Assembly (NCBI GenBank): GCA_902527045.1 | Contig: CABZNL010000008.1 | Span: 1-60,153, forward strand | Direction of reading: 5' to 3' | Source of the DNA: an uncultured Alphaproteobacteria bacterium | Lineage (GTDB): Bacteria; Pseudomonadota; Alphaproteobacteria; HIMB59 | Length of the DNA stretch: 60,153 nt | In this document: in pieces, positions 1 through 60,153 of the stretch | How positions within the stretch are numbered: the first letter of the stretch is position 1 | How the letters are laid out: each line of letters begins with the position of its first letter | Made by a program: the position numbers and the translations under genes | Notes under the pieces: model-generated | Told to the model about the DNA's origin: nothing | Seen by the model: only the letters and a program-made list of their open reading frames with translations | The model's database searches: none

Positions 1-1
1 T

Positions 2-2923
2 CACACATACCATGGATACGAGGGTGATACATTAGCATCTGCATTGATATCTAATGGTATCCATTTGATTGGAAGAAGTTTTAAATATCATCGACCAAGA
101 GGTTTTTTAGGAGTTGGAGTGGAGGAACCAAATGCAATGGTTCAATTACATGAAGGTAATAAGTCAGAACCCAATATCATTGCAACCGAAGTTGAACTTG
201 TTGAAGGGCTTAAAGCGAAAAGTCAAAATTGTTGGCCCTCAGTACAATTTGATATATGGGAAGTGAATAATTTGCTTAATCGTTTTTTCCCGGCAGGTTT
301 TTATTACAAAACATTTATGTGGCCAAAAAGTTTCTGGATGAAAATATATGAACCTTTTATCAGAAAAGCCGCAGGAATGGGAGTGGCTCCTCTACAACCT
401 GATCCCGACAGATATGAACATAATTACGAGCACTGTGATGTTCTTGTTGTTGGTTCCGGCCCCTCTGGTTTAGCCAGTGCATTAGCAGCTGCAAAAAATG
501 GTGCCAGAGTCATTCTTGCTGAAGATAAAGCAAATTTTGGAGGATCGCTTCTTACCGATGAGGTCACAATTGGAAACATGTCTGGTAAAGAGTGGGCTAA
601 TGATACTGTTGCTCAATTAAAAAGTTTGCCCAATGTAATTTTGAAAAAAAGATCTCAGGTTTTTGGATACTATGATCATAATATGACTGTGATGATCGAA
701 AGGGTCAGCGATCACCAAGAAAATCCATCTCAATATACTCCAAGACAAAGATTACATTATATCAGAGCAGGTGAGGTAATCGTATCAACGGGCTCTATAG
801 AAAGACCAATTTCTTTTGGTAATAATGACAGACCTGGGATTTTGTTAGCTTCTGCAGCCAAAGAATATATGAAAGTTTACGAAACGTTGGTTGGTAAGAA
901 ACCAATTATTTTTACGAACAATGACACTGCTTATTCAACTGCCCTAGAATTTTTAAAAAATGACATTATCCCGGTAATTTTAGATACTAGAAATAATTCT
1001 AACGGCGAGTTGGTTAAGGAAGTTAAACAAAAAGGTGTCAATATTAGATTTAATTCTGGTATTGCTGATACAAAAGGTCATTTAAAAATTAAATCTGCGG
1101 TCATTGGTGAATTAGATAAAGACAAAGAAAACTTTACTAGCTTGGAAAGTATTGATTGTGATTGCATTTGTATGTCTGGTGGTTGGACTCCAACAGTTCA
1201 TTTATCGTCTCAAGCCGGTAATAAATTAAAATTTAATGAAGAAATAGATGCTTTTGTTCCTGACAAAAAAAGACAAAGAGAAAGCGCAGTGGGAGCTGCC
1301 AATGGATCATTTACACTAAACCAATCTTTAGCTGAAGGTTTTCAAGTTGGATTTAATCTGTCAAATAAGTTTACAGATAATAATATTGAAACCAATACAC
1401 CAAATTCTAAAGAACCAAAATACGAAAAACATGAAAGATTATGGTGTATGCCTTTACCACAAGGTAAAAAACCAAAGCGTTTCATTGACTTTCAAAATGA
1501 TGTTGCAGTGTCAGATGTTGAATTAGCTATCAGAGAGGGCTTCAGATCTATTGAACACGTAAAAAGATATACAACTTTAGGAATGGCTGGAGACCAAGGT
1601 AAAACCAGTAATCTAAATGGTCTTCAGTATGTCTCAAATATTGAAAAGAAAATTGTCCCTGAGGTTGGTCATACAACATTTCGACCACCTTATACTCCTG
1701 TAACTATTGGAGCAATTGTAGGGAGAGAAGTTAGAAACCATTACTTACCAACTAGGAAATCTCCAATTCATAATTGGCATGAAGAAAATAATGCTGTTTT
1801 TGTTGCAGCAGGATTATGGCAAAGACCTAGATATTATCCTAAAGGGTCAGAAAATATGAACGATGCAGTAAATAGGGAAGCTGCAAATGTTAGAACAAAT
1901 GTTGGAATATGCGATGTTACAACACTTGGAAAAATAGATATTAAAGGCCCAGATGCTCCTGAGTTTTTAAACAGAGTTTACACAAATGCTTGGTTAAAAT
2001 TACCCGTAGGTAAAGCTAGATACGGTGTGATGCTTCGAGAAGATGGCATGGTTTTTGATGATGGTACTACTTCAAGGCTATCAGAAAATCATTTTCATAT
2101 GACGACTACCACAGCACAAGCAGCGAATGTTCTCTCTCACTTAGAATATTATCTACAAGTCGTCTGGCCTGAATTAGATGTTAATGTTTTATCAACTACT
2201 GAACAGTGGTCAGGTATCGCTGTTGCGGGACCAAAGTCCAGAGAACTTCTATCAAAATTATTTCCCAGTATAGATCTATCTAATGAAGGATTGCCGTTCA
2301 TGGGTTTAGTTGACACCAATATTGATGGTATTTTTGCTCGAATTTATCGAATATCTTTCTCTGGGGAGTTAGCTTATGAAGTAAATGTTGAGTCTAATTT
2401 TGGTCTTCATATGTGGAAGAAGATTATGGATGAGGGTAAAGTTTTTGATATAGAGCCTTATGGAACTGAAGCATTGTCCACACTAAGAATTGAAATGGGT
2501 CACGTTGCTGGAGCTGAGTTAGATGGAAGAGCAGTTCCTTTTGACGTAGGCTTAAATGGAATGGTAAGTAAGAAAAAAGATTTCATTGGTAAAAGATCTT
2601 TATCTAAAGAAGCATTCATATCTGAAGACAGACAAACTATTGTTGGACTAGTTCCACTTGATAAAAGAACTAAAATTCCTGAAGGGTCTCATATAGTTGA
2701 GAATGATAAAGTATCATCTCCTGTTCCAAAATTAGGTCATGTATCTTCATCTTGTTGGAGTGTGGAATATAATAATCCATTTTCAATAGCTATAATTAAA
2801 GATGGAAAAAATAAAATAGGAAAAAATCTTTTTGCTGTATCCCCATTAAAAGATATTTCGATTCCAGTTGAGGTTGTTTCTTCTCATTATGTGGATCCAA
2901 ATGGCGAAAGAGTTAGATCTTAA
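2..2923 (+). CDS. mgdC: N-methylglutamate dehydrogenase / sarcosine oxidase alpha-type subunit, 5'-truncated by window start
   Basis: The reading frame is open to the first base, so the start lies outside the window; about 973 codons are visible, and family members of about 1000 residues suggest roughly 30 residues are missing. The visible start (GYEGDTLASAL, then GRSFKYHRPRG) is the conserved N-terminal domain of heterotetrameric sarcosine oxidase alpha subunits. A Rossmann motif GSGPSG follows at visible residues about 151-156. The last ~380 residues are a GcvT-like folate-binding domain, fitting transfer of the oxidised methyl group to tetrahydrofolate. MgdC of N-methylglutamate dehydrogenase is a paralogue of SoxA; I choose mgdC because mgdD, mgsABC and gmaS are close by. 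A sarcosine oxidase role cannot be excluded from sequence alone. The beta (mgdA) and delta (mgdB) subunit genes are expected just upstream, outside the window. Confidence 0.85.
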   Translation, partial: HTYHGYEGDTLASALISNGIHLIGRSFKYHRPRGFLGVGVEEPNAMVQLHEGNKSEPNIIATEVELVEGLKAKSQNCWPSVQFDIWEVNNLLNRFFPAGFYYKTFMWPKSFWMKIYEPFIRKAAGMGVAPLQPDPDRYEHNYEHCDVLVVGSGPSGLASALAAAKNGARVILAEDKANFGGSLLTDEVTIGNMSGKEWANDTVAQLKSLPNVILKKRSQVFGYYDHNMTVMIERVSDHQENPSQYTPRQRLHYIRAGEVIVSTGSIERPISFGNNDRPGILLASAAKEYMKVYETLVGKKPIIFTNNDTAYSTALEFLKNDIIPVILDTRNNSNGELVKEVKQKGVNIRFNSGIADTKGHLKIKSAVIGELDKDKENFTSLESIDCDCICMSGGWTPTVHLSSQAGNKLKFNEEIDAFVPDKKRQRESAVGAANGSFTLNQSLAEGFQVGFNLSNKFTDNNIETNTPNSKEPKYEKHERLWCMPLPQGKKPKRFIDFQNDVAVSDVELAIREGFRSIEHVKRYTTLGMAGDQGKTSNLNGLQYVSNIEKKIVPEVGHTTFRPPYTPVTIGAIVGREVRNHYLPTRKSPIHNWHEENNAVFVAAGLWQRPRYYPKGSENMNDAVNREAANVRTNVGICDVTTLGKIDIKGPDAPEFLNRVYTNAWLKLPVGKARYGVMLREDGMVFDDGTTSRLSENHFHMTTTTAQAANVLSHLEYYLQVVWPELDVNVLSTTEQWSGIAVAGPKSRELLSKLFPSIDLSNEGLPFMGLVDTNIDGIFARIYRISFSGELAYEVNVESNFGLHMWKKIMDEGKVFDIEPYGTEALSTLRIEMGHVAGAELDGRAVPFDVGLNGMVSKKKDFIGKRSLSKEAFISEDRQTIVGLVPLDKRTKIPEGSHIVENDKVSSPVPKLGHVSSSCWSVEYNNPFSIAIIKDGKNKIGKNLFAVSPLKDISIPVEVVSSHYVDPNGERVRS

Positions 2924-2924
2924 T

Positions 2925-3521
2925 ATGCCTGTAATCGAGAATATATCACCACTTCACTTTGATCATAAATTAGGTTTTTTCGGAGACTATGAAAATAAAG
3001 ACGATATTATTAAGCTAACTGAGGTAAAAGAATTATCTATTTTTCAAATTGCTAAATTTAAAAAAAGTAGTGTTGATATAAATGAAGTTAGTTTGAATAA
3101 TTTAAAATTACCAACTAAAAGTCTAACAGTTACTTCAGATAATATCGTTAGGATATTATGGGTAGGTCCTGATACATGGTTGATTGTATCTAGAGATAAA
3201 AACCTTAATAAGGATATTTATAATATTTTTAATGATAATGATTTTGCTGTTACTGACATCTCTCACTCTAGAGCAGTGATTGATATCAGTGGCTCAAAAT
3301 CAAAAGAAGTATTAAAAAAAGGTTCACCTTTAAACTTCAACGACGATATGTTTAAACCGAATAATTGTGCTAACACAACTTATAATGGAATTAACATTAT
3401 TATTGATTTCATTAGTGAAAAACCATTCTGCTTTAATCTTTATACCCTCAGAAGTTTCGGAGGCTCTTTTTATCATAGTATAACTGACTCATGTTTAGAG
3501 TTTGGTTATGAAGCCATATAA
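2925..3521 (+). CDS. mgdD: N-methylglutamate dehydrogenase / sarcosine oxidase gamma-type subunit
   Basis: A protein of about 198 residues directly after the alpha subunit gene, the usual place of the gamma subunit (SoxG/MgdD). It keeps the divergent GcvT-like gamma-subunit pattern: a stretch around ILWVGPDTWLIVS and a later DISHSRAVIDISG segment. Start choice: the frame stays open back to 2868, inside mgdC, but ATG 2925 (MPVIENISP) lies one base after the mgdC stop and has a purine-rich AAAGAG upstream. ATG 2901, overlapping mgdC by 23 bp, is the alternative. The gamma subunit has no known cofactor and helps form the oxidoreductase complex. Family assignment rests on position and a few motifs, because this subunit diverges fast. 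Confidence 0.75.
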   Translation: MPVIENISPLHFDHKLGFFGDYENKDDIIKLTEVKELSIFQIAKFKKSSVDINEVSLNNLKLPTKSLTVTSDNIVRILWVGPDTWLIVSRDKNLNKDIYNIFNDNDFAVTDISHSRAVIDISGSKSKEVLKKGSPLNFNDDMFKPNNCANTTYNGINIIIDFISEKPFCFNLYTLRSFGGSFYHSITDSCLEFGYEAI

Positions 3522-3526
3522 GAAAA

Positions 3527-4408
3527 ATGTGTGGAATAGTCGGTCTTTACCTTAAGAACAAAAAATATAATAAAGATCTTGGTAAATTTTTAACCGGAAT
3601 GATGAATAACATGTCTACTCGAGGTCCTGATAGCGCAGGATTTGCTATCTATTCAACTGAAAGAAAAAAGAAATATAAATATTCTATTTGCTATAACGAT
3701 AACAATATCAAAGAAATAAAAAAAAATCTTAGTAAAGAAATTAAAGACGCAAAAATAAAAATTATATCTGACCATTTTGTCTTAGAGACCTCATTAAAAC
3801 CTGTAAAGGTAATAAGTATTATCAAGAGCTATAATAATTTAAATTTAGTTGGCTATGGAAATTCAATTGAAATATTTAAACAGGTTGGGAACCCAAGAGA
3901 TGTTGTAAATAATTTTTCTCTTAAAAATTTTTCTGGTACTCATGCCATTGGGCATACAAGAATGGCTACTGAAAGTGCAATTACAACCGATGGATCACAT
4001 CCGTATTCAACAGGAGAGGACGAGTGCCTAGTTCATAATGGCTCACTTTCAAATCATAATAATTTAAGAAGGACACTAAAAAAAAATGGAATAGAAATTA
4101 AATCTCAAAACGACACAGAGGTAGCTGCTGGTTATATCTCAAATGGTTTATTAAATAAGAAATCTTTAAAAGAAACATTGATTGATGGATTGAAAGATTT
4201 AGATGGTTTTTATACTTTTATTTCTGGTACCAAAAATGGCTTAGCAATTGTAAGAGATGAAATTGCTTGTAAGCCTGCTGTTGTCGCAGAAACAAATGAT
4301 TACGTTGCTATAGCGTCAGAGTTTCAGGCAATGGCACATTTACCTAATGTTAACAAAGCAAAAATTTTTGAACCTGAGCCTGGTTTAGTATATAGCTGGG
4401 GAAAATGA
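3527..4408 (+). CDS. mgsA: N-methylglutamate synthase subunit A, class II glutamine amidotransferase-like
   Basis: A 293-aa protein starting MCGIVG: Cys2 becomes the N-terminal nucleophile of class II (Ntn) amidotransferases once Met is removed. TRGPDSAGFA, GHTRMATES and HNGSLSNH are the other family signatures. In the N-methylglutamate pathway this subunit corresponds to the amidotransferase domain of glutamate synthase and is thought to act on the gamma-glutamyl amide bond of gamma-glutamylmethylamide. It lies 5 bp after mgdD and overlaps mgsB by 4 bp (ATGA), so mgdCD-mgsABC is probably one transcript. It is shorter than the paralogue at 10286 (313 aa), and the region between residues ~50 and 130 is poorly conserved between the two. 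Confidence 0.82.
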   Translation: MCGIVGLYLKNKKYNKDLGKFLTGMMNNMSTRGPDSAGFAIYSTERKKKYKYSICYNDNNIKEIKKNLSKEIKDAKIKIISDHFVLETSLKPVKVISIIKSYNNLNLVGYGNSIEIFKQVGNPRDVVNNFSLKNFSGTHAIGHTRMATESAITTDGSHPYSTGEDECLVHNGSLSNHNNLRRTLKKNGIEIKSQNDTEVAAGYISNGLLNKKSLKETLIDGLKDLDGFYTFISGTKNGLAIVRDEIACKPAVVAETNDYVAIASEFQAMAHLPNVNKAKIFEPEPGLVYSWGK

Positions 4409-5091
4409 TTAAATTAAATCTTAAAAAAGACTCTTTGAGAAAAGTTAATGAGTTGCTTCAAAATCTTGATCAAAAATCAAATGATAGAAGTTTTAAGATA
4501 ATCAATCCAGATGGTAATCATGCTATTTGTGCAGGTTTAAAAGAGGAAATGGATGTAACTATAGATGGTCATGTTGGTTATTACTGTGCAGGGATGAATA
4601 TGAAAGCTGATGTAATCGTAAATGGTAATGTAGGAACAGGGGTAGCTGAGAATATGATGTCAGGATCTGTTCATGTAAAAGGTAATGCTTCTCAGTCGGC
4701 TGGTGCTACTGCTCATGGGGGGACGTTAATTGTTGACGGAGATACAAGCTCTCGTTGTGGAATTTCTATGAAGGGTATCGATATTATTGTAAAAGGCTCT
4801 GTAGGTCACATGTCTGCGTTTATGGCACAGTCAGGCAACTTAGTAATTTGTGGAGATGCTGGTGATGCGTTAGGAGATAGTATTTATGAAGCAAAAATTT
4901 TTATCAAAGGAGAACCTAAATCCTTAGGAGCTGATTGTGAAAAAAAAAATATGAATAAAAAAGATCAAGACCTTCTAAAATCTCTTTTGAAAAAAGCAAG
5001 CATTGATGAAAATCAATTAACACATTTTAAAATGTATGGCTCAGCAAGAAAGCTTTATAATTTTAATATAGATAATGTATCGGAGTATTAA
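4405..5091 (+). CDS. mgsB: N-methylglutamate synthase subunit B, GXGXG-repeat (GltB C-terminal-like) protein
   Basis: A 228-aa protein made almost wholly of a right-handed beta-helix like the C-terminal domain of the glutamate synthase large subunit. Repeated turns are visible (GHVGYYCAGMNM, GNVGTGVAENMMSG, GDTSSRCGISMKG, GDAGDALGDSIYEG-like), ending in the family's IFIKGEPKSLGADC segment. In glutamate synthase this domain is structural and holds the amidotransferase and FMN domains in register; here it is a separate polypeptide. Translation is coupled on both sides: ATGA overlap with mgsA and a one-base TAATG overlap with mgsC. Confident at family level; the MgsB name depends on operon context. 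Confidence 0.82.
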   Translation: MIKLNLKKDSLRKVNELLQNLDQKSNDRSFKIINPDGNHAICAGLKEEMDVTIDGHVGYYCAGMNMKADVIVNGNVGTGVAENMMSGSVHVKGNASQSAGATAHGGTLIVDGDTSSRCGISMKGIDIIVKGSVGHMSAFMAQSGNLVICGDAGDALGDSIYEAKIFIKGEPKSLGADCEKKNMNKKDQDLLKSLLKKASIDENQLTHFKMYGSARKLYNFNIDNVSEY

Positions 5092-6413
5092 TGTCTGAAA
5101 AATTTAAAACCATTCCAAGAAAATCATGGACTTTTGATGATTACACAAACTCAGAAATAAGAAGAGCAGCAGAAACTGGAATTTATGACATACGAGGAGG
5201 TGGCTCAAAGAAAAGACTACCTCATTTTGATGATTTATTATTTTTAGGAGCGTCTATGTCTAGATATCCACTCGAGGGTTATAGAGAGAAATGTTCAACA
5301 AACGTTACTTTAGGGACTAGACATGCAAAAAATCCATTAGAGCTTGATATTCCTATAACAATCGCAGGTATGAGCTTTGGAGCTTTATCTGGTCCTGCAA
5401 AAGAAGCACTTGGCAGAGGAGCTAGTATTTCAGGTACCTCAACTACGACAGGTGATGGGGGGATGACTCCAGAAGAAAGAGGACAATCTAAACATCTAGT
5501 CTACCAATTACTTCCATCAAGATATGGAATGAATCCAGAAGATTTAAGAAAAGCAGATGCTATAGAGGTAGTTATTGGTCAAGGTGCAAAACCTGGTGGT
5601 GGAGGAATGTTACTTGGTCAAAAAATTAGTGATCGGGTTGCTGAAATGCGTACTCTCCCAAAGGGAATTGATCAGAGATCCGCATGCCGTCATCCAGATT
5701 GGACAGGCCCAGATGATTTAGAAATTAAAATCCTTGAGATAAGAGAAATTACAGGTTGGAAAGTTCCTATTTTTGTTAAACTTGCAGGAGCTAGACCATA
5801 TTATGATACAGCACTTGCTGTAAAAGCAGGAGCAGATGTTGTTGTTTTAGATGGAATGCAAGGTGGAACTGCTGCAACACAAGAAGTTTTCATTGAAAAT
5901 GTTGGTCAACCCACTTTAGCATGTATTAGGCCTGCTGTTGATGCACTTTTAGATTTAGATATGCATAGAAAAGTTCAGTTAATAGTATCAGGTGGCATAA
6001 GAAATGGCGCAGATGTTGCAAAGGCTATGGCCCTAGGCGCTGATGCTGTTTCAATTGGTTCATCTGCTTTAATAGCACTCGGAGATAATGATCCAAAATG
6101 GGAGAGTGACTACAAAAAATTAGGTACAACTGCAGGCGCTTATGATGACTGGCACGAAGGAAAAGACCCTTCTGGAATTAATACCCAAGATCCTAAATTA
6201 ATGAAAAGACTAGACCCTGTTAAAGCGGGTAAACGCCTATCAAATTATTTAAAGGTAATGACATTAGAAGCCCAAACAATTGCAAGAGCTTGTGGTAAAA
6301 ACAGCTTACATAATTTAGAACCAGAAGACTTGTGTGCTCTGACTGTTGAGGCTGCCGCGATGGCTAGAGTACCATTAGCGGGTACCGGATGGATCCCGGG
6401 ATCAAAGTTTTAA
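5091..6413 (+). CDS. mgsC: N-methylglutamate synthase subunit C, FMN-binding glutamate-synthase-like domain without Fe-S cysteines
   Basis: A 440-aa TIM-barrel of the GltS FMN-binding domain family: MSFGALSG, GQGAKPGGGG and a phosphate-binding ASGGIR-like segment (VSGGIRNGADVAKAMALGAD) are clear. At the place where glutamate synthase binds its [3Fe-4S] cluster it reads Y351-DD-W354-HEGK-D359-PSG, so none of the three ligand cysteines is present. That suits N-methylglutamate synthase, whose net reaction needs no external electrons, and contrasts with the paralogue at 12051, which has cysteines at exactly these positions. Last gene of the first module; a 150-bp gap to iclR follows. Confidence 0.83.
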   Translation: MSEKFKTIPRKSWTFDDYTNSEIRRAAETGIYDIRGGGSKKRLPHFDDLLFLGASMSRYPLEGYREKCSTNVTLGTRHAKNPLELDIPITIAGMSFGALSGPAKEALGRGASISGTSTTTGDGGMTPEERGQSKHLVYQLLPSRYGMNPEDLRKADAIEVVIGQGAKPGGGGMLLGQKISDRVAEMRTLPKGIDQRSACRHPDWTGPDDLEIKILEIREITGWKVPIFVKLAGARPYYDTALAVKAGADVVVLDGMQGGTAATQEVFIENVGQPTLACIRPAVDALLDLDMHRKVQLIVSGGIRNGADVAKAMALGADAVSIGSSALIALGDNDPKWESDYKKLGTTAGAYDDWHEGKDPSGINTQDPKLMKRLDPVKAGKRLSNYLKVMTLEAQTIARACGKNSLHNLEPEDLCALTVEAAAMARVPLAGTGWIPGSKF

Positions 6414-6530
6414 ATCATTTTTTTAATAAAAAATTTACTACATGCAGATTTTATATAGCTAGCTATAGAAAAAATAACCACCGAATAGTCACAAATGAGT
6501 TGTGATGATGCAACAGTAATGTTAATTTAT

Positions 6531-6549
6531 TGTTTCATAATTTGAAACA
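6531..6549. promoter_or_regulatory. Candidate IclR-family operator (perfect 7-5-7 inverted repeat)
   Basis: TGTTTCATAATTTGAAACA has perfect 7-bp arms (TGTTTCA / TGAAACA) around a 5-bp AT spacer. It ends exactly where the AGGAGG ribosome binding site of the iclR gene begins (6550-6555; ATG at 6564). The identical 19-mer recurs at 7354-7372. The size and TTTCA/TGAAA arms fit sites used by IclR-type regulators. Binding is inferred. Confidence 0.65.
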
Positions 6550-6563
6550 AGGAGGAACTTTAA

Positions 6564-7334
6564 ATGGGGCAGGATTTAAAGTACATAAACAAGTCTCTAG
6601 AAAAATCATTTAAAATTTTAGAGATACTTTCAAAATCGATATTTCCTCTTAAAGCTTCTAATATTTCACGTAAAGCAACTCTTTCAAGAACGACAACTTT
6701 TAGATTATTATCTGTTCTCAGTGATCTTGGGTATATTCACAAAAATCTCAGTTCGAACACCTACACAATGGGACACAAGGCGTTTCAATTTGGTGAAACT
6801 TCTGATTATCTTCAGTCAATTTCAGAGACATCAAAAGAGATTTTAAAAGATATATCAGGTAAAACAAATTTGATTACATACTTAGCCATGTTAGAGGGAT
6901 CTCAAATTGTCCACTCTGATAAAATTTCAAATAATACTGATGATGCAACAATAAGAACTTTTAGAATGAGGTTAGACGCACATTGTTGTGCTCTGGGAAA
7001 AGTTATGCTTGCATATAGACCTGAAAACGAAATTTCGACAATCTATAGAAGTTACAACTTTTATCCACATACTAATAATACAATAATCAATTTAAATGAT
7101 TTAAGAAAACAACTAACAAAGATTAGAGGTAACGGTTATGCCTTAAATCATGGTGAGGCTTTTGAAAATTCTTATGGTATTGGAGTAGCAATCTTAGACA
7201 AAGATAAAAGATCCTTTGCTGGAATCGCTTTATCTGGAAGTAAAAATATTCTTAATCCAAAGACGATGGATAATTACATTAATTTGTTGCAAGACGCTTC
7301 TATTAAAATTTCTAGATTAATTGTTGATAATTAA
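6564..7334 (+). CDS. IclR-family transcriptional regulator
   Basis: A 256-aa protein with an N-terminal winged helix-turn-helix (residues ~10-65; SNISRKATLSRTTTFRLLSVL carries the recognition helix) and a C-terminal IclR effector domain (DAHCCALGKVMLAY; later NGYALNHGEAFENSYGIGVAI). IclR proteins usually sense small metabolites and control nearby catabolic operons. It stands alone between the two amine modules, all reading the same way. A strong AGGAGG precedes ATG 6564, and a perfect inverted repeat abuts that site, pointing to autoregulation. A second copy of the repeat precedes the flavoprotein-ligase operon at 7434, its likely main target. The ligand is unknown; a pathway amine or gamma-glutamyl adduct is a guess. 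Confidence 0.88.
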   Translation: MGQDLKYINKSLEKSFKILEILSKSIFPLKASNISRKATLSRTTTFRLLSVLSDLGYIHKNLSSNTYTMGHKAFQFGETSDYLQSISETSKEILKDISGKTNLITYLAMLEGSQIVHSDKISNNTDDATIRTFRMRLDAHCCALGKVMLAYRPENEISTIYRSYNFYPHTNNTIINLNDLRKQLTKIRGNGYALNHGEAFENSYGIGVAILDKDKRSFAGIALSGSKNILNPKTMDNYINLLQDASIKISRLIVDN

Positions 7335-7345
7335 GCCTTTTCTTT

Positions 7346-7372
7346 TGAAATTATGTTTCATAATTTGAAACA
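7346..7372. promoter_or_regulatory. Candidate IclR operator, second copy with a third half-site
   Basis: Bases 7354-7372 repeat exactly the 19-bp inverted repeat found before iclR. Five bases upstream of its left core lies a further TGAAA (7346-7350), giving three half-sites TGAAA / TTTCA / TGAAA, each separated by 5 bp. It sits 62 bp before the ATG of the flavoprotein gene at 7434, which has its own GGAGGA at 7418-7423. The identical sequence at two promoters 0.8 kb apart makes chance unlikely; the regulator is inferred from proximity. Confidence 0.62.
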
Positions 7373-7433
7373 AAATGTGTTTTTTTCAATATCCCAATTC
7401 AAAATACAATTAATCTTGGAGGATTAGATTAAA

Positions 7434-8780
7434 ATGAGTCTACCGTCTAAATGTGAATATTTAATAATCGGTGCTGGAATACATGGCTTAAGTACAGCTT
7501 GGCATTTATGTAAAAAGTTATCTAGTAAGGGACAATTAAAAGAAAATTCAGTAGTTGTTATTGAGAAAACAAAGGTTGCAAATGGCGCTAGTGGTGTAGC
7601 ATGTGGTATCGTAAGAAATAATTACTATCAACCTGCAATGAGAAGTTTAATGGCTCACTCTGTAGATGTATGGAATGAAAATGCCGAAGCATTAACATAT
7701 AAACCAGTTGGTTACATGCAAATCAATTCACAATTAATGCAAGAAGGCATGTCAGAGGTTTATCACCAACAAAAAGAAATTGGCTTTGACTCAGAATTTA
7801 TTGAAGGCGCCAGTGACTGTGAAAAATATATGAAAGATATGCTTCCAGATTGGCAAGCTCAAGGAATAACTTCTGTCTTACACGAGAAAAAGACTGGTTA
7901 TGGAGCCAACAGGGGAGCAATCGAAGGGTTTAATAAATTAGCCATTTCATCTGGTGCAAAAGTAATTGAGGGTGTTGAAGCAAATAATTTAATCTCCTCA
8001 AATGGTAGTGGTGCTGTAACAGCAGTAGAAACATCTGAGGGAACAATTGAGTGCACACAACTAGTCGTTGCTGCTGGTCCTTGGGTAAGAAAATTTTGGG
8101 AAATTTTAGAGTTACCAAACTCTGTTAAAATCAAAAAACCTGATGGATCTTTCACTAATGAAATACCTATGTGGTCATATATGGCTTTAGAAGAAGGCGA
8201 GCTTGAAGTTGATCCACAAAGTTATAAAACAGCAAATGGAACTGAATATCCTGTTATTCATGTCGACACTGAGTCAACCCTTGTTTCCAACAAGACAGGT
8301 GATGTTATTCATGAAAATGTAATGTGGGGTTTTTATTATAAACCAGATGTGTACAGAAATGGCATTCAAGGCGGTTCATCTCCATACGATGTAACTAAAC
8401 CTGTAAATGATATTAAACTAGATCCTTACGGACACGACTCTCTTGAGTTTCAACCAAGAGCGTCTTTTGAGGATAAATGGACTTCTGCTCTGGCTTTTTG
8501 CCAGAAGCAATTTGATGGATGTCACAGTAAGTATAAAAAGCAAAATGCTGGCGGTATAGGATGTGTGACTCCTGACCGTTTTCCTGTATTCGACCAATAT
8601 AGAGAAAATGTGTATATTATAGCAGACGCAAACCATGGATATAAAATGGCCGGAGTTGGTGATTTAGTATCTGATGAATTGCTTGGAGGAAAGTCTGAAA
8701 TTCTAGAACCTTTCAGATTTTCACGATACGAAGAAGGGAAGTTACATCCGGTTTCAAAGAGTCCGTTCCCTTGGAGTTGA
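7434..8780 (+). CDS. DAO-type FAD-dependent oxidoreductase of the second amine module
   Basis: A 448-aa flavoprotein with an N-terminal dinucleotide fold (IIGAGIHGLSTAWHL), followed by IEK and the GASGVACG segment typical of the D-amino-acid / sarcosine oxidase superfamily. The C-terminal part has the second FAD-contact region (GIGCVTPDRFPVFD ... DANHGYKMAGVGDL). It resembles SoxB/MgdA in fold, but the stretch where SoxB-type subunits carry the FMN-linking histidine reads TGYGANRGAI here, without histidine, so I do not call it mgdA. It probably oxidises a C-N bond of a secondary amine or N-alkyl amino acid. First gene of an apparent six-gene operon; GGAGGA ribosome site 10 bases before ATG. 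Substrate unknown. Confidence 0.78.
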   Translation: MSLPSKCEYLIIGAGIHGLSTAWHLCKKLSSKGQLKENSVVVIEKTKVANGASGVACGIVRNNYYQPAMRSLMAHSVDVWNENAEALTYKPVGYMQINSQLMQEGMSEVYHQQKEIGFDSEFIEGASDCEKYMKDMLPDWQAQGITSVLHEKKTGYGANRGAIEGFNKLAISSGAKVIEGVEANNLISSNGSGAVTAVETSEGTIECTQLVVAAGPWVRKFWEILELPNSVKIKKPDGSFTNEIPMWSYMALEEGELEVDPQSYKTANGTEYPVIHVDTESTLVSNKTGDVIHENVMWGFYYKPDVYRNGIQGGSSPYDVTKPVNDIKLDPYGHDSLEFQPRASFEDKWTSALAFCQKQFDGCHSKYKKQNAGGIGCVTPDRFPVFDQYRENVYIIADANHGYKMAGVGDLVSDELLGGKSEILEPFRFSRYEEGKLHPVSKSPFPWS

Positions 8781-8797
8781 TGTAGAGGAGGAGTAAA

Positions 8798-10267
8798 ATG
8801 ACAGCGCTAGAAACGTACGTTAAGGATAAAAAAAGACAAGACTATATAAAACAAGTAAGAAAAAAAATTGATAAATTAGGTATAGAGTATATTTATTATC
8901 AATTTATTTCTGTAACAGGAAGGATTGTTGGTAAAGGTGTACCTGCCGATCACTGGGAAAGCATTGCAAACAAGGGTTTTCAGTTAGTGTATGGTGCTAC
9001 TGCTAACTTATTTACAAATAGGCATGGTGATTATATTGGTTATGGTCCAGAAGCTCACGAATTAGTCGGAATACCTGACCCAGAAACTTTTGTACAAATT
9101 CCATGGGATAAAAGAATAGCCCGAGTATTTTGTACATGTTTTAGAAATAGAGAAGAAGAAAACGATCCAGGTGGTTACTTAACTTCCGATTGTAGAGGTA
9201 ATCTAAAAAGAGCTCACGAAGATTTTAAAAAGAAACATAAATTAGAATTAAGAGCAGGTACAGAGCCTGAGATGATGTGGTTAACTAAGAACGAGGATGG
9301 TAGCCCAACAGGTTCCGGTTTTTCTAAGCCATACTGTTATCATATTGATCAGTTTGAGTCTCTAAGACCCGTATACATGAAAGTAATAGAATACTCTCGT
9401 GCTATGGGTTTAGATATAATCCAAGGTGATCACGAAGATGCACCTGGACAATTAGAATTAAACTTTAATTATGATGATGTTTTGAGAAATGCTGACAGAT
9501 TGTCAACATACAGACAAATTTGTGCGCAAGTTGCAAGAGAATTTAACTTAATAGCATGTTTTCTTAGTAAACCTTTTGTTGGGGTTTCTGCATCTGGTTG
9601 TCATACTAACGTCTCTTTATGGAAGGGCGGTAAAGATGAACTCATTCCATGTGGAAACAAAAGTATTCCAGGTATGGAAAACGTCTTCCATCATAGAAGA
9701 GGTGGAACGAATGCTTTTATGCCAGATGGAAAAGATCAGAGAATTCCTGGCAAAATAGGGCTTCAGGCAATTGGTGGTGTGATGGAACATCTTCCTGCAT
9801 TAACCGCTTTAGGATCATCCACTGTGAATTCGTATAGAAGACTTTGGGATACAGGTTTTTGGGCACCAGTTTATGCTGATTGGGGTTACCAAAATAGAAC
9901 CTGTGGCCTAAGAGTATCTGCACCTGGAAGATTTGAATATCGATCAGTTGACTCAGCTCATAATCCATACCTCATGGGCAGTGGTTTATTGAAAGCATTT
10001 GATCACGGTATTTCTGAGAAGATGGATCCTGGAAAACCAGAACAACAAAATATGTATGAACAAATGAAAGCTGGTAAGCAAGTTGAAAAATTACCAATGA
10101 CATTAGGTGAAGCTTTAGATCGTCTAGAAAGTGACAACGTTATTCAAGAAGGGCTACCTGGTGACATGATGAAAGTGTTTATGGAGTATAAACGGGATGA
10201 GTGGGAAGAATTTTTAGCCACTCCAACTCAATGGGATCTCGATAAATACTTGGATTGCTTACCATAA
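8798..10267 (+). CDS. Glutamine synthetase-family ligase (gamma-glutamylamide synthetase type)
   Basis: A 489-aa GS-fold ligase. The Glu-rich metal-binding segments are present (GTEPEMMW; DHEDAPGQLELNF), as are NSYRR and NPYLM. Two features separate it from ammonia-using GS: the ammonium-pocket FDGSS motif is replaced by a segment around VYGATANLF, and the GMHCH motif reads GCHTN, keeping the first histidine but losing the second. ATP-driven ligation of glutamate to an amine other than ammonia is therefore likely. It differs strongly from GmaS at 14472. It lies 17 bp after the flavoprotein gene and 18 bp before the amidotransferase gene. Similar GS genes next to glxBCD-like genes are known in rhizobia (glnT), but I do not commit to that symbol. 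Confidence 0.8.
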   Translation: MTALETYVKDKKRQDYIKQVRKKIDKLGIEYIYYQFISVTGRIVGKGVPADHWESIANKGFQLVYGATANLFTNRHGDYIGYGPEAHELVGIPDPETFVQIPWDKRIARVFCTCFRNREEENDPGGYLTSDCRGNLKRAHEDFKKKHKLELRAGTEPEMMWLTKNEDGSPTGSGFSKPYCYHIDQFESLRPVYMKVIEYSRAMGLDIIQGDHEDAPGQLELNFNYDDVLRNADRLSTYRQICAQVAREFNLIACFLSKPFVGVSASGCHTNVSLWKGGKDELIPCGNKSIPGMENVFHHRRGGTNAFMPDGKDQRIPGKIGLQAIGGVMEHLPALTALGSSTVNSYRRLWDTGFWAPVYADWGYQNRTCGLRVSAPGRFEYRSVDSAHNPYLMGSGLLKAFDHGISEKMDPGKPEQQNMYEQMKAGKQVEKLPMTLGEALDRLESDNVIQEGLPGDMMKVFMEYKRDEWEEFLATPTQWDLDKYLDCLP

Positions 10268-10285
10268 AATAGATAGGAGAAAAGT

Positions 10286-11227
10286 ATGTGTGGAATAGCT
10301 GGAGTAATAAATAAAAAAAAGACAGTCAACGTTGGTGAACAGATGGGCCTAATGTTACAGGGACTAAAGCATAGAGGACCAGACTCAACTGGTTACGCTA
10401 TGTATGGCACACCACTTAAAAAAGGTTTTGTAATGAGATTTAAAATATCTGAAAATGAAGCTGAAAAAGTAAATGCAAATGTTGACTCACCAGATGATTT
10501 AAAAAATAGAAAAAACGCTGTCGATGCTATTTTAAAAAAACATGGTGCGAAAGTAACAAAACAAAGCTCCAGCACTCCATACGCTTTTCGATATATATTT
10601 GATTTTAAAGGTGATCTTACAGATTTAGCAACAGAAATTGAGACAGTCGAAAAAACAGAGATATTATCAATAGGTAAAGGTCTTGAACTTATAAAAGATT
10701 TAGGTGACGCTACAACTGTTTCAGACCAGTACGGTCTAAATAAATTTATGGGCACTCATGGCATAGGTCATACAAGAATGGCTACAGAGTCAGATGTTGA
10801 CATAAAATCCGCTCACCCTTACTGGGCTTTTCCTTTTGAAGATGTATCAGTTGTACATAACGGCCAATTGACAAACTATTGGGGTAATAGAAGGGTACTT
10901 GAAAGAAAAGGCTATAGATTTAATTCAAACTGTGACTCAGAGATTATTGCAGTATATATAGCAGACAAAATGGCTAAAGGTATTGTATTAGAAAAAGCGA
11001 TGCATGACAGTTTAGATGAACTAGATGGAGTTTTTACATATGTTGTGGCTACAAAAGATCAGCTTGGAATGGCTAAAGATCATATGGCTGCTAAGCCAAT
11101 GGTAATCTATGAGAGTAAAGATATCGTAGCATGTGCATCAGAGGAAGTTGCTATCAGAAATATATTTCCTCACGAAATTAAAACTTATGATCCTTATGAA
11201 GCGGAGGTAAAAGTATGGCAGGCTTAA
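10286..11227 (+). CDS. Class II glutamine amidotransferase-like subunit of second split glutamate-synthase module (GlxB/MgsA-like)
   Basis: A 313-aa paralogue of the protein at 3527: MCGIAG start with Cys2 nucleophile, HRGPDSTGYA, GHTRMATESD and HNGQLTNYWGNRR. An insertion of about 50 residues (KNRKNAVDAILKKHGAK and following) is absent from the module 1 copy. It should release ammonia or an amine from a gamma-glutamyl amide and pass it to the FMN subunit. A good ribosome site (AGGAGA) precedes ATG 10286, and its last 13 bp overlap the next gene, implying coupled translation. Whether its substrate is glutamine or the product of the neighbouring ligase cannot be told from sequence. Confidence 0.8.
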   Translation: MCGIAGVINKKKTVNVGEQMGLMLQGLKHRGPDSTGYAMYGTPLKKGFVMRFKISENEAEKVNANVDSPDDLKNRKNAVDAILKKHGAKVTKQSSSTPYAFRYIFDFKGDLTDLATEIETVEKTEILSIGKGLELIKDLGDATTVSDQYGLNKFMGTHGIGHTRMATESDVDIKSAHPYWAFPFEDVSVVHNGQLTNYWGNRRVLERKGYRFNSNCDSEIIAVYIADKMAKGIVLEKAMHDSLDELDGVFTYVVATKDQLGMAKDHMAAKPMVIYESKDIVACASEEVAIRNIFPHEIKTYDPYEAEVKVWQA

Positions 11228-12051
11228 CAAAAAAAACATCTGCTTTTGATGATGAAAATTTATCAGGTAGATCCCAAAAACTATTTTTTGAGGTAACCGA
11301 AGAAGAGAACTATACTTATTATGGAAACCACGAGGTCGATTTTAATAAGAGAACTTCTATTGACTGTGAAGGGATTAATGCACACGAATTAAATCAAAAA
11401 ATTAGAGACTCAATTCGAAAAGGATATGGATCTATTGTAATTAAAAACCCAGGTGCTAAACACTCTCTTGGAGTAGGGATATTAAATAAGCTTAACTTAA
11501 TTTTTGAAGGAAGTTTAGGCTACTTCGGTATCGGATGTATTGATGGTCCAACTGTTAGAATTAACGGGAGAGTTGGATGGTCTTGTGCTGAAAATATGAT
11601 GTCAGGAAAAGTTGTTGTTGAAAATAACGCTGGATCTTGTTTTGGAGCTGCTTTAAGAGGAGGAGACTTAATTGTTAAAGGTGATGCTGGTGCAAGAACT
11701 GGAATTGACATGAAAGGCGGAACCATTTTAATCGGTGGTAATGCTGGTGCTTACACCGGATTTATGATGCAAAGAGGCAGAATTATTGTTTGTGGTGACG
11801 TTAACGCAAACATGGGTGACTCTATGTATGATGGTATCATTTTCGTAGGAGGAGAACCTCATTCCTTAGGAACTGACTGCGTTCCTGGTGAAATGAATGA
11901 ACATGAGGTTAGATGGCTAGAACAAAAAATCAAAAACGCTGAGATTGATTGTAAAGTTCCAGCTTCTAAATTTAAAAAATACGTTGCAGGTAGAATGCTT
12001 TGGAATTATGACAATCTAGAGCCAGCAGAAAAGAAAGGAATATTAGGCTAA
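11215..12051 (+). CDS. GXGXG-repeat protein of second split glutamate-synthase module (GlxC/MgsB-like)
   Basis: A 278-aa protein. About 60 N-terminal residues, absent from the module 1 counterpart, precede a glutamate-synthase-type beta-helix (GSLGYFGIGCIDG, GRVGWSCAENMMSG, GDAGARTGIDMKGG, GNAGAYTGFMMQRG, GDVNANMGDSMYDG) and the end segment IFVGGEPHSLGTDC. It is expected to be the structural partner joining the amidotransferase and FMN subunits. It overlaps the upstream gene by 13 bp and the downstream gene by one base (TAATG). Repeat turns are better conserved than in the 4405 copy, in keeping with a conventional glutamate-synthase-like assembly. Confidence 0.8.
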   Translation: MAGLTKKTSAFDDENLSGRSQKLFFEVTEEENYTYYGNHEVDFNKRTSIDCEGINAHELNQKIRDSIRKGYGSIVIKNPGAKHSLGVGILNKLNLIFEGSLGYFGIGCIDGPTVRINGRVGWSCAENMMSGKVVVENNAGSCFGAALRGGDLIVKGDAGARTGIDMKGGTILIGGNAGAYTGFMMQRGRIIVCGDVNANMGDSMYDGIIFVGGEPHSLGTDCVPGEMNEHEVRWLEQKIKNAEIDCKVPASKFKKYVAGRMLWNYDNLEPAEKKGILG

Positions 12052-13385
12052 TGGCAAAACGTAATACACAATTATTAGGACAAAACTCAATATTTACCCC
12101 AGAGGTAATGGATGATATTCACATCAAATCACAACTAGGTCGTTATCGTATGCGTGGAATGGCCTTAATGAAAAAAATTCCTCACTGGGATGATTTAGTA
12201 TTTTTACCTGGAACATTAACACGATTTGTTATCGAAGGTTACAGAGAGAAATGTTTAACCGAGACTATCATAGGCCCTAGAGCAAAAAATCCTATTAAAC
12301 TTGATATTCCTGTTTACATAACAAGTATGAGTTTTGGTGCTCTTTCTTACGAAGCAAAAACTGCTTTAGCAAGAGGATCATCAATGGCAGGAAGTGCTAC
12401 TTGCTCTGGAGAAGGCGGAATGATACCTGATGAAAGAAGATATTCTCACAAATGGTACTATCAGTGTATTCAATCAAGATATGGTTTTAATCCGCACCAT
12501 GCTCAACTAGCTGATGCAATTGAAGTATTCATTGGACAAGGTCAAAAAGTTGGAATGGGCGGCCACTTAATGGGCCAAAAAGTTACAGACCAAGTAGCTG
12601 AAATGAGATCTTTACCTGCTGGTATTGACCAAAGATCACCTGCCAGACACCCAGACTGGATGGGCCCAGATGACTTAGCTCTTAAAGTACAAGAATTAAG
12701 AGAGTTAACTGACAATCAAGTTCCAATTCAGTTGAAGTTAGGTGCCTCAAGGGTTTATGATGATGTTAGAATGGCAGCAAAATGCGATCCTGACTCAATA
12801 TTTTTAGACTCCATGGAAGGTTCAACTGCTGCTGGACCTCATATAGCTGCAGCAAATACTGGTATTCCTGGTATCGGCGCTATTCGAGAAGCAAGAAGAG
12901 CTCTAGACGACGTGGGTAAAACTGGCGAAATTTCATTAGTTTTCGCTGGTGGTATTAGAGATGGTGCTGACATGGCAAAAGCTTTAGCCTTAGGAGCTGA
13001 CGCAATAGCCATTGGGACAGCTGGTTTAGTTGCCTTGAACTGTAATAAAGATATTCCTGAAGCAGATTATGAAAAAGAAATGGGTGTTGAAGCAGGTTAT
13101 TGTTATCACTGTCATACTGGTAGGTGTCCTGTCGGTGTAGCCACACAAGATCCTGTTCTTAGAAGTAGATTAGATCCAACAGAGGCTGCCGAGAGAGTTT
13201 ATAATCTATTAAGCACAATGACTCTTGAGTGTCAAATGTTAGCAAGAGCATGTGGTAAGACGAATATCCACTCTCTTGAACCAGAAGACTTAGCAGCACT
13301 AACAATGGAGTCATCAGCAATGGCTAAAGTACCTTTAGCTGGAACAGATCTGACTGTGGGTGTCGATAACTACCACTCAATCTAG
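12051..13385 (+). CDS. FMN- and Fe-S-binding glutamate-synthase-like subunit of second module (GlxD/MgsC-like)
   Basis: A 444-aa GltS-type FMN barrel: MSFGALSY, GQGQKVGMGG, FAGGIRDGADMAKALALGAD. The cluster-binding segment is intact, with Cys351, Cys354 and Cys359 in CYHCHTGRCPVG, matching the CPVGVATQD signature of glutamate synthases that carry a [3Fe-4S] cluster. This enzyme can therefore probably take up or give out electrons, unlike the paralogue at 5091, which has Tyr, Trp and Asp at the same positions. The partner could be the flavoprotein at 7434 or a soluble ferredoxin; no NADPH-binding GltD-like subunit is encoded nearby. Ends 9 bp before the 157-aa gene. Confidence 0.82.
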   Translation: MAKRNTQLLGQNSIFTPEVMDDIHIKSQLGRYRMRGMALMKKIPHWDDLVFLPGTLTRFVIEGYREKCLTETIIGPRAKNPIKLDIPVYITSMSFGALSYEAKTALARGSSMAGSATCSGEGGMIPDERRYSHKWYYQCIQSRYGFNPHHAQLADAIEVFIGQGQKVGMGGHLMGQKVTDQVAEMRSLPAGIDQRSPARHPDWMGPDDLALKVQELRELTDNQVPIQLKLGASRVYDDVRMAAKCDPDSIFLDSMEGSTAAGPHIAAANTGIPGIGAIREARRALDDVGKTGEISLVFAGGIRDGADMAKALALGADAIAIGTAGLVALNCNKDIPEADYEKEMGVEAGYCYHCHTGRCPVGVATQDPVLRSRLDPTEAAERVYNLLSTMTLECQMLARACGKTNIHSLEPEDLAALTMESSAMAKVPLAGTDLTVGVDNYHSI

Positions 13386-13394
13386 GAGACAAAA

Positions 13395-13868
13395 ATGGTT
13401 AAAAAGAAAACATCAACAGCAAAATCAAAAAAAACTGCTAAAAAATCTTCTAAACCAAAAGGTTACCAAGTTGTAGGTGGGGCTAAGCTAAAAGATAAAG
13501 AAATTAAAACATCAAGAGAAAAAATGATCGGTCAACATATCGGTTATCGTTACGATGTAAACTTAATTCCCGATTACAAACACCTAACTCCTTTCCTAAA
13601 GCAATACATTGAGATTATGGGATGGGATGATTTAAACTGGTTAGAGGATATTCATATGGGTTTTGAGGGAGACACACCCGCTGTATTTGACAGAAACGCA
13701 AATGCTTGGATCACCCTTCCTAAAAAAATTAAACTTCCAAAAAACCAACAAGACAGAGATATGTTGGCAAGAGAGTTACTTATTAAATTTCAAATGTCAC
13801 CCAATCATCCATTGGTTCAATTAAAAAGAACCTATGCTAAAGGTGAAAACTTTAAGTTAGTCGAATAA
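13395..13868 (+). CDS. Conserved-looking protein of unknown function closing the second amine module
   Basis: A 157-aa protein preceded by a good AGGAGA ribosome site 9 bp after the FMN subunit gene, so it is very likely the last gene of that operon. The first ~25 residues are a lysine/serine/threonine-rich tail (KKKTSTAKSKKTAKKSSKPKG), probably disordered. The rest is a compact, aromatic-rich domain with IGYRYDVNLIPDYKH, IMGWDDLNWLEDIHMGFEG and LPKNQQDRDMLARELLIKFQ. No cofactor motif, signal peptide or membrane span is visible. I do not recognise the family. Its position suggests an accessory or assembly subunit of the module 2 enzymes, which is inference only. A strong hairpin follows. Confidence 0.75.
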   Translation: MVKKKTSTAKSKKTAKKSSKPKGYQVVGGAKLKDKEIKTSREKMIGQHIGYRYDVNLIPDYKHLTPFLKQYIEIMGWDDLNWLEDIHMGFEGDTPAVFDRNANAWITLPKKIKLPKNQQDRDMLARELLIKFQMSPNHPLVQLKRTYAKGENFKLVE

Positions 13869-13878
13869 GTTTATTAAA

Positions 13879-13901
13879 TTAGGGGGCTTTAGTCCCCCTA
13901 A
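13879..13901. terminator. GC-rich hairpin, bidirectional terminator
   Basis: TTAGGGGG (13879-13886), a 7-base loop and CCCCCTAA (13894-13901) form a perfect 8-bp stem, conspicuous in such AT-rich DNA. It lies between the convergent 157-aa and 184-aa genes and probably ends both transcripts. There is no long T run on the plus side; the minus side is followed by TTTAATAAA-type sequence. Confidence 0.7.
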
Positions 13902-13912
13902 AGCTAAAATAT

Positions 13913-14467
13913 TTAATCTTTAATCCTAATTAGCTTTGACTTTTTCCAGTTTGGAATAAATTTTATTACATCGATGTCATTGCCCAATCCTGGATTAAAA
14001 TTTTTATTATGCCAGAAAATATTTTCCCAATGTTCTTCATTTTTATCGAGAATAAAGGGAGAGCATAATAATCTATAATTTGTCGATAAGTGAATAAAAT
14101 CAAGGATACACGACCCTTCTTTAACTACTTTTTTGGAAATATTTGAGCTCTTGGGGAAAGTAGCAAACAAAGAGTCCGAAAATTTATCTTTATCCATAAA
14201 ATATTCAGAAGATAAAAATTTATTCATCTTATCAAATCTGTCAGCAGGATCGTATGTTCGTTTAAAAGTATGTTCAAAAAGTTTTGTAGTGTTTACTGGA
14301 TCATTTTCAGATATTACAACAATAATTCTTAGGAGTTCATTACCTTTCTTATCAAGTAATATCGGGGCCATAGAAGAATTGGGTCTACCACTTTGTGTCC
14401 TAAAAGCTTGAATTCTTGATTGACATTGCCAATCAAGAAATTTTTCTTGTAATACCTCTGGAGTCAT
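13913..14467 (-). CDS. Unknown 184-aa protein co-transcribed with gmaS
   Basis: The gene begins (ATG at 14467) only 4 bp after the gmaS stop, on the same strand, so it should share the gmaS message. The protein is soluble, with no signal peptide or membrane span. It opens with an amphipathic LQEKFLDWQCQSRIQAFR helix and has a central beta-rich part (GNELLRIIVVISENDPVNTT) followed by a segment resembling an immediate substrate pocket (DPADRFDKMNKFLSSEYFM). I do not recognise the family. Coupling to gmaS suggests a role in methylamine use or in controlling GmaS. An antisense frame at 14133-14411 is judged a shadow. Confidence 0.7.
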   Translation of the reverse strand: MTPEVLQEKFLDWQCQSRIQAFRTQSGRPNSSMAPILLDKKGNELLRIIVVISENDPVNTTKLFEHTFKRTYDPADRFDKMNKFLSSEYFMDKDKFSDSLFATFPKSSNISKKVVKEGSCILDFIHLSTNYRLLCSPFILDKNEEHWENIFWHNKNFNPGLGNDIDVIKFIPNWKKSKLIRIKD

Positions 14468-14471
14468 TCGT

Positions 14472-15779
14472 TTAACAGTCTAGAGTCGTTTCTCTCTCCC
14501 AACTAGAAAGGTGTTTGTTAAAGGTACCCCAATCTTGATTTTTAAGTTTTACATAACTATTAACTAAATCATCACCAAATCCTGCTCTTATGATTTTTGA
14601 TTTATCAAAATCGCGAATAGCATCAAGAAGGTTTAAAGGAAGTTTTTTTACCTTTCCAGCTTTGTGACCCTCTGTGTACATGTTAATGTCTAATCGTTTC
14701 CCTGGATCTCTTTTATTATTGAAACCATCTAAACCTAAAAGAAGAATGCCTGCTTGAAGTAAATATGGATTTGTAGCTCCATCCATCAGTCTTAATTCAA
14801 ATCTACCTGCTCCAGGAACTCTAACCATGTGTGTTCTATTGTTACCAGCCCATGTTATAGAACTTGGAGACCATGTTGCACCTGATGTAGTGACACTTCC
14901 ATTAATTCTTTTATAAGAGTTTACTGTAGGATTAAAAACAGCAGCCATTTTTTCTGCACTTTCCATTATGCCGCCCAAGAAATTATAACCAGTTTTTGAT
15001 AAACCTAATTCATCTCTTTTATCTAAAAACATATTTTTTTTACCTGCTTTATCCCATATTGATATATGACAATGACATCCATTGCCTGTTAAATTTGTGA
15101 AAGGTTTTGGCATGAAAGTTGCTCTTAACGAATGTTTTTCAGCAATTGATTTTACCATAAATTTAAAAAATGCATGTCTATCTGCAGTAACTAAACAATC
15201 TGAAAAATCCCAGTTCATTTCAAATTGCCCATTCGCATCTTCATGATCATTTTGATAAGGTTTCCATCCAAGTGAAATCATTGAGTCACATATTTCAGTA
15301 ATAACATCGTATCTTCTCATTAATGCAGAAGAGTCGTAACATGGTTTTGCTTGAGTATCTCTTTCATCTGATAAAGATTTTCCATCTGCATTTACTAAAA
15401 AAAATTCGCATTCAACTCCAGATTTCATATAAAGATTTTTTTTAGCAGCTTTTTCAATTTGTCTTTTTAAAGCAATTCTGGGCGATGTTTCTACTGGCTT
15501 TCCATCCATATACAAATCAGAGGCTACCCAAGCTATTTCCTTATTCCACGGAAGTTGGATAACACTATCACCATCAGGCATACCAAACATATCTGAGTCA
15601 GCTGGAGACATATCTAGCCATGTAGCAAAGCCAGCAAATCCTGCTCCCTCTGATTGAATTTCATCTATAGCTGTTGCAGGCACTAATTTTGATCTAAGAA
15701 CACCGAACAAATCTACAAAACTTACAAAAAAATATTTCACTCCATTTTTCTTAGCGAACTGATGAAGATTGGTTACCAT
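14472..15779 (-). CDS. gmaS: Gamma-glutamylmethylamide synthetase
   Basis: A 435-aa GS-family ligase of the GmaS type: glutamate + methylamine + ATP give gamma-glutamylmethylamide, the first step of the N-methylglutamate pathway. The N-terminal part (VKYFFVSFVDLFGVLRSKLVPA, then GAGFAGFATWLDMSPAD), the NDHEDANGQFEMNW metal/glutamate segment and GNGCHCHISIW agree with my recollection of marine roseobacter GmaS, including the 435-residue length. The canonical FDGSS ammonium-pocket motif is replaced by FAGFA, as expected for an alkylamine-using enzyme. GAGGAG precedes ATG 15779. It diverges from the Amt gene, the arrangement known for methylamine users, and the downstream enzymes mgsABC and mgdCD lie about 8 kb away. 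Confidence 0.85.
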   Translation of the reverse strand: MVTNLHQFAKKNGVKYFFVSFVDLFGVLRSKLVPATAIDEIQSEGAGFAGFATWLDMSPADSDMFGMPDGDSVIQLPWNKEIAWVASDLYMDGKPVETSPRIALKRQIEKAAKKNLYMKSGVECEFFLVNADGKSLSDERDTQAKPCYDSSALMRRYDVITEICDSMISLGWKPYQNDHEDANGQFEMNWDFSDCLVTADRHAFFKFMVKSIAEKHSLRATFMPKPFTNLTGNGCHCHISIWDKAGKKNMFLDKRDELGLSKTGYNFLGGIMESAEKMAAVFNPTVNSYKRINGSVTTSGATWSPSSITWAGNNRTHMVRVPGAGRFELRLMDGATNPYLLQAGILLLGLDGFNNKRDPGKRLDINMYTEGHKAGKVKKLPLNLLDAIRDFDKSKIIRAGFGDDLVNSYVKLKNQDWGTFNKHLSSWERETTLDC

Positions 15780-15790
15780 TTATTTTCTCC

Positions 15791-15807
15791 TCTTTCATAA
15801 TTAAACA
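15791..15807. promoter_or_regulatory. Possible degenerate IclR operator before gmaS
   Basis: Read on the minus strand, TGTTTAATTATGAAAGA corresponds to the reverse complement of the 19-bp iclR-region operator with two bases deleted and one changed. As in the iclR site, it directly abuts the ribosome binding site (GAGGAG) of the following gene. The shortened spacing makes it a weak candidate. Confidence 0.3.
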
Positions 15808-15977
15808 TGCATTTATTGCATATGCTAAAAACACATTGATACTATTTAATTTTTAAACTTATTTTAAATTTTATTAATTTTATAATTTAGTTATTAAAAA
15901 GTAAAATACATAAAGATACTAAAAATGATTCTTAAATTTTTTTTATCTTTTTTATTAATTAATTAAGGAGGTCATAC

Positions 15978-17255
15978 ATGACACTTGAAGAACTTGAATC
16001 GTTTGTGATGATGCAAGCAAATGTCAGTACCGAAGCATTTTATTGGTGGTGTACTGCTTTAATGATTGCAATTCACGTCGGCTTCTTGATGTATGAGGTT
16101 GGATCATCGCGTTTTAAAAATGCTGTATCCTCCGCTTGTAAAAATCTTTTAGCATTCGCATTCATGATACCAACTTTTTGGTTATTTGGTTGGTATATTT
16201 ATCTCGCATTTCCAGGTGGTTTTTCTCCCATAGACCTTGAGGGTTATGGAACACCATGGAATGTATCAATGGGACCAATGTTAAGTGATCAAGCTACAGG
16301 TATATTCTGGGCAGCATTTACATTGTTTGCATGTACAACTGCATCCATTTTCTCAGGATCCGTTTTAGAAAGAATAAGAATTAGTTCTTTTGTTTTCTTA
16401 GCAGTAGTTCTTGGATCAGGAGCTTGGATACTCGGAGCTTCATGGGGCTGGCATGCTGATGGATGGTTAGTAACCCAATTTGGTTATCATGACGTCGGAG
16501 CTGCAGGTGTGGTTCACATGATAGCAGGTTGGTTTGCATTTGGTGTAGTACTAAACCTAGGACCTAGAGTTGGAAAATATAATGCAGACGGCACAGCTAA
16601 TGAAATTGAAGGTCATGACCTTCGTTTTTCATTTATAGGCTTATTAATGATTATTGTTGGTTTCTTTGGATTCCTCGGTGGTTGTTTGATATGGGGAGGT
16701 GCAGAGTTCGGTGGATGGATGAATATCTATGGTGCTCCAGCTACTCTTTCATCATTTGCTTTCAATACCCTTATGGGTCTTGGTGGAGGAATGATCGGTG
16801 CATTCTGGATGAGTAAAGGTAACCCATTTTGGATGATGTCTGGAGGACTTGCAGGTATATTCTCGTGTGCTGCTGGTCTAGATGTCTGGTATCCAGGATT
16901 AGCTTTTGTATTAGGTTTTGTTGGTGGTGTAATTATTATTCCTGCGAATAATTTGTTACACAGTATCTTCAAGATTGATGATCCAGTTGGTGCTATTTCA
17001 GTTCACGGTGTAGCAGGTATTTGGGGTGTATTAGCAATGGGACTTTTTGCTTCTGGTTACCCTGCATCCGGCGATATTCCACCAACTAGCTTTGGAGGTC
17101 AATTGGTAGGGGCAATAGTTATGTTCTTACTAGGATTTGTTCCAGGATATGGCCTCTCATTTATTATGAAAGCTATGGGATGGCTTAGAGTACCAGATGC
17201 GGTACAAAAAGCCGGAATTGACAGTGCTGAGCTTGGTTTAAAAGCTTATCAATAA
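15978..17255 (+). CDS. amt: Ammonium/methylamine transporter (Amt family)
   Basis: A 425-aa integral membrane protein with about 11 predicted spans. The twin pore histidines are visible in GVVHMIAGW and SVHGVAGIWG, and the Amt signature lies around SIFSGSVLERIR. No PII gene (glnK) follows it; glnB is 23 kb away beside glnA. It is divergent from gmaS, the arrangement seen for the dedicated methylamine permease of marine roseobacters, so the substrate is probably methylammonium rather than, or as well as, ammonium. The ribosome site AAGGAGG precedes ATG 15978. Family is certain; substrate is inferred from context. Confidence 0.88.
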   Translation: MTLEELESFVMMQANVSTEAFYWWCTALMIAIHVGFLMYEVGSSRFKNAVSSACKNLLAFAFMIPTFWLFGWYIYLAFPGGFSPIDLEGYGTPWNVSMGPMLSDQATGIFWAAFTLFACTTASIFSGSVLERIRISSFVFLAVVLGSGAWILGASWGWHADGWLVTQFGYHDVGAAGVVHMIAGWFAFGVVLNLGPRVGKYNADGTANEIEGHDLRFSFIGLLMIIVGFFGFLGGCLIWGGAEFGGWMNIYGAPATLSSFAFNTLMGLGGGMIGAFWMSKGNPFWMMSGGLAGIFSCAAGLDVWYPGLAFVLGFVGGVIIIPANNLLHSIFKIDDPVGAISVHGVAGIWGVLAMGLFASGYPASGDIPPTSFGGQLVGAIVMFLLGFVPGYGLSFIMKAMGWLRVPDAVQKAGIDSAELGLKAYQ

Positions 17256-17275
17256 CGAATGAGGAAGGAGAAATC

Positions 17276-17449
17276 ATGAATTCATGGCCAGGACCTGAAA
17301 ATAGTTGGGAAGGTGTTGACGCTTATTTCACATCAGCTGACAGTGAAGGTACTCTAATCTTTTGGACTCTTGTTGTTATTGCTTTGTGTATATTTGCTAC
17401 ATTTGCTGCAGCAAAACATGAGTCAGATACTGCAAAAAAAACTAAATAA
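17276..17449 (+). CDS. Small single-span membrane protein encoded after amt
   Basis: A 57-aa open frame with a strong GAGGAAGGAG ribosome site, 20 bp after the amt stop. The first ~25 residues are polar and acidic (MNSWPGPENSWEGVDAYF...), followed by one hydrophobic span of about 20 residues (LIFWTLVVIALCIFATFAAA) and a short basic tail. A perfect GC-rich hairpin follows, so amt and this gene look like a complete two-gene transcript. It may be a small accessory subunit of the Amt channel. I recognise no family. Confidence 0.68.
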   Translation: MNSWPGPENSWEGVDAYFTSADSEGTLIFWTLVVIALCIFATFAAAKHESDTAKKTK

Positions 17450-17457
17450 TGTTATAA

Positions 17458-17486
17458 TTAAGGCGGGGAAAAAATCCCCGCCTTAA
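17458..17486. terminator. Perfect 12-bp hairpin terminator after amt operon
   Basis: TTAAGGCGGGGA (17458-17469) and TCCCCGCCTTAA (17475-17486) pair perfectly around an A5 loop. It begins 9 bp after the stop of the 57-aa gene and ends 4 bp before the next small gene. It is the strongest stem noticed in the window. Confidence 0.75.
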
Positions 17487-17489
17487 AAT

Positions 17490-17660
17490 ATGGATTACAA
17501 TACCACAAACCTACTCTTCCAAAACATAGTCCAAACTGTACTAGATAACAAATTATTAGCTGCATTAATATGGATTGCCTTTATGTATTTTATTTTAAGG
17601 AGAGTAGCAAAAAGTGATTATGATTTAATTTTAAAAAAAAAGTGGACAAGAGATAAATAA
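17490..17660 (+). CDS. Small single-span membrane protein
   Basis: A 56-aa frame from ATG 17490: a polar N-terminus (MDYNTTNLLFQNIVQ), one hydrophobic span (LLAALIWIAFMYFIL) and a basic C-terminal tail (RRVAKSDYD ... KKKWTRDK), a positive-inside pattern. It starts 4 bp after the terminator hairpin, so it has almost no room for its own promoter and no clear ribosome site, which lowers confidence. It ends 6 bp before the amidotransferase gene and may be translated with it from read-through. Function unknown. Confidence 0.45.
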   Translation: MDYNTTNLLFQNIVQTVLDNKLLAALIWIAFMYFILRRVAKSDYDLILKKKWTRDK

Positions 17661-17666
17661 ACTTCT

Positions 17667-18407
17667 TTGAAATTACTAATTATCAGTGGTATGGATAAAA
17701 ACCATGATGATCAGCATGTAAAAGCAAATTGCCCTTTCCAACACACCTTTTTTGAGAAGATTATAAAAGACCACAACTCAAAATATACAACTAAAGTTTT
17801 TAAGTCATATTTAATTGACATCAATGAATATGATTTTTCTCATTTTGATGCTTTTTTATGGACAGGAGGCTTAGGTAATATTTACGAAAACAACTCACAC
17901 AACAAAAAACAATTAGAAATATTTTCTAAAATAGTTGAACTCGGGAAACCTATTTGGGGCAGCTGTTGGGGATTGCAAGTTTTTGTAACCGTTCTTGGAG
18001 GCAAAATTACTAAATCATTAATACCTGAATTTGGGTTTGCAAATAATATAAAAATAAAAAATGATCATTACATTTATAGAAACAAAAAGGATCTATTTAC
18101 TGCACCAGGACATCATTATGATGGCATTGAAAATATTCCAAATGATTTTAAAGTCATATCTGAAAATGATTTTTCTATCCAGTCTATTGTCCATAAAAAA
18201 TATAATATAATCTGTACTCAATATCACCCTGAGCTTCCCTACAATTTTATTGGTAATTTAATGACATACTGGAAAACAAATTATCTTGATAAAATGACTG
18301 GTGAGAAATTTAGCAAACTTATTCATAACTTGGAACAATTAGAGAGTAGTGATCTTTATGATCGTAAACTCGAGTTAGTAAATTGGCTGAACGGTTTAGA
18401 AAATTAA
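17667..18407 (+). CDS. Class I glutamine amidotransferase (GMP synthase-like, stand-alone)
   Basis: A 246-aa GATase1 domain protein. The nucleophile is Cys100 in WGSCWGLQVF, and His187/Glu189 in QYHPEL complete the triad. The protein has no attached synthetase domain, so it acts alone or with an unknown partner. It starts with TTG 17667, 6 bp after the 56-aa frame. Stand-alone class I amidotransferases often hydrolyse gamma-glutamyl compounds, which would fit a cluster making gamma-glutamylamides, but this is inference. It is tail-to-tail with the minus-strand gene at 18408. Confidence 0.75.
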   Translation: MKLLIISGMDKNHDDQHVKANCPFQHTFFEKIIKDHNSKYTTKVFKSYLIDINEYDFSHFDAFLWTGGLGNIYENNSHNKKQLEIFSKIVELGKPIWGSCWGLQVFVTVLGGKITKSLIPEFGFANNIKIKNDHYIYRNKKDLFTAPGHHYDGIENIPNDFKVISENDFSIQSIVHKKYNIICTQYHPELPYNFIGNLMTYWKTNYLDKMTGEKFSKLIHNLEQLESSDLYDRKLELVNWLNGLEN

Positions 18408-18653
18408 TTATTTTTTTGTAACAATTGTCACTACTCCTGCGAAAATTACAGCTAATAATCCACAAAATATTGCTGCAAAAAAAATAGTAGAGACAATATA
18501 AATAAAAATCGTGATACTTGTTATTTTACTAAAAAAAAGAGGATTTTGTAAAAACTGATCAATTACCAACATAAAAGTCAGTACTAAAAACCCAGTTATG
18601 AAACCTCTTTTATAAAATTTCATCCAAGATCTTTTAAAAAATTCTATATTCAT
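18408..18653 (-). CDS. Small two-span membrane protein, unknown
   Basis: An 81-aa frame starting at ATG 18653. A basic N-terminus (MNIEFFKRSWMKFYKRG) is followed by two hydrophobic segments (FITGFLVLTFMLVIDQFL and, near the C-terminus, IVSTIFFAAIFCGLLAVIFAGVVTIV). It fills the gap between the convergent amidotransferase gene and the next ligase gene almost exactly. The base composition suits a membrane-protein coding strand. I know no family. It could be a chance frame in AT-rich DNA, but the organised topology argues for a real gene. Confidence 0.5.
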   Translation of the reverse strand: MNIEFFKRSWMKFYKRGFITGFLVLTFMLVIDQFLQNPLFFSKITSITIFIYIVSTIFFAAIFCGLLAVIFAGVVTIVTKK

Positions 18654-18724
18654 AAATACAAGTAGAAATTTTATATTATGGTCTTATAATTTCAATTTGT
18701 TAAATCGGAAAGCGAGAAATTCTT

Positions 18725-20122
18725 TTGAGTGATTATTTTGAAAATTTTAAAGACGCCTTACCTGATATAAAAAAAGTAAAACAATTAAAAAAACAATTAG
18801 AAAAGAAAGGCGTAAAGTATATTTACTCAAATTGGATAGACTTTCTAGGAAGTCCAAAAACTAAACCTATGCCTTTATCTGATTTTGAAGATCTTTGTAT
18901 GGGTAAAGGTCCTCAGTTTGCTGTTCATTCCGTTTCCTTTGTTCCAGAATTAACACCTGCAGACAATGATCAAATCCCATTACCTGATTTAGATAGTCTT
19001 CTCATATGTCCATGGGATAAAACATGTGCATGGGTTTTTGCAGATTTATATTGGAATGATAAACCTTACGATGTATGTCCAAGAATGACATTAAAAAAAC
19101 AGATAAAAGAAAGTGCTAAATCTGACCTTAAATTTTTTGTTGGTATTGAGCCAGAATTTTTTCTTATGAAGTGGGAGGGTGATAAACCAGTAAAGGCAAT
19201 CGATAGAGATCCTATAGATTTAAGAAGGCAAGCTTTCGGATATGACTCTGAATATTCAATTGATGGTATGCATTTTTTAAAAGAAATCATTGATATTTTA
19301 AATAACGATTTGAAATGGGATCTTCATGACGTCGTTGCGGAAGGTGCATATGGTCAATATGAATTAGATTTTGGTTATACGGATATATTAGGAATGGCTG
19401 ATAGGTTTGTATTTTTAAGAGTTCTACTAAAAGAAATAGCAAAAAAATATGGATATTTTGTATCTTTTATGCCGAAGACAACAATCAGTGATTGGAGAGC
19501 AGGGGCTCATATTAATCATAGTGTTGCTTCAATAAAAAAGAAAAATAATAATATTTATAAGGATGGAAATAAGTTTTCAAGTAAAGCTTATAACGCTGTA
19601 GCTGGAATACTTAAACATGGAGCAGCAATTACTGCATTAGCATGTCCTACTGTTAATTCTTATAACGGATTTGTTCCAACAGTTGAGGGGCTAGATGGTG
19701 GCCGACACACATGGGCTCCAACACATATGACATACGGAAGTAATAATAGATCAGCTATGATAAGATTACCCCAAAATAGATATTGTATAGAAAATAGGGC
19801 ATCTGATTTAACTCAAAACCCATATTTAACATTTTCATTATTGGCGTCAGCTGTTACAGAAGGAATTGATAAGAATATGAAGCCACCAAAACCAACTAAT
19901 AAAAGTCTGTATGATTTGACCGAAAAAGAAAAAAAAGAAGTTACCTCATTACCAAGAAACTTATTAGAAGCAGTAGATGCTTTTGCAGAGGATAAATTAA
20001 CCAAAAAAGTTTTTTCTGAAGCAATGATAAATAATTTTATTGGATATAAATATGATGAGTGGTCCCGATATCATACAACCACTACTGATTGGGAAATTAA
20101 AGAATATCTAAAGTTATTTTAA
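18725..20122 (+). CDS. Third glutamine synthetase-family ligase, divergent
   Basis: A 465-aa GS-fold protein. Metal/glutamate segments are present (GIEPEFFLMKW; VAEGAYGQYELDFGY), as are NSYNGFVP, NNRSAMIRLP and NPYLTFSLL. The ammonium-pocket FDGSS motif is replaced by a segment around FAVHSVSF, and the catalytic-loop motif reads AGAHINHS instead of GMHCH. Together these suggest a bulky or unusual amine acceptor. The start is TTG 18725 (MSDYFENF) with a purine-rich GGAAAGCGAGA upstream. The stop is immediately followed by the TTG start of the MetX-like gene, so the two are translationally coupled and probably work in sequence. Substrate unknown. Confidence 0.78.
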   Translation: MSDYFENFKDALPDIKKVKQLKKQLEKKGVKYIYSNWIDFLGSPKTKPMPLSDFEDLCMGKGPQFAVHSVSFVPELTPADNDQIPLPDLDSLLICPWDKTCAWVFADLYWNDKPYDVCPRMTLKKQIKESAKSDLKFFVGIEPEFFLMKWEGDKPVKAIDRDPIDLRRQAFGYDSEYSIDGMHFLKEIIDILNNDLKWDLHDVVAEGAYGQYELDFGYTDILGMADRFVFLRVLLKEIAKKYGYFVSFMPKTTISDWRAGAHINHSVASIKKKNNNIYKDGNKFSSKAYNAVAGILKHGAAITALACPTVNSYNGFVPTVEGLDGGRHTWAPTHMTYGSNNRSAMIRLPQNRYCIENRASDLTQNPYLTFSLLASAVTEGIDKNMKPPKPTNKSLYDLTEKEKKEVTSLPRNLLEAVDAFAEDKLTKKVFSEAMINNFIGYKYDEWSRYHTTTTDWEIKEYLKLF

Positions 20123-21139
20123 TTGATCAATAGAGAAGAACTTCATAAATATCAATTAGATAATTTCAAATTAAAATCTGGTGAAGTTGTGAATTTACAA
20201 CTGAGTTACCTTGCTTTTGGTAATCTTAATTCTGATAAATCAAATGTAATTTTATTTCCCACTAGATATGCAGGGACACACCTCGAACAAGGATATCTAA
20301 TTAGTAATAACTTTCCTATTAACCCTGATAAATATTTTATCATTATTCCAAATATGTTTTGTAATGGCGTTTCTTCATCACCAAGTAACGCAGAAAAGCC
20401 ATATAATGGTCCAAATTTTCCTTTAATTACAATATATGACAATGTACAAGCCCAATATTTACTTTTAAAAGAAATATTCAACATAGAAAAAATTAAATTA
20501 GTTATTGGTTGGTCAATGGGCGGACAACAAGCATTTCAGTGGGTATCATATTTTCCAGACATGGTAGATAATATGATTTCTATGTGTGGTCATGCTAAAA
20601 CCACCGAACACACATATGTGTTTTTAGAGGGTGTATATGCTGCTCTGACTTCAGATCCAAACTGGAATTCTGGAAATTATGAAAAACAACCTCAAAATGG
20701 AAAAACAACAATGGCCAGAGTATGGGCTGGATGGGCTCATGGGCAAGACTGGTTTAGGGAAAAAAAATATATCGATGATGGCTATAAAGATGCAAAAGAA
20801 GTTTTAGATAAACTTTGGAATAGAATTTACTATCGTAAGGATGCAAACGATTTATTAGCGATGATAAGAACTTGGCAAGAGCACGATATTAGCAAAAATA
20901 ATAAATTTGATAATCAATTTGATAAAGCTCTTAACTCTATTACTGCGAGATGCATTTTAATGCCAGGTAAAAATGATTTATACTTCCCTCCAGAGGATAA
21001 CGAAATTGAATTAAAAAATATTAAAAATGGTGAATTACGTATCATTCCATCAAGCTACGGTCACTATGCTGGAGCAGGTAAGTCCAAAGATGATTTAAAT
21101 TTCGTTAATGATGCTATAAAGGAAATATTGGTTACTTAA
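20123..21139 (+). CDS. Homoserine O-acetyltransferase-like (MetX-family) alpha/beta hydrolase
   Basis: A 338-aa alpha/beta-hydrolase of the MetX family. The nucleophile is Ser131 in IGWSMGGQQAFQW; a late MPGKNDLYFPPED supplies the acid and SSYGHYAGAG the histidine. The early PTRYAGTH segment occupies the oxyanion region of MetX-like proteins. It directly abuts the GS-like gene at 18725 (TTG start on the base after the stop), so it probably handles that ligase's substrate or product, for example as an amidase, esterase or acyltransferase. A true methionine-biosynthesis MetX is less likely in this setting. The 3' end overlaps the convergent tyrS by 8 bp. Confidence 0.75.
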   Translation: MINREELHKYQLDNFKLKSGEVVNLQLSYLAFGNLNSDKSNVILFPTRYAGTHLEQGYLISNNFPINPDKYFIIIPNMFCNGVSSSPSNAEKPYNGPNFPLITIYDNVQAQYLLLKEIFNIEKIKLVIGWSMGGQQAFQWVSYFPDMVDNMISMCGHAKTTEHTYVFLEGVYAALTSDPNWNSGNYEKQPQNGKTTMARVWAGWAHGQDWFREKKYIDDGYKDAKEVLDKLWNRIYYRKDANDLLAMIRTWQEHDISKNNKFDNQFDKALNSITARCILMPGKNDLYFPPEDNEIELKNIKNGELRIIPSSYGHYAGAGKSKDDLNFVNDAIKEILVT

Positions 21140-22328
21140 CAATAATTTTAAAATATTTTTTTTTGCCAATCTTGAGTATTTTTTCATCATAAGACTTATC
21201 AATCTTAAGATTGATATCGTTAATTTGGTCGTCGTCAATTTTTATACCACCGCCCTCAATTAGTCTTTTTGCTTCAGATTTTGAAGAGACCGTATTATTG
21301 GATGTTAGTGTATCTATGAGTTTTGAGTCTATTTTAAAGTTAATTTCATCAATATTATCGTAAGAATTATTTTCAAAAATTGATCTTGCTTTTTCTTCAG
21401 CCTCTTGTGCTGAGTTCTCTGAATGGCAATCTGTTGTCACTAAATACGCTAATTTTTTTTTTGCATTATTGATATCTTCTTTAATTAACATCTTTATTTC
21501 TTCTTTATCTAAATCACTAAAAATAAGTAATAGTTTTTCAACATCATTATCATCCACATTTCTCCAATACTGATAGAAATCGTAAGAACTGTATTTATTT
21601 TGATCAATCCAGACAGCTCCTTGCTCGGTCTTACCCATCTTCTTACCAGTTGAGGAAGTTAAAAGAGGTGTAGTAAGACCAAACGCGTCCTTTTTATTAA
21701 TCTTTGATATAATTTCCATACCCAAAACGATATTGCCCCATTGATCCGAGCCACCAATTTGTAACTCACAATTTTCATTTTTATTTAAGTGAAGAAAATC
21801 ATAACTTTGAAGTATCATGTAATTAAATTCTAAAAATGATAATGATTGCTCTCTTTTAAGTCTTTCTTTAACACTTTCAAATGTAAGCATTCGATTGATT
21901 GAAACTTGACTTCCTAAATCTCTCAATAACTCTATATAATTTAATTTATCAAGCCATTGATCATTATTTATAAATTTAATATTTTCTTTAAAATCTCTAA
22001 AATAATATTCAAATATTCTTTTAAAATTTTCAATATTTTTTTGAATTGTTTCGTACGTTAAAATTTGTCTTGATGTATCTTTTCCAGAGGGATCACCTAT
22101 TTTTGTCGTACCCCCACCTAATAGTACTATTGCCTGATGGCCATGTTTGACTAATGTCTTAATTGCTCTCAATTGAACAAGACTACCAGCATGTAAGGTA
22201 TCAGCAGTAGCATCAAATCCAATATAAAAAGTAATTTTTTTCTTATTGAGTAAATTATTGAGTTCTATTTCATTAGTGCATTGATTGAATAGATTTCTAT
22301 CTTTAAATAACTGTATATAATCAACCAT
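21132..22328 (-). CDS. tyrS: Tyrosyl-tRNA synthetase
   Basis: A class I aminoacyl-tRNA synthetase of about 398 residues. It has FDATADTLHAGSL (the HIGH-equivalent, here HAGS), GGGTTKIGDPSGKD, the tyrosine-binding QIGGSDQWGN and the KMSKS-equivalent GKKMGKTEQGAVW. A C-terminal S4-type RNA-binding domain follows (SKSEAKRLIEGGGIKID). The frame extends to a TTG at 22334, but ATG 22328 (MVDYIQLF) is the likelier start. It is divergent from anmK, a common tyrS neighbour in alphaproteobacteria, with only about 33 bp between the starts. It charges tRNA-Tyr in the cytoplasm. Confidence 0.95.
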   Translation of the reverse strand: MVDYIQLFKDRNLFNQCTNEIELNNLLNKKKITFYIGFDATADTLHAGSLVQLRAIKTLVKHGHQAIVLLGGGTTKIGDPSGKDTSRQILTYETIQKNIENFKRIFEYYFRDFKENIKFINNDQWLDKLNYIELLRDLGSQVSINRMLTFESVKERLKREQSLSFLEFNYMILQSYDFLHLNKNENCELQIGGSDQWGNIVLGMEIISKINKKDAFGLTTPLLTSSTGKKMGKTEQGAVWIDQNKYSSYDFYQYWRNVDDNDVEKLLLIFSDLDKEEIKMLIKEDINNAKKKLAYLVTTDCHSENSAQEAEEKARSIFENNSYDNIDEINFKIDSKLIDTLTSNNTVSSKSEAKRLIEGGGIKIDDDQINDINLKIDKSYDEKILKIGKKKYFKIIVK

Positions 22329-22361
22329 ATACAATAATTAACATAATTTTATAGATATCAA

Positions 22362-23411
22362 ATGGAATATATCGCTCTTGGTTGCATGTCTGGTACCTCT
22401 TTAGATGGCATTGATTGCAGCCTCATAAAATCTGATGGAGTTTCATATGTGAATGAAATATCAAATCAATACATTCCATATAGTGATGAGCTGCAATTAA
22501 AATTACATAATGTAATTTTGAAAGGATATTTAGCCGATATCAAAGTTATTAATCAACTAAATCAAGAATATAAGGATTCTATAAACAGTTTTATTAAAAA
22601 AAATAATTTGGAAATAGACTTAATTGCAATGCATGGACAAACTGTTTATCACGATCAAAAAACAAAAATTTCAATACAACTATTTGATAAAAGTATTAGA
22701 TTTAACACGCATTCACCTATTATATGTAATTTTAGAAAAAATGATTTATTAAATGGTGGTAATGGGGCACCAATAATGCCAGAGTTCCACAGAGTCTTAG
22801 CTAATCAATTAGGTTTAAAAAAAGTAATTTTTGTCAATATTGGAGGTGTAACTAATATAACTGTAATTGATAACCAAAAAATTATTGCTGGTGATAGCTC
22901 TTTTGGTAATGCCATTGTAAATGATTTAATTTATGAAAAAACTAAAGAAAGATTTGATGTCGATGGTTCATTATCTAATAATGGTCAGAAAATTGATGAT
23001 CTATTTAAATATATAACAAGCGACGAGTATTTTTTAGAAAACCTTCCAAAGTCTTTAGATAGAAATTCTTTTCATAAATATTTAGATAATTTTATTAAAG
23101 AAAGAAAATTAAATAATTCAATTTATACATTACTAGAAGTTATACCATTTGCCATAAATTCATTGATCTCCTCACAGTCAGACTTCAAAATTATTTTAAT
23201 GGGCGGTGGAAGAAAAAACCTTACACTTCAAAAAATATTTAAGAACTATTTTAACGATGTATCTTTAATTGATATTTACAATATGAATGGTGATTTTATT
23301 GAGTCTCAAGGAATGGCTTATTTAGGTATAAGGTATTTATTAAAAAAAAATTCAACATATTTCACGACTACAAAAGTACTAAAAAATATATATTTAGGAG
23401 AACGTTGTTAA
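22362..23411 (+). CDS. anmK: Anhydro-N-acetylmuramic acid kinase
   Basis: A 349-aa sugar kinase of the AnmK family, which phosphorylates and opens 1,6-anhydro-MurNAc from peptidoglycan turnover so it can be reused. The N-terminal LGCMSGTSLDGIDCS is the family's phosphate-binding signature. AMHGQTVYH, NIGGVTNITVID and a late MGGGRKN complete the actin-like ATPase core. The length is a little under the ~370-residue norm. It is divergent from tyrS and overlaps the convergent hydrolase gene by 4 bp. Its presence suggests cell-wall recycling is retained despite genome compaction. Confidence 0.93.
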   Translation: MEYIALGCMSGTSLDGIDCSLIKSDGVSYVNEISNQYIPYSDELQLKLHNVILKGYLADIKVINQLNQEYKDSINSFIKKNNLEIDLIAMHGQTVYHDQKTKISIQLFDKSIRFNTHSPIICNFRKNDLLNGGNGAPIMPEFHRVLANQLGLKKVIFVNIGGVTNITVIDNQKIIAGDSSFGNAIVNDLIYEKTKERFDVDGSLSNNGQKIDDLFKYITSDEYFLENLPKSLDRNSFHKYLDNFIKERKLNNSIYTLLEVIPFAINSLISSQSDFKIILMGGGRKNLTLQKIFKNYFNDVSLIDIYNMNGDFIESQGMAYLGIRYLLKKNSTYFTTTKVLKNIYLGERC

Positions 23412-24064
23412 CTTTTATGCTTTTGAATATACTTGTTTAATGTCCCCATAAGAGGTTCTAACTTACCTTCAAAAAGATGATTAGATTTGGAGATAGTTTC
23501 CATTGAAACGTCTGCATTTTTCTGCTTCTTAAAAGTTTCAAAAAATTCTTTAAGGTTATCTCTTTTAACAATTTCGTCTTGTTCAGCACGCACTATTAAT
23601 GTTTTAATAGGACAGGGAGATAGAAAGTTAAAATCATACATGTTTACTGGGGGTGCTATTAAAATTAATCCATCAACCTCTGGTCTTCTCATTAGTGTTT
23701 GAAATCCAATCCATGCTCCAAAAGAGAAACCTACAATCCAACATGATCGAAAATCTTCATTCTTTTTTTGTAACCAATCTAGTGAAACACTAGCATCATT
23801 CAACTCACCTTCTCCTTCAGTAAAAGCACCATCACTTTTACCAACACCTCGAAAGTTAATTCTAAGAGTTGAAAAACCAGCATCTTTCATTACTTTAAAA
23901 GCAGCATAATTAACCTTTGTATCCATCGTTCCACCATGTTTTGGGTTTGGATGTAAAATTATAGCGATATTAGGTTTTTCTTGCTCACTAGGTGAGTATT
24001 TGGCTTGAAGTTTACCTTCACCACCTTGTATAAATACTTCTGGCATAATTAAAGAAGAGATCAT
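23408..24064 (-). CDS. Alpha/beta hydrolase, small serine hydrolase-like
   Basis: A 218-aa alpha/beta-hydrolase with HPNPKHGGTMDTKV near the N-terminus, FRGVGKSDG after strand 4 and the nucleophile elbow GFSFGAWIG. RAEQDEIV supplies the acid and SNHLFEG the histidine. Proteins of this short type are widespread in alphaproteobacteria but mostly have no assigned substrate. The family usually begins near MPEVFIQGGEGKL, so the start may be Met7 (ATG 24046) rather than 24064; neither has a clear ribosome site. It diverges from mnmA. Confidence 0.78.
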   Translation of the reverse strand: MISSLIMPEVFIQGGEGKLQAKYSPSEQEKPNIAIILHPNPKHGGTMDTKVNYAAFKVMKDAGFSTLRINFRGVGKSDGAFTEGEGELNDASVSLDWLQKKNEDFRSCWIVGFSFGAWIGFQTLMRRPEVDGLILIAPPVNMYDFNFLSPCPIKTLIVRAEQDEIVKRDNLKEFFETFKKQKNADVSMETISKSNHLFEGKLEPLMGTLNKYIQKHKS

Positions 24065-24096
24065 AGATTACTTTTGATAAAAAAAGCAAGTTATAA

Positions 24097-25197
24097 ATGA
24101 ATTCATTAGGTTTTAATAAAGATCCAGCTAGTACAACTGTAGTAGTTGCTATGTCTGGTGGAGTTGACAGTTCTGTTACGGCGGGACTATTAAAAAAAGA
24201 GGGATACAACGTTGTAGGTATCACTTTGCAACTATACAGCTCTAACAACTCAGCCAAAAAGGGTTCTTGTTGCTCTGGCCTTGATATTTACGATGCGAGA
24301 AGAGTCGCTCAAAAATTAGATATACCACATTACGTTTTCAATTATGAAAAAACATTTAAATCAGATGTTATAGATTATTTTATAAAATCTTATGAAAATG
24401 GTGAGACTCCTATTCCATGTGTAAAATGTAATGAAACTGTTAAATTCAGAGATTTAATGAACTTTGCAAAAAAATTAGATGCTGATTGTATGGCTACAGG
24501 TCATTACATCAGAAGAAAAGGTGAAATCAAAGATGCTCATATGTATAGAGCTGAAGATAAATCAAAAGATCAAAGTTATTTTTTATTTGCCACAACTCAA
24601 AATCAATTAGACTATTTGCGATTTCCATTAGGTGAAATATCCAAAGCAGAAACTAGAAAAATAGCTGAGGATCTGGGTCTGATTGTTTACGACAAGAAAG
24701 ATAGCCAAGATATATGTTTTATTCCAGACGGAGATTATAAAAAATTTATTAAATCAAATAAAAAAAAGGGAGAAATAATTGATCTCTCTGGAAATGTATT
24801 ATCTTCTCATGATGGTATTCAAAATTTTACAGTTGGACAAAGAAGAGGTCTGGGAATATCTAATGATGACCCTCTTTATGTGATTGATATTATCAAAGAT
24901 AAAAATCAAATCATTGTAGGAGATAAAAAAGACCTTTTAGGTAAATCTCTTTTACTGGGTGATTTAAATTTTATTATGCCAGAATATGACTTATCGAAAA
25001 ATATTGTTGAAATTCCCTGTAGTGCCAAAATTAGATCTTTATCCGAGCCTAAAAAAGGAAAACTTATCAAACAATCTTCTTCTTATTCATTTGAATTTGA
25101 TGAACCTGCAGAGGCTATAACTAGAGGCCAAGCTTGTGTTTTATACGATAATGATAGGGTTTTAGGTGGTGGGATAATTAAGCAGAAACTGAACTAA
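24097..25197 (+). CDS. mnmA: tRNA-specific 2-thiouridylase
   Basis: A 366-aa MnmA, which thiolates uridine 34 of tRNA-Lys, -Glu and -Gln. The P-loop AMSGGVDSSVTAGLL lies near the N-terminus. The two catalytic cysteines are expected in PCVKCNETVKF and SQDICFI, both present. GHYIRRK, DQSYFLF and FTVGQRRGLGI are further family motifs. The length is typical. It stands alone between the hydrolase and the suf operon, which supplies Fe-S and sulfur chemistry but has no direct coupling to it. The call is secure. Confidence 0.95.
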   Translation: MNSLGFNKDPASTTVVVAMSGGVDSSVTAGLLKKEGYNVVGITLQLYSSNNSAKKGSCCSGLDIYDARRVAQKLDIPHYVFNYEKTFKSDVIDYFIKSYENGETPIPCVKCNETVKFRDLMNFAKKLDADCMATGHYIRRKGEIKDAHMYRAEDKSKDQSYFLFATTQNQLDYLRFPLGEISKAETRKIAEDLGLIVYDKKDSQDICFIPDGDYKKFIKSNKKKGEIIDLSGNVLSSHDGIQNFTVGQRRGLGISNDDPLYVIDIIKDKNQIIVGDKKDLLGKSLLLGDLNFIMPEYDLSKNIVEIPCSAKIRSLSEPKKGKLIKQSSSYSFEFDEPAEAITRGQACVLYDNDRVLGGGIIKQKLN

Positions 25198-25220
25198 ATA
25201 AAGAGTTTACTCGTATTTTC

Positions 25221-25248
25221 TTGTAAAAATCCTTATTTATCATATATA
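25221..25248 (+). promoter_or_regulatory. sufB: Candidate sigma-70 promoter of the suf operon
   Basis: TTGTAA (25221-25226) and TATATA (25243-25248) are spaced by 16 bp. The sufB ATG at 25258 is only 9 bp after the -10 box, and no Shine-Dalgarno sequence is visible, so the message may start with almost no leader. No IscR-like site was recognised. Confidence 0.4.
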
Positions 25249-25257
25249 ACGAAATCT

Positions 25258-26715
25258 ATGGCAGCTACAGAACAAACAATTAAACAAATAAATACTTTAG
25301 GAGATACTGATTATAAGTATGGTTTTTCTACTGAACTAGATGAAATACGCCCTCCTAAAGGTTTAAATGAAGATATTATTAAATTTATATCTACCCAAAA
25401 AGACGAGCCAGAGTGGATGCTTGATTGGAGGCTCAATGCCTTCAAAGTATTTAATAAGCTACCGAAGCCTGAATGGGCTAAGTTGAATATTCCAGAAATT
25501 GATTACCAAGATTGTTATTATTACTCAATTCCAAAAAGTCTCAAAGATAAACCTAAGTCTTTGGATGAAATCGACCCAGAAATAATCAAAACTTATGAAA
25601 AACTTGGTATTCCATTAAAAGAACAAAAAATGTTATCTGGTATTGCAGTAGATGCCGTTTTTGACTCCGTATCAGTTGCTACTACATATAAAAAACAATT
25701 AAGTGATCTAGGTATTGTATTTTGCTCAATCTCTGAGGCAGTAAAAACTCACCCTGATTTAGTAAAGAAATATTTAGGAAGTGTTATACCCGTATCTGAT
25801 CACTCTTTTGCTGCTTTAAACTCAGCAGTGTTTACTGATGGATCTTTTATTTATATTCCTAAGGGCGTAAGGTGTCCTGTAGAGTTATCAACATACTTTA
25901 GAATTAATGCAATGAATACTGGTCAGTTTGAGAGGACTCTTATAATCGCAGATAAAGATAGTTATGTAAGTTATTTAGAGGGCTGTACCGCACCAATGAG
26001 AGATGAAAACCAGCTTCACGCTGCTAATGTTGAGTTAGTTGCTCTGGATAATGCAGAAATAAAGTATTCAACAGTTCAAAATTGGTACCCCGGTGATAAA
26101 GAAGGTAAGGGGGGTATCTACAACTTTGTAACAAAAAGGGGTGCCTGCAGAGGTAAAAATTCTAAAATATCTTGGACCCAAGTTGAGACAGGATCCGCAA
26201 TAACATGGAAATACCCAAGTTGTATTTTGCAAGGAGATAACTCTAAAGGAGAATTTTATTCAGTAGCAATAACTAATAATATGCAACAAGCCGATACAGG
26301 CACAAAAATGATACATATCGGTAAAAATACATCCTCTAAGATAATATCAAAAGGTATATCGGCTGGAAAAGCTAATAACACCTATAGGGGTTTAGTAAAT
26401 ATTTTATCAAAAGCTAAAAATGCAAGAAATTTTACTCAATGTGACTCATTATTAATTGGTAATAAATGTGGTGCCCACACTGTTCCGTACATAGAGTCAA
26501 GTAACTCAGACTCAATGGTTGAACATGAAGCAACCACTTCAAAAATTAATGAGGACCAATTATTTTATTGTCAGCAAAGAGGATTGAATAGCGAAGATGC
26601 GGTAGGTTTAATAGTCAATGGTTTTTGTAAAGAGGTATTACAACATTTGCCAATGGAGTTTGCTGTAGAAGCCCAGAAATTAGTAGCAATTAGCTTAGAG
26701 GGTAGTGTTGGATAA
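25258..26715 (+). CDS. sufB: Fe-S cluster assembly scaffold SufB
   Basis: A 485-aa SufB, scaffold subunit of the SufBC2D complex on which iron-sulfur clusters are built in the cytoplasm. Recognisable segments are the N-terminal [12 protein letters not shown] region, [37 protein letters not shown] and the C-terminal [21 protein letters not shown]. Length is standard. It is the first gene of sufBCDS-sufT-sufA, with the next gene overlapping by one base. No Rrf2/IscR regulator gene precedes it here, unlike in many alphaproteobacteria. Confidence 0.96.
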
Positions 26716-27461
26716 TGTTAGAAATTAAAAACCTTCATGTTTCGATTGAAGAAAAGAAAATTATCAAAGGTTTAAATTTGTCAATAAACAAGGGTGAGGT
26801 TCATGCTCTTATGGGCCCAAATGGTTCAGGGAAGAGCACACTTTCTTATGTATTATCTGGGAAAGACAAATATGAAATAAATGATGGAACAATAGAGTAT
26901 AACGAAAAAAATTTACTAGAGTTGGATGTAGATGATAGAGCAAACGAGGGTTTATTTCTGGCATTTCAATATCCAATGGAGATACCTGGCGTACAAACTT
27001 CTTTTTTTTTAAAAACAGCAATCAACTCAAAGAGAAAATATTTAGGTCAGAGTGAAATGGATGCCCTGGAATTTGCTAAATTAATGAAGTCAAAAGCCGA
27101 AGAATTAAATATCAATACTGAAATGCTCAAAAGAGACTTGAATGTAAATTATTCAGGTGGTGAAAAAAAGAAACAAGAAATTTTACAAATGTCAATGTTA
27201 AGCCCTAAGATGGCTATCTTAGATGAGACAGACTCTGGTCTGGATATAGATGCGTTAAGAATTGTCTCCGAGGGCGTCAATAAACTAAGAAGCAAAGAAA
27301 AATCCTTTTTAGTTATAACTCACTATCAAAGGCTTTTAAACTATATAAAGCCTGATTTTGTTCACATTATTGCAGATGGTAGAATTGTGAAATCGGGAGA
27401 TTACTCCTTAGCTCTAGAGTTAGAAGAAAAAGGATATGAAGAAATATCTAAATCTGCCTAA
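26715..27461 (+). CDS. sufC: Fe-S assembly ATPase SufC
   Basis: A 248-aa ABC-type ATPase: Walker [13 protein letters not shown] signature [11 protein letters not shown] and Walker [13 protein letters not shown], with the Q-loop around [12 protein letters not shown]. It powers the shape changes of the SufBCD scaffold and is not a transporter. TAATG overlaps connect it to sufB and sufD by one base each, so production is tightly coupled. Length and motifs are typical. Confidence 0.96.
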
Positions 27462-28561
27462 TGGAACTCTCATTAAATTTAGACAAGATACAATCTGATA
27501 ATGTATCAAAATATGCAAAAACTATATTAGATAAACAAAATCCTTATAAAAATTTTAAAATTGAAAACTATAAGTATGCTCAACTTCATAGAGATATAAA
27601 ATCTGAAATTTTACAAAGAGATATAGATATTTCTGAATTATTGAAAGTTTCTAAAAATATTTCTACTTTTTCTTCAAATACCGTTGATTTAGCTTCTAAC
27701 TTAAATCAATGGAAATATAAAAATGATGATAGTTTCTTCAGAGTTTCTTCTTTATTAAAAAGAGATACAAGTTCTATAAATTTAGATTTGATAGATTATA
27801 AAAATCTATTTTTAGATATTTCACAAATAAACAACAATATTCACTTTCTCAAATCTTCAAAAAATGAAATTAATCTTATTATAATGAATACTAAATCAAA
27901 AGATGAATACCCTAAATCTATATTCTTTGACATATCTAATAATTCAAATTTAAATGTAATTCATTTTAATATATCAAATTTTAAATCCCTTTTATATTTT
28001 GAGTCAAATCTTCAAGATAATTCACATTTAAACTTTGTTTCTTTTCAGTCTGATAATATTCATACCAGAAATGAGTTTTATGCCTCTTTAAATCTTGATT
28101 GTAATTTTGATTTATTTGGTTTGAATATTAATAACTACGGAGTAAATGATAATTATTCATTTATTCAGCACCTAAAGCCTTCTTCATCAAGTAGAGAGAT
28201 TTTTAAATCTATAGTTGAGAAAGGTGCGATAACAAATTTTCAAGGTAAGATATATGTCGACTCTATAGCTCAGAAGACTGATGGATATCAAATGAGTAGA
28301 TCTTTACTTTTAGACGATATTTCAAAGGCTAATAATAAGCCAGAACTTGAAATTTATGCAGATGATGTAAAATGTAGCCATGGCTCTACAGTTTCTAAAT
28401 TAGATGAAGATCAAATTTATTATTTTAAATCTAGAGGTATTGACAGTGAAATGGCAAAAAAAATACTAAAAAAGGCATTTATTGCAGAAATTATTGAGTC
28501 TATTAAAGACGATAATTTACGAGATTATTCCAATAAAATAATTGAAAGTTTATTAACATGA
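27461..28561 (+). CDS. sufD: Fe-S assembly protein SufD
   Basis: A 366-aa partner of SufB in the SufBC2D scaffold. The N-terminal half is diverged and rich in Asn, Lys and Ile, reflecting base composition. The C-terminal beta-helix is clear: FQGKIYVDSIAQKTDGYQMSRSLLLDD, ELEIYADDVKCSHGSTVSKLDEDQIYYFKSRGI. Those match the SufB/SufD core (QKTDGYQ; CSHGST). It sits between sufC and sufS with one-base and 4-bp overlaps. Shorter than E. coli SufD (423 aa), the loss being at the N-terminal side. Confidence 0.92.
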   Translation: MELSLNLDKIQSDNVSKYAKTILDKQNPYKNFKIENYKYAQLHRDIKSEILQRDIDISELLKVSKNISTFSSNTVDLASNLNQWKYKNDDSFFRVSSLLKRDTSSINLDLIDYKNLFLDISQINNNIHFLKSSKNEINLIIMNTKSKDEYPKSIFFDISNNSNLNVIHFNISNFKSLLYFESNLQDNSHLNFVSFQSDNIHTRNEFYASLNLDCNFDLFGLNINNYGVNDNYSFIQHLKPSSSSREIFKSIVEKGAITNFQGKIYVDSIAQKTDGYQMSRSLLLDDISKANNKPELEIYADDVKCSHGSTVSKLDEDQIYYFKSRGIDSEMAKKILKKAFIAEIIESIKDDNLRDYSNKIIESLLT

Positions 28562-29766
28562 ATAATGTAAAATCAGATTTTCCAATCTTAGATAAAAAGA
28601 TAAGAGATAAAACCATTACTTATCTTGACTCTGCTGCAAGCACCCAGAAACCAAAACAAGTTATTCATTCAATTTCTGAGTTTCTTGAAAACTCATATGA
28701 AAACGTCCATAGAGGGATGAATTCCCTTAGTATCGATGCTACAGATTTATATGAAAAATCTAGAGAAGTAGCTAAATCATTTATTAATGCAAATTCTACA
28801 AACGAAATAATTTTTACAAGAGGTGCTACCGACTCTATAAACATTATTGCCAATTCACTAGCAGAGCACTTAAATAAGGGTGATAAAATTGTTGTGACAG
28901 AATTAGAACATCACTCTAACTATCTACCATGGATGCATTTATGTAAAAAATTAGAATTAGAATTAAAAATAATTCCAATTTCTAAAGAAGGTATTCTATC
29001 CGAAGATGAAATTATAAATAATTGTGATGATACCACTAAGGTTCTTTCTTTAACACACATGTCAAATGTAACTGGACAAATACTTGATATAAAAAAAATT
29101 AAACAAGAAATTAATAAGGATATTTATGTAGCTATTGATGGATGTCAATCAATTGCACACCTTAATATTGATGTCAAAGATTTAAACTGCGATTTTTACT
29201 CTTTCTCTTCTCACAAACTTTACGGTCCATCTGGTATTGGAATTATGTATGGTAAAGAAGATATTCTGAACCAACTTAATCCTCCAACTTTAGGAGGGGG
29301 GATGATCAATGAGGTATCCTCAAACGATTTTTCTTATGCCATGTTGCCAAATAAATTCGAACCAGGAACACCCTCTATTGAGGCCGCCATCGGTTTTAAA
29401 GCTGCAATGGAGTATCTAAATAGTATTAATTACCAAGATTATTTTTCAAAAGAAAAAAAACTCAGGTCCACACTAATTTCAGCTCTTAATGACTTTGAAG
29501 AAATAGAAATATATGGCTCAAACGACAATCGGAATGCCACTTCAATTGTTTCCTTTAATATCAAAAACCAAAATTTTAATGATATTGCTACTTTTCTCGA
29601 CCAATATGGAATAATGATCAGAGGTGGTCACCATTGTTGTCAACCTTTTATGAAAAAATTAGGTATACCAGGTTCTTGCCGAGTTTCTTTCGGAATTTAT
29701 AATGACAATAATGATATAGACCACTTTGTTGACTCTATGAAAAAAACTTTAAAATTATTACAATAA
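28558..29766 (+). CDS. sufS: Cysteine desulfurase SufS
   Basis: A 402-aa PLP-dependent cysteine desulfurase supplying sulfur to SufB. YLDSAASTQKP starts the fold, Lys220 in SSHKLYGPSGIG binds PLP, and Cys360 in GGHHC is the sulfur-accepting residue in the short loop typical of SufS-type enzymes. Such enzymes normally need a SufE or SufU sulfur acceptor; none is encoded in this operon. It overlaps sufD by 4 bp and is followed 3 bp later by the sufT-like gene. Confidence 0.95.
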   Translation: MNNVKSDFPILDKKIRDKTITYLDSAASTQKPKQVIHSISEFLENSYENVHRGMNSLSIDATDLYEKSREVAKSFINANSTNEIIFTRGATDSINIIANSLAEHLNKGDKIVVTELEHHSNYLPWMHLCKKLELELKIIPISKEGILSEDEIINNCDDTTKVLSLTHMSNVTGQILDIKKIKQEINKDIYVAIDGCQSIAHLNIDVKDLNCDFYSFSSHKLYGPSGIGIMYGKEDILNQLNPPTLGGGMINEVSSNDFSYAMLPNKFEPGTPSIEAAIGFKAAMEYLNSINYQDYFSKEKKLRSTLISALNDFEEIEIYGSNDNRNATSIVSFNIKNQNFNDIATFLDQYGIMIRGGHHCCQPFMKKLGIPGSCRVSFGIYNDNNDIDHFVDSMKKTLKLLQ

Positions 29767-29769
29767 GAC

Positions 29770-30159
29770 ATGGACGAAAAGACACTCTCTGACTTTATGC
29801 CTAAAGTAAATTCTGAAGGAGATATTTCCTTTGGTGATGTTTCAACATCAGAGTCAGTAAACTTGACAAACGATAAAATTATAGAGGTTCTGACAAAAAT
29901 AAAAGATCCAGAACTTGATATAAATATATATGATCTTGGATTAATTTATGACCTATCAATCGATAAATTTAACAATATAAAAATTATAATGACGCTAACA
30001 ACTGTTAATTGCCCAGTAGCTGATAGTTTTCCATTAGATGTTGCAAAAAAAGTTCATGAACTTCCAAATACAGGGAAAGTTAGTGTTAATCTAACCTTTC
30101 AACCTCCTTGGAATAAAGATATGATGAGTGATGATGCAAAGTTAGCTTTAGGTTTTTAA
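29770..30159 (+). CDS. sufT: SUF-associated MIP18/DUF59 protein (SufT-like)
   Basis: A 129-aa protein. About 40 polar N-terminal residues precede a MIP18-family domain: KDPELDINIYDLGLIYD, MTLTTVNCPVADSFP and the C-terminal FQPPWNKDMMSDDAKLALGF. The Cys in TTVNCPVA is the conserved one. SufT-type proteins help mature Fe-S proteins, and this placement between sufS and a sufA-like gene is common in alphaproteobacteria. Ends 1 bp before the next start. Confidence 0.88.
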   Translation: MDEKTLSDFMPKVNSEGDISFGDVSTSESVNLTNDKIIEVLTKIKDPELDINIYDLGLIYDLSIDKFNNIKIIMTLTTVNCPVADSFPLDVAKKVHELPNTGKVSVNLTFQPPWNKDMMSDDAKLALGF

Positions 30160-30160
30160 A

Positions 30161-30496
30161 ATGTCTAATCCCTTATTTACATTATCTAAAATGGCTCAAG
30201 AACAAATTTCTAAATTGTTAGTGGATAACAATAATGCAATTGGTTTGAAAATAGGTTTAAGTACAAAAGGTTGCGCTGGTCTTAGCTATACAATGGAATA
30301 TGTCAATGAAAGTGACATACAAGGATGCGAGCTAATTAATGATTATAAATTTCCTCTTTATATTGATAATAAAGCTGTAATGTATGTAATTGGTACAGAA
30401 ATGGACTTCATAAAAGAAGAGTATGGAGAAAGATTTGTTTTTAAAAATCCCAATCAAACTAGTGAGTGCGGTTGCGGCGAAAGTTTTCACGTTTAG
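30161..30496 (+). CDS. sufA: A-type Fe-S carrier (SufA/IscA family)
   Basis: A 111-aa HesB/IscA-type protein with the three conserved cysteines Cys38 (STKGCAGLSY), Cys103 and Cys105 (ECGCGESF). It carries clusters from the SufBCD scaffold to target proteins. Last gene of the suf operon. A sequence-only distinction between SufA, IscA and ErpA is not firm; sufA is chosen because of operon position. Confidence 0.88.
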   Translation: MSNPLFTLSKMAQEQISKLLVDNNNAIGLKIGLSTKGCAGLSYTMEYVNESDIQGCELINDYKFPLYIDNKAVMYVIGTEMDFIKEEYGERFVFKNPNQTSECGCGESFHV

Positions 30497-30510
30497 TTTT
30501 TAATTAATTC

Positions 30511-31365
30511 ATGGCTATTCTTTTAGGAATTTTCTCAGCGTTAAGCTTTGGCGTAGGCGATTTTTTAGCAAGATTTTCATCACAAGAAGTTGGTTTCAAG
30601 AACTCACTTTTTTGGATGTTAGTCGTTGGCTCAATTTTTTATCTTTTTTTATTTTATTTCTTTGGAAGTGGATTATCTCCAAATGCAATAGGTTTGAGCA
30701 ATAGCTTTCTATCAGGTATTTTAATAATGTTTGGACTCTTATGCTTATATAAGGGCCTTCAAATGGGACCTGTATCAGTAGTTGCCTCTATAGCAGCAAC
30801 AAACCCTTTTTTTGTCTTTGTCATAAGATTTTTTTTAGGTAGTGAACCAACAATTACTCAATGGATTGCCACTTTGATAGTTATTTCAGGTGCTGTATTT
30901 GTATCAATTAGTGCAGATAGTTTCAAAGAAAGCCTGGGTTTATCAAAAAAACAAATAAAAGAGGCTTTAATTGTATCGTTTATGGCAAGTGGTATGTTGG
31001 CTTTAGGTCTTATTTTTTCTCAAGAAGCCTCTAACTCTCTGGATCCAATAGAAGCAGTTGTGTATGTAAGATTTTTTAGTTTGTTAGGTATTGCAATCTT
31101 ATTGTTATTTACAAAATCTAAGATAACACTGACAAAAAAAGCAGCTCCTATTTTGTTTTTTCAAGGAATATTAGAAACAACTGGTTATTTCTGTTTAGTT
31201 TCAGCATACGCCTTTGATAAAGTGAGTATAGCAGTGGTGATTTCCTCAGGTTTTGGTCTTGTAACAGTTTTACTAGCAAGAATGGTTCTTAAAGAAAGAA
31301 TATCTAAAATTCAAACCTTAGGTATCTCTTTAACTTTTATAGGGGTTATTGGACTAACTATCTGA
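30511..31365 (+). CDS. EamA/DMT-superfamily transporter
   Basis: A 284-aa integral membrane protein with about ten spans in two EamA repeats. The first begins AILLGIFSALSFGVGDFLARF, and the repeat end is marked by PVSVVASIAATNPFFVFVIRFFLG and its counterpart KVSIAVVISSGFGLVTVLLARMVLKERI. EamA proteins export or import metabolites such as amino acids; the substrate cannot be told from sequence. It lies 14 bp after sufA, perhaps read through from it. The last 8 bp overlap the convergent second transporter. Confidence 0.85.
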   Translation: MAILLGIFSALSFGVGDFLARFSSQEVGFKNSLFWMLVVGSIFYLFLFYFFGSGLSPNAIGLSNSFLSGILIMFGLLCLYKGLQMGPVSVVASIAATNPFFVFVIRFFLGSEPTITQWIATLIVISGAVFVSISADSFKESLGLSKKQIKEALIVSFMASGMLALGLIFSQEASNSLDPIEAVVYVRFFSLLGIAILLLFTKSKITLTKKAAPILFFQGILETTGYFCLVSAYAFDKVSIAVVISSGFGLVTVLLARMVLKERISKIQTLGISLTFIGVIGLTI

Positions 31366-32254
31366 TTAAATTTTGGAGTCTTTTTTTATCAAAACGATAT
31401 GAATTCATAGCAATAGCTAAACAAATAACTATACCTCCTACTATTGTGTTAGCGCTTGGAATTTCGTTGATACCAAATAAAGGCAGCCATGCCCAAAAAA
31501 TTCCTCCAACTACTTCTAATAAAGATAACATTGTCAACTCACCTGAGAGTAGGTGTTTTGATCCAATACTAAAAAGGATTAACCCACTTGCAACAAGTAA
31601 GCCATGCGTAATACTTAATAAAATATTTTTTAAAGGTAAATAAATTTCCTGATTATTTATTATCATCAAAAAGTAAGCAATAGTTGCACAAAATATTCCA
31701 GCATAAATCAAAATATAAAATTTTTTGAAATCACTTTTACTCCGTAGGGCAACGGTAAATGCTGCAAATCCTAGGCTTGATACAAATCCCATGATCAATC
31801 CATATAATGAACCACTAAAAGCACTAGCAAATATCATTATTAAAGCGCCTATAAAAGCAACAATCATACTGATAAAATTTTGTTTTGAAATTTTTTCATT
31901 AATAAATACTAATGCAATTAATGAAGCCAAAAAGGGCATTAAGGCTAACATAAAAAGAGTGACAGCAGCAGTTGTATTACTAATTGAATAAATAAAACCA
32001 ATCATAGCTGTGGTTAAACAAAGACCACCGATTATAGAAACTTTATCTATTTTTATGATATTAAGAATGAAATTTTTTTGTTCTTTGATTATAAGATACG
32101 TAGCTATAATTACTGCTACTGTTAGTCCTCTAATGATGAGATAGGGGAGTTGATAGATTTGTGGATCTATCATATTTTTTACAACTAGCGGACCAAAACT
32201 CCATATTAAACCGCTTAAAACAACTATTATTACTGCTTTAATATGTTCACTCAT
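31358..32254 (-). CDS. EamA/DMT-superfamily transporter
   Basis: A 298-aa membrane protein of about ten spans starting VVLSGLIWSFGPLVVKNMI, with the EamA repeat ends AAVTLFMLALMPFLASLIALVFINEKI and GELTMLSLLEVVGGIFWAWLPLFG. It belongs to the same superfamily as the convergent gene at 30511 but is not a close duplicate. Substrate unknown. It is separated from thrS by only 40 bp and reads the same way, so thrS read-through may express it. Confidence 0.85.
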   Translation of the reverse strand: MSEHIKAVIIVVLSGLIWSFGPLVVKNMIDPQIYQLPYLIIRGLTVAVIIATYLIIKEQKNFILNIIKIDKVSIIGGLCLTTAMIGFIYSISNTTAAVTLFMLALMPFLASLIALVFINEKISKQNFISMIVAFIGALIMIFASAFSGSLYGLIMGFVSSLGFAAFTVALRSKSDFKKFYILIYAGIFCATIAYFLMIINNQEIYLPLKNILLSITHGLLVASGLILFSIGSKHLLSGELTMLSLLEVVGGIFWAWLPLFGINEIPSANTIVGGIVICLAIAMNSYRFDKKRLQNLIR

Positions 32255-32294
32255 TTACGAGATTAACTTATTTTATAAATGAAGTTTTTAATAG

Positions 32295-34079
32295 TTAATT
32301 GCTTAAAAAGAAATTTGATAATAATTTAATGTCATCAAATGAAGTATTTTTACCCTCATTACTTCTCAGAGTGAATGATTTTGACTCAATTTCTTTTTCA
32401 CCCATTACTAGTGAGTAGGGAATTTTTTTAGAAACAGAGTTTCTTATCTTATATCCTAATTTATTATCTGAGCTGTCAACAATTGATCTGACACCAAGTT
32501 GTTGAAGCTTTTCTTTTACTTGATTACTATGGTCTACAAATTTTTCAGATACTGGTAATATTGCAAGTTGAATAGGTGTAACGAATAATGGAAGCCATCC
32601 ATTTGTATTTTCTAAAATGATTGCTATGAACCTCTCTAATGAACCAACTACAGCACGATGTATCATTATAGGAACTTGATTTTTGTCATCCTTGTCTTTG
32701 TATTTCGCTCCCAATCTATCTGGCAGATTAAAATCAATTTGAATTGTGCCACATTGCCATTCACGTCCAAGAGAGTCCTCTAATGTATACTCTATTTTTG
32801 GTCCGTAGAATGCACCTTCTCCCTCTAATATATTAAATTCCTTGTTATTATCTTTTAAAACTTTTTTTAATTGATTTTCTGCATTATCCCAATTTTCTTT
32901 ACTGCCAATACTCTTTTCTGGGCGAGTAGAAATATTATATTTAATCTTTTCAAAACCAAACTTCTTATAAACTCTCTCAATTAATTGAGTTGTCTCATTG
33001 CACACATCATAAATTTGATCACCAGAGCAAAAGATATGTGCATCATCTTGGGTAAATCCTCTCACTCTAAATAATCCATTCAGAGCCCCTGAGGGTTCAT
33101 ATCTGTGACATTTACCAAATTCAGAATATCTTAGTGGCAAATCTTTATAAGTTATGAGTTGAGAATTAAATAACACAATATGACAGGGACAATTCATGGG
33201 CTTTAATGCAAATGTCTTGTTATCTGTTTCGGACGTGAACATATTTTCTTTAAAATTGTCCCAGTGACCAGATTTTATCCAGAGTTCATTTGAAACTAAC
33301 TCAGGTGTTTTTACTTCAAAATAGTTTAATTTTTGCTGCTCAAAGCGTATATATTTCTCTATATTTTGATACAAAGTTAAACCTTTATCTTTCCAAAATA
33401 CATTACCTGCGGATAAATCAGTGAGGAGGAATAAACCCATATCTGTTCCCAATCTTCTATGATTTCTTTCTTTGGCTTCTTCTAAATTTTTTAAATATAC
33501 TCGAAGCTCTTTTTCTGAATACCAAGCAGTTGCATAAATTCTTTGAAGCATTTTATTGGTGCTAATGCCTCTCCAATAAGCTCCTGAAACACTGGTTATT
33601 TTAAAGCTAGCATTATAAACCTCTGTACTTTTATGATGAGGTCCTTTGCAAAGATCTGTAAAATTATTCTGTTCATAAAGAGTTATTTCATCAGAGTTAT
33701 CCAAATTATTAATAAGTTCTAACTTATATTTATTATCTTTAAAAATTTCTAAGGCTTCTTTTTTGGAAACAATTCTTTTTAAAAAATCTCTTCCTTCTAA
33801 GAGTATTTCTTTCATTTTTTTTTCAATATTTTCTAAATCATCATCTGATAATGTACTCTCCATATCAAAATCATAATAAAAACCATTTTTTATAAACGGA
33901 CCAATAGTTGGTTTGGCATTCGGGAAAAGAGATATGACAGCTTCTGCTAAAATATGAGCCATATCGTGACGCATAATGTTTAAAGCATCTTCAGATTTAT
34001 GTTTAATAGGAGTACTATTTTCGACTTCGGTATCCCAATAATTGTTATTTGAGTCTTTATAAGCTACTACTTCACTCAT
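32295..34079 (-). CDS. thrS: Threonyl-tRNA synthetase lacking the TGS domain
   Basis: A 594-aa class II synthetase, shorter than the ~640-residue norm. The editing-domain motif HxxxH (His38, His42) and Cys144 (DLCKGPH) are intact. In the catalytic core the zinc ligand cysteine stands in MNCPCHIV, and RVRGFTQDDAHIFC plus GEGAFYGPKIEY are conserved. In E. coli the editing HxxxH starts near residue 73, here at 38, so there is no room for the usual N-terminal TGS domain. No upstream in-frame extension is possible, because ATG 34079 overlaps hisI by 4 bp. The C-terminal anticodon-binding domain is present. Confidence 0.95.
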   Translation of the reverse strand: MSEVVAYKDSNNNYWDTEVENSTPIKHKSEDALNIMRHDMAHILAEAVISLFPNAKPTIGPFIKNGFYYDFDMESTLSDDDLENIEKKMKEILLEGRDFLKRIVSKKEALEIFKDNKYKLELINNLDNSDEITLYEQNNFTDLCKGPHHKSTEVYNASFKITSVSGAYWRGISTNKMLQRIYATAWYSEKELRVYLKNLEEAKERNHRRLGTDMGLFLLTDLSAGNVFWKDKGLTLYQNIEKYIRFEQQKLNYFEVKTPELVSNELWIKSGHWDNFKENMFTSETDNKTFALKPMNCPCHIVLFNSQLITYKDLPLRYSEFGKCHRYEPSGALNGLFRVRGFTQDDAHIFCSGDQIYDVCNETTQLIERVYKKFGFEKIKYNISTRPEKSIGSKENWDNAENQLKKVLKDNNKEFNILEGEGAFYGPKIEYTLEDSLGREWQCGTIQIDFNLPDRLGAKYKDKDDKNQVPIMIHRAVVGSLERFIAIILENTNGWLPLFVTPIQLAILPVSEKFVDHSNQVKEKLQQLGVRSIVDSSDNKLGYKIRNSVSKKIPYSLVMGEKEIESKSFTLRSNEGKNTSFDDIKLLSNFFLSN

Positions 34080-34408
34080 AATTCTAACTTTTTATAGAAA
34101 CAACTTTTTGAGCCAGTATGACAGGCACCGGTACCTTCAAGCTCTACTTCAAAAATTAGAGTATCGCTATCACAATCTGTATAAATATTAATTATATTGA
34201 GTTTGTTACCGGAGGTCTCTCCTTTTTGCCATAATTTTTTTTTACTTCTGCTCCAAAAGTGAGCTTTTTTAGTTTCAATTGTCATTTGAATCGAATTTTG
34301 ATTTGAATAAGCCAACATTAGAATTTCATTTGTGGATTTCTCTTGAGCTATTGTAGGTATTAGCCCATCAGAATTAAAAACTAGTTGATTTATGTTGAAA
34401 TTTTCCAA
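34076..34408 (-). CDS. hisI: Phosphoribosyl-AMP cyclohydrolase
   Basis: A 110-aa HisI, third step of histidine biosynthesis. WSRSKKKLWQKGETSGN and the metal-binding DCDSDTL and ACHTGSKSCF motifs are all present. The C-terminal HisE domain found fused in enterobacteria is absent, which is normal in alphaproteobacteria. It overlaps thrS by 4 bp, an unusual partner for a his gene; no other his genes are in the window. Confidence 0.92.
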   Translation of the reverse strand: MENFNINQLVFNSDGLIPTIAQEKSTNEILMLAYSNQNSIQMTIETKKAHFWSRSKKKLWQKGETSGNKLNIINIYTDCDSDTLIFEVELEGTGACHTGSKSCFYKKLEL

Positions 34409-34453
34409 TGTCTTGATTTTTAATGATTTTTACTTTTATTAAAGTATTTTTCA

Positions 34454-35401
34454 ATGAATAAAAGAATTTTTTCGATGAATTATTATTTAGCACCAATGAT
34501 GGGATATACTGACTGTTATTTTAGAAGTTTAATAGAAAATATTTATGGAAATCGTGTTCTTACTTTCTCTGAAATGATTGTTGACAAAGCAATTATTCAT
34601 AATGAGATTAAAACGATTAGAAAACATTTTTTAGAAAAAAATAAAAGTGCTATACAAATTGCTGGTTCAGATCCTCAAGAAATTAAAAGGACAATAAATA
34701 TCTTAAATCGTATAGATATCTTAAAACACGTCAATTTCAATTTAGGGTGCCCAAGTTCTAGAGTACAAGAAAATATGCTTGGTCTTGCATTAACTCAAAA
34801 TTATGACCTGGTAAAAAAATGCTTATTTGAATTAATCAACTACAAGTATGAAGTGTCAGTAAAGTGTAGATTGGGATTAGGAATGAATGAAGATAAAAAT
34901 TATATTTTCAGTTATCTAAATCTTTTTAATGAAATAGGAATTAAAAAAGTTTTTATTCATTGTAGGAATGGTGTTTTAAATTTAGATACAAAAAAAAATA
35001 GAACAATCCCACAAATAAATTATGATCTATTTACTGAGTGCACTAAAACATTTCCAGAAATGGAACTTATTCCTAATGGTGAGGTCAATGAATTAGAAAC
35101 ATTTAATTTTTTTAAATCAAAAAATATTAATCAATTTATGATCGGAAGACAGTTTTCTAAAGATACATTTTTTTTAGAAAGATTAAAGCTTGAAGAAATT
35201 GAGAATAAAACACCTTTAATAATGAATTCAATAAAAGATTTAGATAACTATAAATATTTAAATATTAATTTATTAAAAAAAAGTTTATTTACTGCACTTA
35301 ATAATATGTCTAATTCCAAAAAAATTAAGAAAGATCTCTCTATAATAGATAACACTAAAGATCTATTGAATTACTTTGAGAGGAGTATTATTTGGAGTTA
35401 G
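34454..35401 (+). CDS. dusA: tRNA-dihydrouridine synthase A
   Basis: A 315-aa flavoenzyme. LAPMMGYTD opens the barrel, FSEMI and IQIAGSDP follow, and NFNLGCPSSRVQENMLG contains the catalytic cysteine. VSVKCRLGL supplies FMN-binding residues, and IHCRNG plus PNGEVN complete the pattern. NRTIPQINY and the CPSSRVQ form match DusA rather than DusB or DusC. DusA reduces uridines 20/20a in the tRNA D-loop. An earlier in-frame Met (MNKRIF) is used as start; Met8 is the alternative. It overlaps glnE by 10 bp. Confidence 0.9.
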   Translation: MNKRIFSMNYYLAPMMGYTDCYFRSLIENIYGNRVLTFSEMIVDKAIIHNEIKTIRKHFLEKNKSAIQIAGSDPQEIKRTINILNRIDILKHVNFNLGCPSSRVQENMLGLALTQNYDLVKKCLFELINYKYEVSVKCRLGLGMNEDKNYIFSYLNLFNEIGIKKVFIHCRNGVLNLDTKKNRTIPQINYDLFTECTKTFPEMELIPNGEVNELETFNFFKSKNINQFMIGRQFSKDTFFLERLKLEEIENKTPLIMNSIKDLDNYKYLNINLLKKSLFTALNNMSNSKKIKKDLSIIDNTKDLLNYFERSIIWS

Positions 35402-37716
35402 AGGACCTATATAAACATTCTTCATTTTTATCAAAATATAAATATCTTAATAAATCATATAATCTAAATAATCTTGACTCAAAATTAATACTTAATCACT
35501 ATAAAAATAATTTAAATAAATATATGACCCAAAAATCTCCGCATTTTTTAAATATAAATGTTTTGAAAGAGGAATTAATTTATTTAATTTTTTTATCAAT
35601 TCATCTTAATTTAATTTCTCAACCAAATGGGTCAAGATTGTGGTCTATTCTATGTAAGAATATTTTAAGTAAAATAATTAATTTCAATTTAATTAAATTT
35701 TTTAACACAAATTTGAACAATTTTTATTTCATAATAGGCATGGGTAAAATTGGTGTAAAAGATTTGAATTTCGCATCTGATATAGATCTCATTGTATTTT
35801 ATGACTCAAATAAAAGTCCAATTTCTGTAATAGATTTTAATAAAGCCATAAAAAAAATTATAAGTGATATATCAAATGTATCTGAAACTTTTTTTCATAG
35901 GATAGATTTAAGGTTAAGACCTGATTTTGGTAATTCTTTATTAATATCCGATATTGATCAGGCTATTAATTATTACACATCTATTGGTAGAAATTGGGAA
36001 AGATTAGCTTTTCATAGATCTAGTTTTTTATGTGGGAATATTCAAAAATATTTTTCATTTAAACAGTCAATTAAAAGTTTTTTATTTCGTAGATCATTTG
36101 ATTATTATGCAATAGATGAAATTAAGAAACTTTTCGCATATAAAAATAATGAACAAAATTTAGATATTAAAAATTCATATGGCTTTATTAGATCTTGTGA
36201 AAATATTATTCACTTTAATCAATTGCTCTGGTCTGGAAAAATAAACTCTCTCAAAGAAAGTAATATTCATAAATTGCTAATTAATTTTAAAACTCATAAA
36301 AATATCATTCCAAAAAATGACTTAAAAAATATTACTGATGCTTATTACTATTTCCGTAAAATTGAAAATTATTTACATATAAAACAAAACACATTTCAAA
36401 ACGTCATTGACACTGACAGAACATATCTAGAGTCCATAATTGAAAATTTTTCAATAAATTTAAAAAAGCATTATTTTCAAATACAGGCAATATACCAACG
36501 CCTATTTTTCCCTAAAATTGATAGAGAAATCTTACAATCTCATAAATTTAATATTTCAAGTCAAAAAATAATTAAAAATCTTTTCAAACGCGCTGAAAAA
36601 ATTAATAGCTCTGAGGCTGTAAAAAACGATTATTTAGAGTCTATTTCTAATTTAATAAATATTTTATCTAAAAATGATAAACGTGATGAGTTGATTATAA
36701 AATTTGATTATTTAATAAATTACTATAAATCTGGTGTTCATTTAACTGCTTTATATAAATATAATAATAAATTATTTATTGAATTAATTCTTATTTTTGG
36801 ACAATCACCTAAATTAACTAATCTAATCTACAAGAACAATTTTTTAATTGAGTCTTTAGTATATTTTTTCAATTATGGAGTACCTATTTTTAAATTAAGA
36901 GAGTTTTCTGATAATTTTGATTTAGATTTAAAAAAGTCTATTCAAGATATTTATGAAATTTTATTTTTATTAGATTATCTATTATTATCTCAAAAAATTA
37001 CAAATCATGATTATCTCAGAAAAAGAAATATTGCTGTTAGAAAATTTATCTTTTACATTTTTGAGCTTGTAAAAAATGATTATATTGCTAATAGAAATAA
37101 TATCATCTCTGATCTAACACCAATTTTATTTGGTAGCTATGGTATTAAAAATGCTTCAAATTTCTCTGATTTAGACATCTTTTTTGCCTATCAGTCCAAA
37201 AAAAATAATCATATAGATAATATAAAAATTGTAAGAAGATTTTATTCAATAATTAAACAGTATATTGATCCAAATATTTTAGTTATAGATGATAGAAATA
37301 AACCTTTCGATAGAGATTCTGATCAAGTAATAAATATTGATAATTTTTTTTCATTCTATGTAAACACTAACGAACCATTTCATAAATTGTCTTTTCTAAA
37401 AATCTACCTTCTTACAGATAATCTCAAACTGGCTAAGTATTTTAAGAAAATGAAAAAACATATTATCTCTAGCTTTTCTAAAATTGATGATGATTATCTA
37501 TTAAAAATTATTAAAGCTAAAAAACCTTTAGAAAATATCAAAGATCTTTTTCAAATTTACAAAATTTTTGTGGATATTAAACAAATTAATTGTAAAAAAA
37601 ATATTTATCTTAAGGAAATAAATTATTTTAGAAATTTATTAATGAATGAAGAGCTAACGGGCAACCCATCTAAATTAGATAATAAAAAATATTTAGACAG
37701 GTTGCTCTTAAATTAG
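35392..37716 (+). CDS. glnE: Glutamine synthetase adenylyltransferase/adenylyl-removing enzyme, shortened
   Basis: A 774-aa GlnE with two nucleotidyltransferase domains. The N-terminal one shows GMGKIGVKDLNFASDIDLIVF and RIDLRLRPDF; the C-terminal one shows FGSYGIKNASNFSDLDIFFAY. Both keep the paired aspartates (DIDL, DLDI), so both activities should be possible. E. coli GlnE has about 946 residues, so the linkers here are trimmed. It controls GlnA by attaching AMP to a tyrosine (Tyr399 in the neighbouring GlnA). The start is TTG 35392 inside dusA. It converges on glnA with a one-base gap. The protein is very rich in Ile, Asn and Lys. Confidence 0.87.
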   Translation: MELEDLYKHSSFLSKYKYLNKSYNLNNLDSKLILNHYKNNLNKYMTQKSPHFLNINVLKEELIYLIFLSIHLNLISQPNGSRLWSILCKNILSKIINFNLIKFFNTNLNNFYFIIGMGKIGVKDLNFASDIDLIVFYDSNKSPISVIDFNKAIKKIISDISNVSETFFHRIDLRLRPDFGNSLLISDIDQAINYYTSIGRNWERLAFHRSSFLCGNIQKYFSFKQSIKSFLFRRSFDYYAIDEIKKLFAYKNNEQNLDIKNSYGFIRSCENIIHFNQLLWSGKINSLKESNIHKLLINFKTHKNIIPKNDLKNITDAYYYFRKIENYLHIKQNTFQNVIDTDRTYLESIIENFSINLKKHYFQIQAIYQRLFFPKIDREILQSHKFNISSQKIIKNLFKRAEKINSSEAVKNDYLESISNLINILSKNDKRDELIIKFDYLINYYKSGVHLTALYKYNNKLFIELILIFGQSPKLTNLIYKNNFLIESLVYFFNYGVPIFKLREFSDNFDLDLKKSIQDIYEILFLLDYLLLSQKITNHDYLRKRNIAVRKFIFYIFELVKNDYIANRNNIISDLTPILFGSYGIKNASNFSDLDIFFAYQSKKNNHIDNIKIVRRFYSIIKQYIDPNILVIDDRNKPFDRDSDQVINIDNFFSFYVNTNEPFHKLSFLKIYLLTDNLKLAKYFKKMKKHIISSFSKIDDDYLLKIIKAKKPLENIKDLFQIYKIFVDIKQINCKKNIYLKEINYFRNLLMNEELTGNPSKLDNKKYLDRLLLN

Positions 37717-37717
37717 T

Positions 37718-39133
37718 TTAATAGTCGTAGTACATATCGAACTCAGCTGGTGTAACAAGTAATTTATTTGGCTCGATTTCTTCTTCTCTTTTATATTCTA
37801 TATACGACTCAAGTAAATCTTTAGTGAATACATTTCCCTCTAGTAGGAAGTCATGATTAGCTTCTAAATTATCAATTGCTTCTTCAAGACTACCTGGTAC
37901 CTCTTTCACTTTTGACTGTTCTTCAGGAGGTAAATCATAAAGATTTTTGTCCATTGGTTCGCCTGGATCAATTCTATTTTTAATTCCATCTAAACCTGCC
38001 ATGAGCATAGCTGAAAATGATAAATATCCATTTGCGGTTGCATCTGGACATCTAAACTCAACTCTTTTTGCTTTTGGAGATGGAGAATACGCAGGTATTC
38101 TACATATGGCACTTCTATTTCTATTAGAGTACGCAAGTTTTACTGGCGCCTCATAACCGGGAACTAATCTCTTGTAAGAATTTATAGTAGGATTTGTAAA
38201 TGCTAATAAAGATGGAGCGTGTTTAAGCAAACCGCCAATATAGAATTTTGCTTCATCACTGAGATTAGCATATCCACCTTCACCGTAAAATATTGGTTTA
38301 CCATTTGACCAAATACTTTGATGACAATGCATTCCTGAGCCATTATCATTTGACAGTGGTTTTGGCATAAAAGTGGCACTCAAACCATTACTTTTTGCAG
38401 TATTTCTGACAACATATTTATATTTTTGAAGGTCATCAGCCATTTTAACTAAAGTGTCGAATTTTAAATCAATTTCACATTGACCAGCTGTAGCAACTTC
38501 ATGGTGCTGGGCTTCAACGCTCATACCAATTGAAACCATATGATTTACCATTTCTGATCTGACATCTTGCATAGTGTCGTGAGGTGGGCATGGGAAATAT
38601 CCGCCTTTATTTCTTACTTTATAACCTAGATTTGGACTTTCATTTGTACCTGTGTTCCAAACAGCTTCACCTGAGTCGACAGAAAAAGAAGAGTGATGAG
38701 GATGTGTGTTAATTTGAACATTATTAAACAGAAAAAATTCAGCTTCTGGCCCAAAGAAAATACTATCACCTATTCCAGATGTTTTAACATATTCTTCTGC
38801 TTTTTTGGCAACGTATCTTGGATCCTTGTCATATTTTTGTCCAGTGATTGGATCTTGGATATCACATATCAGAACTAGGGTAGGATCTGTAAAAAATGGA
38901 TCTACAAATGCAGTTTCCATATCAGGAATTAATATCATGTCACTTGCTTCGATTGATTGAAAACATCTAATTGAAGAACCGTCGAAGCCAACTCCTTCTT
39001 CAAAAACATCCATTTCAAAAGTGTTAATATGATTTGAAAAATGCTGCCATGTCCCTAAGGGATCTGTAAATCTGAAATCAATGTATTTAATTCCATTCTC
39101 GTCGATCATTTTTTGTAATGATTTTTTATCCAT
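37718..39133 (-). CDS. glnA: Glutamine synthetase type I (ammonia assimilation)
   Basis: A 471-aa canonical GSI-beta. GFDGSS gives the ammonium-pocket Asp51, GPEAEFF and AGQCEIDLKF supply metal ligands, GSGMHCHQS the two active-site histidines, VPGYEAPV the loop glutamate, and NLYDLPPEE the adenylylation Tyr399. These features set it apart from the three other GS-family genes in the window. It makes glutamine from glutamate, ammonium and ATP. glnB lies 39 bp upstream on the same strand, the standard alphaproteobacterial glnBA operon, and its regulator gene glnE converges on it. Confidence 0.97.
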   Translation of the reverse strand: MDKKSLQKMIDENGIKYIDFRFTDPLGTWQHFSNHINTFEMDVFEEGVGFDGSSIRCFQSIEASDMILIPDMETAFVDPFFTDPTLVLICDIQDPITGQKYDKDPRYVAKKAEEYVKTSGIGDSIFFGPEAEFFLFNNVQINTHPHHSSFSVDSGEAVWNTGTNESPNLGYKVRNKGGYFPCPPHDTMQDVRSEMVNHMVSIGMSVEAQHHEVATAGQCEIDLKFDTLVKMADDLQKYKYVVRNTAKSNGLSATFMPKPLSNDNGSGMHCHQSIWSNGKPIFYGEGGYANLSDEAKFYIGGLLKHAPSLLAFTNPTINSYKRLVPGYEAPVKLAYSNRNRSAICRIPAYSPSPKAKRVEFRCPDATANGYLSFSAMLMAGLDGIKNRIDPGEPMDKNLYDLPPEEQSKVKEVPGSLEEAIDNLEANHDFLLEGNVFTKDLLESYIEYKREEEIEPNKLLVTPAEFDMYYDY

Positions 39134-39172
39134 TTAATATCCTCCTAATTTGTTAAATTGGTAAAGTAAGAA

Positions 39173-39571
<399 letters not shown>

Positions 39572-39576
39572 TTTTT

Positions 39577-39654
39577 GGCGGGTGTAGCTCAGTTGGTTAG
39601 AGCGCCGGTTTGTGGTACTGGAGGTCGGGGGTTCAAGTCCCCTTACTCGCCCCA
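39577..39654 (+). tRNA. tRNA-His (anticodon GTG)
   Basis: A full cloverleaf can be drawn: an acceptor stem with two G-U pairs, D-arm AGCTCAGTTGGTTAGAGC, anticodon loop with GTG, T-arm GGGGGTTCAAGTCCCC and encoded CCA. An extra G at the 5' end faces the C discriminator, the hallmark of tRNA-His. It is followed 6 bp later by tRNA-Leu. Confidence 0.95.
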
Positions 39655-39660
39655 ATTTGC

Positions 39661-39742
39661 GCGCCAGTGGCGGAATGGTAGACGCGCTGGTCTTAGGAAC
39701 CAGTGGGCAACCGTGGGGGTTCGAGTCCCTCCTGGCGCACCA
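39661..39742 (+). tRNA. tRNA-Leu (anticodon TAG)
   Basis: The acceptor stem GCGCCAG/CTGGCGC is perfect, the anticodon arm CTGGT-CTTAGGA-ACCAG reads TAG, and there is a class II long variable arm, T-arm GGGGGTTCGAGTCCCTC and encoded CCA. The anticodon reads CUN leucine codons. The trigger factor ATG is only 13 bases after the CCA. Confidence 0.95.
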
Positions 39743-39755
39743 AGAAAATGAAAAA

Positions 39756-40982
39756 ATGGAATATAAAAATATAGAAAAAAATAACTTCAAAGTCTCCTTT
39801 GAGGTATCTTTAGATCAAGAAGCTATAAACAAAATTATAGATCAAAAGCTTTTAGATAAACAACCCTCTTTTGAAATTGCAGGCTTTAGAAAAGGTAAGG
39901 TACCCATTAACATAATAAAATCAAAAATAGGTTCTCAGATTGAAAACGAAGTACTAAATAATGAAATTTCAAAAAATATAAATACGATTAGCGAAAAGGA
40001 AAAAATTCAATCTTTAGTTCAGCCGGATGTAAATTTCAAAGACTCATATAATTTTTCCTTAGCTTTTTATTTGAAACCTGAAATTAAATTAGATGAACTT
40101 AAAACAAGCGAAATAGAAAAAATAACATCAGAGGTTACTAAAAAAGATATTGACGATTTTAGAGAAAAAGTCAGAAAGGAATATTACTCTCTAGAGAGTA
40201 TTGATATATCAGATGATAATTCTGTCATAGATTTTGAAATTTTAAACTATGAAGAAGAACAAAAGAAATTATTTACCCAAAAAGAGGTAAGAGTTGATTT
40301 AAATACTGAGACAAAAGAAGAAATATTCATAGATTTGAAAAAAGCCTTGTTGAAGATAAAAAATAAATCTGATTTTAGTTTTACTACAAAGGGAACAAAA
40401 ATAGAGGCAAAAATAAAAGATGTTAATAAAAAGATTTATCCAAAAAATGATGAAGAATTAATAAAAATTTTAAAATTAAATTCTACAAAAGAATTAAACG
40501 ATAAAATAGATAATAAACTAAAAGAGGATATGAGTTATCTTCAAAAAGAGTTTTTTATTGAAAATCTCCTAAAAGTTTTATCAGATAAAAAGAAAATTGA
40601 AATTAATGATGAGGTTGTAAATTTAGAACTTAAAAGAAAATATCAAATTGATTTATCCTCGATGAAAGAGGAACACAAAGAGAGAATTGATAGTTTAAAA
40701 AAACTTACCAGTGAGAATATACAAAAAGATGTTTTTTTTTCAGAATTAGTGAAATTCTTAAATGTGAAAGTTGAACAAAAAGAATTGCAAGAATATATTC
40801 AAAAATACTATGGTGAAAAAATTGACCAACGAACAGCTGAGACAGCATATGGAACTTTATTAAGAAATAAAATTGCAGATGAGTCTATGAAAACTTTCAA
40901 AATCAAAGAAACTAAGTTAAGCTTAGAAGACTTAATAAAAAAAGGATCTCACAATCATGAATCTAGTACCCATAGTCATTGA
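39756..40982 (+). CDS. tig: Trigger factor
   Basis: A 408-aa ribosome-associated chaperone. The ribosome-binding signature GFRKGKVP is near residue 44. A diverged peptidyl-prolyl isomerase domain and a long helical, Lys-rich C-terminal region follow. A histidine-rich end ([10 protein letters not shown]) is notable. Start: the frame is open back into the tRNA genes, but the first sensible ATG is 39756 (MEYKNIEK), 13 bases after tRNA-Leu, with no Shine-Dalgarno sequence. Shorter than E. coli Tig (432 aa). First gene of tig-clpP-clpX-lon, overlapping clpP by 26 bp. Confidence 0.92.
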
Positions 40983-41547
40983 ACAATCTGGAAAAGGAGA
41001 AAGATCTTTTGATATTTTCTCTAGACTACTTAGAGAAAGAATAATTTTTCTTACTGGTCCAATTAACGATGAAACTGCCTCACTAATTTGTGCTCAACTA
41101 TTATTTTTAGAGTCCGAAAATCCTGAAGAACCTATTAATTTGTATATCAATTCACCTGGTGGATTAGTAACTGCTGGCTTAGCCATGTATGACACAATGC
41201 AATATATTAAATGCCCTGTTCATACAGTGTGTATCGGACAAGCTGCCTCCGCAGGCTCATTGATACTTGCTGCTGGTAAAGAGGGAAATAGATATGCCTT
41301 ACCTCATGCCAAAATTATGATTCATCAACCATCAGGTGGTTTTTCTGGACAAGCTAGTGATGTTAAAATTCATGCTGAAGAAATATTAAAAACAAAAAAA
41401 AGACTAAATGATATCTATCAAAAACACACTAATATTAGTATAAATGAAATTGAAAAAGCAATGGAAAGAGATAGATTCTTTGACCCAGAGGAGGCTCAAA
41501 AATTTGGTTTGATTGATAAAGTTATAACAACTAGAATTGAAAAATAA
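40957..41547 (+). CDS. clpP: ATP-dependent Clp protease proteolytic subunit
   Basis: A 196-aa serine protease forming the double-ring ClpP chamber. The catalytic triad is Ser98 (GQAASAGS), His123 (MIHQPSGG) and Asp172 (ERDRFF). The N-terminal [20 protein letters not shown] is typical. ClpX, encoded 2 bp downstream, is its unfoldase. The start lies inside tig, giving a 26-bp overlap. Confidence 0.97.
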
Positions 41548-41549
41548 AT

Positions 41550-42803
41550 ATGTCTGATGAAAAAATAACTTCTGCTAGTAGCTCCGATAAAAAAATATCC
41601 TGTTCTTTTTGTGGTAAAAGCCAAGAAGAAGTAAAAAAATTAATAGCCGGACCCAATGTTTATATTTGTAATGAATGTGTAGTTCTATGTAAGGATATAC
41701 TAGTTGAAGACGATAAAATCGATACAAAGAAAAAATTTGAAATACCAAAACCTAGTGAAATTTACGATTATCTTGATGATCATATAATTGGTCAAGATCA
41801 TGCAAAAAAAATATTGTCTGTCTCTGTATATAACCACTACAAGAGAGTTCAAAATCCTTCAAAGGATATAGAAATATCTAAATCAAACATATTATTAATT
41901 GGACCTACAGGATGTGGTAAAACTCTTCTTGCACAAACTTTAGCAAAATTTTTAAATGTACCTTTCACAATTGCAGACGCAACTACTCTTACTGAGGCCG
42001 GATATGTTGGTGAAGATGTTGAAAATATTATTTTAAGATTACTTCAACAATGTGATTATGATGTTTCTTTAGCACAAAAAGGGATCGTCTACATCGATGA
42101 AATAGATAAAGTTGGAAGAAAAAGTGAGAATCCCTCAATAACTAGAGATGTTTCTGGAGAGGGTGTTCAACAAGCTCTTTTAAAAATCATTGAGGGGACT
42201 ACGGCGAGTGTGCCTCCGCAAGGTGGAAGGAAACACCCCCAACAAGAGTTTCTTCAAGTTGATACTAAAAATATATTGTTTGTATGCGGGGGCGCTTTTG
42301 AGGGGGTTGATAAAATTATTAAAAATCGTGTCAATAAAAAGTCTATAGGTTTTAATAAATCAGTAAATCAGGACCAGCCAATGACTTCTCAGCTAGAAAA
42401 TGATGATTTAATTAAATTTGGACTCATTCCTGAACTAGTTGGAAGACTTCCAGTTAGCGCAAGTCTTAATGAGTTATCTCTTGAGGATTTAAAAGAAATA
42501 CTTACCAAGCCAAAAAATGCAATCTCTAAGCAATACAAAGCACTTTTTTCTTATGAAGGTGTAGAGTTCGAGATAACAGATGATGGAAGAGAGCAAATTG
42601 CTCAATTAGCAGTAGAAAAAAAAATTGGAGCTAGAGGGCTCAGATCAATAATGGAAAAGTTACTACTAGATTGTATGTTTGATATTCCTGATAAAGATTC
42701 TGTGGATAAGGTTGTTTTGAGCAAAGAGTCGGTAATCTCAAACAATCCAATTATCGTATACAAAGAAAAGGTAAAAATAAAAAAAAAAGTGGGTGAAAAT
42801 TAA
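41550..42803 (+). CDS. clpX: ATP-dependent Clp protease ATPase subunit ClpX
   Basis: A 417-aa AAA+ unfoldase. The N-terminal zinc-binding domain has Cys18, Cys21, Cys40 and Cys43; Walker A is GPTGCGKT, Walker [10 protein letters not shown]; the pore and sensor regions ([26 protein letters not shown]) are normal. It selects and unfolds substrates for ClpP. It lies 2 bp after clpP and 23 bp before lon. Confidence 0.97.
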
Positions 42804-42826
42804 AAATTCCTCACTATCTTAATAGT

Positions 42827-45244
42827 ATGGAAAATCAAATCATCGGACCTATCTTACCTTTAAGGGATCTAGTCGTTTATCCCTCAATAACCTCACCTCT
42901 ATTTGTTGGCCGTGCCAAATCTATTGACGCAATTAATTTTGCAATGAATAATAACAATAAGATTATTTACCTATTCACCCAAAAAGAGCCAACTACCGAT
43001 GATCCTCAAGTAAACGACGTTTATTCCTATGGGGTAAAATCTAAAATTATTCAGTTTCTTAAGTTACCTGATAACACTTATAAAGTTCTAACTGAAGGAT
43101 TAGAAATTGTTAAAGTTAAATCAGCTGTTAAAGCCAGTAATAATTTTCTTACAGCTAAGTTAGAGCCAGTAATTGTAAATAAAAAAAATTCAGCTGAATT
43201 AAAAGCCTCACTTAGAGTCCTCAAAAACGAATTTCAAAATTATATCCAAAATATAGGCAATAATAATGACATTCTTGAAGGTCTCTTAAATATAGAAGAT
43301 CCGTTTCAATTTATTGATAATATTTATTATAATCTAAACGTAGGCATTGATGAAAAACAAAAAAACTTAGAAATAATTGATATTAACAAAAAAATTCAAA
43401 ACCTATTAAATTTCTTTTCAAAAGAATTAAATTTTTCTGCTCTTGAGAAAAAAATCAAAAATAGAGTAAAAAGACAAATGGAAAAAACTCAAAGAGAGTA
43501 TTACTTAAATGAACAAATGAAAGCTATTCAAAAAGAACTTGGTGATGGTGAAGACGGTTCTAACGAGTACTCTGAAATTGAAAAAAAAATTAATGAAGTA
43601 AAATTATCAAAAGAAGCAAAAGAAAAAGCCTTAAACGAATTTAAAAAATTAAAGTCTATGAGCCCCATGTCTGCTGAAGCTTCAGTGATACGTAATTATT
43701 TAGATTGGATATTGGACATTCCATGGGAAAAATTCTCTAAAGAAGTTATAGATATTAAGGGTTCTGAGAAAATATTAAATGATGATCACTATGGTCTAGA
43801 CAAGGTTAAAGAGAGAATTCTTGAATTCCTCGCAGTTAAAAAAAGATCAAAAAAAGCCTCAGGTACAATTCTTTGTTTTATTGGACCTCCAGGTGTTGGA
43901 AAAACCTCACTAGGTAAATCAATTGCAAGAGCTACTGGTAGAGAATTTGCAAAAATTTCATTAGGTGGTTTAAGAGATGAGGCTGAAATAAGAGGCCATA
44001 GAAGGACATATATAGGATCAATGCCAGGTCGATTTATTCAGGCTATGAAAAAAACAAAAACATCAAACCCTATCATATTACTCGATGAAATCGATAAGGT
44101 TGGTAGTGATTGGAGAGGTGATCCATCATCAGCGTTATTAGAAGTTCTAGATCCAGAACAGAACAACCAATTTAACGATCATTATTTAGAAGTTGATTAT
44201 GACTTATCTAATGTAATGTTTATTTGTACAGGTAATACCTATAATATCCCAGGTCCATTATTAGATCGATTAGAGGTTATCGAGGTTTCTGGATACACTG
44301 AAAAAGAAAAAGTTGAAATAGCAAAGAAATATTTAATTCCAAGAAAAATGAATAAAAACATTCTTAAAAATAATGAGTTTAAACTTGATAAGTCAGTTAT
44401 TACAAAAATCGTAAGACATTATACTAGAGAGTCAGGGGTAAGGGGACTTGAAAAAGTTTTTGACAAGCTTTTTAGAAAATTAGTTTTACAATTGGAAAAA
44501 ATAAAATCTAGATCTAAAAAACCTTTTGTTTTTGATGCAAAAACAATTGTAAATTTTTTAGGTCCTGAGAAATTTAAAGAAAGTGTTTTAGAAAAGAAAA
44601 ACCTTGTTGGAATTACTAATGGCCTCGCATGGACACAAGTTGGTGGCGATATTTTAAATATTGAAGTGAACCTTTCTTCAGGTAAAGGCTTAATTAATGC
44701 AACTGGTAAACTTGGCGATGTAATGAAGGAGTCAATTACTGCTGCTCTTGGATATATTAAATCAAATTCAGTTGAATTTGGTGTAAATCCGAAAGTATTT
44801 GATAAAGTCGATATTCACCTTCATGTCCCCGAAGGCGCAACACCAAAAGATGGACCTAGTGCTGGTATTACAATATTTACTGCCTTAATTTCATCTCTAA
44901 CTGATTTGAAAATTAAAAGGGACGTTGCTATGACTGGAGAGATTACTTTGAAAGGAAGAGTTCTTCCCATAGGTGGATTAAAAGAGAAACTTCTTGCAGC
45001 TATAAGGTACGGTATCAAAACCGTTATAATTCCAAAAGAAAATGAGAAAGACCTCTCTGAAATACAAAAAGATATTCAAAATAAATTAAATATCAAAAAA
45101 GTTGAATTTGCTAGAGAAGTACTAGACATCGCTATTGATGGAAAAATCAATAAAATCAACAAAAAACTTGATTGGAGACACATAGTAACTGAGTCTATGA
45201 AACCAAAAAACCAGCAAAATCAAGAAAAAACTTTTGTAAACTAG
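42827..45244 (+). CDS. lon: ATP-dependent protease Lon
   Basis: An 805-aa LonA protease: N-terminal substrate-binding domain (ILPLRDLVVYPSITSPLFVGR), AAA+ core with GPPGVGKTS and VRGLE sensor region, and a C-terminal protease domain with the Ser678/Lys721 dyad (DGPSAGIT; GGLKEK). Numbering is almost identical to E. coli Lon (Ser679/Lys722). Lon degrades misfolded and regulatory proteins in the cytoplasm. It follows clpX as in many alphaproteobacteria. Confidence 0.97.
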   Translation: MENQIIGPILPLRDLVVYPSITSPLFVGRAKSIDAINFAMNNNNKIIYLFTQKEPTTDDPQVNDVYSYGVKSKIIQFLKLPDNTYKVLTEGLEIVKVKSAVKASNNFLTAKLEPVIVNKKNSAELKASLRVLKNEFQNYIQNIGNNNDILEGLLNIEDPFQFIDNIYYNLNVGIDEKQKNLEIIDINKKIQNLLNFFSKELNFSALEKKIKNRVKRQMEKTQREYYLNEQMKAIQKELGDGEDGSNEYSEIEKKINEVKLSKEAKEKALNEFKKLKSMSPMSAEASVIRNYLDWILDIPWEKFSKEVIDIKGSEKILNDDHYGLDKVKERILEFLAVKKRSKKASGTILCFIGPPGVGKTSLGKSIARATGREFAKISLGGLRDEAEIRGHRRTYIGSMPGRFIQAMKKTKTSNPIILLDEIDKVGSDWRGDPSSALLEVLDPEQNNQFNDHYLEVDYDLSNVMFICTGNTYNIPGPLLDRLEVIEVSGYTEKEKVEIAKKYLIPRKMNKNILKNNEFKLDKSVITKIVRHYTRESGVRGLEKVFDKLFRKLVLQLEKIKSRSKKPFVFDAKTIVNFLGPEKFKESVLEKKNLVGITNGLAWTQVGGDILNIEVNLSSGKGLINATGKLGDVMKESITAALGYIKSNSVEFGVNPKVFDKVDIHLHVPEGATPKDGPSAGITIFTALISSLTDLKIKRDVAMTGEITLKGRVLPIGGLKEKLLAAIRYGIKTVIIPKENEKDLSEIQKDIQNKLNIKKVEFAREVLDIAIDGKINKINKKLDWRHIVTESMKPKNQQNQEKTFVN

Positions 45245-45254
45245 TATATTGTTG

Positions 45255-45284
45255 TTGATTTTCTTACTTTTTTCTTACTACAAT
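45255..45284 (+). promoter_or_regulatory. hup: Candidate promoter of hup
   Basis: TTGATT (45255-45260) and TACAAT (45279-45284) are spaced 18 bp, about 30 bp before the hup ATG, which has a strong AAGGAGG. A separate promoter fits the usual high expression of HU compared with lon. Confidence 0.4.
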
Positions 45285-45314
45285 TAATAAATAGAATCAC
45301 TAAGGAGGTTCGGT

Positions 45315-45596
45315 ATGAATAAAAATGAACTCATTGCTGAATATAGTACGAAAAATGGTGTTGGAAAATCAGATGCAACTAAGGCTGTAGAAAGTTTATT
45401 TGATATTATTACTTCTACTTTAAAGGCTGGTGGCGATGTTAAGATTGCCGGTTTTGGCACTTTCAAGGTAGCAGACACTAAAGCTAAAACTGGAAGAAAC
45501 CCAAGAACGGGTGAGTCAATCCAAATTCCTGCATCAAAAAAGCCAAAATTTCTTGCTGGAAAACAGCTCAAAGAACTAATAAAGTCCACAGTCTAA
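45315..45596 (+). CDS. hup: HU-family DNA-binding protein
   Basis: A 93-aa histone-like protein beginning MNKNELIAEYS. The DNA-contacting arm contains GFGTFKVADTKAKTGRNPRTGESIQIPA with the conserved RNPRTG and a C-terminal KPKFLAGKQLKELI. It bends and compacts DNA as a dimer. A perfect AAGGAGG precedes the ATG. Placement after lon and before tRNA-Val is common in alphaproteobacteria. HU is preferred over IHF because of the general sequence pattern. Confidence 0.95.
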   Translation: MNKNELIAEYSTKNGVGKSDATKAVESLFDIITSTLKAGGDVKIAGFGTFKVADTKAKTGRNPRTGESIQIPASKKPKFLAGKQLKELIKSTV

Positions 45597-45612
45597 TTTC
45601 TTGCAAATTAGA
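45592..45612. terminator. Weak AT-rich hairpin overlapping the hup stop
   Basis: TCTAATTT (45592-45599) and AAATTAGA (45605-45612) form an 8-bp stem around CTTGC, ending 2 bp before tRNA-Val. It has no T tract, so it may be a weak terminator, an RNA-processing mark or chance. Confidence 0.35.
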
Positions 45613-45614
45613 TA

Positions 45615-45690
45615 GGGCGATTAGCTCAGTTGGTAGAGCATCTCGTTTACACCGAGAGGGTCGGCGGTTCGAGTCCGTCATCGCCCACCA
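45615..45690 (+). tRNA. tRNA-Val (anticodon TAC)
   Basis: Perfect acceptor stem GGGCGAT/ATCGCCC, D-arm TAGCTCAGTTGGTAGAGC, anticodon loop TTTACAC reading TAC, T-arm CGGCGGTTCGAGTCCGTC and encoded CCA; 76 bases. Confidence 0.96.
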
Positions 45691-45703
45691 TTCGACAATA
45701 GTC

Positions 45704-45781
45704 GGGGGTGTAGTTCAGTTTGGTTAGAACGCCTGCCTGTCACGCAGGAGGTCGCGGGTTCGAGTCCCGTCGCTCCCGCCA
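45704..45781 (+). tRNA. tRNA-Asp (anticodon GTC)
   Basis: The acceptor stem starts GGGGGTG, the anticodon arm CCTGC-CTGTCAC-GCAGG reads GTC, the T-arm is GCGGGTTCGAGTCCCGT and CCA is encoded. The D-loop is slightly long. It is 13 bp after tRNA-Val. The non-syntenic insert before nuoA begins just downstream. Confidence 0.95.
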
Positions 45782-45843
45782 CTTTATTTGGGAGTAGGTT
45801 ATATCTTTCTTATTATTTTCAATAGTTATCTGTAAAAAAAACA

Positions 45844-46182
45844 TTAATTTTTATCGTCTAATTTCATTAAATTTTCTGATAGATACTCTTCACCTTTCTC
45901 TGATAAATACCAAAGATATCGACCCTCATTATTATCGTTATCTTCCCAAATAATTTTTTTTGCTAAATTCATTTTTATTAATTTTTCTCCAGTATCTCTG
46001 ACAATATTAAAATTGAGCCCTGTTAAAAATGAAATTTCATCTAAATCAAAAGCATTTATTACTATTTTTGAAGCCACAGAGCTACCATCTGTATTTTTAT
46101 TTTCTATTTCTAGATTAACGTGTCTTTTACATATTTTTTCTTGAAGACACTTCATGAAGAGAAAATCTTGTGTCTCAATCAT
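45844..46182 (-). CDS. Winged-helix protein, possible transcriptional regulator
   Basis: A 112-aa protein with a MarR-like winged-helix pattern in its C-terminal two thirds: a helix around VINAFDLDEISFLTGLNFNIVRDTGEKLIKMNLAKKI (second and recognition helices) followed by a beta wing (GRYLWYLSEKGEEYL). The first 40 residues contain two cysteines (KCLQEKICKRH) and could form a sensor or dimer helix. Reading from ATG 46182, it shows no clear ribosome site. A 13-bp palindrome lies 52 bp upstream. It ends 63 bp from tRNA-Asp. Its target is unknown; the 217-aa gene upstream on the same strand is the obvious candidate. Confidence 0.6.
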   Translation of the reverse strand: MIETQDFLFMKCLQEKICKRHVNLEIENKNTDGSSVASKIVINAFDLDEISFLTGLNFNIVRDTGEKLIKMNLAKKIIWEDNDNNEGRYLWYLSEKGEEYLSENLMKLDDKN

Positions 46183-46233
46183 AACAATATTTTATATTAT
46201 TTTACCTAGCCTTTATAAACACAAATTAGTAAT

Positions 46234-46246
46234 TGAGATAATCTCA
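46234..46246. promoter_or_regulatory. Candidate operator palindrome
   Basis: TGAGAT-A-ATCTCA is a perfect 13-bp inverted repeat in the 89-bp gap between the 217-aa gene and the winged-helix gene, both on the minus strand. Its position before the winged-helix gene suggests an autoregulatory site. Confidence 0.35.
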
Positions 46247-46271
46247 TACCAGATAACTATAATTCTGAGGC

Positions 46272-46925
46272 CTATATGGATAGGTTGTTAGACAATGTAT
46301 TTTCATTCAGGGGTCCTAAATCTCTAGGATATGTAAGTACACCATCCGAGATATATTTATTGTCAAATTGTGATACACACCATGACAGCGAAGCTGGTTT
46401 GGGTATCAGAGTGTTATCATTTCTAATAGAGTATAGTAAATTGTCTTTAACTACCAAATCACCCATATACACTAGATAAGCAACTTTTGTACGCCTTGTG
46501 ATAAAGTTACTTTCACCTTGATTTAGACCTTTAGGTGGATTATAGATAGCTGGTTTTCCTTGGTCATATTCATCCTTAATTCTCTTTATTAACCAATTTC
46601 TCATAATTTTCCTGACTATATGGTAGGCAGCAAATTGTGGTTTAATAGAATAAGTCTTTTGGTGCCCAACATTCAAAATTGTGTTATTTTTTGCAAATTT
46701 ATATGGATAGCCATCTTTATACTTTTGATGAAACTTTGAGAACTCTCTAGCCCATATAATACCTTCAACTACCTTATCTTTTGTTTGAGAAGTATATTTC
46801 TCTCTTGATGAAGTATCCTGTAAAACTACATCTCTAAAAAAAGATAGATAATCAGTCTCATTATTAAATTTTTCCTTATAATATTGACTTAATTCGTTCC
46901 AAGGTTTGATTTTAATATTTTGCAT
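46272..46925 (-). CDS. Orphan 217-aa protein, unknown
   Basis: A soluble-looking protein rich in Lys, Tyr and Asn starting MQNIKIKPWNELSQYYKEKF from ATG 46925. The central part has AAYHIVRKIMRNWLIKRIKDEY and a PPKGLNQGESNFITRRTKVAYLVYMGDL segment; the C-terminus includes PASLSWCVSQFDNKYISDG. No signal peptide, membrane span or catalytic motif is visible, and I recognise no family. It lies between tRNA-Asp and nuoA, where related genomes often have nothing, so it probably came in by transfer. Long length without stops in AT-rich DNA supports it being real. Confidence 0.62.
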   Translation of the reverse strand: MQNIKIKPWNELSQYYKEKFNNETDYLSFFRDVVLQDTSSREKYTSQTKDKVVEGIIWAREFSKFHQKYKDGYPYKFAKNNTILNVGHQKTYSIKPQFAAYHIVRKIMRNWLIKRIKDEYDQGKPAIYNPPKGLNQGESNFITRRTKVAYLVYMGDLVVKDNLLYSIRNDNTLIPKPASLSWCVSQFDNKYISDGVLTYPRDLGPLNENTLSNNLSI

Positions 46926-46957
46926 AAAAATAGATAATTTATATCATTATTTTATAG

Positions 46958-46986
46958 TACACAAATTATTTTAAGTTTTATGTGTA
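46958..46986. repeat. Inverted repeat with TACACA / TGTGTA arms
   Basis: TACACA (46958-46963) and TGTGTA (46981-46986) enclose a 17-bp AT-rich spacer; total length is 29 bp. A second repeat with the same outer arms and the same total length lies 241 bp downstream. Confidence 0.4.
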
Positions 46987-47198
46987 TATTTTATTTTTCT
47001 AAATACTCTCAATAAAGAATCAGATTGTTTTGAAAATCATATACAACTCAACTTATCTTATATTTTTTCAATTTCACAAGTTGTATTAATATTAAATTTA
47101 TAAAATTTAAGAAAGTTTGCTTCAAAAATCTCAATAATTTATAATGACTTTATTAACATTATTTTACAACGTTAATATTAAAATCTAATATCTAAAAT

Positions 47199-47227
47199 TA
47201 CACACAGATTATAATTAATTGTGTGTA
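47199..47227. repeat. Inverted repeat with TACACACA / TGTGTGTA arms
   Basis: Perfect 8-bp arms (47199-47206 and 47220-47227) flank a 13-bp AT spacer. The centre is about 95 bp before the nuoA start, so it could be an operator for the complex I operon or a hairpin in its leader. Confidence 0.45.
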
Positions 47228-47308
47228 TTACTAATGCGTCATTTTTATCATCACATATTTATCAATGTTTTCTATAATGAACCCGATTTCGGAAAACTTT
47301 AACTTATT

Positions 47309-47668
47309 ATGTATAACTTAGACTATATCTTTATTTTGATATTTATCCTTATTGGCGCTGGTATGGCAATAGCCATGTTTCTGCTATCCAAAATATTAGC
47401 TCCCAGCTCTCCTGACTCCGAAAAACTATCTGCTTACGAATGTGGATTTGAGGCTTTTGATGACACGCGTTCAAAATTTGATGTGAAATTCTATCTTGTT
47501 TCGATCTTGTTTATAATTTTCGATTTAGAAATAGCCTTCTTATTTCCATGGGCAGTGAGTTTAGGAAATATCGGTGCTCTAGGATTTTATTCAATGATGT
47601 TTTTTTTATTTATTCTAACTGTCGGTTTTATTTATGAGTGGAGAAACGGAGCATTAGATTGGGAGTAA
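47309..47668 (+). CDS. nuoA: NADH-quinone oxidoreductase subunit A
   Basis: A 119-aa membrane subunit of complex I with three spans. The conserved loop [41 protein letters not shown] region (key pieces YECGFE and FDLE) is unmistakable. First gene of the nuo operon after a 383-bp gap. No strong ribosome site is visible before ATG 47309. The proton-translocating enzyme passes electrons from NADH to quinone in the inner membrane. Confidence 0.96.
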
Positions 47669-48168
47669 TTTTAGAACAAGATAAGTCTTTGAATATTGAC
47701 GAACTTTTTGAAAAAAAAGGTTTTGTAACTGCTTCATTTGAAAATTTAATTAATTGGGCTCGTTCAGGCTCTTTGTGGCCGATGACTTTTGGACTAGCTT
47801 GTTGCGGTGTTGAAATGATGCATTCTTATATGAGCAGATATGATCTAGACAGACTAGGAGTTATCCCTAGAGGATCTCCAAGACAATCTGATGTTATGAT
47901 TGTTGCTGGAACTTTAACTAATAAAATGGCCTCTGCTCTTAGAAAAGTTTATGACCAAATGCCTGAACCTCGCTGGGTTATATCTATGGGTTCTTGTGCA
48001 AACGGAGGTGGATATTATCATTATTCATATTCTGTTGTGAGAGGTTGTGACAGGATTGTTCCAGTTGACATTTATGTTCCTGGATGCCCTCCAACTGCAG
48101 AGGCACTTTTATATGGCATAATGCAGCTTCAAGATAAAATTAAAAAGAAAAAGAAAATCTATAGGTAA
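47659..48168 (+). CDS. nuoB: NADH-quinone oxidoreductase subunit B
   Basis: A complex I subunit carrying the N2 [4Fe-4S] cluster: cysteines in [21 protein letters not shown] and [10 protein letters not shown]. The frame extends to GTG 47638, but TTG 47659 has GGAG eight bases upstream and gives a protein of 169 aa close to the usual length; the start is not certain. It overlaps the end of nuoA by about 10 bp. Confidence 0.94.
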
Positions 48169-48175
48169 AATTGAT

Positions 48176-48769
48176 ATGTCTAATGAGCTCTTAGAGAAAT
48201 ATTCTATTGGAGAAATTCAATTTCCCACAAAGTCAGGATTGGCAAGTATGCTTGTTAATAAAGATAAAATCCTTGATATAATTCAAAAAATTAAAGAGGA
48301 TGAAAAGCTTCTATATGACCAATTAATAGATATTACAGTGGTTGATAATATATCCTCTAAGACAAATTATAGTAGCCAAAGATTCACAGTTATTTACTCA
48401 TTTCTCAGTTTGAGATTTAATAAGCGATTACTCATACTCAGTAATATTTCAGAAGAGGATTTAAGTATCGACTCTATTACACAAATTTTTGAGTCAGCTA
48501 ATTGGTTTGAAAGAGAGGTATATGATCTGTTTGGTATTACTTTTAGAAATCATCCAAATCTCCAAAGATTAATGAATGATTATAATTTTCAAGGCCACCC
48601 TCTGAGAAAAGACTTTCCTCTTACTGGATATGAAGAGGTTAGGTACGACGAAAATTTAAAAAAAGTTGTATATGAGCCAGTCACTTTAAAACAAGAATTT
48701 AGAGATTTTGATAATGAAAGTCCTTGGGAGGGAATGAAAGAGACAATTAAAAAGGAGATAGGTAAATAA
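48176..48769 (+). CDS. nuoC: NADH-quinone oxidoreductase subunit C
   Basis: A 197-aa peripheral-arm subunit. The signature WFEREVYDLFGITFRNHPNLQRLM and the end segment GHPLRKDFPLTGYEEVRYDE are present. It lies next to the quinone-site subunit NuoD, encoded separately 3 bp downstream rather than fused as in enterobacteria. Confidence 0.95.
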   Translation: MSNELLEKYSIGEIQFPTKSGLASMLVNKDKILDIIQKIKEDEKLLYDQLIDITVVDNISSKTNYSSQRFTVIYSFLSLRFNKRLLILSNISEEDLSIDSITQIFESANWFEREVYDLFGITFRNHPNLQRLMNDYNFQGHPLRKDFPLTGYEEVRYDENLKKVVYEPVTLKQEFRDFDNESPWEGMKETIKKEIGK

Positions 48770-48772
48770 AAA

Positions 48773-49948
48773 ATGTCAGATAATTTTAAACCTGTCACTT
48801 TAAATTTTGGTCCACAACACCCCGCAGCCCATGGTGTGTTAAGACTTCTAGTTCAATTAGAAGGTGAGGTAGTGAATAAAGCAGAACCACATATTGGATT
48901 ATTACATAGGGGTACCGAAAAATTAATTGAACATAAAACCTATACTCAAGCTATTCCATATTTTGATCGTCTTGATTATGTGTCTCCAATGTGTCAAGAA
49001 CATGCATTTGCATTAGCAGTTGAAGATCTTCTTGGTATCAAGGCGCCAGTCAGAGCCCAGTATATTAGGGTTATGTTTGCAGAGCTTACAAGAATATTAA
49101 ATCACTTACTAAATATCCCAGCCTTTGCTATGGATATAGGAGCAGCTACTCCAATGTTATGGGCATTTGAGGAAAGAGAAAAAATGTTAGAATTTCATGA
49201 GGCTGTATCTGGTGCCAGATTTCATGCTGCTTATTTTAGACCTGGTGGAGTTCATCAAGATTTACCTGATAATTTAGCAGATAAAATGAGAACATACTTT
49301 ACGAACTTTCCAAAATTCATTGACACTCTAGAGGAATTATTAACAGAAAATAGAATTTTCAAACAACGATCAGTTGACATAGGAATTTTGTCTAAAGAGG
49401 ACGCTATCAGATTAAGTTGTAGTGGCCCAGTTTTAAGAGCTAGTGGTGTAGCTTGGGATTTAAGAAAATCTCAACCCTATGATGTATATGATGAGATAGA
49501 TTTCGATATTCCAGTTGGTAAAACTGGAGACACTTACGATCGTTATTTAGTTAGAATGGAAGAAATGAGGGAGTCAGTAAAGATAATTCTTCAGTGCATA
49601 GATAAAATACCTTCTGGACCTGTTATGGTAGAGGATAATAAAATAACCCCTCCCAAGAGATCAGAAATGAAGAATTCAATGGAGGCAATTATTCATCATT
49701 TTAAATTATTCACTGAAGGCTATCGAGTTCCTGAGGGTTTGACATACAGATGTGTTGAAGCACCTAAAGGCGAATTTGGAGTTGTTTTAGTTTCTGATGG
49801 AAGTTCGAAGCCATACAGATGTAAATTAAGAGCCCCCGGTTTTGTTCATTTACAAGCACTCAATTTTTTATCAAAAGGACATCAATTAGCAGATCTTCCC
49901 TCTATTTTAGGAAGTTTAGACATTGTTTTTGGAGAAGTTGATAGATGA
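48773..49948 (+). CDS. nuoD: NADH-quinone oxidoreductase subunit D
   Basis: A 391-aa 49-kDa-type subunit that forms the quinone-binding site. [27 protein letters not shown], the [11 protein letters not shown] segment and the C-terminal DIVFGEVDR are conserved. Overlaps nuoE by 4 bp (ATGA). Confidence 0.97.
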
Positions 49949-50529
49949 GTAACCATCCTGGACTTAGTAATACCTTTTCTAGCACAGGCGAGAAATTCGT
50001 TTGGTCTAAAGATAGCCTTAATTCAATAAAGATGATTATCTCTCGATACCCTAAAGATAGACACCAAAGTGCAGTTATGCCTTTACTTTACCTTGCTCAA
50101 GAGCAGAACAATAATTGGATTAGTATCGAATGTATAGAAACAATTGCTGAGACTCTAAATATGCCAAAAATAAGAGTAACTGAAGTAGCCTCATTTTATT
50201 CGATGTACAACACTAGGCCAGTTGGAAAAAATTTAGTGCAAGTTTGCAGAACATCGCCGTGCTGGTTGAGAGGATCAAACAAAATAACAAATACGATTTG
50301 CAAAGAGACCAAATGTCAAATTAATGAAACAAGTGGTGACAATTTATTTACTGTTGTTGAAGTGGAGTGTTTAGGAGCCTGTTCTAATGGTCCAATGATT
50401 CAAATTAATAATGATTTTTTTGAAGATTTAGATGAAGAAAATACAAAAATAATTATTGATAACATTAAAAATGGTAAACCAAATAAAATTGGTTCTCAGA
50501 AAGGAAGAAGGAGTTCAGAGAATGCTTAA
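49945..50529 (+). CDS. nuoE: NADH-quinone oxidoreductase subunit E
   Basis: A 194-aa thioredoxin-like subunit with a [2Fe-2S] cluster: cysteines in [10 protein letters not shown] and [10 protein letters not shown]. The N-terminal helical part with [12 protein letters not shown] and [14 protein letters not shown] is typical. Ends 8 bp inside nuoF. Confidence 0.94.
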
Positions 50530-51796
50530 CACTAAAGACAAAATCTTTCAGAATCTTCATGGATTTGAAGAGCCTTTCCTAGAGGGAGCTTTAAAAAGAG
50601 GATCTTGGTCAAATACAAATGAGATATTATCTAAAAATCAAAATGATGTCATCGAAATGGTTAAATCTAGTCAACTAAGAGGCAGGGGAGGAGCTGGCTT
50701 TTCAACTGGTCTCAAATGGTCATTTATGCCTAAAGATACTGGCAAACAGCATTACCTTGTAGTCAATGCTGATGAGTCTGAACCTGGAACTTGCAAAGAT
50801 AGAGAAATTATCAGAAACGATCCACATACACTTATTGAGGGTTGTCTCATCGCTTCCTATGCCATTCAAGCAACTAAATGCTATATCTACATAAGAGGTG
50901 AATATCACTTTGAGTATATTCAGCTAGAGAAAGCTATTGCTGAGGCATATGAAAAAGGACTTATTGGTAAAAAAGCTTGTGGAAGTAATTTTGATTTTGA
51001 CCTTTATGTTCACAGGGGAGCTGGTGCTTACATTTGTGGGGAAGAAACAGCATTATTAGAGAGTTTAGAAGGAAAAAAAGGTCAACCAAGACTAAAGCCT
51101 CCTTTCCCAGCTGGTGTTGGTTTATATGGCATGCCCACTACCATCAATAATGTTGAGTCAATTGCTGTCGTACCAACTATTTTAAGAAGAGGTTCAGATT
51201 GGTTCAAAAAAATAGGTACTGAAAATAATACTGGTACTAAAGTTTTTTGTATTTCTGGGAATGTCAACAAACCTTGTACTATCGAGGAGGAAATGGGAAT
51301 CCCTCTCCAAGAATTAATTGAAAAACACTGTGATGGAGTTGATGGAGGTTGGGATAATTTAAAAGCTATTATTCCAGGAGGCTCAAGTACCCCTATGTTA
51401 CCTAAAAATGTTTGTGAGACTGTTAGAATGAATTTTGATGATTTAAAAGCCTATGGTTCCGGTTTAGGCACGGCAGGAGTTATTGTCGTTAATAAAAATA
51501 ATGACATATCCGAAGTTATTGAGAGATTTTCTCATTTTTATAAACACGAAAGTTGTGGTCAATGCACTCCTTGTAGAGAGGGAACTGGTTGGATGTATCG
51601 GATGATGCAAAAACTTGTTAGAGGAGAAATATCTCCCGAACAGATTGAACTTTTAGAAAACGTAACAAAACAAATTGAAGGGCATACTATTTGTGCTTTA
51701 GGAGACGCCGCTGCATGGCCCATTCAGGGACTAATCAAGAATTTTAAGTCAGAATTAATTGAAAAATATAACAAAAGAAATTTAAAGGCTTCATGA
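50522..51796 (+). CDS. nuoF: NADH-quinone oxidoreductase subunit F
   Basis: A 424-aa subunit with the NADH- and FMN-binding sites ([45 protein letters not shown]) and a [4Fe-4S] cluster ([11 protein letters not shown], then HTICALG). The frame runs back to 50456 but ATG 50522 ([14 protein letters not shown]) follows a strong AAGGAAGAAGGAG and is the better start. Confidence 0.96.
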
Positions 51797-53829
51797 CCGA
51801 TACCTCTCTAATTAAAATTAAAATTAATAACAAAGAATTAGAAGTAGATAAAAATTTAACAGTTATGCAAGCGTGTGAGATAGCTGGAGAGGAAATTCCA
51901 AGATTTTGCTATCACGATAAATTATCAATAGCAGGCAATTGTAGAATGTGTCTAGTAGAAATTGAAAAAGCACCTAAATTAGTTTCTTCTTGCACAATGC
52001 CTTTGATGGAAGGCATGTCTGTCATAACAAATTCTGAAAAAGTTAACGCTGGAAGAAAAGGTGTAATGGAATTCTTATTAATAAATCATCCCTTAGATTG
52101 TCCAATTTGTGATCAAGGCGGAGAATGTGATTTGCAAGACCAAGCAATGTATTATGGATTTGATAAATCAAGATATAGTGAAAATAAGAGGGCGGTTGAT
52201 AACAAAAATATGGGACCTCTTGTAAACACAATTATGACAAGATGTATTCACTGCACTAGGTGTGTAAGATTTGCTACTGAGGTGGCCGGCGTACCTGAAC
52301 TTGGTATGCTCGGTAGAGGAGAGAATGCAGAGATTACAACTTATCTTGAAAATTCAATAACTTCAGAATTATCAGGTAATGTTATTGATTTATGTCCTGT
52401 TGGAGCCTTAACGAGCAAACCTTACCAATTTAAGGCTCGTCCATGGGAATTAAAGAGAACAGACTCTATAGATATTTTTGATAGTGTTGGCTCAAATATA
52501 AGAATTGATAGTAGGGCGGAAGAAATTCTCAGAGTGACTCCAAGAACAAATGAAGATATTAACGAAGAATGGATTTCTGATAAAGTTCGCTTCAATTATG
52601 ATGGTTATTATCAACAAAGAATCGACACACCTTACATAAGAAAAAATCAAAGACTTCAAATTTCTAATTGGGATGAAACTGTAAAAGTACTTACAAATAA
52701 ATTAAAAGCCTCTCAACCTCTTGCTTTAATTGGAGAGCTAGTTGATGTTGAAACTGGCTACGCAGTAAAAAAATTTATGCAAAATTTTGGAGAGGATAAT
52801 GTTGAGTGTCGCACAGACAATCAATTCATTCATAACAATCTAAATAGTTTTCGTTTTAATACCCCAATAAATAAAATTGAAGACTCAGATTTAATTGTGC
52901 TTATTGGAACAAACCCTAAAATAGAGACACCAATAATTAATCATAAAATTTTTAAAGCTTATAATAATGGAGCACAAATATTCAATATTGGTGAAAATAT
53001 TTCATTGAACTATGAAACTAAATATTTAGGTACTAAATTATCTGAATTAGAAAATGAAAAATTTCTTAAAAATATAAAAAAATCAAAAAATCCAATTATT
53101 ATTATTGGATCGTCATACTTAAATAATCTCAAAAATGTACATACGTACAAATCTCTTATTTCGTTTTCTCATCAATTTAAATTAATTACTAAAGATAAAA
53201 ATAATTTAAATTTCTTAAACCCCTTTGCCTCAAGAATAGGTCAGCTTTTAATTGGCAATACAACCAAAAATCATTGTGAACCATTTACAAAATTATTAAA
53301 TCAAAAATTTGATACGGTTTTGTCTTTTGGTTCTGAAAAGATTGCTGACTCTTCATTTGATAGTTACTATCGAGTTTATTTTGGACACCATGGTGATGAA
53401 GGAGCTATGAAATCTGACTTAGTTCTTCCCACACCCCTTTTTACAGAAAAAAATGGAATATTCGTTAATATAGAAGGTCGACCACAAGAAGCTAGAAAAT
53501 GCCATAACCCTATTGGATCTGGAAAAGAGGAATGGGTCATTTTAAAAAAATTATCACAAAATTTATCCTATGATTTTGAACCTAATACTTTTGATGAACT
53601 TAGAGAGGAGTTATTTAAAAAACACCCTAAATTATTTGAATTCCAAGAAATTATTCACGAAGACTCTAGCGAACCTTTTGTAGTTGAAGATATTTTATTT
53701 GAGGATTGTAAACCTCTTAAATTAATCGAAAATTTTTATATGTCAGACATAATTTCAAAAAATTCTGTGACGATGGCAAAATGTGTTGAGGAAATACTAG
53801 ATAAACCTCTTATGGAAAAGTCAGCCTGA
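51793..53829 (+). CDS. nuoG: NADH-quinone oxidoreductase subunit G
   Basis: A 678-aa iron-sulfur subunit. The N-terminal ferredoxin-like domain has [21 protein letters not shown] cysteines, followed by [17 protein letters not shown] and the [11 protein letters not shown] cluster motif. The C-terminal molybdopterin-oxidoreductase-like fold has no cofactor role. Overlaps nuoF by 4 bp. Confidence 0.96.
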
Positions 53830-53831
53830 TA

Positions 53832-54830
53832 ATGAGTTCTTTATCTTTAGAGATCACTTTGGGTGTCCTAAAAATTTTTAGTTTTGTAGTACCTGTTTTA
53901 GTCTCAGTTGCGCTGTTAGTTTATCTAGAAAGAAAAGTTCTTGGTGCTATCCAATTACGAAAGGGACCAAATGTAGTTGGTCCTTTTGGAATTTTGCAAA
54001 GTTTCGCAGACGTTTTAAAGCTATTAACTAAAGAAAATTTACTTCCCTCAAGTTCAAATAAATTTCTTTTTATCTTTGCCCCTATGCTTACATTAATTTT
54101 AAGCCTTATTGCCTGGGCAGTTATCCCTATTAGTTCAACTTATGTTATTTCAAATTTAAACATTGGTATACTTTACCTTTTTGCTGTTTCCTCTTTTGGT
54201 GTCTATGGGGTGATTATTGCTGGATGGGCGAGTAATTCCAAATACCCTTTCTTAGGAGCATTAAGATCTGCAGCACAAATGATCTCATATGAAGTATCAA
54301 TAGGATTTGTAATTATAACAGTTTTGATTTGTGTAGGTTCTTTGAACTTAACTGACATAGTCGAAAGTCAAAAAAATATTTGGTTCGCTATTCCATTATT
54401 TCCTATGTTTATAATATTCATTATATCTGCTCTAGCAGAAACTAACAGACTTCCATTCGACTTACCTGAGGATGAAGCAACATTAGTAGCAGGTTTTTTT
54501 ACTGAATATTCTTCAATATCTTTTGGTCTATTTTTCTTAGCAGAATACGCAAATATGATATTGATGAGCTCTTTGACCGTAATTTTATTCTTAGGCGGGT
54601 GGTATCCCCCGATTGATATTTTTCCTTTAAATGTAATACCTGGAATAATTTGGTTTGTATTAAAGGTATTTTTAATATTGTTTGTTTTTTTATGGGTAAG
54701 GGCCACTTTCCCAAGATACAGATATGACCAATTAATGAGACTTGGGTGGAAAATATTTTTACCTTTAACACTAGTCTGGGTAGTTCTAACTTCAGCTTTT
54801 TTATTTTATTTTGAAATGTTGCCAAAATAA
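53832..54830 (+). CDS. nuoH: NADH-quinone oxidoreductase subunit H
   Basis: A 332-aa membrane subunit of about eight spans linking the peripheral arm to the membrane arm. [28 protein letters not shown], the [28 protein letters not shown] quinone-site loop and [18 protein letters not shown] are conserved. It follows nuoG by 2 bp. Confidence 0.96.
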
Positions 54831-54832
54831 TT

Positions 54833-55321
54833 ATGACAATATTACTGAAATATATTAAGTCATTTACTCTATTTGAGTTAGCAAAAGGTTTAAAACTTAC
54901 TATTAGCTATTTTTTTAAACCCAAGGTTACTCTTAACTATCCAAATCAAAAAGGTCCAATAAGTCCGCGTTTTAGAGGAGAACACGCTCTTAGAAGGTAT
55001 CCTAATGGAGAGGAAAGATGTATTGCCTGCAAGCTATGTGAAGCGGTTTGCCCAGCTCAAGCTATTACCATCGAGGCAGAGCCAAAACCAGATGGTAGTA
55101 GAAGAACAAGTAGATATGACATTGACATGACAAAATGTATTTATTGCGGTTTGTGTGAGGAGGCGTGTCCTGTTGATGCGATTGTTGAAGGCCCAAATTT
55201 TGAATACGCTACTGAAACAAGAGAAGAACTGTTATATGATAAAGAAAAACTTTTAAGAAACGGAGACATATGGGAAAAACAAATTAGTGAGAACCTAAAA
55301 CGGGACAGTAAATATAGATAA
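54833..55321 (+). CDS. nuoI: NADH-quinone oxidoreductase subunit I
   Basis: A 162-aa ferredoxin-type subunit with two [4Fe-4S] motifs ([12 protein letters not shown] and [12 protein letters not shown]) and an N-terminal membrane-associated helix. [17 protein letters not shown] is a family signature. Overlaps nuoJ by one base. Confidence 0.97.
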
Positions 55322-55920
55322 TGTTCTTTGTAGGCTCTTTTTTTTTGTTTGCCACATTTTTAATAACAACTTGTATATTTGTTATATTTTCAAAAAATCC
55401 TGTTAACTCTGTTTTATTTCTTGTACTTGCTTTTCTAAATTCTACCTTTTTGTTTATTCTGATAGGTGCGGAATTCGTAGGTATTATTTTAGCTATAGTT
55501 TACATAGGAGCAGTTGCAATACTTTTCCTCTTTGTAGTTATGATGTTAGACATTAAAAGGACAACTTTAATGTCAAACATTAAAAGATATGTTCCAGTAG
55601 CCTTATTATTTGCTGGGATAATTTTAACTGAAATTATTTACCTTACCATCTATAAAAGTTCAAAATCTAATCCTAGTATCATTACAAGATCTAAAAATAA
55701 TACTGAACAAATAGGAGATGTTCTTTACACAAAATATTTTATCGATTTTCAATTAAGCGGTATTGTCTTGCTACTTGCTATGATAGGTGCAATTGTTCTA
55801 ACTCATGTTTATAGACCAACTATTAGAAGACAAAACATCGATAAGCAAAATTCAACTACAGCGACTGAAAGAGTTAAGCTAGTAAAAGTTAATACTGGTC
55901 AAGGTATTGAGAATGACTAG
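55321..55920 (+). CDS. nuoJ: NADH-quinone oxidoreductase subunit J
   Basis: A 199-aa membrane subunit of five spans. The central IGAEFVGIILAIVYIGAVAILFLFVVMML, with the pi-bulge helix, is the family hallmark. Its C-terminal tail is polar. Overlaps nuoK by 8 bp. Confidence 0.93.
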   Translation: MFFVGSFFLFATFLITTCIFVIFSKNPVNSVLFLVLAFLNSTFLFILIGAEFVGIILAIVYIGAVAILFLFVVMMLDIKRTTLMSNIKRYVPVALLFAGIILTEIIYLTIYKSSKSNPSIITRSKNNTEQIGDVLYTKYFIDFQLSGIVLLLAMIGAIVLTHVYRPTIRRQNIDKQNSTTATERVKLVKVNTGQGIEND

Positions 55921-56224
55921 TTTATCTTATAATCACTTTTTCACTCTTTCGTTGGTTATATTTATAATTGGATGCTTTGGTTTATTTTTAAATAGAAGAA
56001 ATATGATTTTAATTTTAATGTGTATTGAAATTATATTATTAGCAGCAAATATTAATTTTGTATCAGCATCAGTCTTTTTGAATGATATAAACGGACAAGT
56101 ATTCTCAATTTTTATCTTAACAATCGCAGCTGCTGAGGCAGCAATTGGTTTAGCCATACTGGTTGTTTATTTTAGAAATAAGGGAGAGATTGATATTACC
56201 CAAATTAATCAATTAAAAGACTGA
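55913..56224 (+). CDS. nuoK: NADH-quinone oxidoreductase subunit K
   Basis: A 103-aa membrane subunit of three spans with the proton-path glutamates in LMCIEIILLAANINFV and ILTIAAAEAAIGLAILV. The start is ATG 55913 (MTSLSYNH), inside the end of nuoJ; an upstream in-frame TTG is less likely. Overlaps nuoL by one base. Confidence 0.95.
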   Translation: MTSLSYNHFFTLSLVIFIIGCFGLFLNRRNMILILMCIEIILLAANINFVSASVFLNDINGQVFSIFILTIAAAEAAIGLAILVVYFRNKGEIDITQINQLKD

Positions 56225-58140
56225 TGTTTAGCTATAAATTACTTTTCTTTCTTCCATTAATTTCAACAATTTTTACATATCCTTTCGGGTTATTGCTAGG
56301 TGATAAAACTGCTCAATATTTTTCATCAACGCTAATATCTATTGCAGCTATTTTAAGCTGGTTTTTGTTTATTAGTTTTTCAATGTCTCCCTCTGCAGAA
56401 ATTATTATTCCTGTATTAGAGTGGTTTCTTGTTTCGGGTCAGTTTTTTAATTGGGGAATTTCAGTTAACTCTTTAACACTTTTGATGTTAACACTTGTTC
56501 TTACTGTATCTGCATTAGTCCATATATATTCAATTGAATACATGGCACATGACAATTCAAAAGTAAGATTTATGACTTACTTGAGTTTATTTACATTTTG
56601 TATGGTAGCATTAGTTGTAAGCGACAATTTAATTCAATTATTTTTTGGATGGGAGGGTGTTGGACTAGCCTCTTATTTACTGATAGGTTTCTGGCACCAC
56701 AAGAAATCTGCAAATTTAGCTGCTATGAAAGCTTTTTTAGTAAATAGGGTTGCAGATTTTGGCTTTCTTATTGGTATTGCTACTCTTTACATATTTTTAG
56801 ATACATTATCAATTAACGAAATAATTGCAGGTAAAGAAGAATTATTAAATTATGATATAAATTTTTTAGGATTTAATATTAACGCATTAGTTTTTTCATG
56901 TTTTTTTCTTTTTATAGGTGCTATGGGAAAATCTGCTCAATTTGGTTTTCATACTTGGTTACCTGATGCTATGGAAGGACCAACTCCTGTTTCTGCATTA
57001 ATTCATGCTGCTACGATGGTAACAGCTGGTGTTTTTTTGACTGTTAGATTTTCAGAATTAATGGTCATGTCTGATTTTATTATGACTTTTGTTCTCATTA
57101 TAGGACTACTTACAGCATTCTTTGCAGCATCAGTTGGTTTTTTCCAAAAAGATATAAAAAAGGTAATAGCATACTCTACTTGTAGTCAATTAGGTTTCAT
57201 GTTTGTAGCTTGCGGACTAGGTGCATTCAACATTGCCATATTTCATTTAATAACACATGGTTATTTTAAAGCCTTACTTTTTTTATCATCAGGGTCAGTT
57301 ATTCATGGTGTTCATGATGAACAAGATATGGATAAAATGGGTAATCTTTTTCCAAAGATGAAAATAACAGCAGTAATGATGTGGATAGGCACTCTTGCTA
57401 TAATTGGCTTTCCATATTCATCTGGTTATTTTTCAAAAGATTTAATTTTAAGTTCATCTTTTAATTTGAACAGTTTTGGTCCTTTAGTTTATTTCATTTT
57501 AGCAATAGTATCTGCAATGACTGCTTTCTACTCATTTAGATTAATATTTAAGGTGTTTCATGGTAAATATAACGGATCTTACGATTATGAAAAAATTCAT
57601 GAATCAGGGCCATTTATGTTGGCTCCTTTATTACTTTTATCAGTAGGAGCAATCTTTGCAGGCTACTTTCTAGATGATTTACTCGCTGGATATAATACAA
57701 AATATTTTTGGAATGGAATAATATCTTTAGACCAAGATAAAAATTATTACTCCTCTTTCTTTCCAATATTATCTAAATCCTTAGTCGCTTTAGGAGTTGC
57801 TATTGCAGTTTATTACTATGGATTTAATTTAAATAAACTTGATGACTTAAAAAAAAGGTTTTACTCAATTTACAATTTTATTTTGAACAAATGGTACTTT
57901 GACGAATTATATAATAGGATTTTTGTTTTACCTTTGTATAATTTAGGAAAATTTTTATGGACCAGAATAGACCAAGGTATTATTGATAAATACCTCCCTA
58001 ATGGAAGCGCATCTATAGTATCTACAATCTCAAAAGCATTTAAAAGAATTCAAACAGGATATATATTTGATTATACATTCATAATAATCTCAGGTTTCAC
58101 ACTTTTTATAAGTATCATTTTTTATATATCTATCACATAA
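56224..58140 (+). CDS. nuoL: NADH-quinone oxidoreductase subunit L
   Basis: A 638-aa antiporter-like proton-pumping subunit with about 16 spans. FFGWEGVGLASYLLIGFWHHKKSAN, KSAQFGFHTWLPDAMEGPTPVSALIHAATMV and the lateral amphipathic helix near the C-terminus identify it. It ends one base before nuoM. Confidence 0.97.
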   Translation: MFSYKLLFFLPLISTIFTYPFGLLLGDKTAQYFSSTLISIAAILSWFLFISFSMSPSAEIIIPVLEWFLVSGQFFNWGISVNSLTLLMLTLVLTVSALVHIYSIEYMAHDNSKVRFMTYLSLFTFCMVALVVSDNLIQLFFGWEGVGLASYLLIGFWHHKKSANLAAMKAFLVNRVADFGFLIGIATLYIFLDTLSINEIIAGKEELLNYDINFLGFNINALVFSCFFLFIGAMGKSAQFGFHTWLPDAMEGPTPVSALIHAATMVTAGVFLTVRFSELMVMSDFIMTFVLIIGLLTAFFAASVGFFQKDIKKVIAYSTCSQLGFMFVACGLGAFNIAIFHLITHGYFKALLFLSSGSVIHGVHDEQDMDKMGNLFPKMKITAVMMWIGTLAIIGFPYSSGYFSKDLILSSSFNLNSFGPLVYFILAIVSAMTAFYSFRLIFKVFHGKYNGSYDYEKIHESGPFMLAPLLLLSVGAIFAGYFLDDLLAGYNTKYFWNGIISLDQDKNYYSSFFPILSKSLVALGVAIAVYYYGFNLNKLDDLKKRFYSIYNFILNKWYFDELYNRIFVLPLYNLGKFLWTRIDQGIIDKYLPNGSASIVSTISKAFKRIQTGYIFDYTFIIISGFTLFISIIFYISIT

Positions 58141-58141
58141 A

Positions 58142-59596
58142 ATGAGTTTTCCAATATTATCACTATTAATCTTAACTCCTATCATAGGAGCATTAACACT
58201 ATCATTATCAAGTAGTTCTCAACTAAAAAATAAAACTATTTTTTTATCTGGTTTATGGATCACTACAGGTGAATTTCTTCTAAGTTTACTTTTACCAATA
58301 TTTTACGATAAAACTAAAAATGGTTACCAATTTACAGAGTACCACACATGGTTCGATAAGTTTGACATTAACTACTATGTTGGTGTAGATGGTGTATCTA
58401 TCCCATTAATACTTTTAACTACTTTTCTTGTTCCTATTTGTTTGTTGTGCTCTTTAAATTCAATCCAAAATAGAGCTAAAGAATTTGTAATTTATTTTCT
58501 TTTACTTGAAAGTTTTATTATTGGAGTTTTTGTTAGTATTGATTTGGTAATTTTTTACGTTTTTTTTGAGGCAGTTTTAATTCCTATGTTTTTAATCATT
58601 GGGATTTGGGGAGGAGAAAATAGGCTTTATGCCACTTTTAAATTTTTCCTATACACGCTTGCAGGATCTGTTTTAATGCTTCTAGCTATTATATACATTA
58701 TCTCTAAAGTTAAATCAGGTAATATTGAATTAATCTCAGATTTTACTTTTGATCAACAAATAGAATTAATTCTTTTTTTATGTTTCTTTGCATCTTTTGC
58801 TGTAAAAGTTCCAATGTTTCCTTTTCATACGTGGTTACCTGATGCACATGTTCAAGCGCCCACAAGTGGGTCAGTGATATTAGCTGGTGTGCTACTTAAG
58901 TTAGGGGCATATGGTTTTATAAGACTATCTTTGCCTTTCTTTGAGTATGCATCAATATATTTTCAGCCAATGATTTTTGCATTAAGTTGTGTAGCAATTG
59001 TTTACACGTCAATTGTTGCTTTAAGACAATTAGATATGAAAAAAATGATTGCTTATTCCTCTGTAGCTCACATGGGTTTTGTTACAATAGGTATTTTTAC
59101 TCTTACACAGGATGGTATAAATGGTGCATATTTTCAAATTATAAGTCATGGCATAGTATCAGCCGCACTATTTTTAATAGTTGGAGTTGTATACGAAAGA
59201 CATCATACAAGAATGATTTCAGATTATAGTGGAGTCACGAATGTAATGCCAAAATATTCATTTTTTTTCATGATTTTTATGCTTTCATCTGTAGGTTTAC
59301 CTGGAACTAGTGGTTTCGTTGGAGAGTTTTTAGTAATTATGTCTACTATAAGTGTAAGCGTATACCTTACATTTTTCACAGCAATTGGGGTAATTTTAGG
59401 AGCATCTTATATGCTTTTATTATATAAAAATGTAAATTTTGGAGACTTAAAAAATGATATAAAACAATTAGCTGATTTAACAAATATTGAAATTTTTTAC
59501 TTTTCTTGTTTAGCCTTTCTCACGATGTTTTTAGGTGTATATCCTAAACTATTATTTGAAATGATTAACAAGAGTATTTCTATAGCTATTATTTAA
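58142..59596 (+). CDS. nuoM: NADH-quinone oxidoreductase subunit M
   Basis: A 484-aa antiporter-like proton-pumping subunit of about 14 spans: FYVFFEAVLIPMFLIIGIWGGENR, KVPMFPFHTWLPDAHVQAPTSGSVILAGVLLKLG and AYSSVAHMGFVTIGIF. Overlaps nuoN by one base (TAATG). Confidence 0.97.
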   Translation: MSFPILSLLILTPIIGALTLSLSSSSQLKNKTIFLSGLWITTGEFLLSLLLPIFYDKTKNGYQFTEYHTWFDKFDINYYVGVDGVSIPLILLTTFLVPICLLCSLNSIQNRAKEFVIYFLLLESFIIGVFVSIDLVIFYVFFEAVLIPMFLIIGIWGGENRLYATFKFFLYTLAGSVLMLLAIIYIISKVKSGNIELISDFTFDQQIELILFLCFFASFAVKVPMFPFHTWLPDAHVQAPTSGSVILAGVLLKLGAYGFIRLSLPFFEYASIYFQPMIFALSCVAIVYTSIVALRQLDMKKMIAYSSVAHMGFVTIGIFTLTQDGINGAYFQIISHGIVSAALFLIVGVVYERHHTRMISDYSGVTNVMPKYSFFFMIFMLSSVGLPGTSGFVGEFLVIMSTISVSVYLTFFTAIGVILGASYMLLLYKNVNFGDLKNDIKQLADLTNIEIFYFSCLAFLTMFLGVYPKLLFEMINKSISIAII

Positions 59597-60153
59597 TGAT
59601 CAATTTTTATCAATTCATACCAGAAATTTTTATACTCGCTTTAATTTTATTAACATTATGTTTTGGATTATTTAATAAGGATAGGTCTATTGCAATAAAC
59701 GCTGTAGGTTTTTTCATATTAACTCTAATACTTATAAATTTTGGAAAAGACTTTTATATTTCCACTGATATTTCATTAAATACAATTAATTTATTTGTAT
59801 TATCAAAGATAATACTTTCAATTGGTTCTATTGTTTTTATCTTACTCTCAAAGAGACCATTAAAAAATGAAAATTTGTATAGATATGAATATATCCTATT
59901 CATATTATTTGCTATGCTTGGGTCTTTCGTTCTAATTTCAAGTGATAATTTTTTAACAGCCTTTATTGGGTTAGAACTTCAATCTTTGTCATTGTATTTA
60001 ATGGCAGCCTTTAATACAAAAAATTTAAAATCAAATGAAGCGGGGATTAAATATTTTTCTCTTGGTGCTTTATCATCTGGTTTTCTTTTATTTGGTATCT
60101 CAATGATTTATTACGATACCGGTTCTTTTTACATGCAAAACCTTAATAATTTT
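59596..60153 (+). CDS. nuoN: NADH-quinone oxidoreductase subunit N, 3'-truncated by window end
   Basis: Starting at ATG 59596, overlapping the nuoM stop by one base, 186 codons run open to the window end. The translation (MINFYQFIPEIFILALILLT...) has several membrane spans and contains the NuoN motif FIGLELQSLSLYLMAAFN followed by EAGIKYFSLGALSSGFLLFG. Full-length NuoN is about 480 residues, so more than half is missing. Last subunit of the nuo operon, the third antiporter-like pump. Confidence 0.95.
   Translation, partial: MINFYQFIPEIFILALILLTLCFGLFNKDRSIAINAVGFFILTLILINFGKDFYISTDISLNTINLFVLSKIILSIGSIVFILLSKRPLKNENLYRYEYILFILFAMLGSFVLISSDNFLTAFIGLELQSLSLYLMAAFNTKNLKSNEAGIKYFSLGALSSGFLLFGISMIYYDTGSFYMQNLNNF

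Follow-up and report, generated by a model that had tools for sequence, protein, structure and literature searches.

Gene content and composition of the tRNA-Asp-nuoA interval

The DNA analysed here (the window) is a stretch of 60,153 nucleotides from a source genome assembled to 1.15 Mb and 82% complete. Between tRNA-Asp(GTC) and nuoA, tRNA and ORF calls together with GC content confirmed the two minus-strand genes and the AT-rich gap described in a sequence-only reading. The features of the interval are as follows.

45615-45690: tRNA-Val
45704-45781 (+): tRNA-Asp(GTC), evident attachment site of integrative elements in the genus; the repeated core is tRNA positions 34-78
45782-45875 (+): left-end remnant of a tRNA-Asp integrative element, reaching the start of the element's integrase ORF, as judged by alignment against shuffles
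45844-46182 (-): WH, predicted winged-helix protein of 112 aa (ORF and structure model)
46272-46925 (-): ORF217, orphan protein of 217 aa, candidate site-binding regulator
46958-46986 (no strand): 29-bp site TACAC-N19-GTGTA on the ORF217 side, 32 bp before the ORF217 start
46987-47198 (no strand): AT-rich spacer, in which the relocated unit meets the native upstream DNA of nuoA at about 47005-47030
47199-47227 (no strand): 29-bp site TACAC-N19-GTGTA on the nuoA side, 81 bp before the nuoA start
47250-47278 (+): possible nuoA promoter, ATCACA-17-TATAAT
47309-47668 (+): nuoA, with which the complex I operon begins; presumed target of the regulation

The gap between ORF217 and nuoA (46926-47308) is 383 bp long, has a GC content of 18.5%, and holds no ORF of 50 aa in the ORF list. 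The nuo genes downstream of the gap were named by reading, and by reading an upstream 805-aa ORF looks like Lon and a 93-aa ORF looks like HU. In a promoter scan of the nuoA upstream region, matches of the type listed above were no commoner than in shuffled sequence. The motif GCGTCA (window 47236-47241) is present within 120 bp before nuoA in all 38 genus genomes, whether or not they have the 29-bp site. With GC contents of 26.3% (WH) and 31.2% (ORF217), the two genes are not strong compositional outliers in comparison to the upstream 805-aa gene (30.6%), nuoA (34.2%), and the window as a whole (31.8%). The segment had been called foreign-looking, which holds for its position and strand but not for its composition.

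tRNA-Asp as an integration hotspot

The distance between tRNA-Asp and nuoA was compared among 38 genomes of the genus that have nuoA. It is 81-106 bp in seven of these, which represent empty sites (G018, G023, G012, G014, G425, G434, and G297), and 925-6970 bp in 24; in another seven no full tRNA-Asp lies in the available stretch and the distance is not measurable. Since the distance varies from 81 to 6970 bp across the genus and the contents differ, the insert in the window is more than a chance irregularity. The G011 copy of the hotspot encodes a polysaccharide lyase (Pfam match), and by reading the contents elsewhere include a hydrolase, a nucleotidyltransferase-like protein, a 1107-aa helicase-like protein, and a repeat protein of at least 1459 aa. 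In the near relative G020 (L080:1-4800), a protein of at least 1459 aa with, by reading, many Calx-beta-like repeats lies before nuoA. Other small inserts occur in G429 (L154, 1118 bp) and G069 (L151, 925 bp).

The hotspot in G011 also holds a 5.8-kb integrase element, whose integrase has Arm-DNA-bind_3 and Phage_integrase domains and which additionally encodes Toprim and AAA_25 proteins and one further protein that scores just under the HTH_17 cut-off. Positions 34-78 of tRNA-Asp are repeated exactly at the far end of the element, which gives a 45-bp duplication of the tRNA end. Similarly, G009 has a full tRNA-Asp and a second, 28-bp copy of the core, and the 45-bp core copy alone is found in G024, G442, and G430, in stretches that stop short of the full tRNA. 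These repeats show that integrative elements of this genus use tRNA-Asp as an attachment site.

The first ~95 bp of the window insert match the left end of a G011-type element. Alignment of this left arm to ten genomes gave scores above those of all 500 shuffles in four (G006, G009, G011, and G439) but not in the other six. For the part within the integrase ORF alone, the score was reached by none of 500 shuffles for G011, by one of 500 for each of G006, G009, and G441, and by 71 of 500 for G439. No duplicated tRNA end, of the kind present in G011 and G009, was found at the far side of the window insert, and of the integrase gene, intact in G011, only the start region remains. The insert is therefore described as carrying a remnant rather than a working element. 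The sequence-only reading had likewise seen neither integrase nor duplicated tRNA end, both of which relatives carry, and its proposal of an old or very small island at a tRNA was largely right: the insert lies in a tRNA hotspot beside the left end of an element, although the attribute "foreign" was not supported.

Tycheposons, which Hackl and colleagues are said to have described in 2023, are reportedly tRNA-targeted integrative elements with a tyrosine integrase. The G011 element resembles tRNA-targeted elements of this general kind in its attachment at a tRNA 3' end, direct repeat, integrase with an arm-binding domain, Toprim and AAA proteins, and empty sites in relatives. In contrast, the window copy retains a left end only, and its integrase, replication genes, and right repeat are missing.

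Relocation of the gene pair

ORF217 is present in 25 of the 52 genomes of the genus, and WH in 24. The surroundings of the pair were compared in 23 named loci of relatives, and in all 23 tRNA-Ala(GGC) lies downstream of the pair on the same stretch. A 62-aa ORF follows the pair in 21 of them, of which 19 also have a cupin-like gene (by reading) before it, while the contigs of the other two begin with ORF217 or only shortly ahead of it. In G003, the pair is instead flanked by a homologue of an 84-aa ORF on one side and by tRNA-Ala on the other; in G020, the contig begins just before the pair and none of the 62-aa, cupin-like, and 84-aa ORFs was seen. The ORF217 copy of G429 is on a 4-kb contig without a tRNA. 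As none of the 23 named copies lies beside nuoA, a gene pair conserved locally at this place is ruled out.

In the source genome, both places of the pair in the tRNA-Ala region are empty, and the sole copy found is the one between tRNA-Asp and nuoA. Its tRNA-Ala locus, on another contig, is contiguous without the pair and aligns with that of G003 except for a ~1.5-kb segment with the pair and an island across tRNA-Ala. The pair unit itself is 92.4% identical to that of G003 over 1147 bp. Given the position near tRNA-Ala in 23 of 23 relatives and the contiguous locus without the pair in the source genome, the pair has evidently relocated to the tRNA-Asp-nuoA interval in this genome. With regard to the ancestral location, the tRNA-Ala region and the place beside nuoA require similar numbers of moves.

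The tRNA-Ala region is itself disturbed by insertions. In two of the 23 loci, a 5' portion of tRNA-Ala is repeated upstream of the full gene (L021:10057-10108, 52 bp; L029:10491-10528, 38 bp), which suggests insertions at the 5' side of a tRNA. Additionally, an island 3' of tRNA-Ala that includes a 2-hydroxyacid dehydrogenase is present in G003 (L033:9103-13822) and in G020, but not in the source genome.

A foreign origin was not supported by these comparisons: ORF217 is present in about half of the genus genomes, it is under purifying selection (dN/dS of 0.06-0.13, and of 0.13-0.22 for WH), and its dS relative to G003 (0.262) falls among the values of five neighbour genes (0.088-0.264). Its dN in the same comparison (0.033) is above that of these neighbours (0.008-0.025). 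Recent acquisition of foreign DNA is thus supported neither by GC content nor by dS, and an origin from a phage or plasmid was rejected, there being no relatives among viral contigs, phages, and plasmids. Between G000 and G020, dS is 0.703 for nuoA and exceeds that of ORF217 (0.305), so that recombination may have occurred.

A 29-bp palindrome before ORF217 and nuoA

The exact pattern TACAC-N19-GTGTA, which the sequence-only reading had overlooked and which links the pair to the region of the nuoA promoter, occurs twice in the window, against 0.02 expected, and both copies lie in the tRNA-Asp-nuoA insert region. No further exact copy was found elsewhere in the source assembly (82% complete), where a control pattern had no matches. 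In relatives, two copies precede ORF217, at 29-32 and 216-230 bp from its start. Both were found in all 20 loci with enough upstream DNA (the proximal exact in 20; the distal exact in 16 and with one mismatch in four), and three further ORF217 loci begin too close to the gene for the site to be tested. The proximal site abuts a TATAAA before ORF217 in the window and in G003, which would suit autorepression. The site before nuoA has a TATAAT downstream of it, at 47273, an arrangement that would suit an activator.

The site before nuoA is present in all 22 genomes with both ORF217 and nuoA (21 exact, one with a mismatch). In relatives these two genes are far apart or on separate contigs, yet the nuoA site is kept. 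It lies 80-82 bp from the nuoA start in 25 of 26 genomes, and 89 bp in G429. Among the 16 genomes with nuoA in which ORF217 was not found, 11 do not have the site, four have it (one with a mismatch), and one is untestable. The four (G441, G422, G005, and G024) are incomplete genomes (66-85%), and in G005 and G024 neither of the genes flanking tRNA-Ala was found, except for one weak, unrelated-looking match. Apart from these exceptions, a conserved site both at nuoA and in the cassette's own upstream region accompanies ORF217 (Fisher p 1.6e-6, with relatedness ignored). In the ten genomes that are at least 90% complete, six have both site and ORF217, three have neither, and one has no ORF217 and an untestable site.

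On the tree, three changes are needed for the site and seven for ORF217 as found, with G424, the untestable genome (its contig ends 80 bp before nuoA), scored as having no site. Few independent changes therefore underlie the correlation. Neither site nor ORF217 was found in the clade of G439, G297, and G434 (G297 is 94% complete, the other two 79% and 84%), which branches between site-bearing clades.

In pairwise comparisons, the sites differ by 2.3% in their arms, with the spacer differing by 32% and the left flank of 29 bp by 50%; the figure for the arms is partly circular in that sites were chosen by their arms. In several relatives the bare pattern has at least the further matches that were listed, some of them GC-rich (TACACACAGGG...CCCTGTGTGTA), and a reversed control pattern has 0-4 matches per genus genome. 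These further matches were judged unrelated because they are sited neither at nuoA nor at ORF217.

Candidate site-binding proteins

ORF217 had been called an orphan, and no known family or fold was matched: searches of Pfam, PHROGs, NCBIfam, and PADLOC returned no significant match, and the structure model, predicted with poor confidence (pLDDT 56), had no Foldseek match at E 0.001. The source genome has one copy, which is 93% identical to the nearest ones. Beyond these, homologues were sought in 385 genomes of the class, three of which match; two are from this genus, and in the third the match covers 50 residues of a membrane protein of 758 aa (E 3e-4) and was judged to be due to chance.

The best of five models of WH has a pLDDT of 81, while two are near 52. 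The model resembles TFE-alpha, MarR, and PadR structures, and its predicted fold is that of a winged helix; WH has no match in Pfam and two weak TFE matches in NCBIfam, far under the cut-off. Cys12, Cys18, and His21 are invariant in 21 WH sequences, and one may speculate that they serve metal or redox sensing. In the window, the last eight codons of WH lie in the element remnant, unlike the nearest relatives, in which the protein stops at 104-106 aa.

WH co-occurs with the nuoA site almost as well as ORF217 does and is missing only in G429. That genome, which is 78% complete, has an ORF217 of 65% identity with a methyltransferase after it; it carries the nuoA site, and a search for WH found none. 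WH is therefore less likely to be the sole binder, and ORF217 is probably the protein that recognises the site.

A putative regulatory cassette for complex I

The reading that we favour, with slightly better than even confidence, is that a clade-restricted, self-regulated cassette controls complex I, probably through ORF217. ORF217 and WH would form a small regulator cassette in part of one marine alphaproteobacterial genus, and we infer that the 29-bp palindrome is bound by ORF217, with WH possibly acting as its partner or as the sensor of a signal. The two sites in the upstream region of the cassette would serve autoregulation, and the one ~81 bp before nuoA, upstream of the TATAAT box, would serve control of the complex I operon. 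As a rule the cassette lies at a distance from nuoA, in a variable region close to tRNA-Ala(GGC). In the source genome it has moved into the tRNA-Asp hotspot and become joined to the left end of a decayed integrative element. It is now divergent from nuoA, and one regulatory region would serve both.

The site could instead be mobile DNA, a cassette end or recombination site left at nuoA by an earlier insertion, and not an operator. This is unlikely, although it deserves more weight than the alternatives below. The site is on the insert side of the ancestral junction, and so could have come as mobile DNA; it lies at the margin of the inserted DNA and is missing from all seven empty tRNA-Asp junctions, and the cassette is known from three different places, and has therefore moved at least twice. 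However, its distance to nuoA stays at 80-82 bp in all but one genome even though the adjoining insert differs, and G439, G009, and G069 have inserts but no site. Moreover, the other end of the cassette has no exact site, and the arms of the sites are kept while their spacers drift.

Also conceivable, though improbable, is that the pair is a self-regulating toxin-antitoxin or phage-defence module whose association with nuoA reflects common descent only. An orphan gene paired with a winged-helix gene near tRNA hotspots, with sites before its own start and a patchy distribution, would suit such a module, but it would leave the conserved nuoA site unexplained; PADLOC gave no match for ORF217, its G429 homologue, or WH, and in G429 ORF217 is followed by the methyltransferase, with no WH found, and yet the nuoA site is present. 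It is very improbable that the position of the pair beside nuoA is an artefact, due to a chimera formed in assembly or in single-cell amplification. The named relatives are labelled like single cells and the arrangement was seen in the source genome only; however, the pair lies inside a 60-kb contig, the genome has one copy, close to but distinct from the nearest ones (93% identity), and on another contig the tRNA-Ala locus runs on uninterrupted, with no copy of the pair. The left junction bears the element remnant, and on the right lies the native upstream DNA of nuoA.

Beyond the favoured reading of a regulatory cassette, ORF217 might be the founding member of a new family of DNA-binding proteins. 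Its gene would travel from one integration hotspot to another and its operator would remain in place at the complex I promoter; in this way, a streamlined ocean lineage would have acquired, lost, and re-sited a dedicated respiration control in the form of a movable module. We regard this extension as possible but doubtful.

Relation to known systems

Streamlined ocean bacteria have few regulators, and little is known of how they control respiration. If true, a regulator confined to one clade and acting at about three operators per genome would be an unusually simple and testable circuit for complex I, and the relocation would show regulator genes moving through tRNA hotspots while their target sites stay put. 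That the site is apparently common to the cassette and the complex I genes, even where the cassette sits elsewhere, suggests regulation.

A literature search, which covered few subscription papers, found no description of the gene pair, the 29-bp site, or the hotspot. In the portion available of a paper on HIMB59 (PMC3815206), a region bounded by tRNA-Ser and tRNA-Ala(GGC) is likened to hypervariable region 2 of SAR11. The pair, too, is usually found near tRNA-Ala(GGC), possibly at a different locus, and that portion makes no mention of the pair, the tRNA-Asp-nuoA hotspot, or the 29-bp sites. According to the accessible parts of two other papers, the phosphate islands of HIMB59 are not bounded by a tRNA (PMC10734472), and gene transfer in the HIMB59 group is the subject of the second (PMC12416821). 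Transcriptional control of nuoA-N is also attributed to Fis in Pseudomonas putida (PMC6072106). Fis is a global regulator there, whereas the candidate here is an orphan limited to one clade, and each genome has about three of its AT-rich sites.

In comparison to winged-helix proteins of the MarR/PadR and TFE types, WH appears alike in its model but is under the family cut-offs, and ORF217 has no such match. A paralogue of WH, with the same Cys-x5-Cys-x2-His pattern, makes up the N-terminal third of a 360-aa protein in G436 (L164:1382-2461, minus strand), where it is fused to ~250 aa without a Pfam match.
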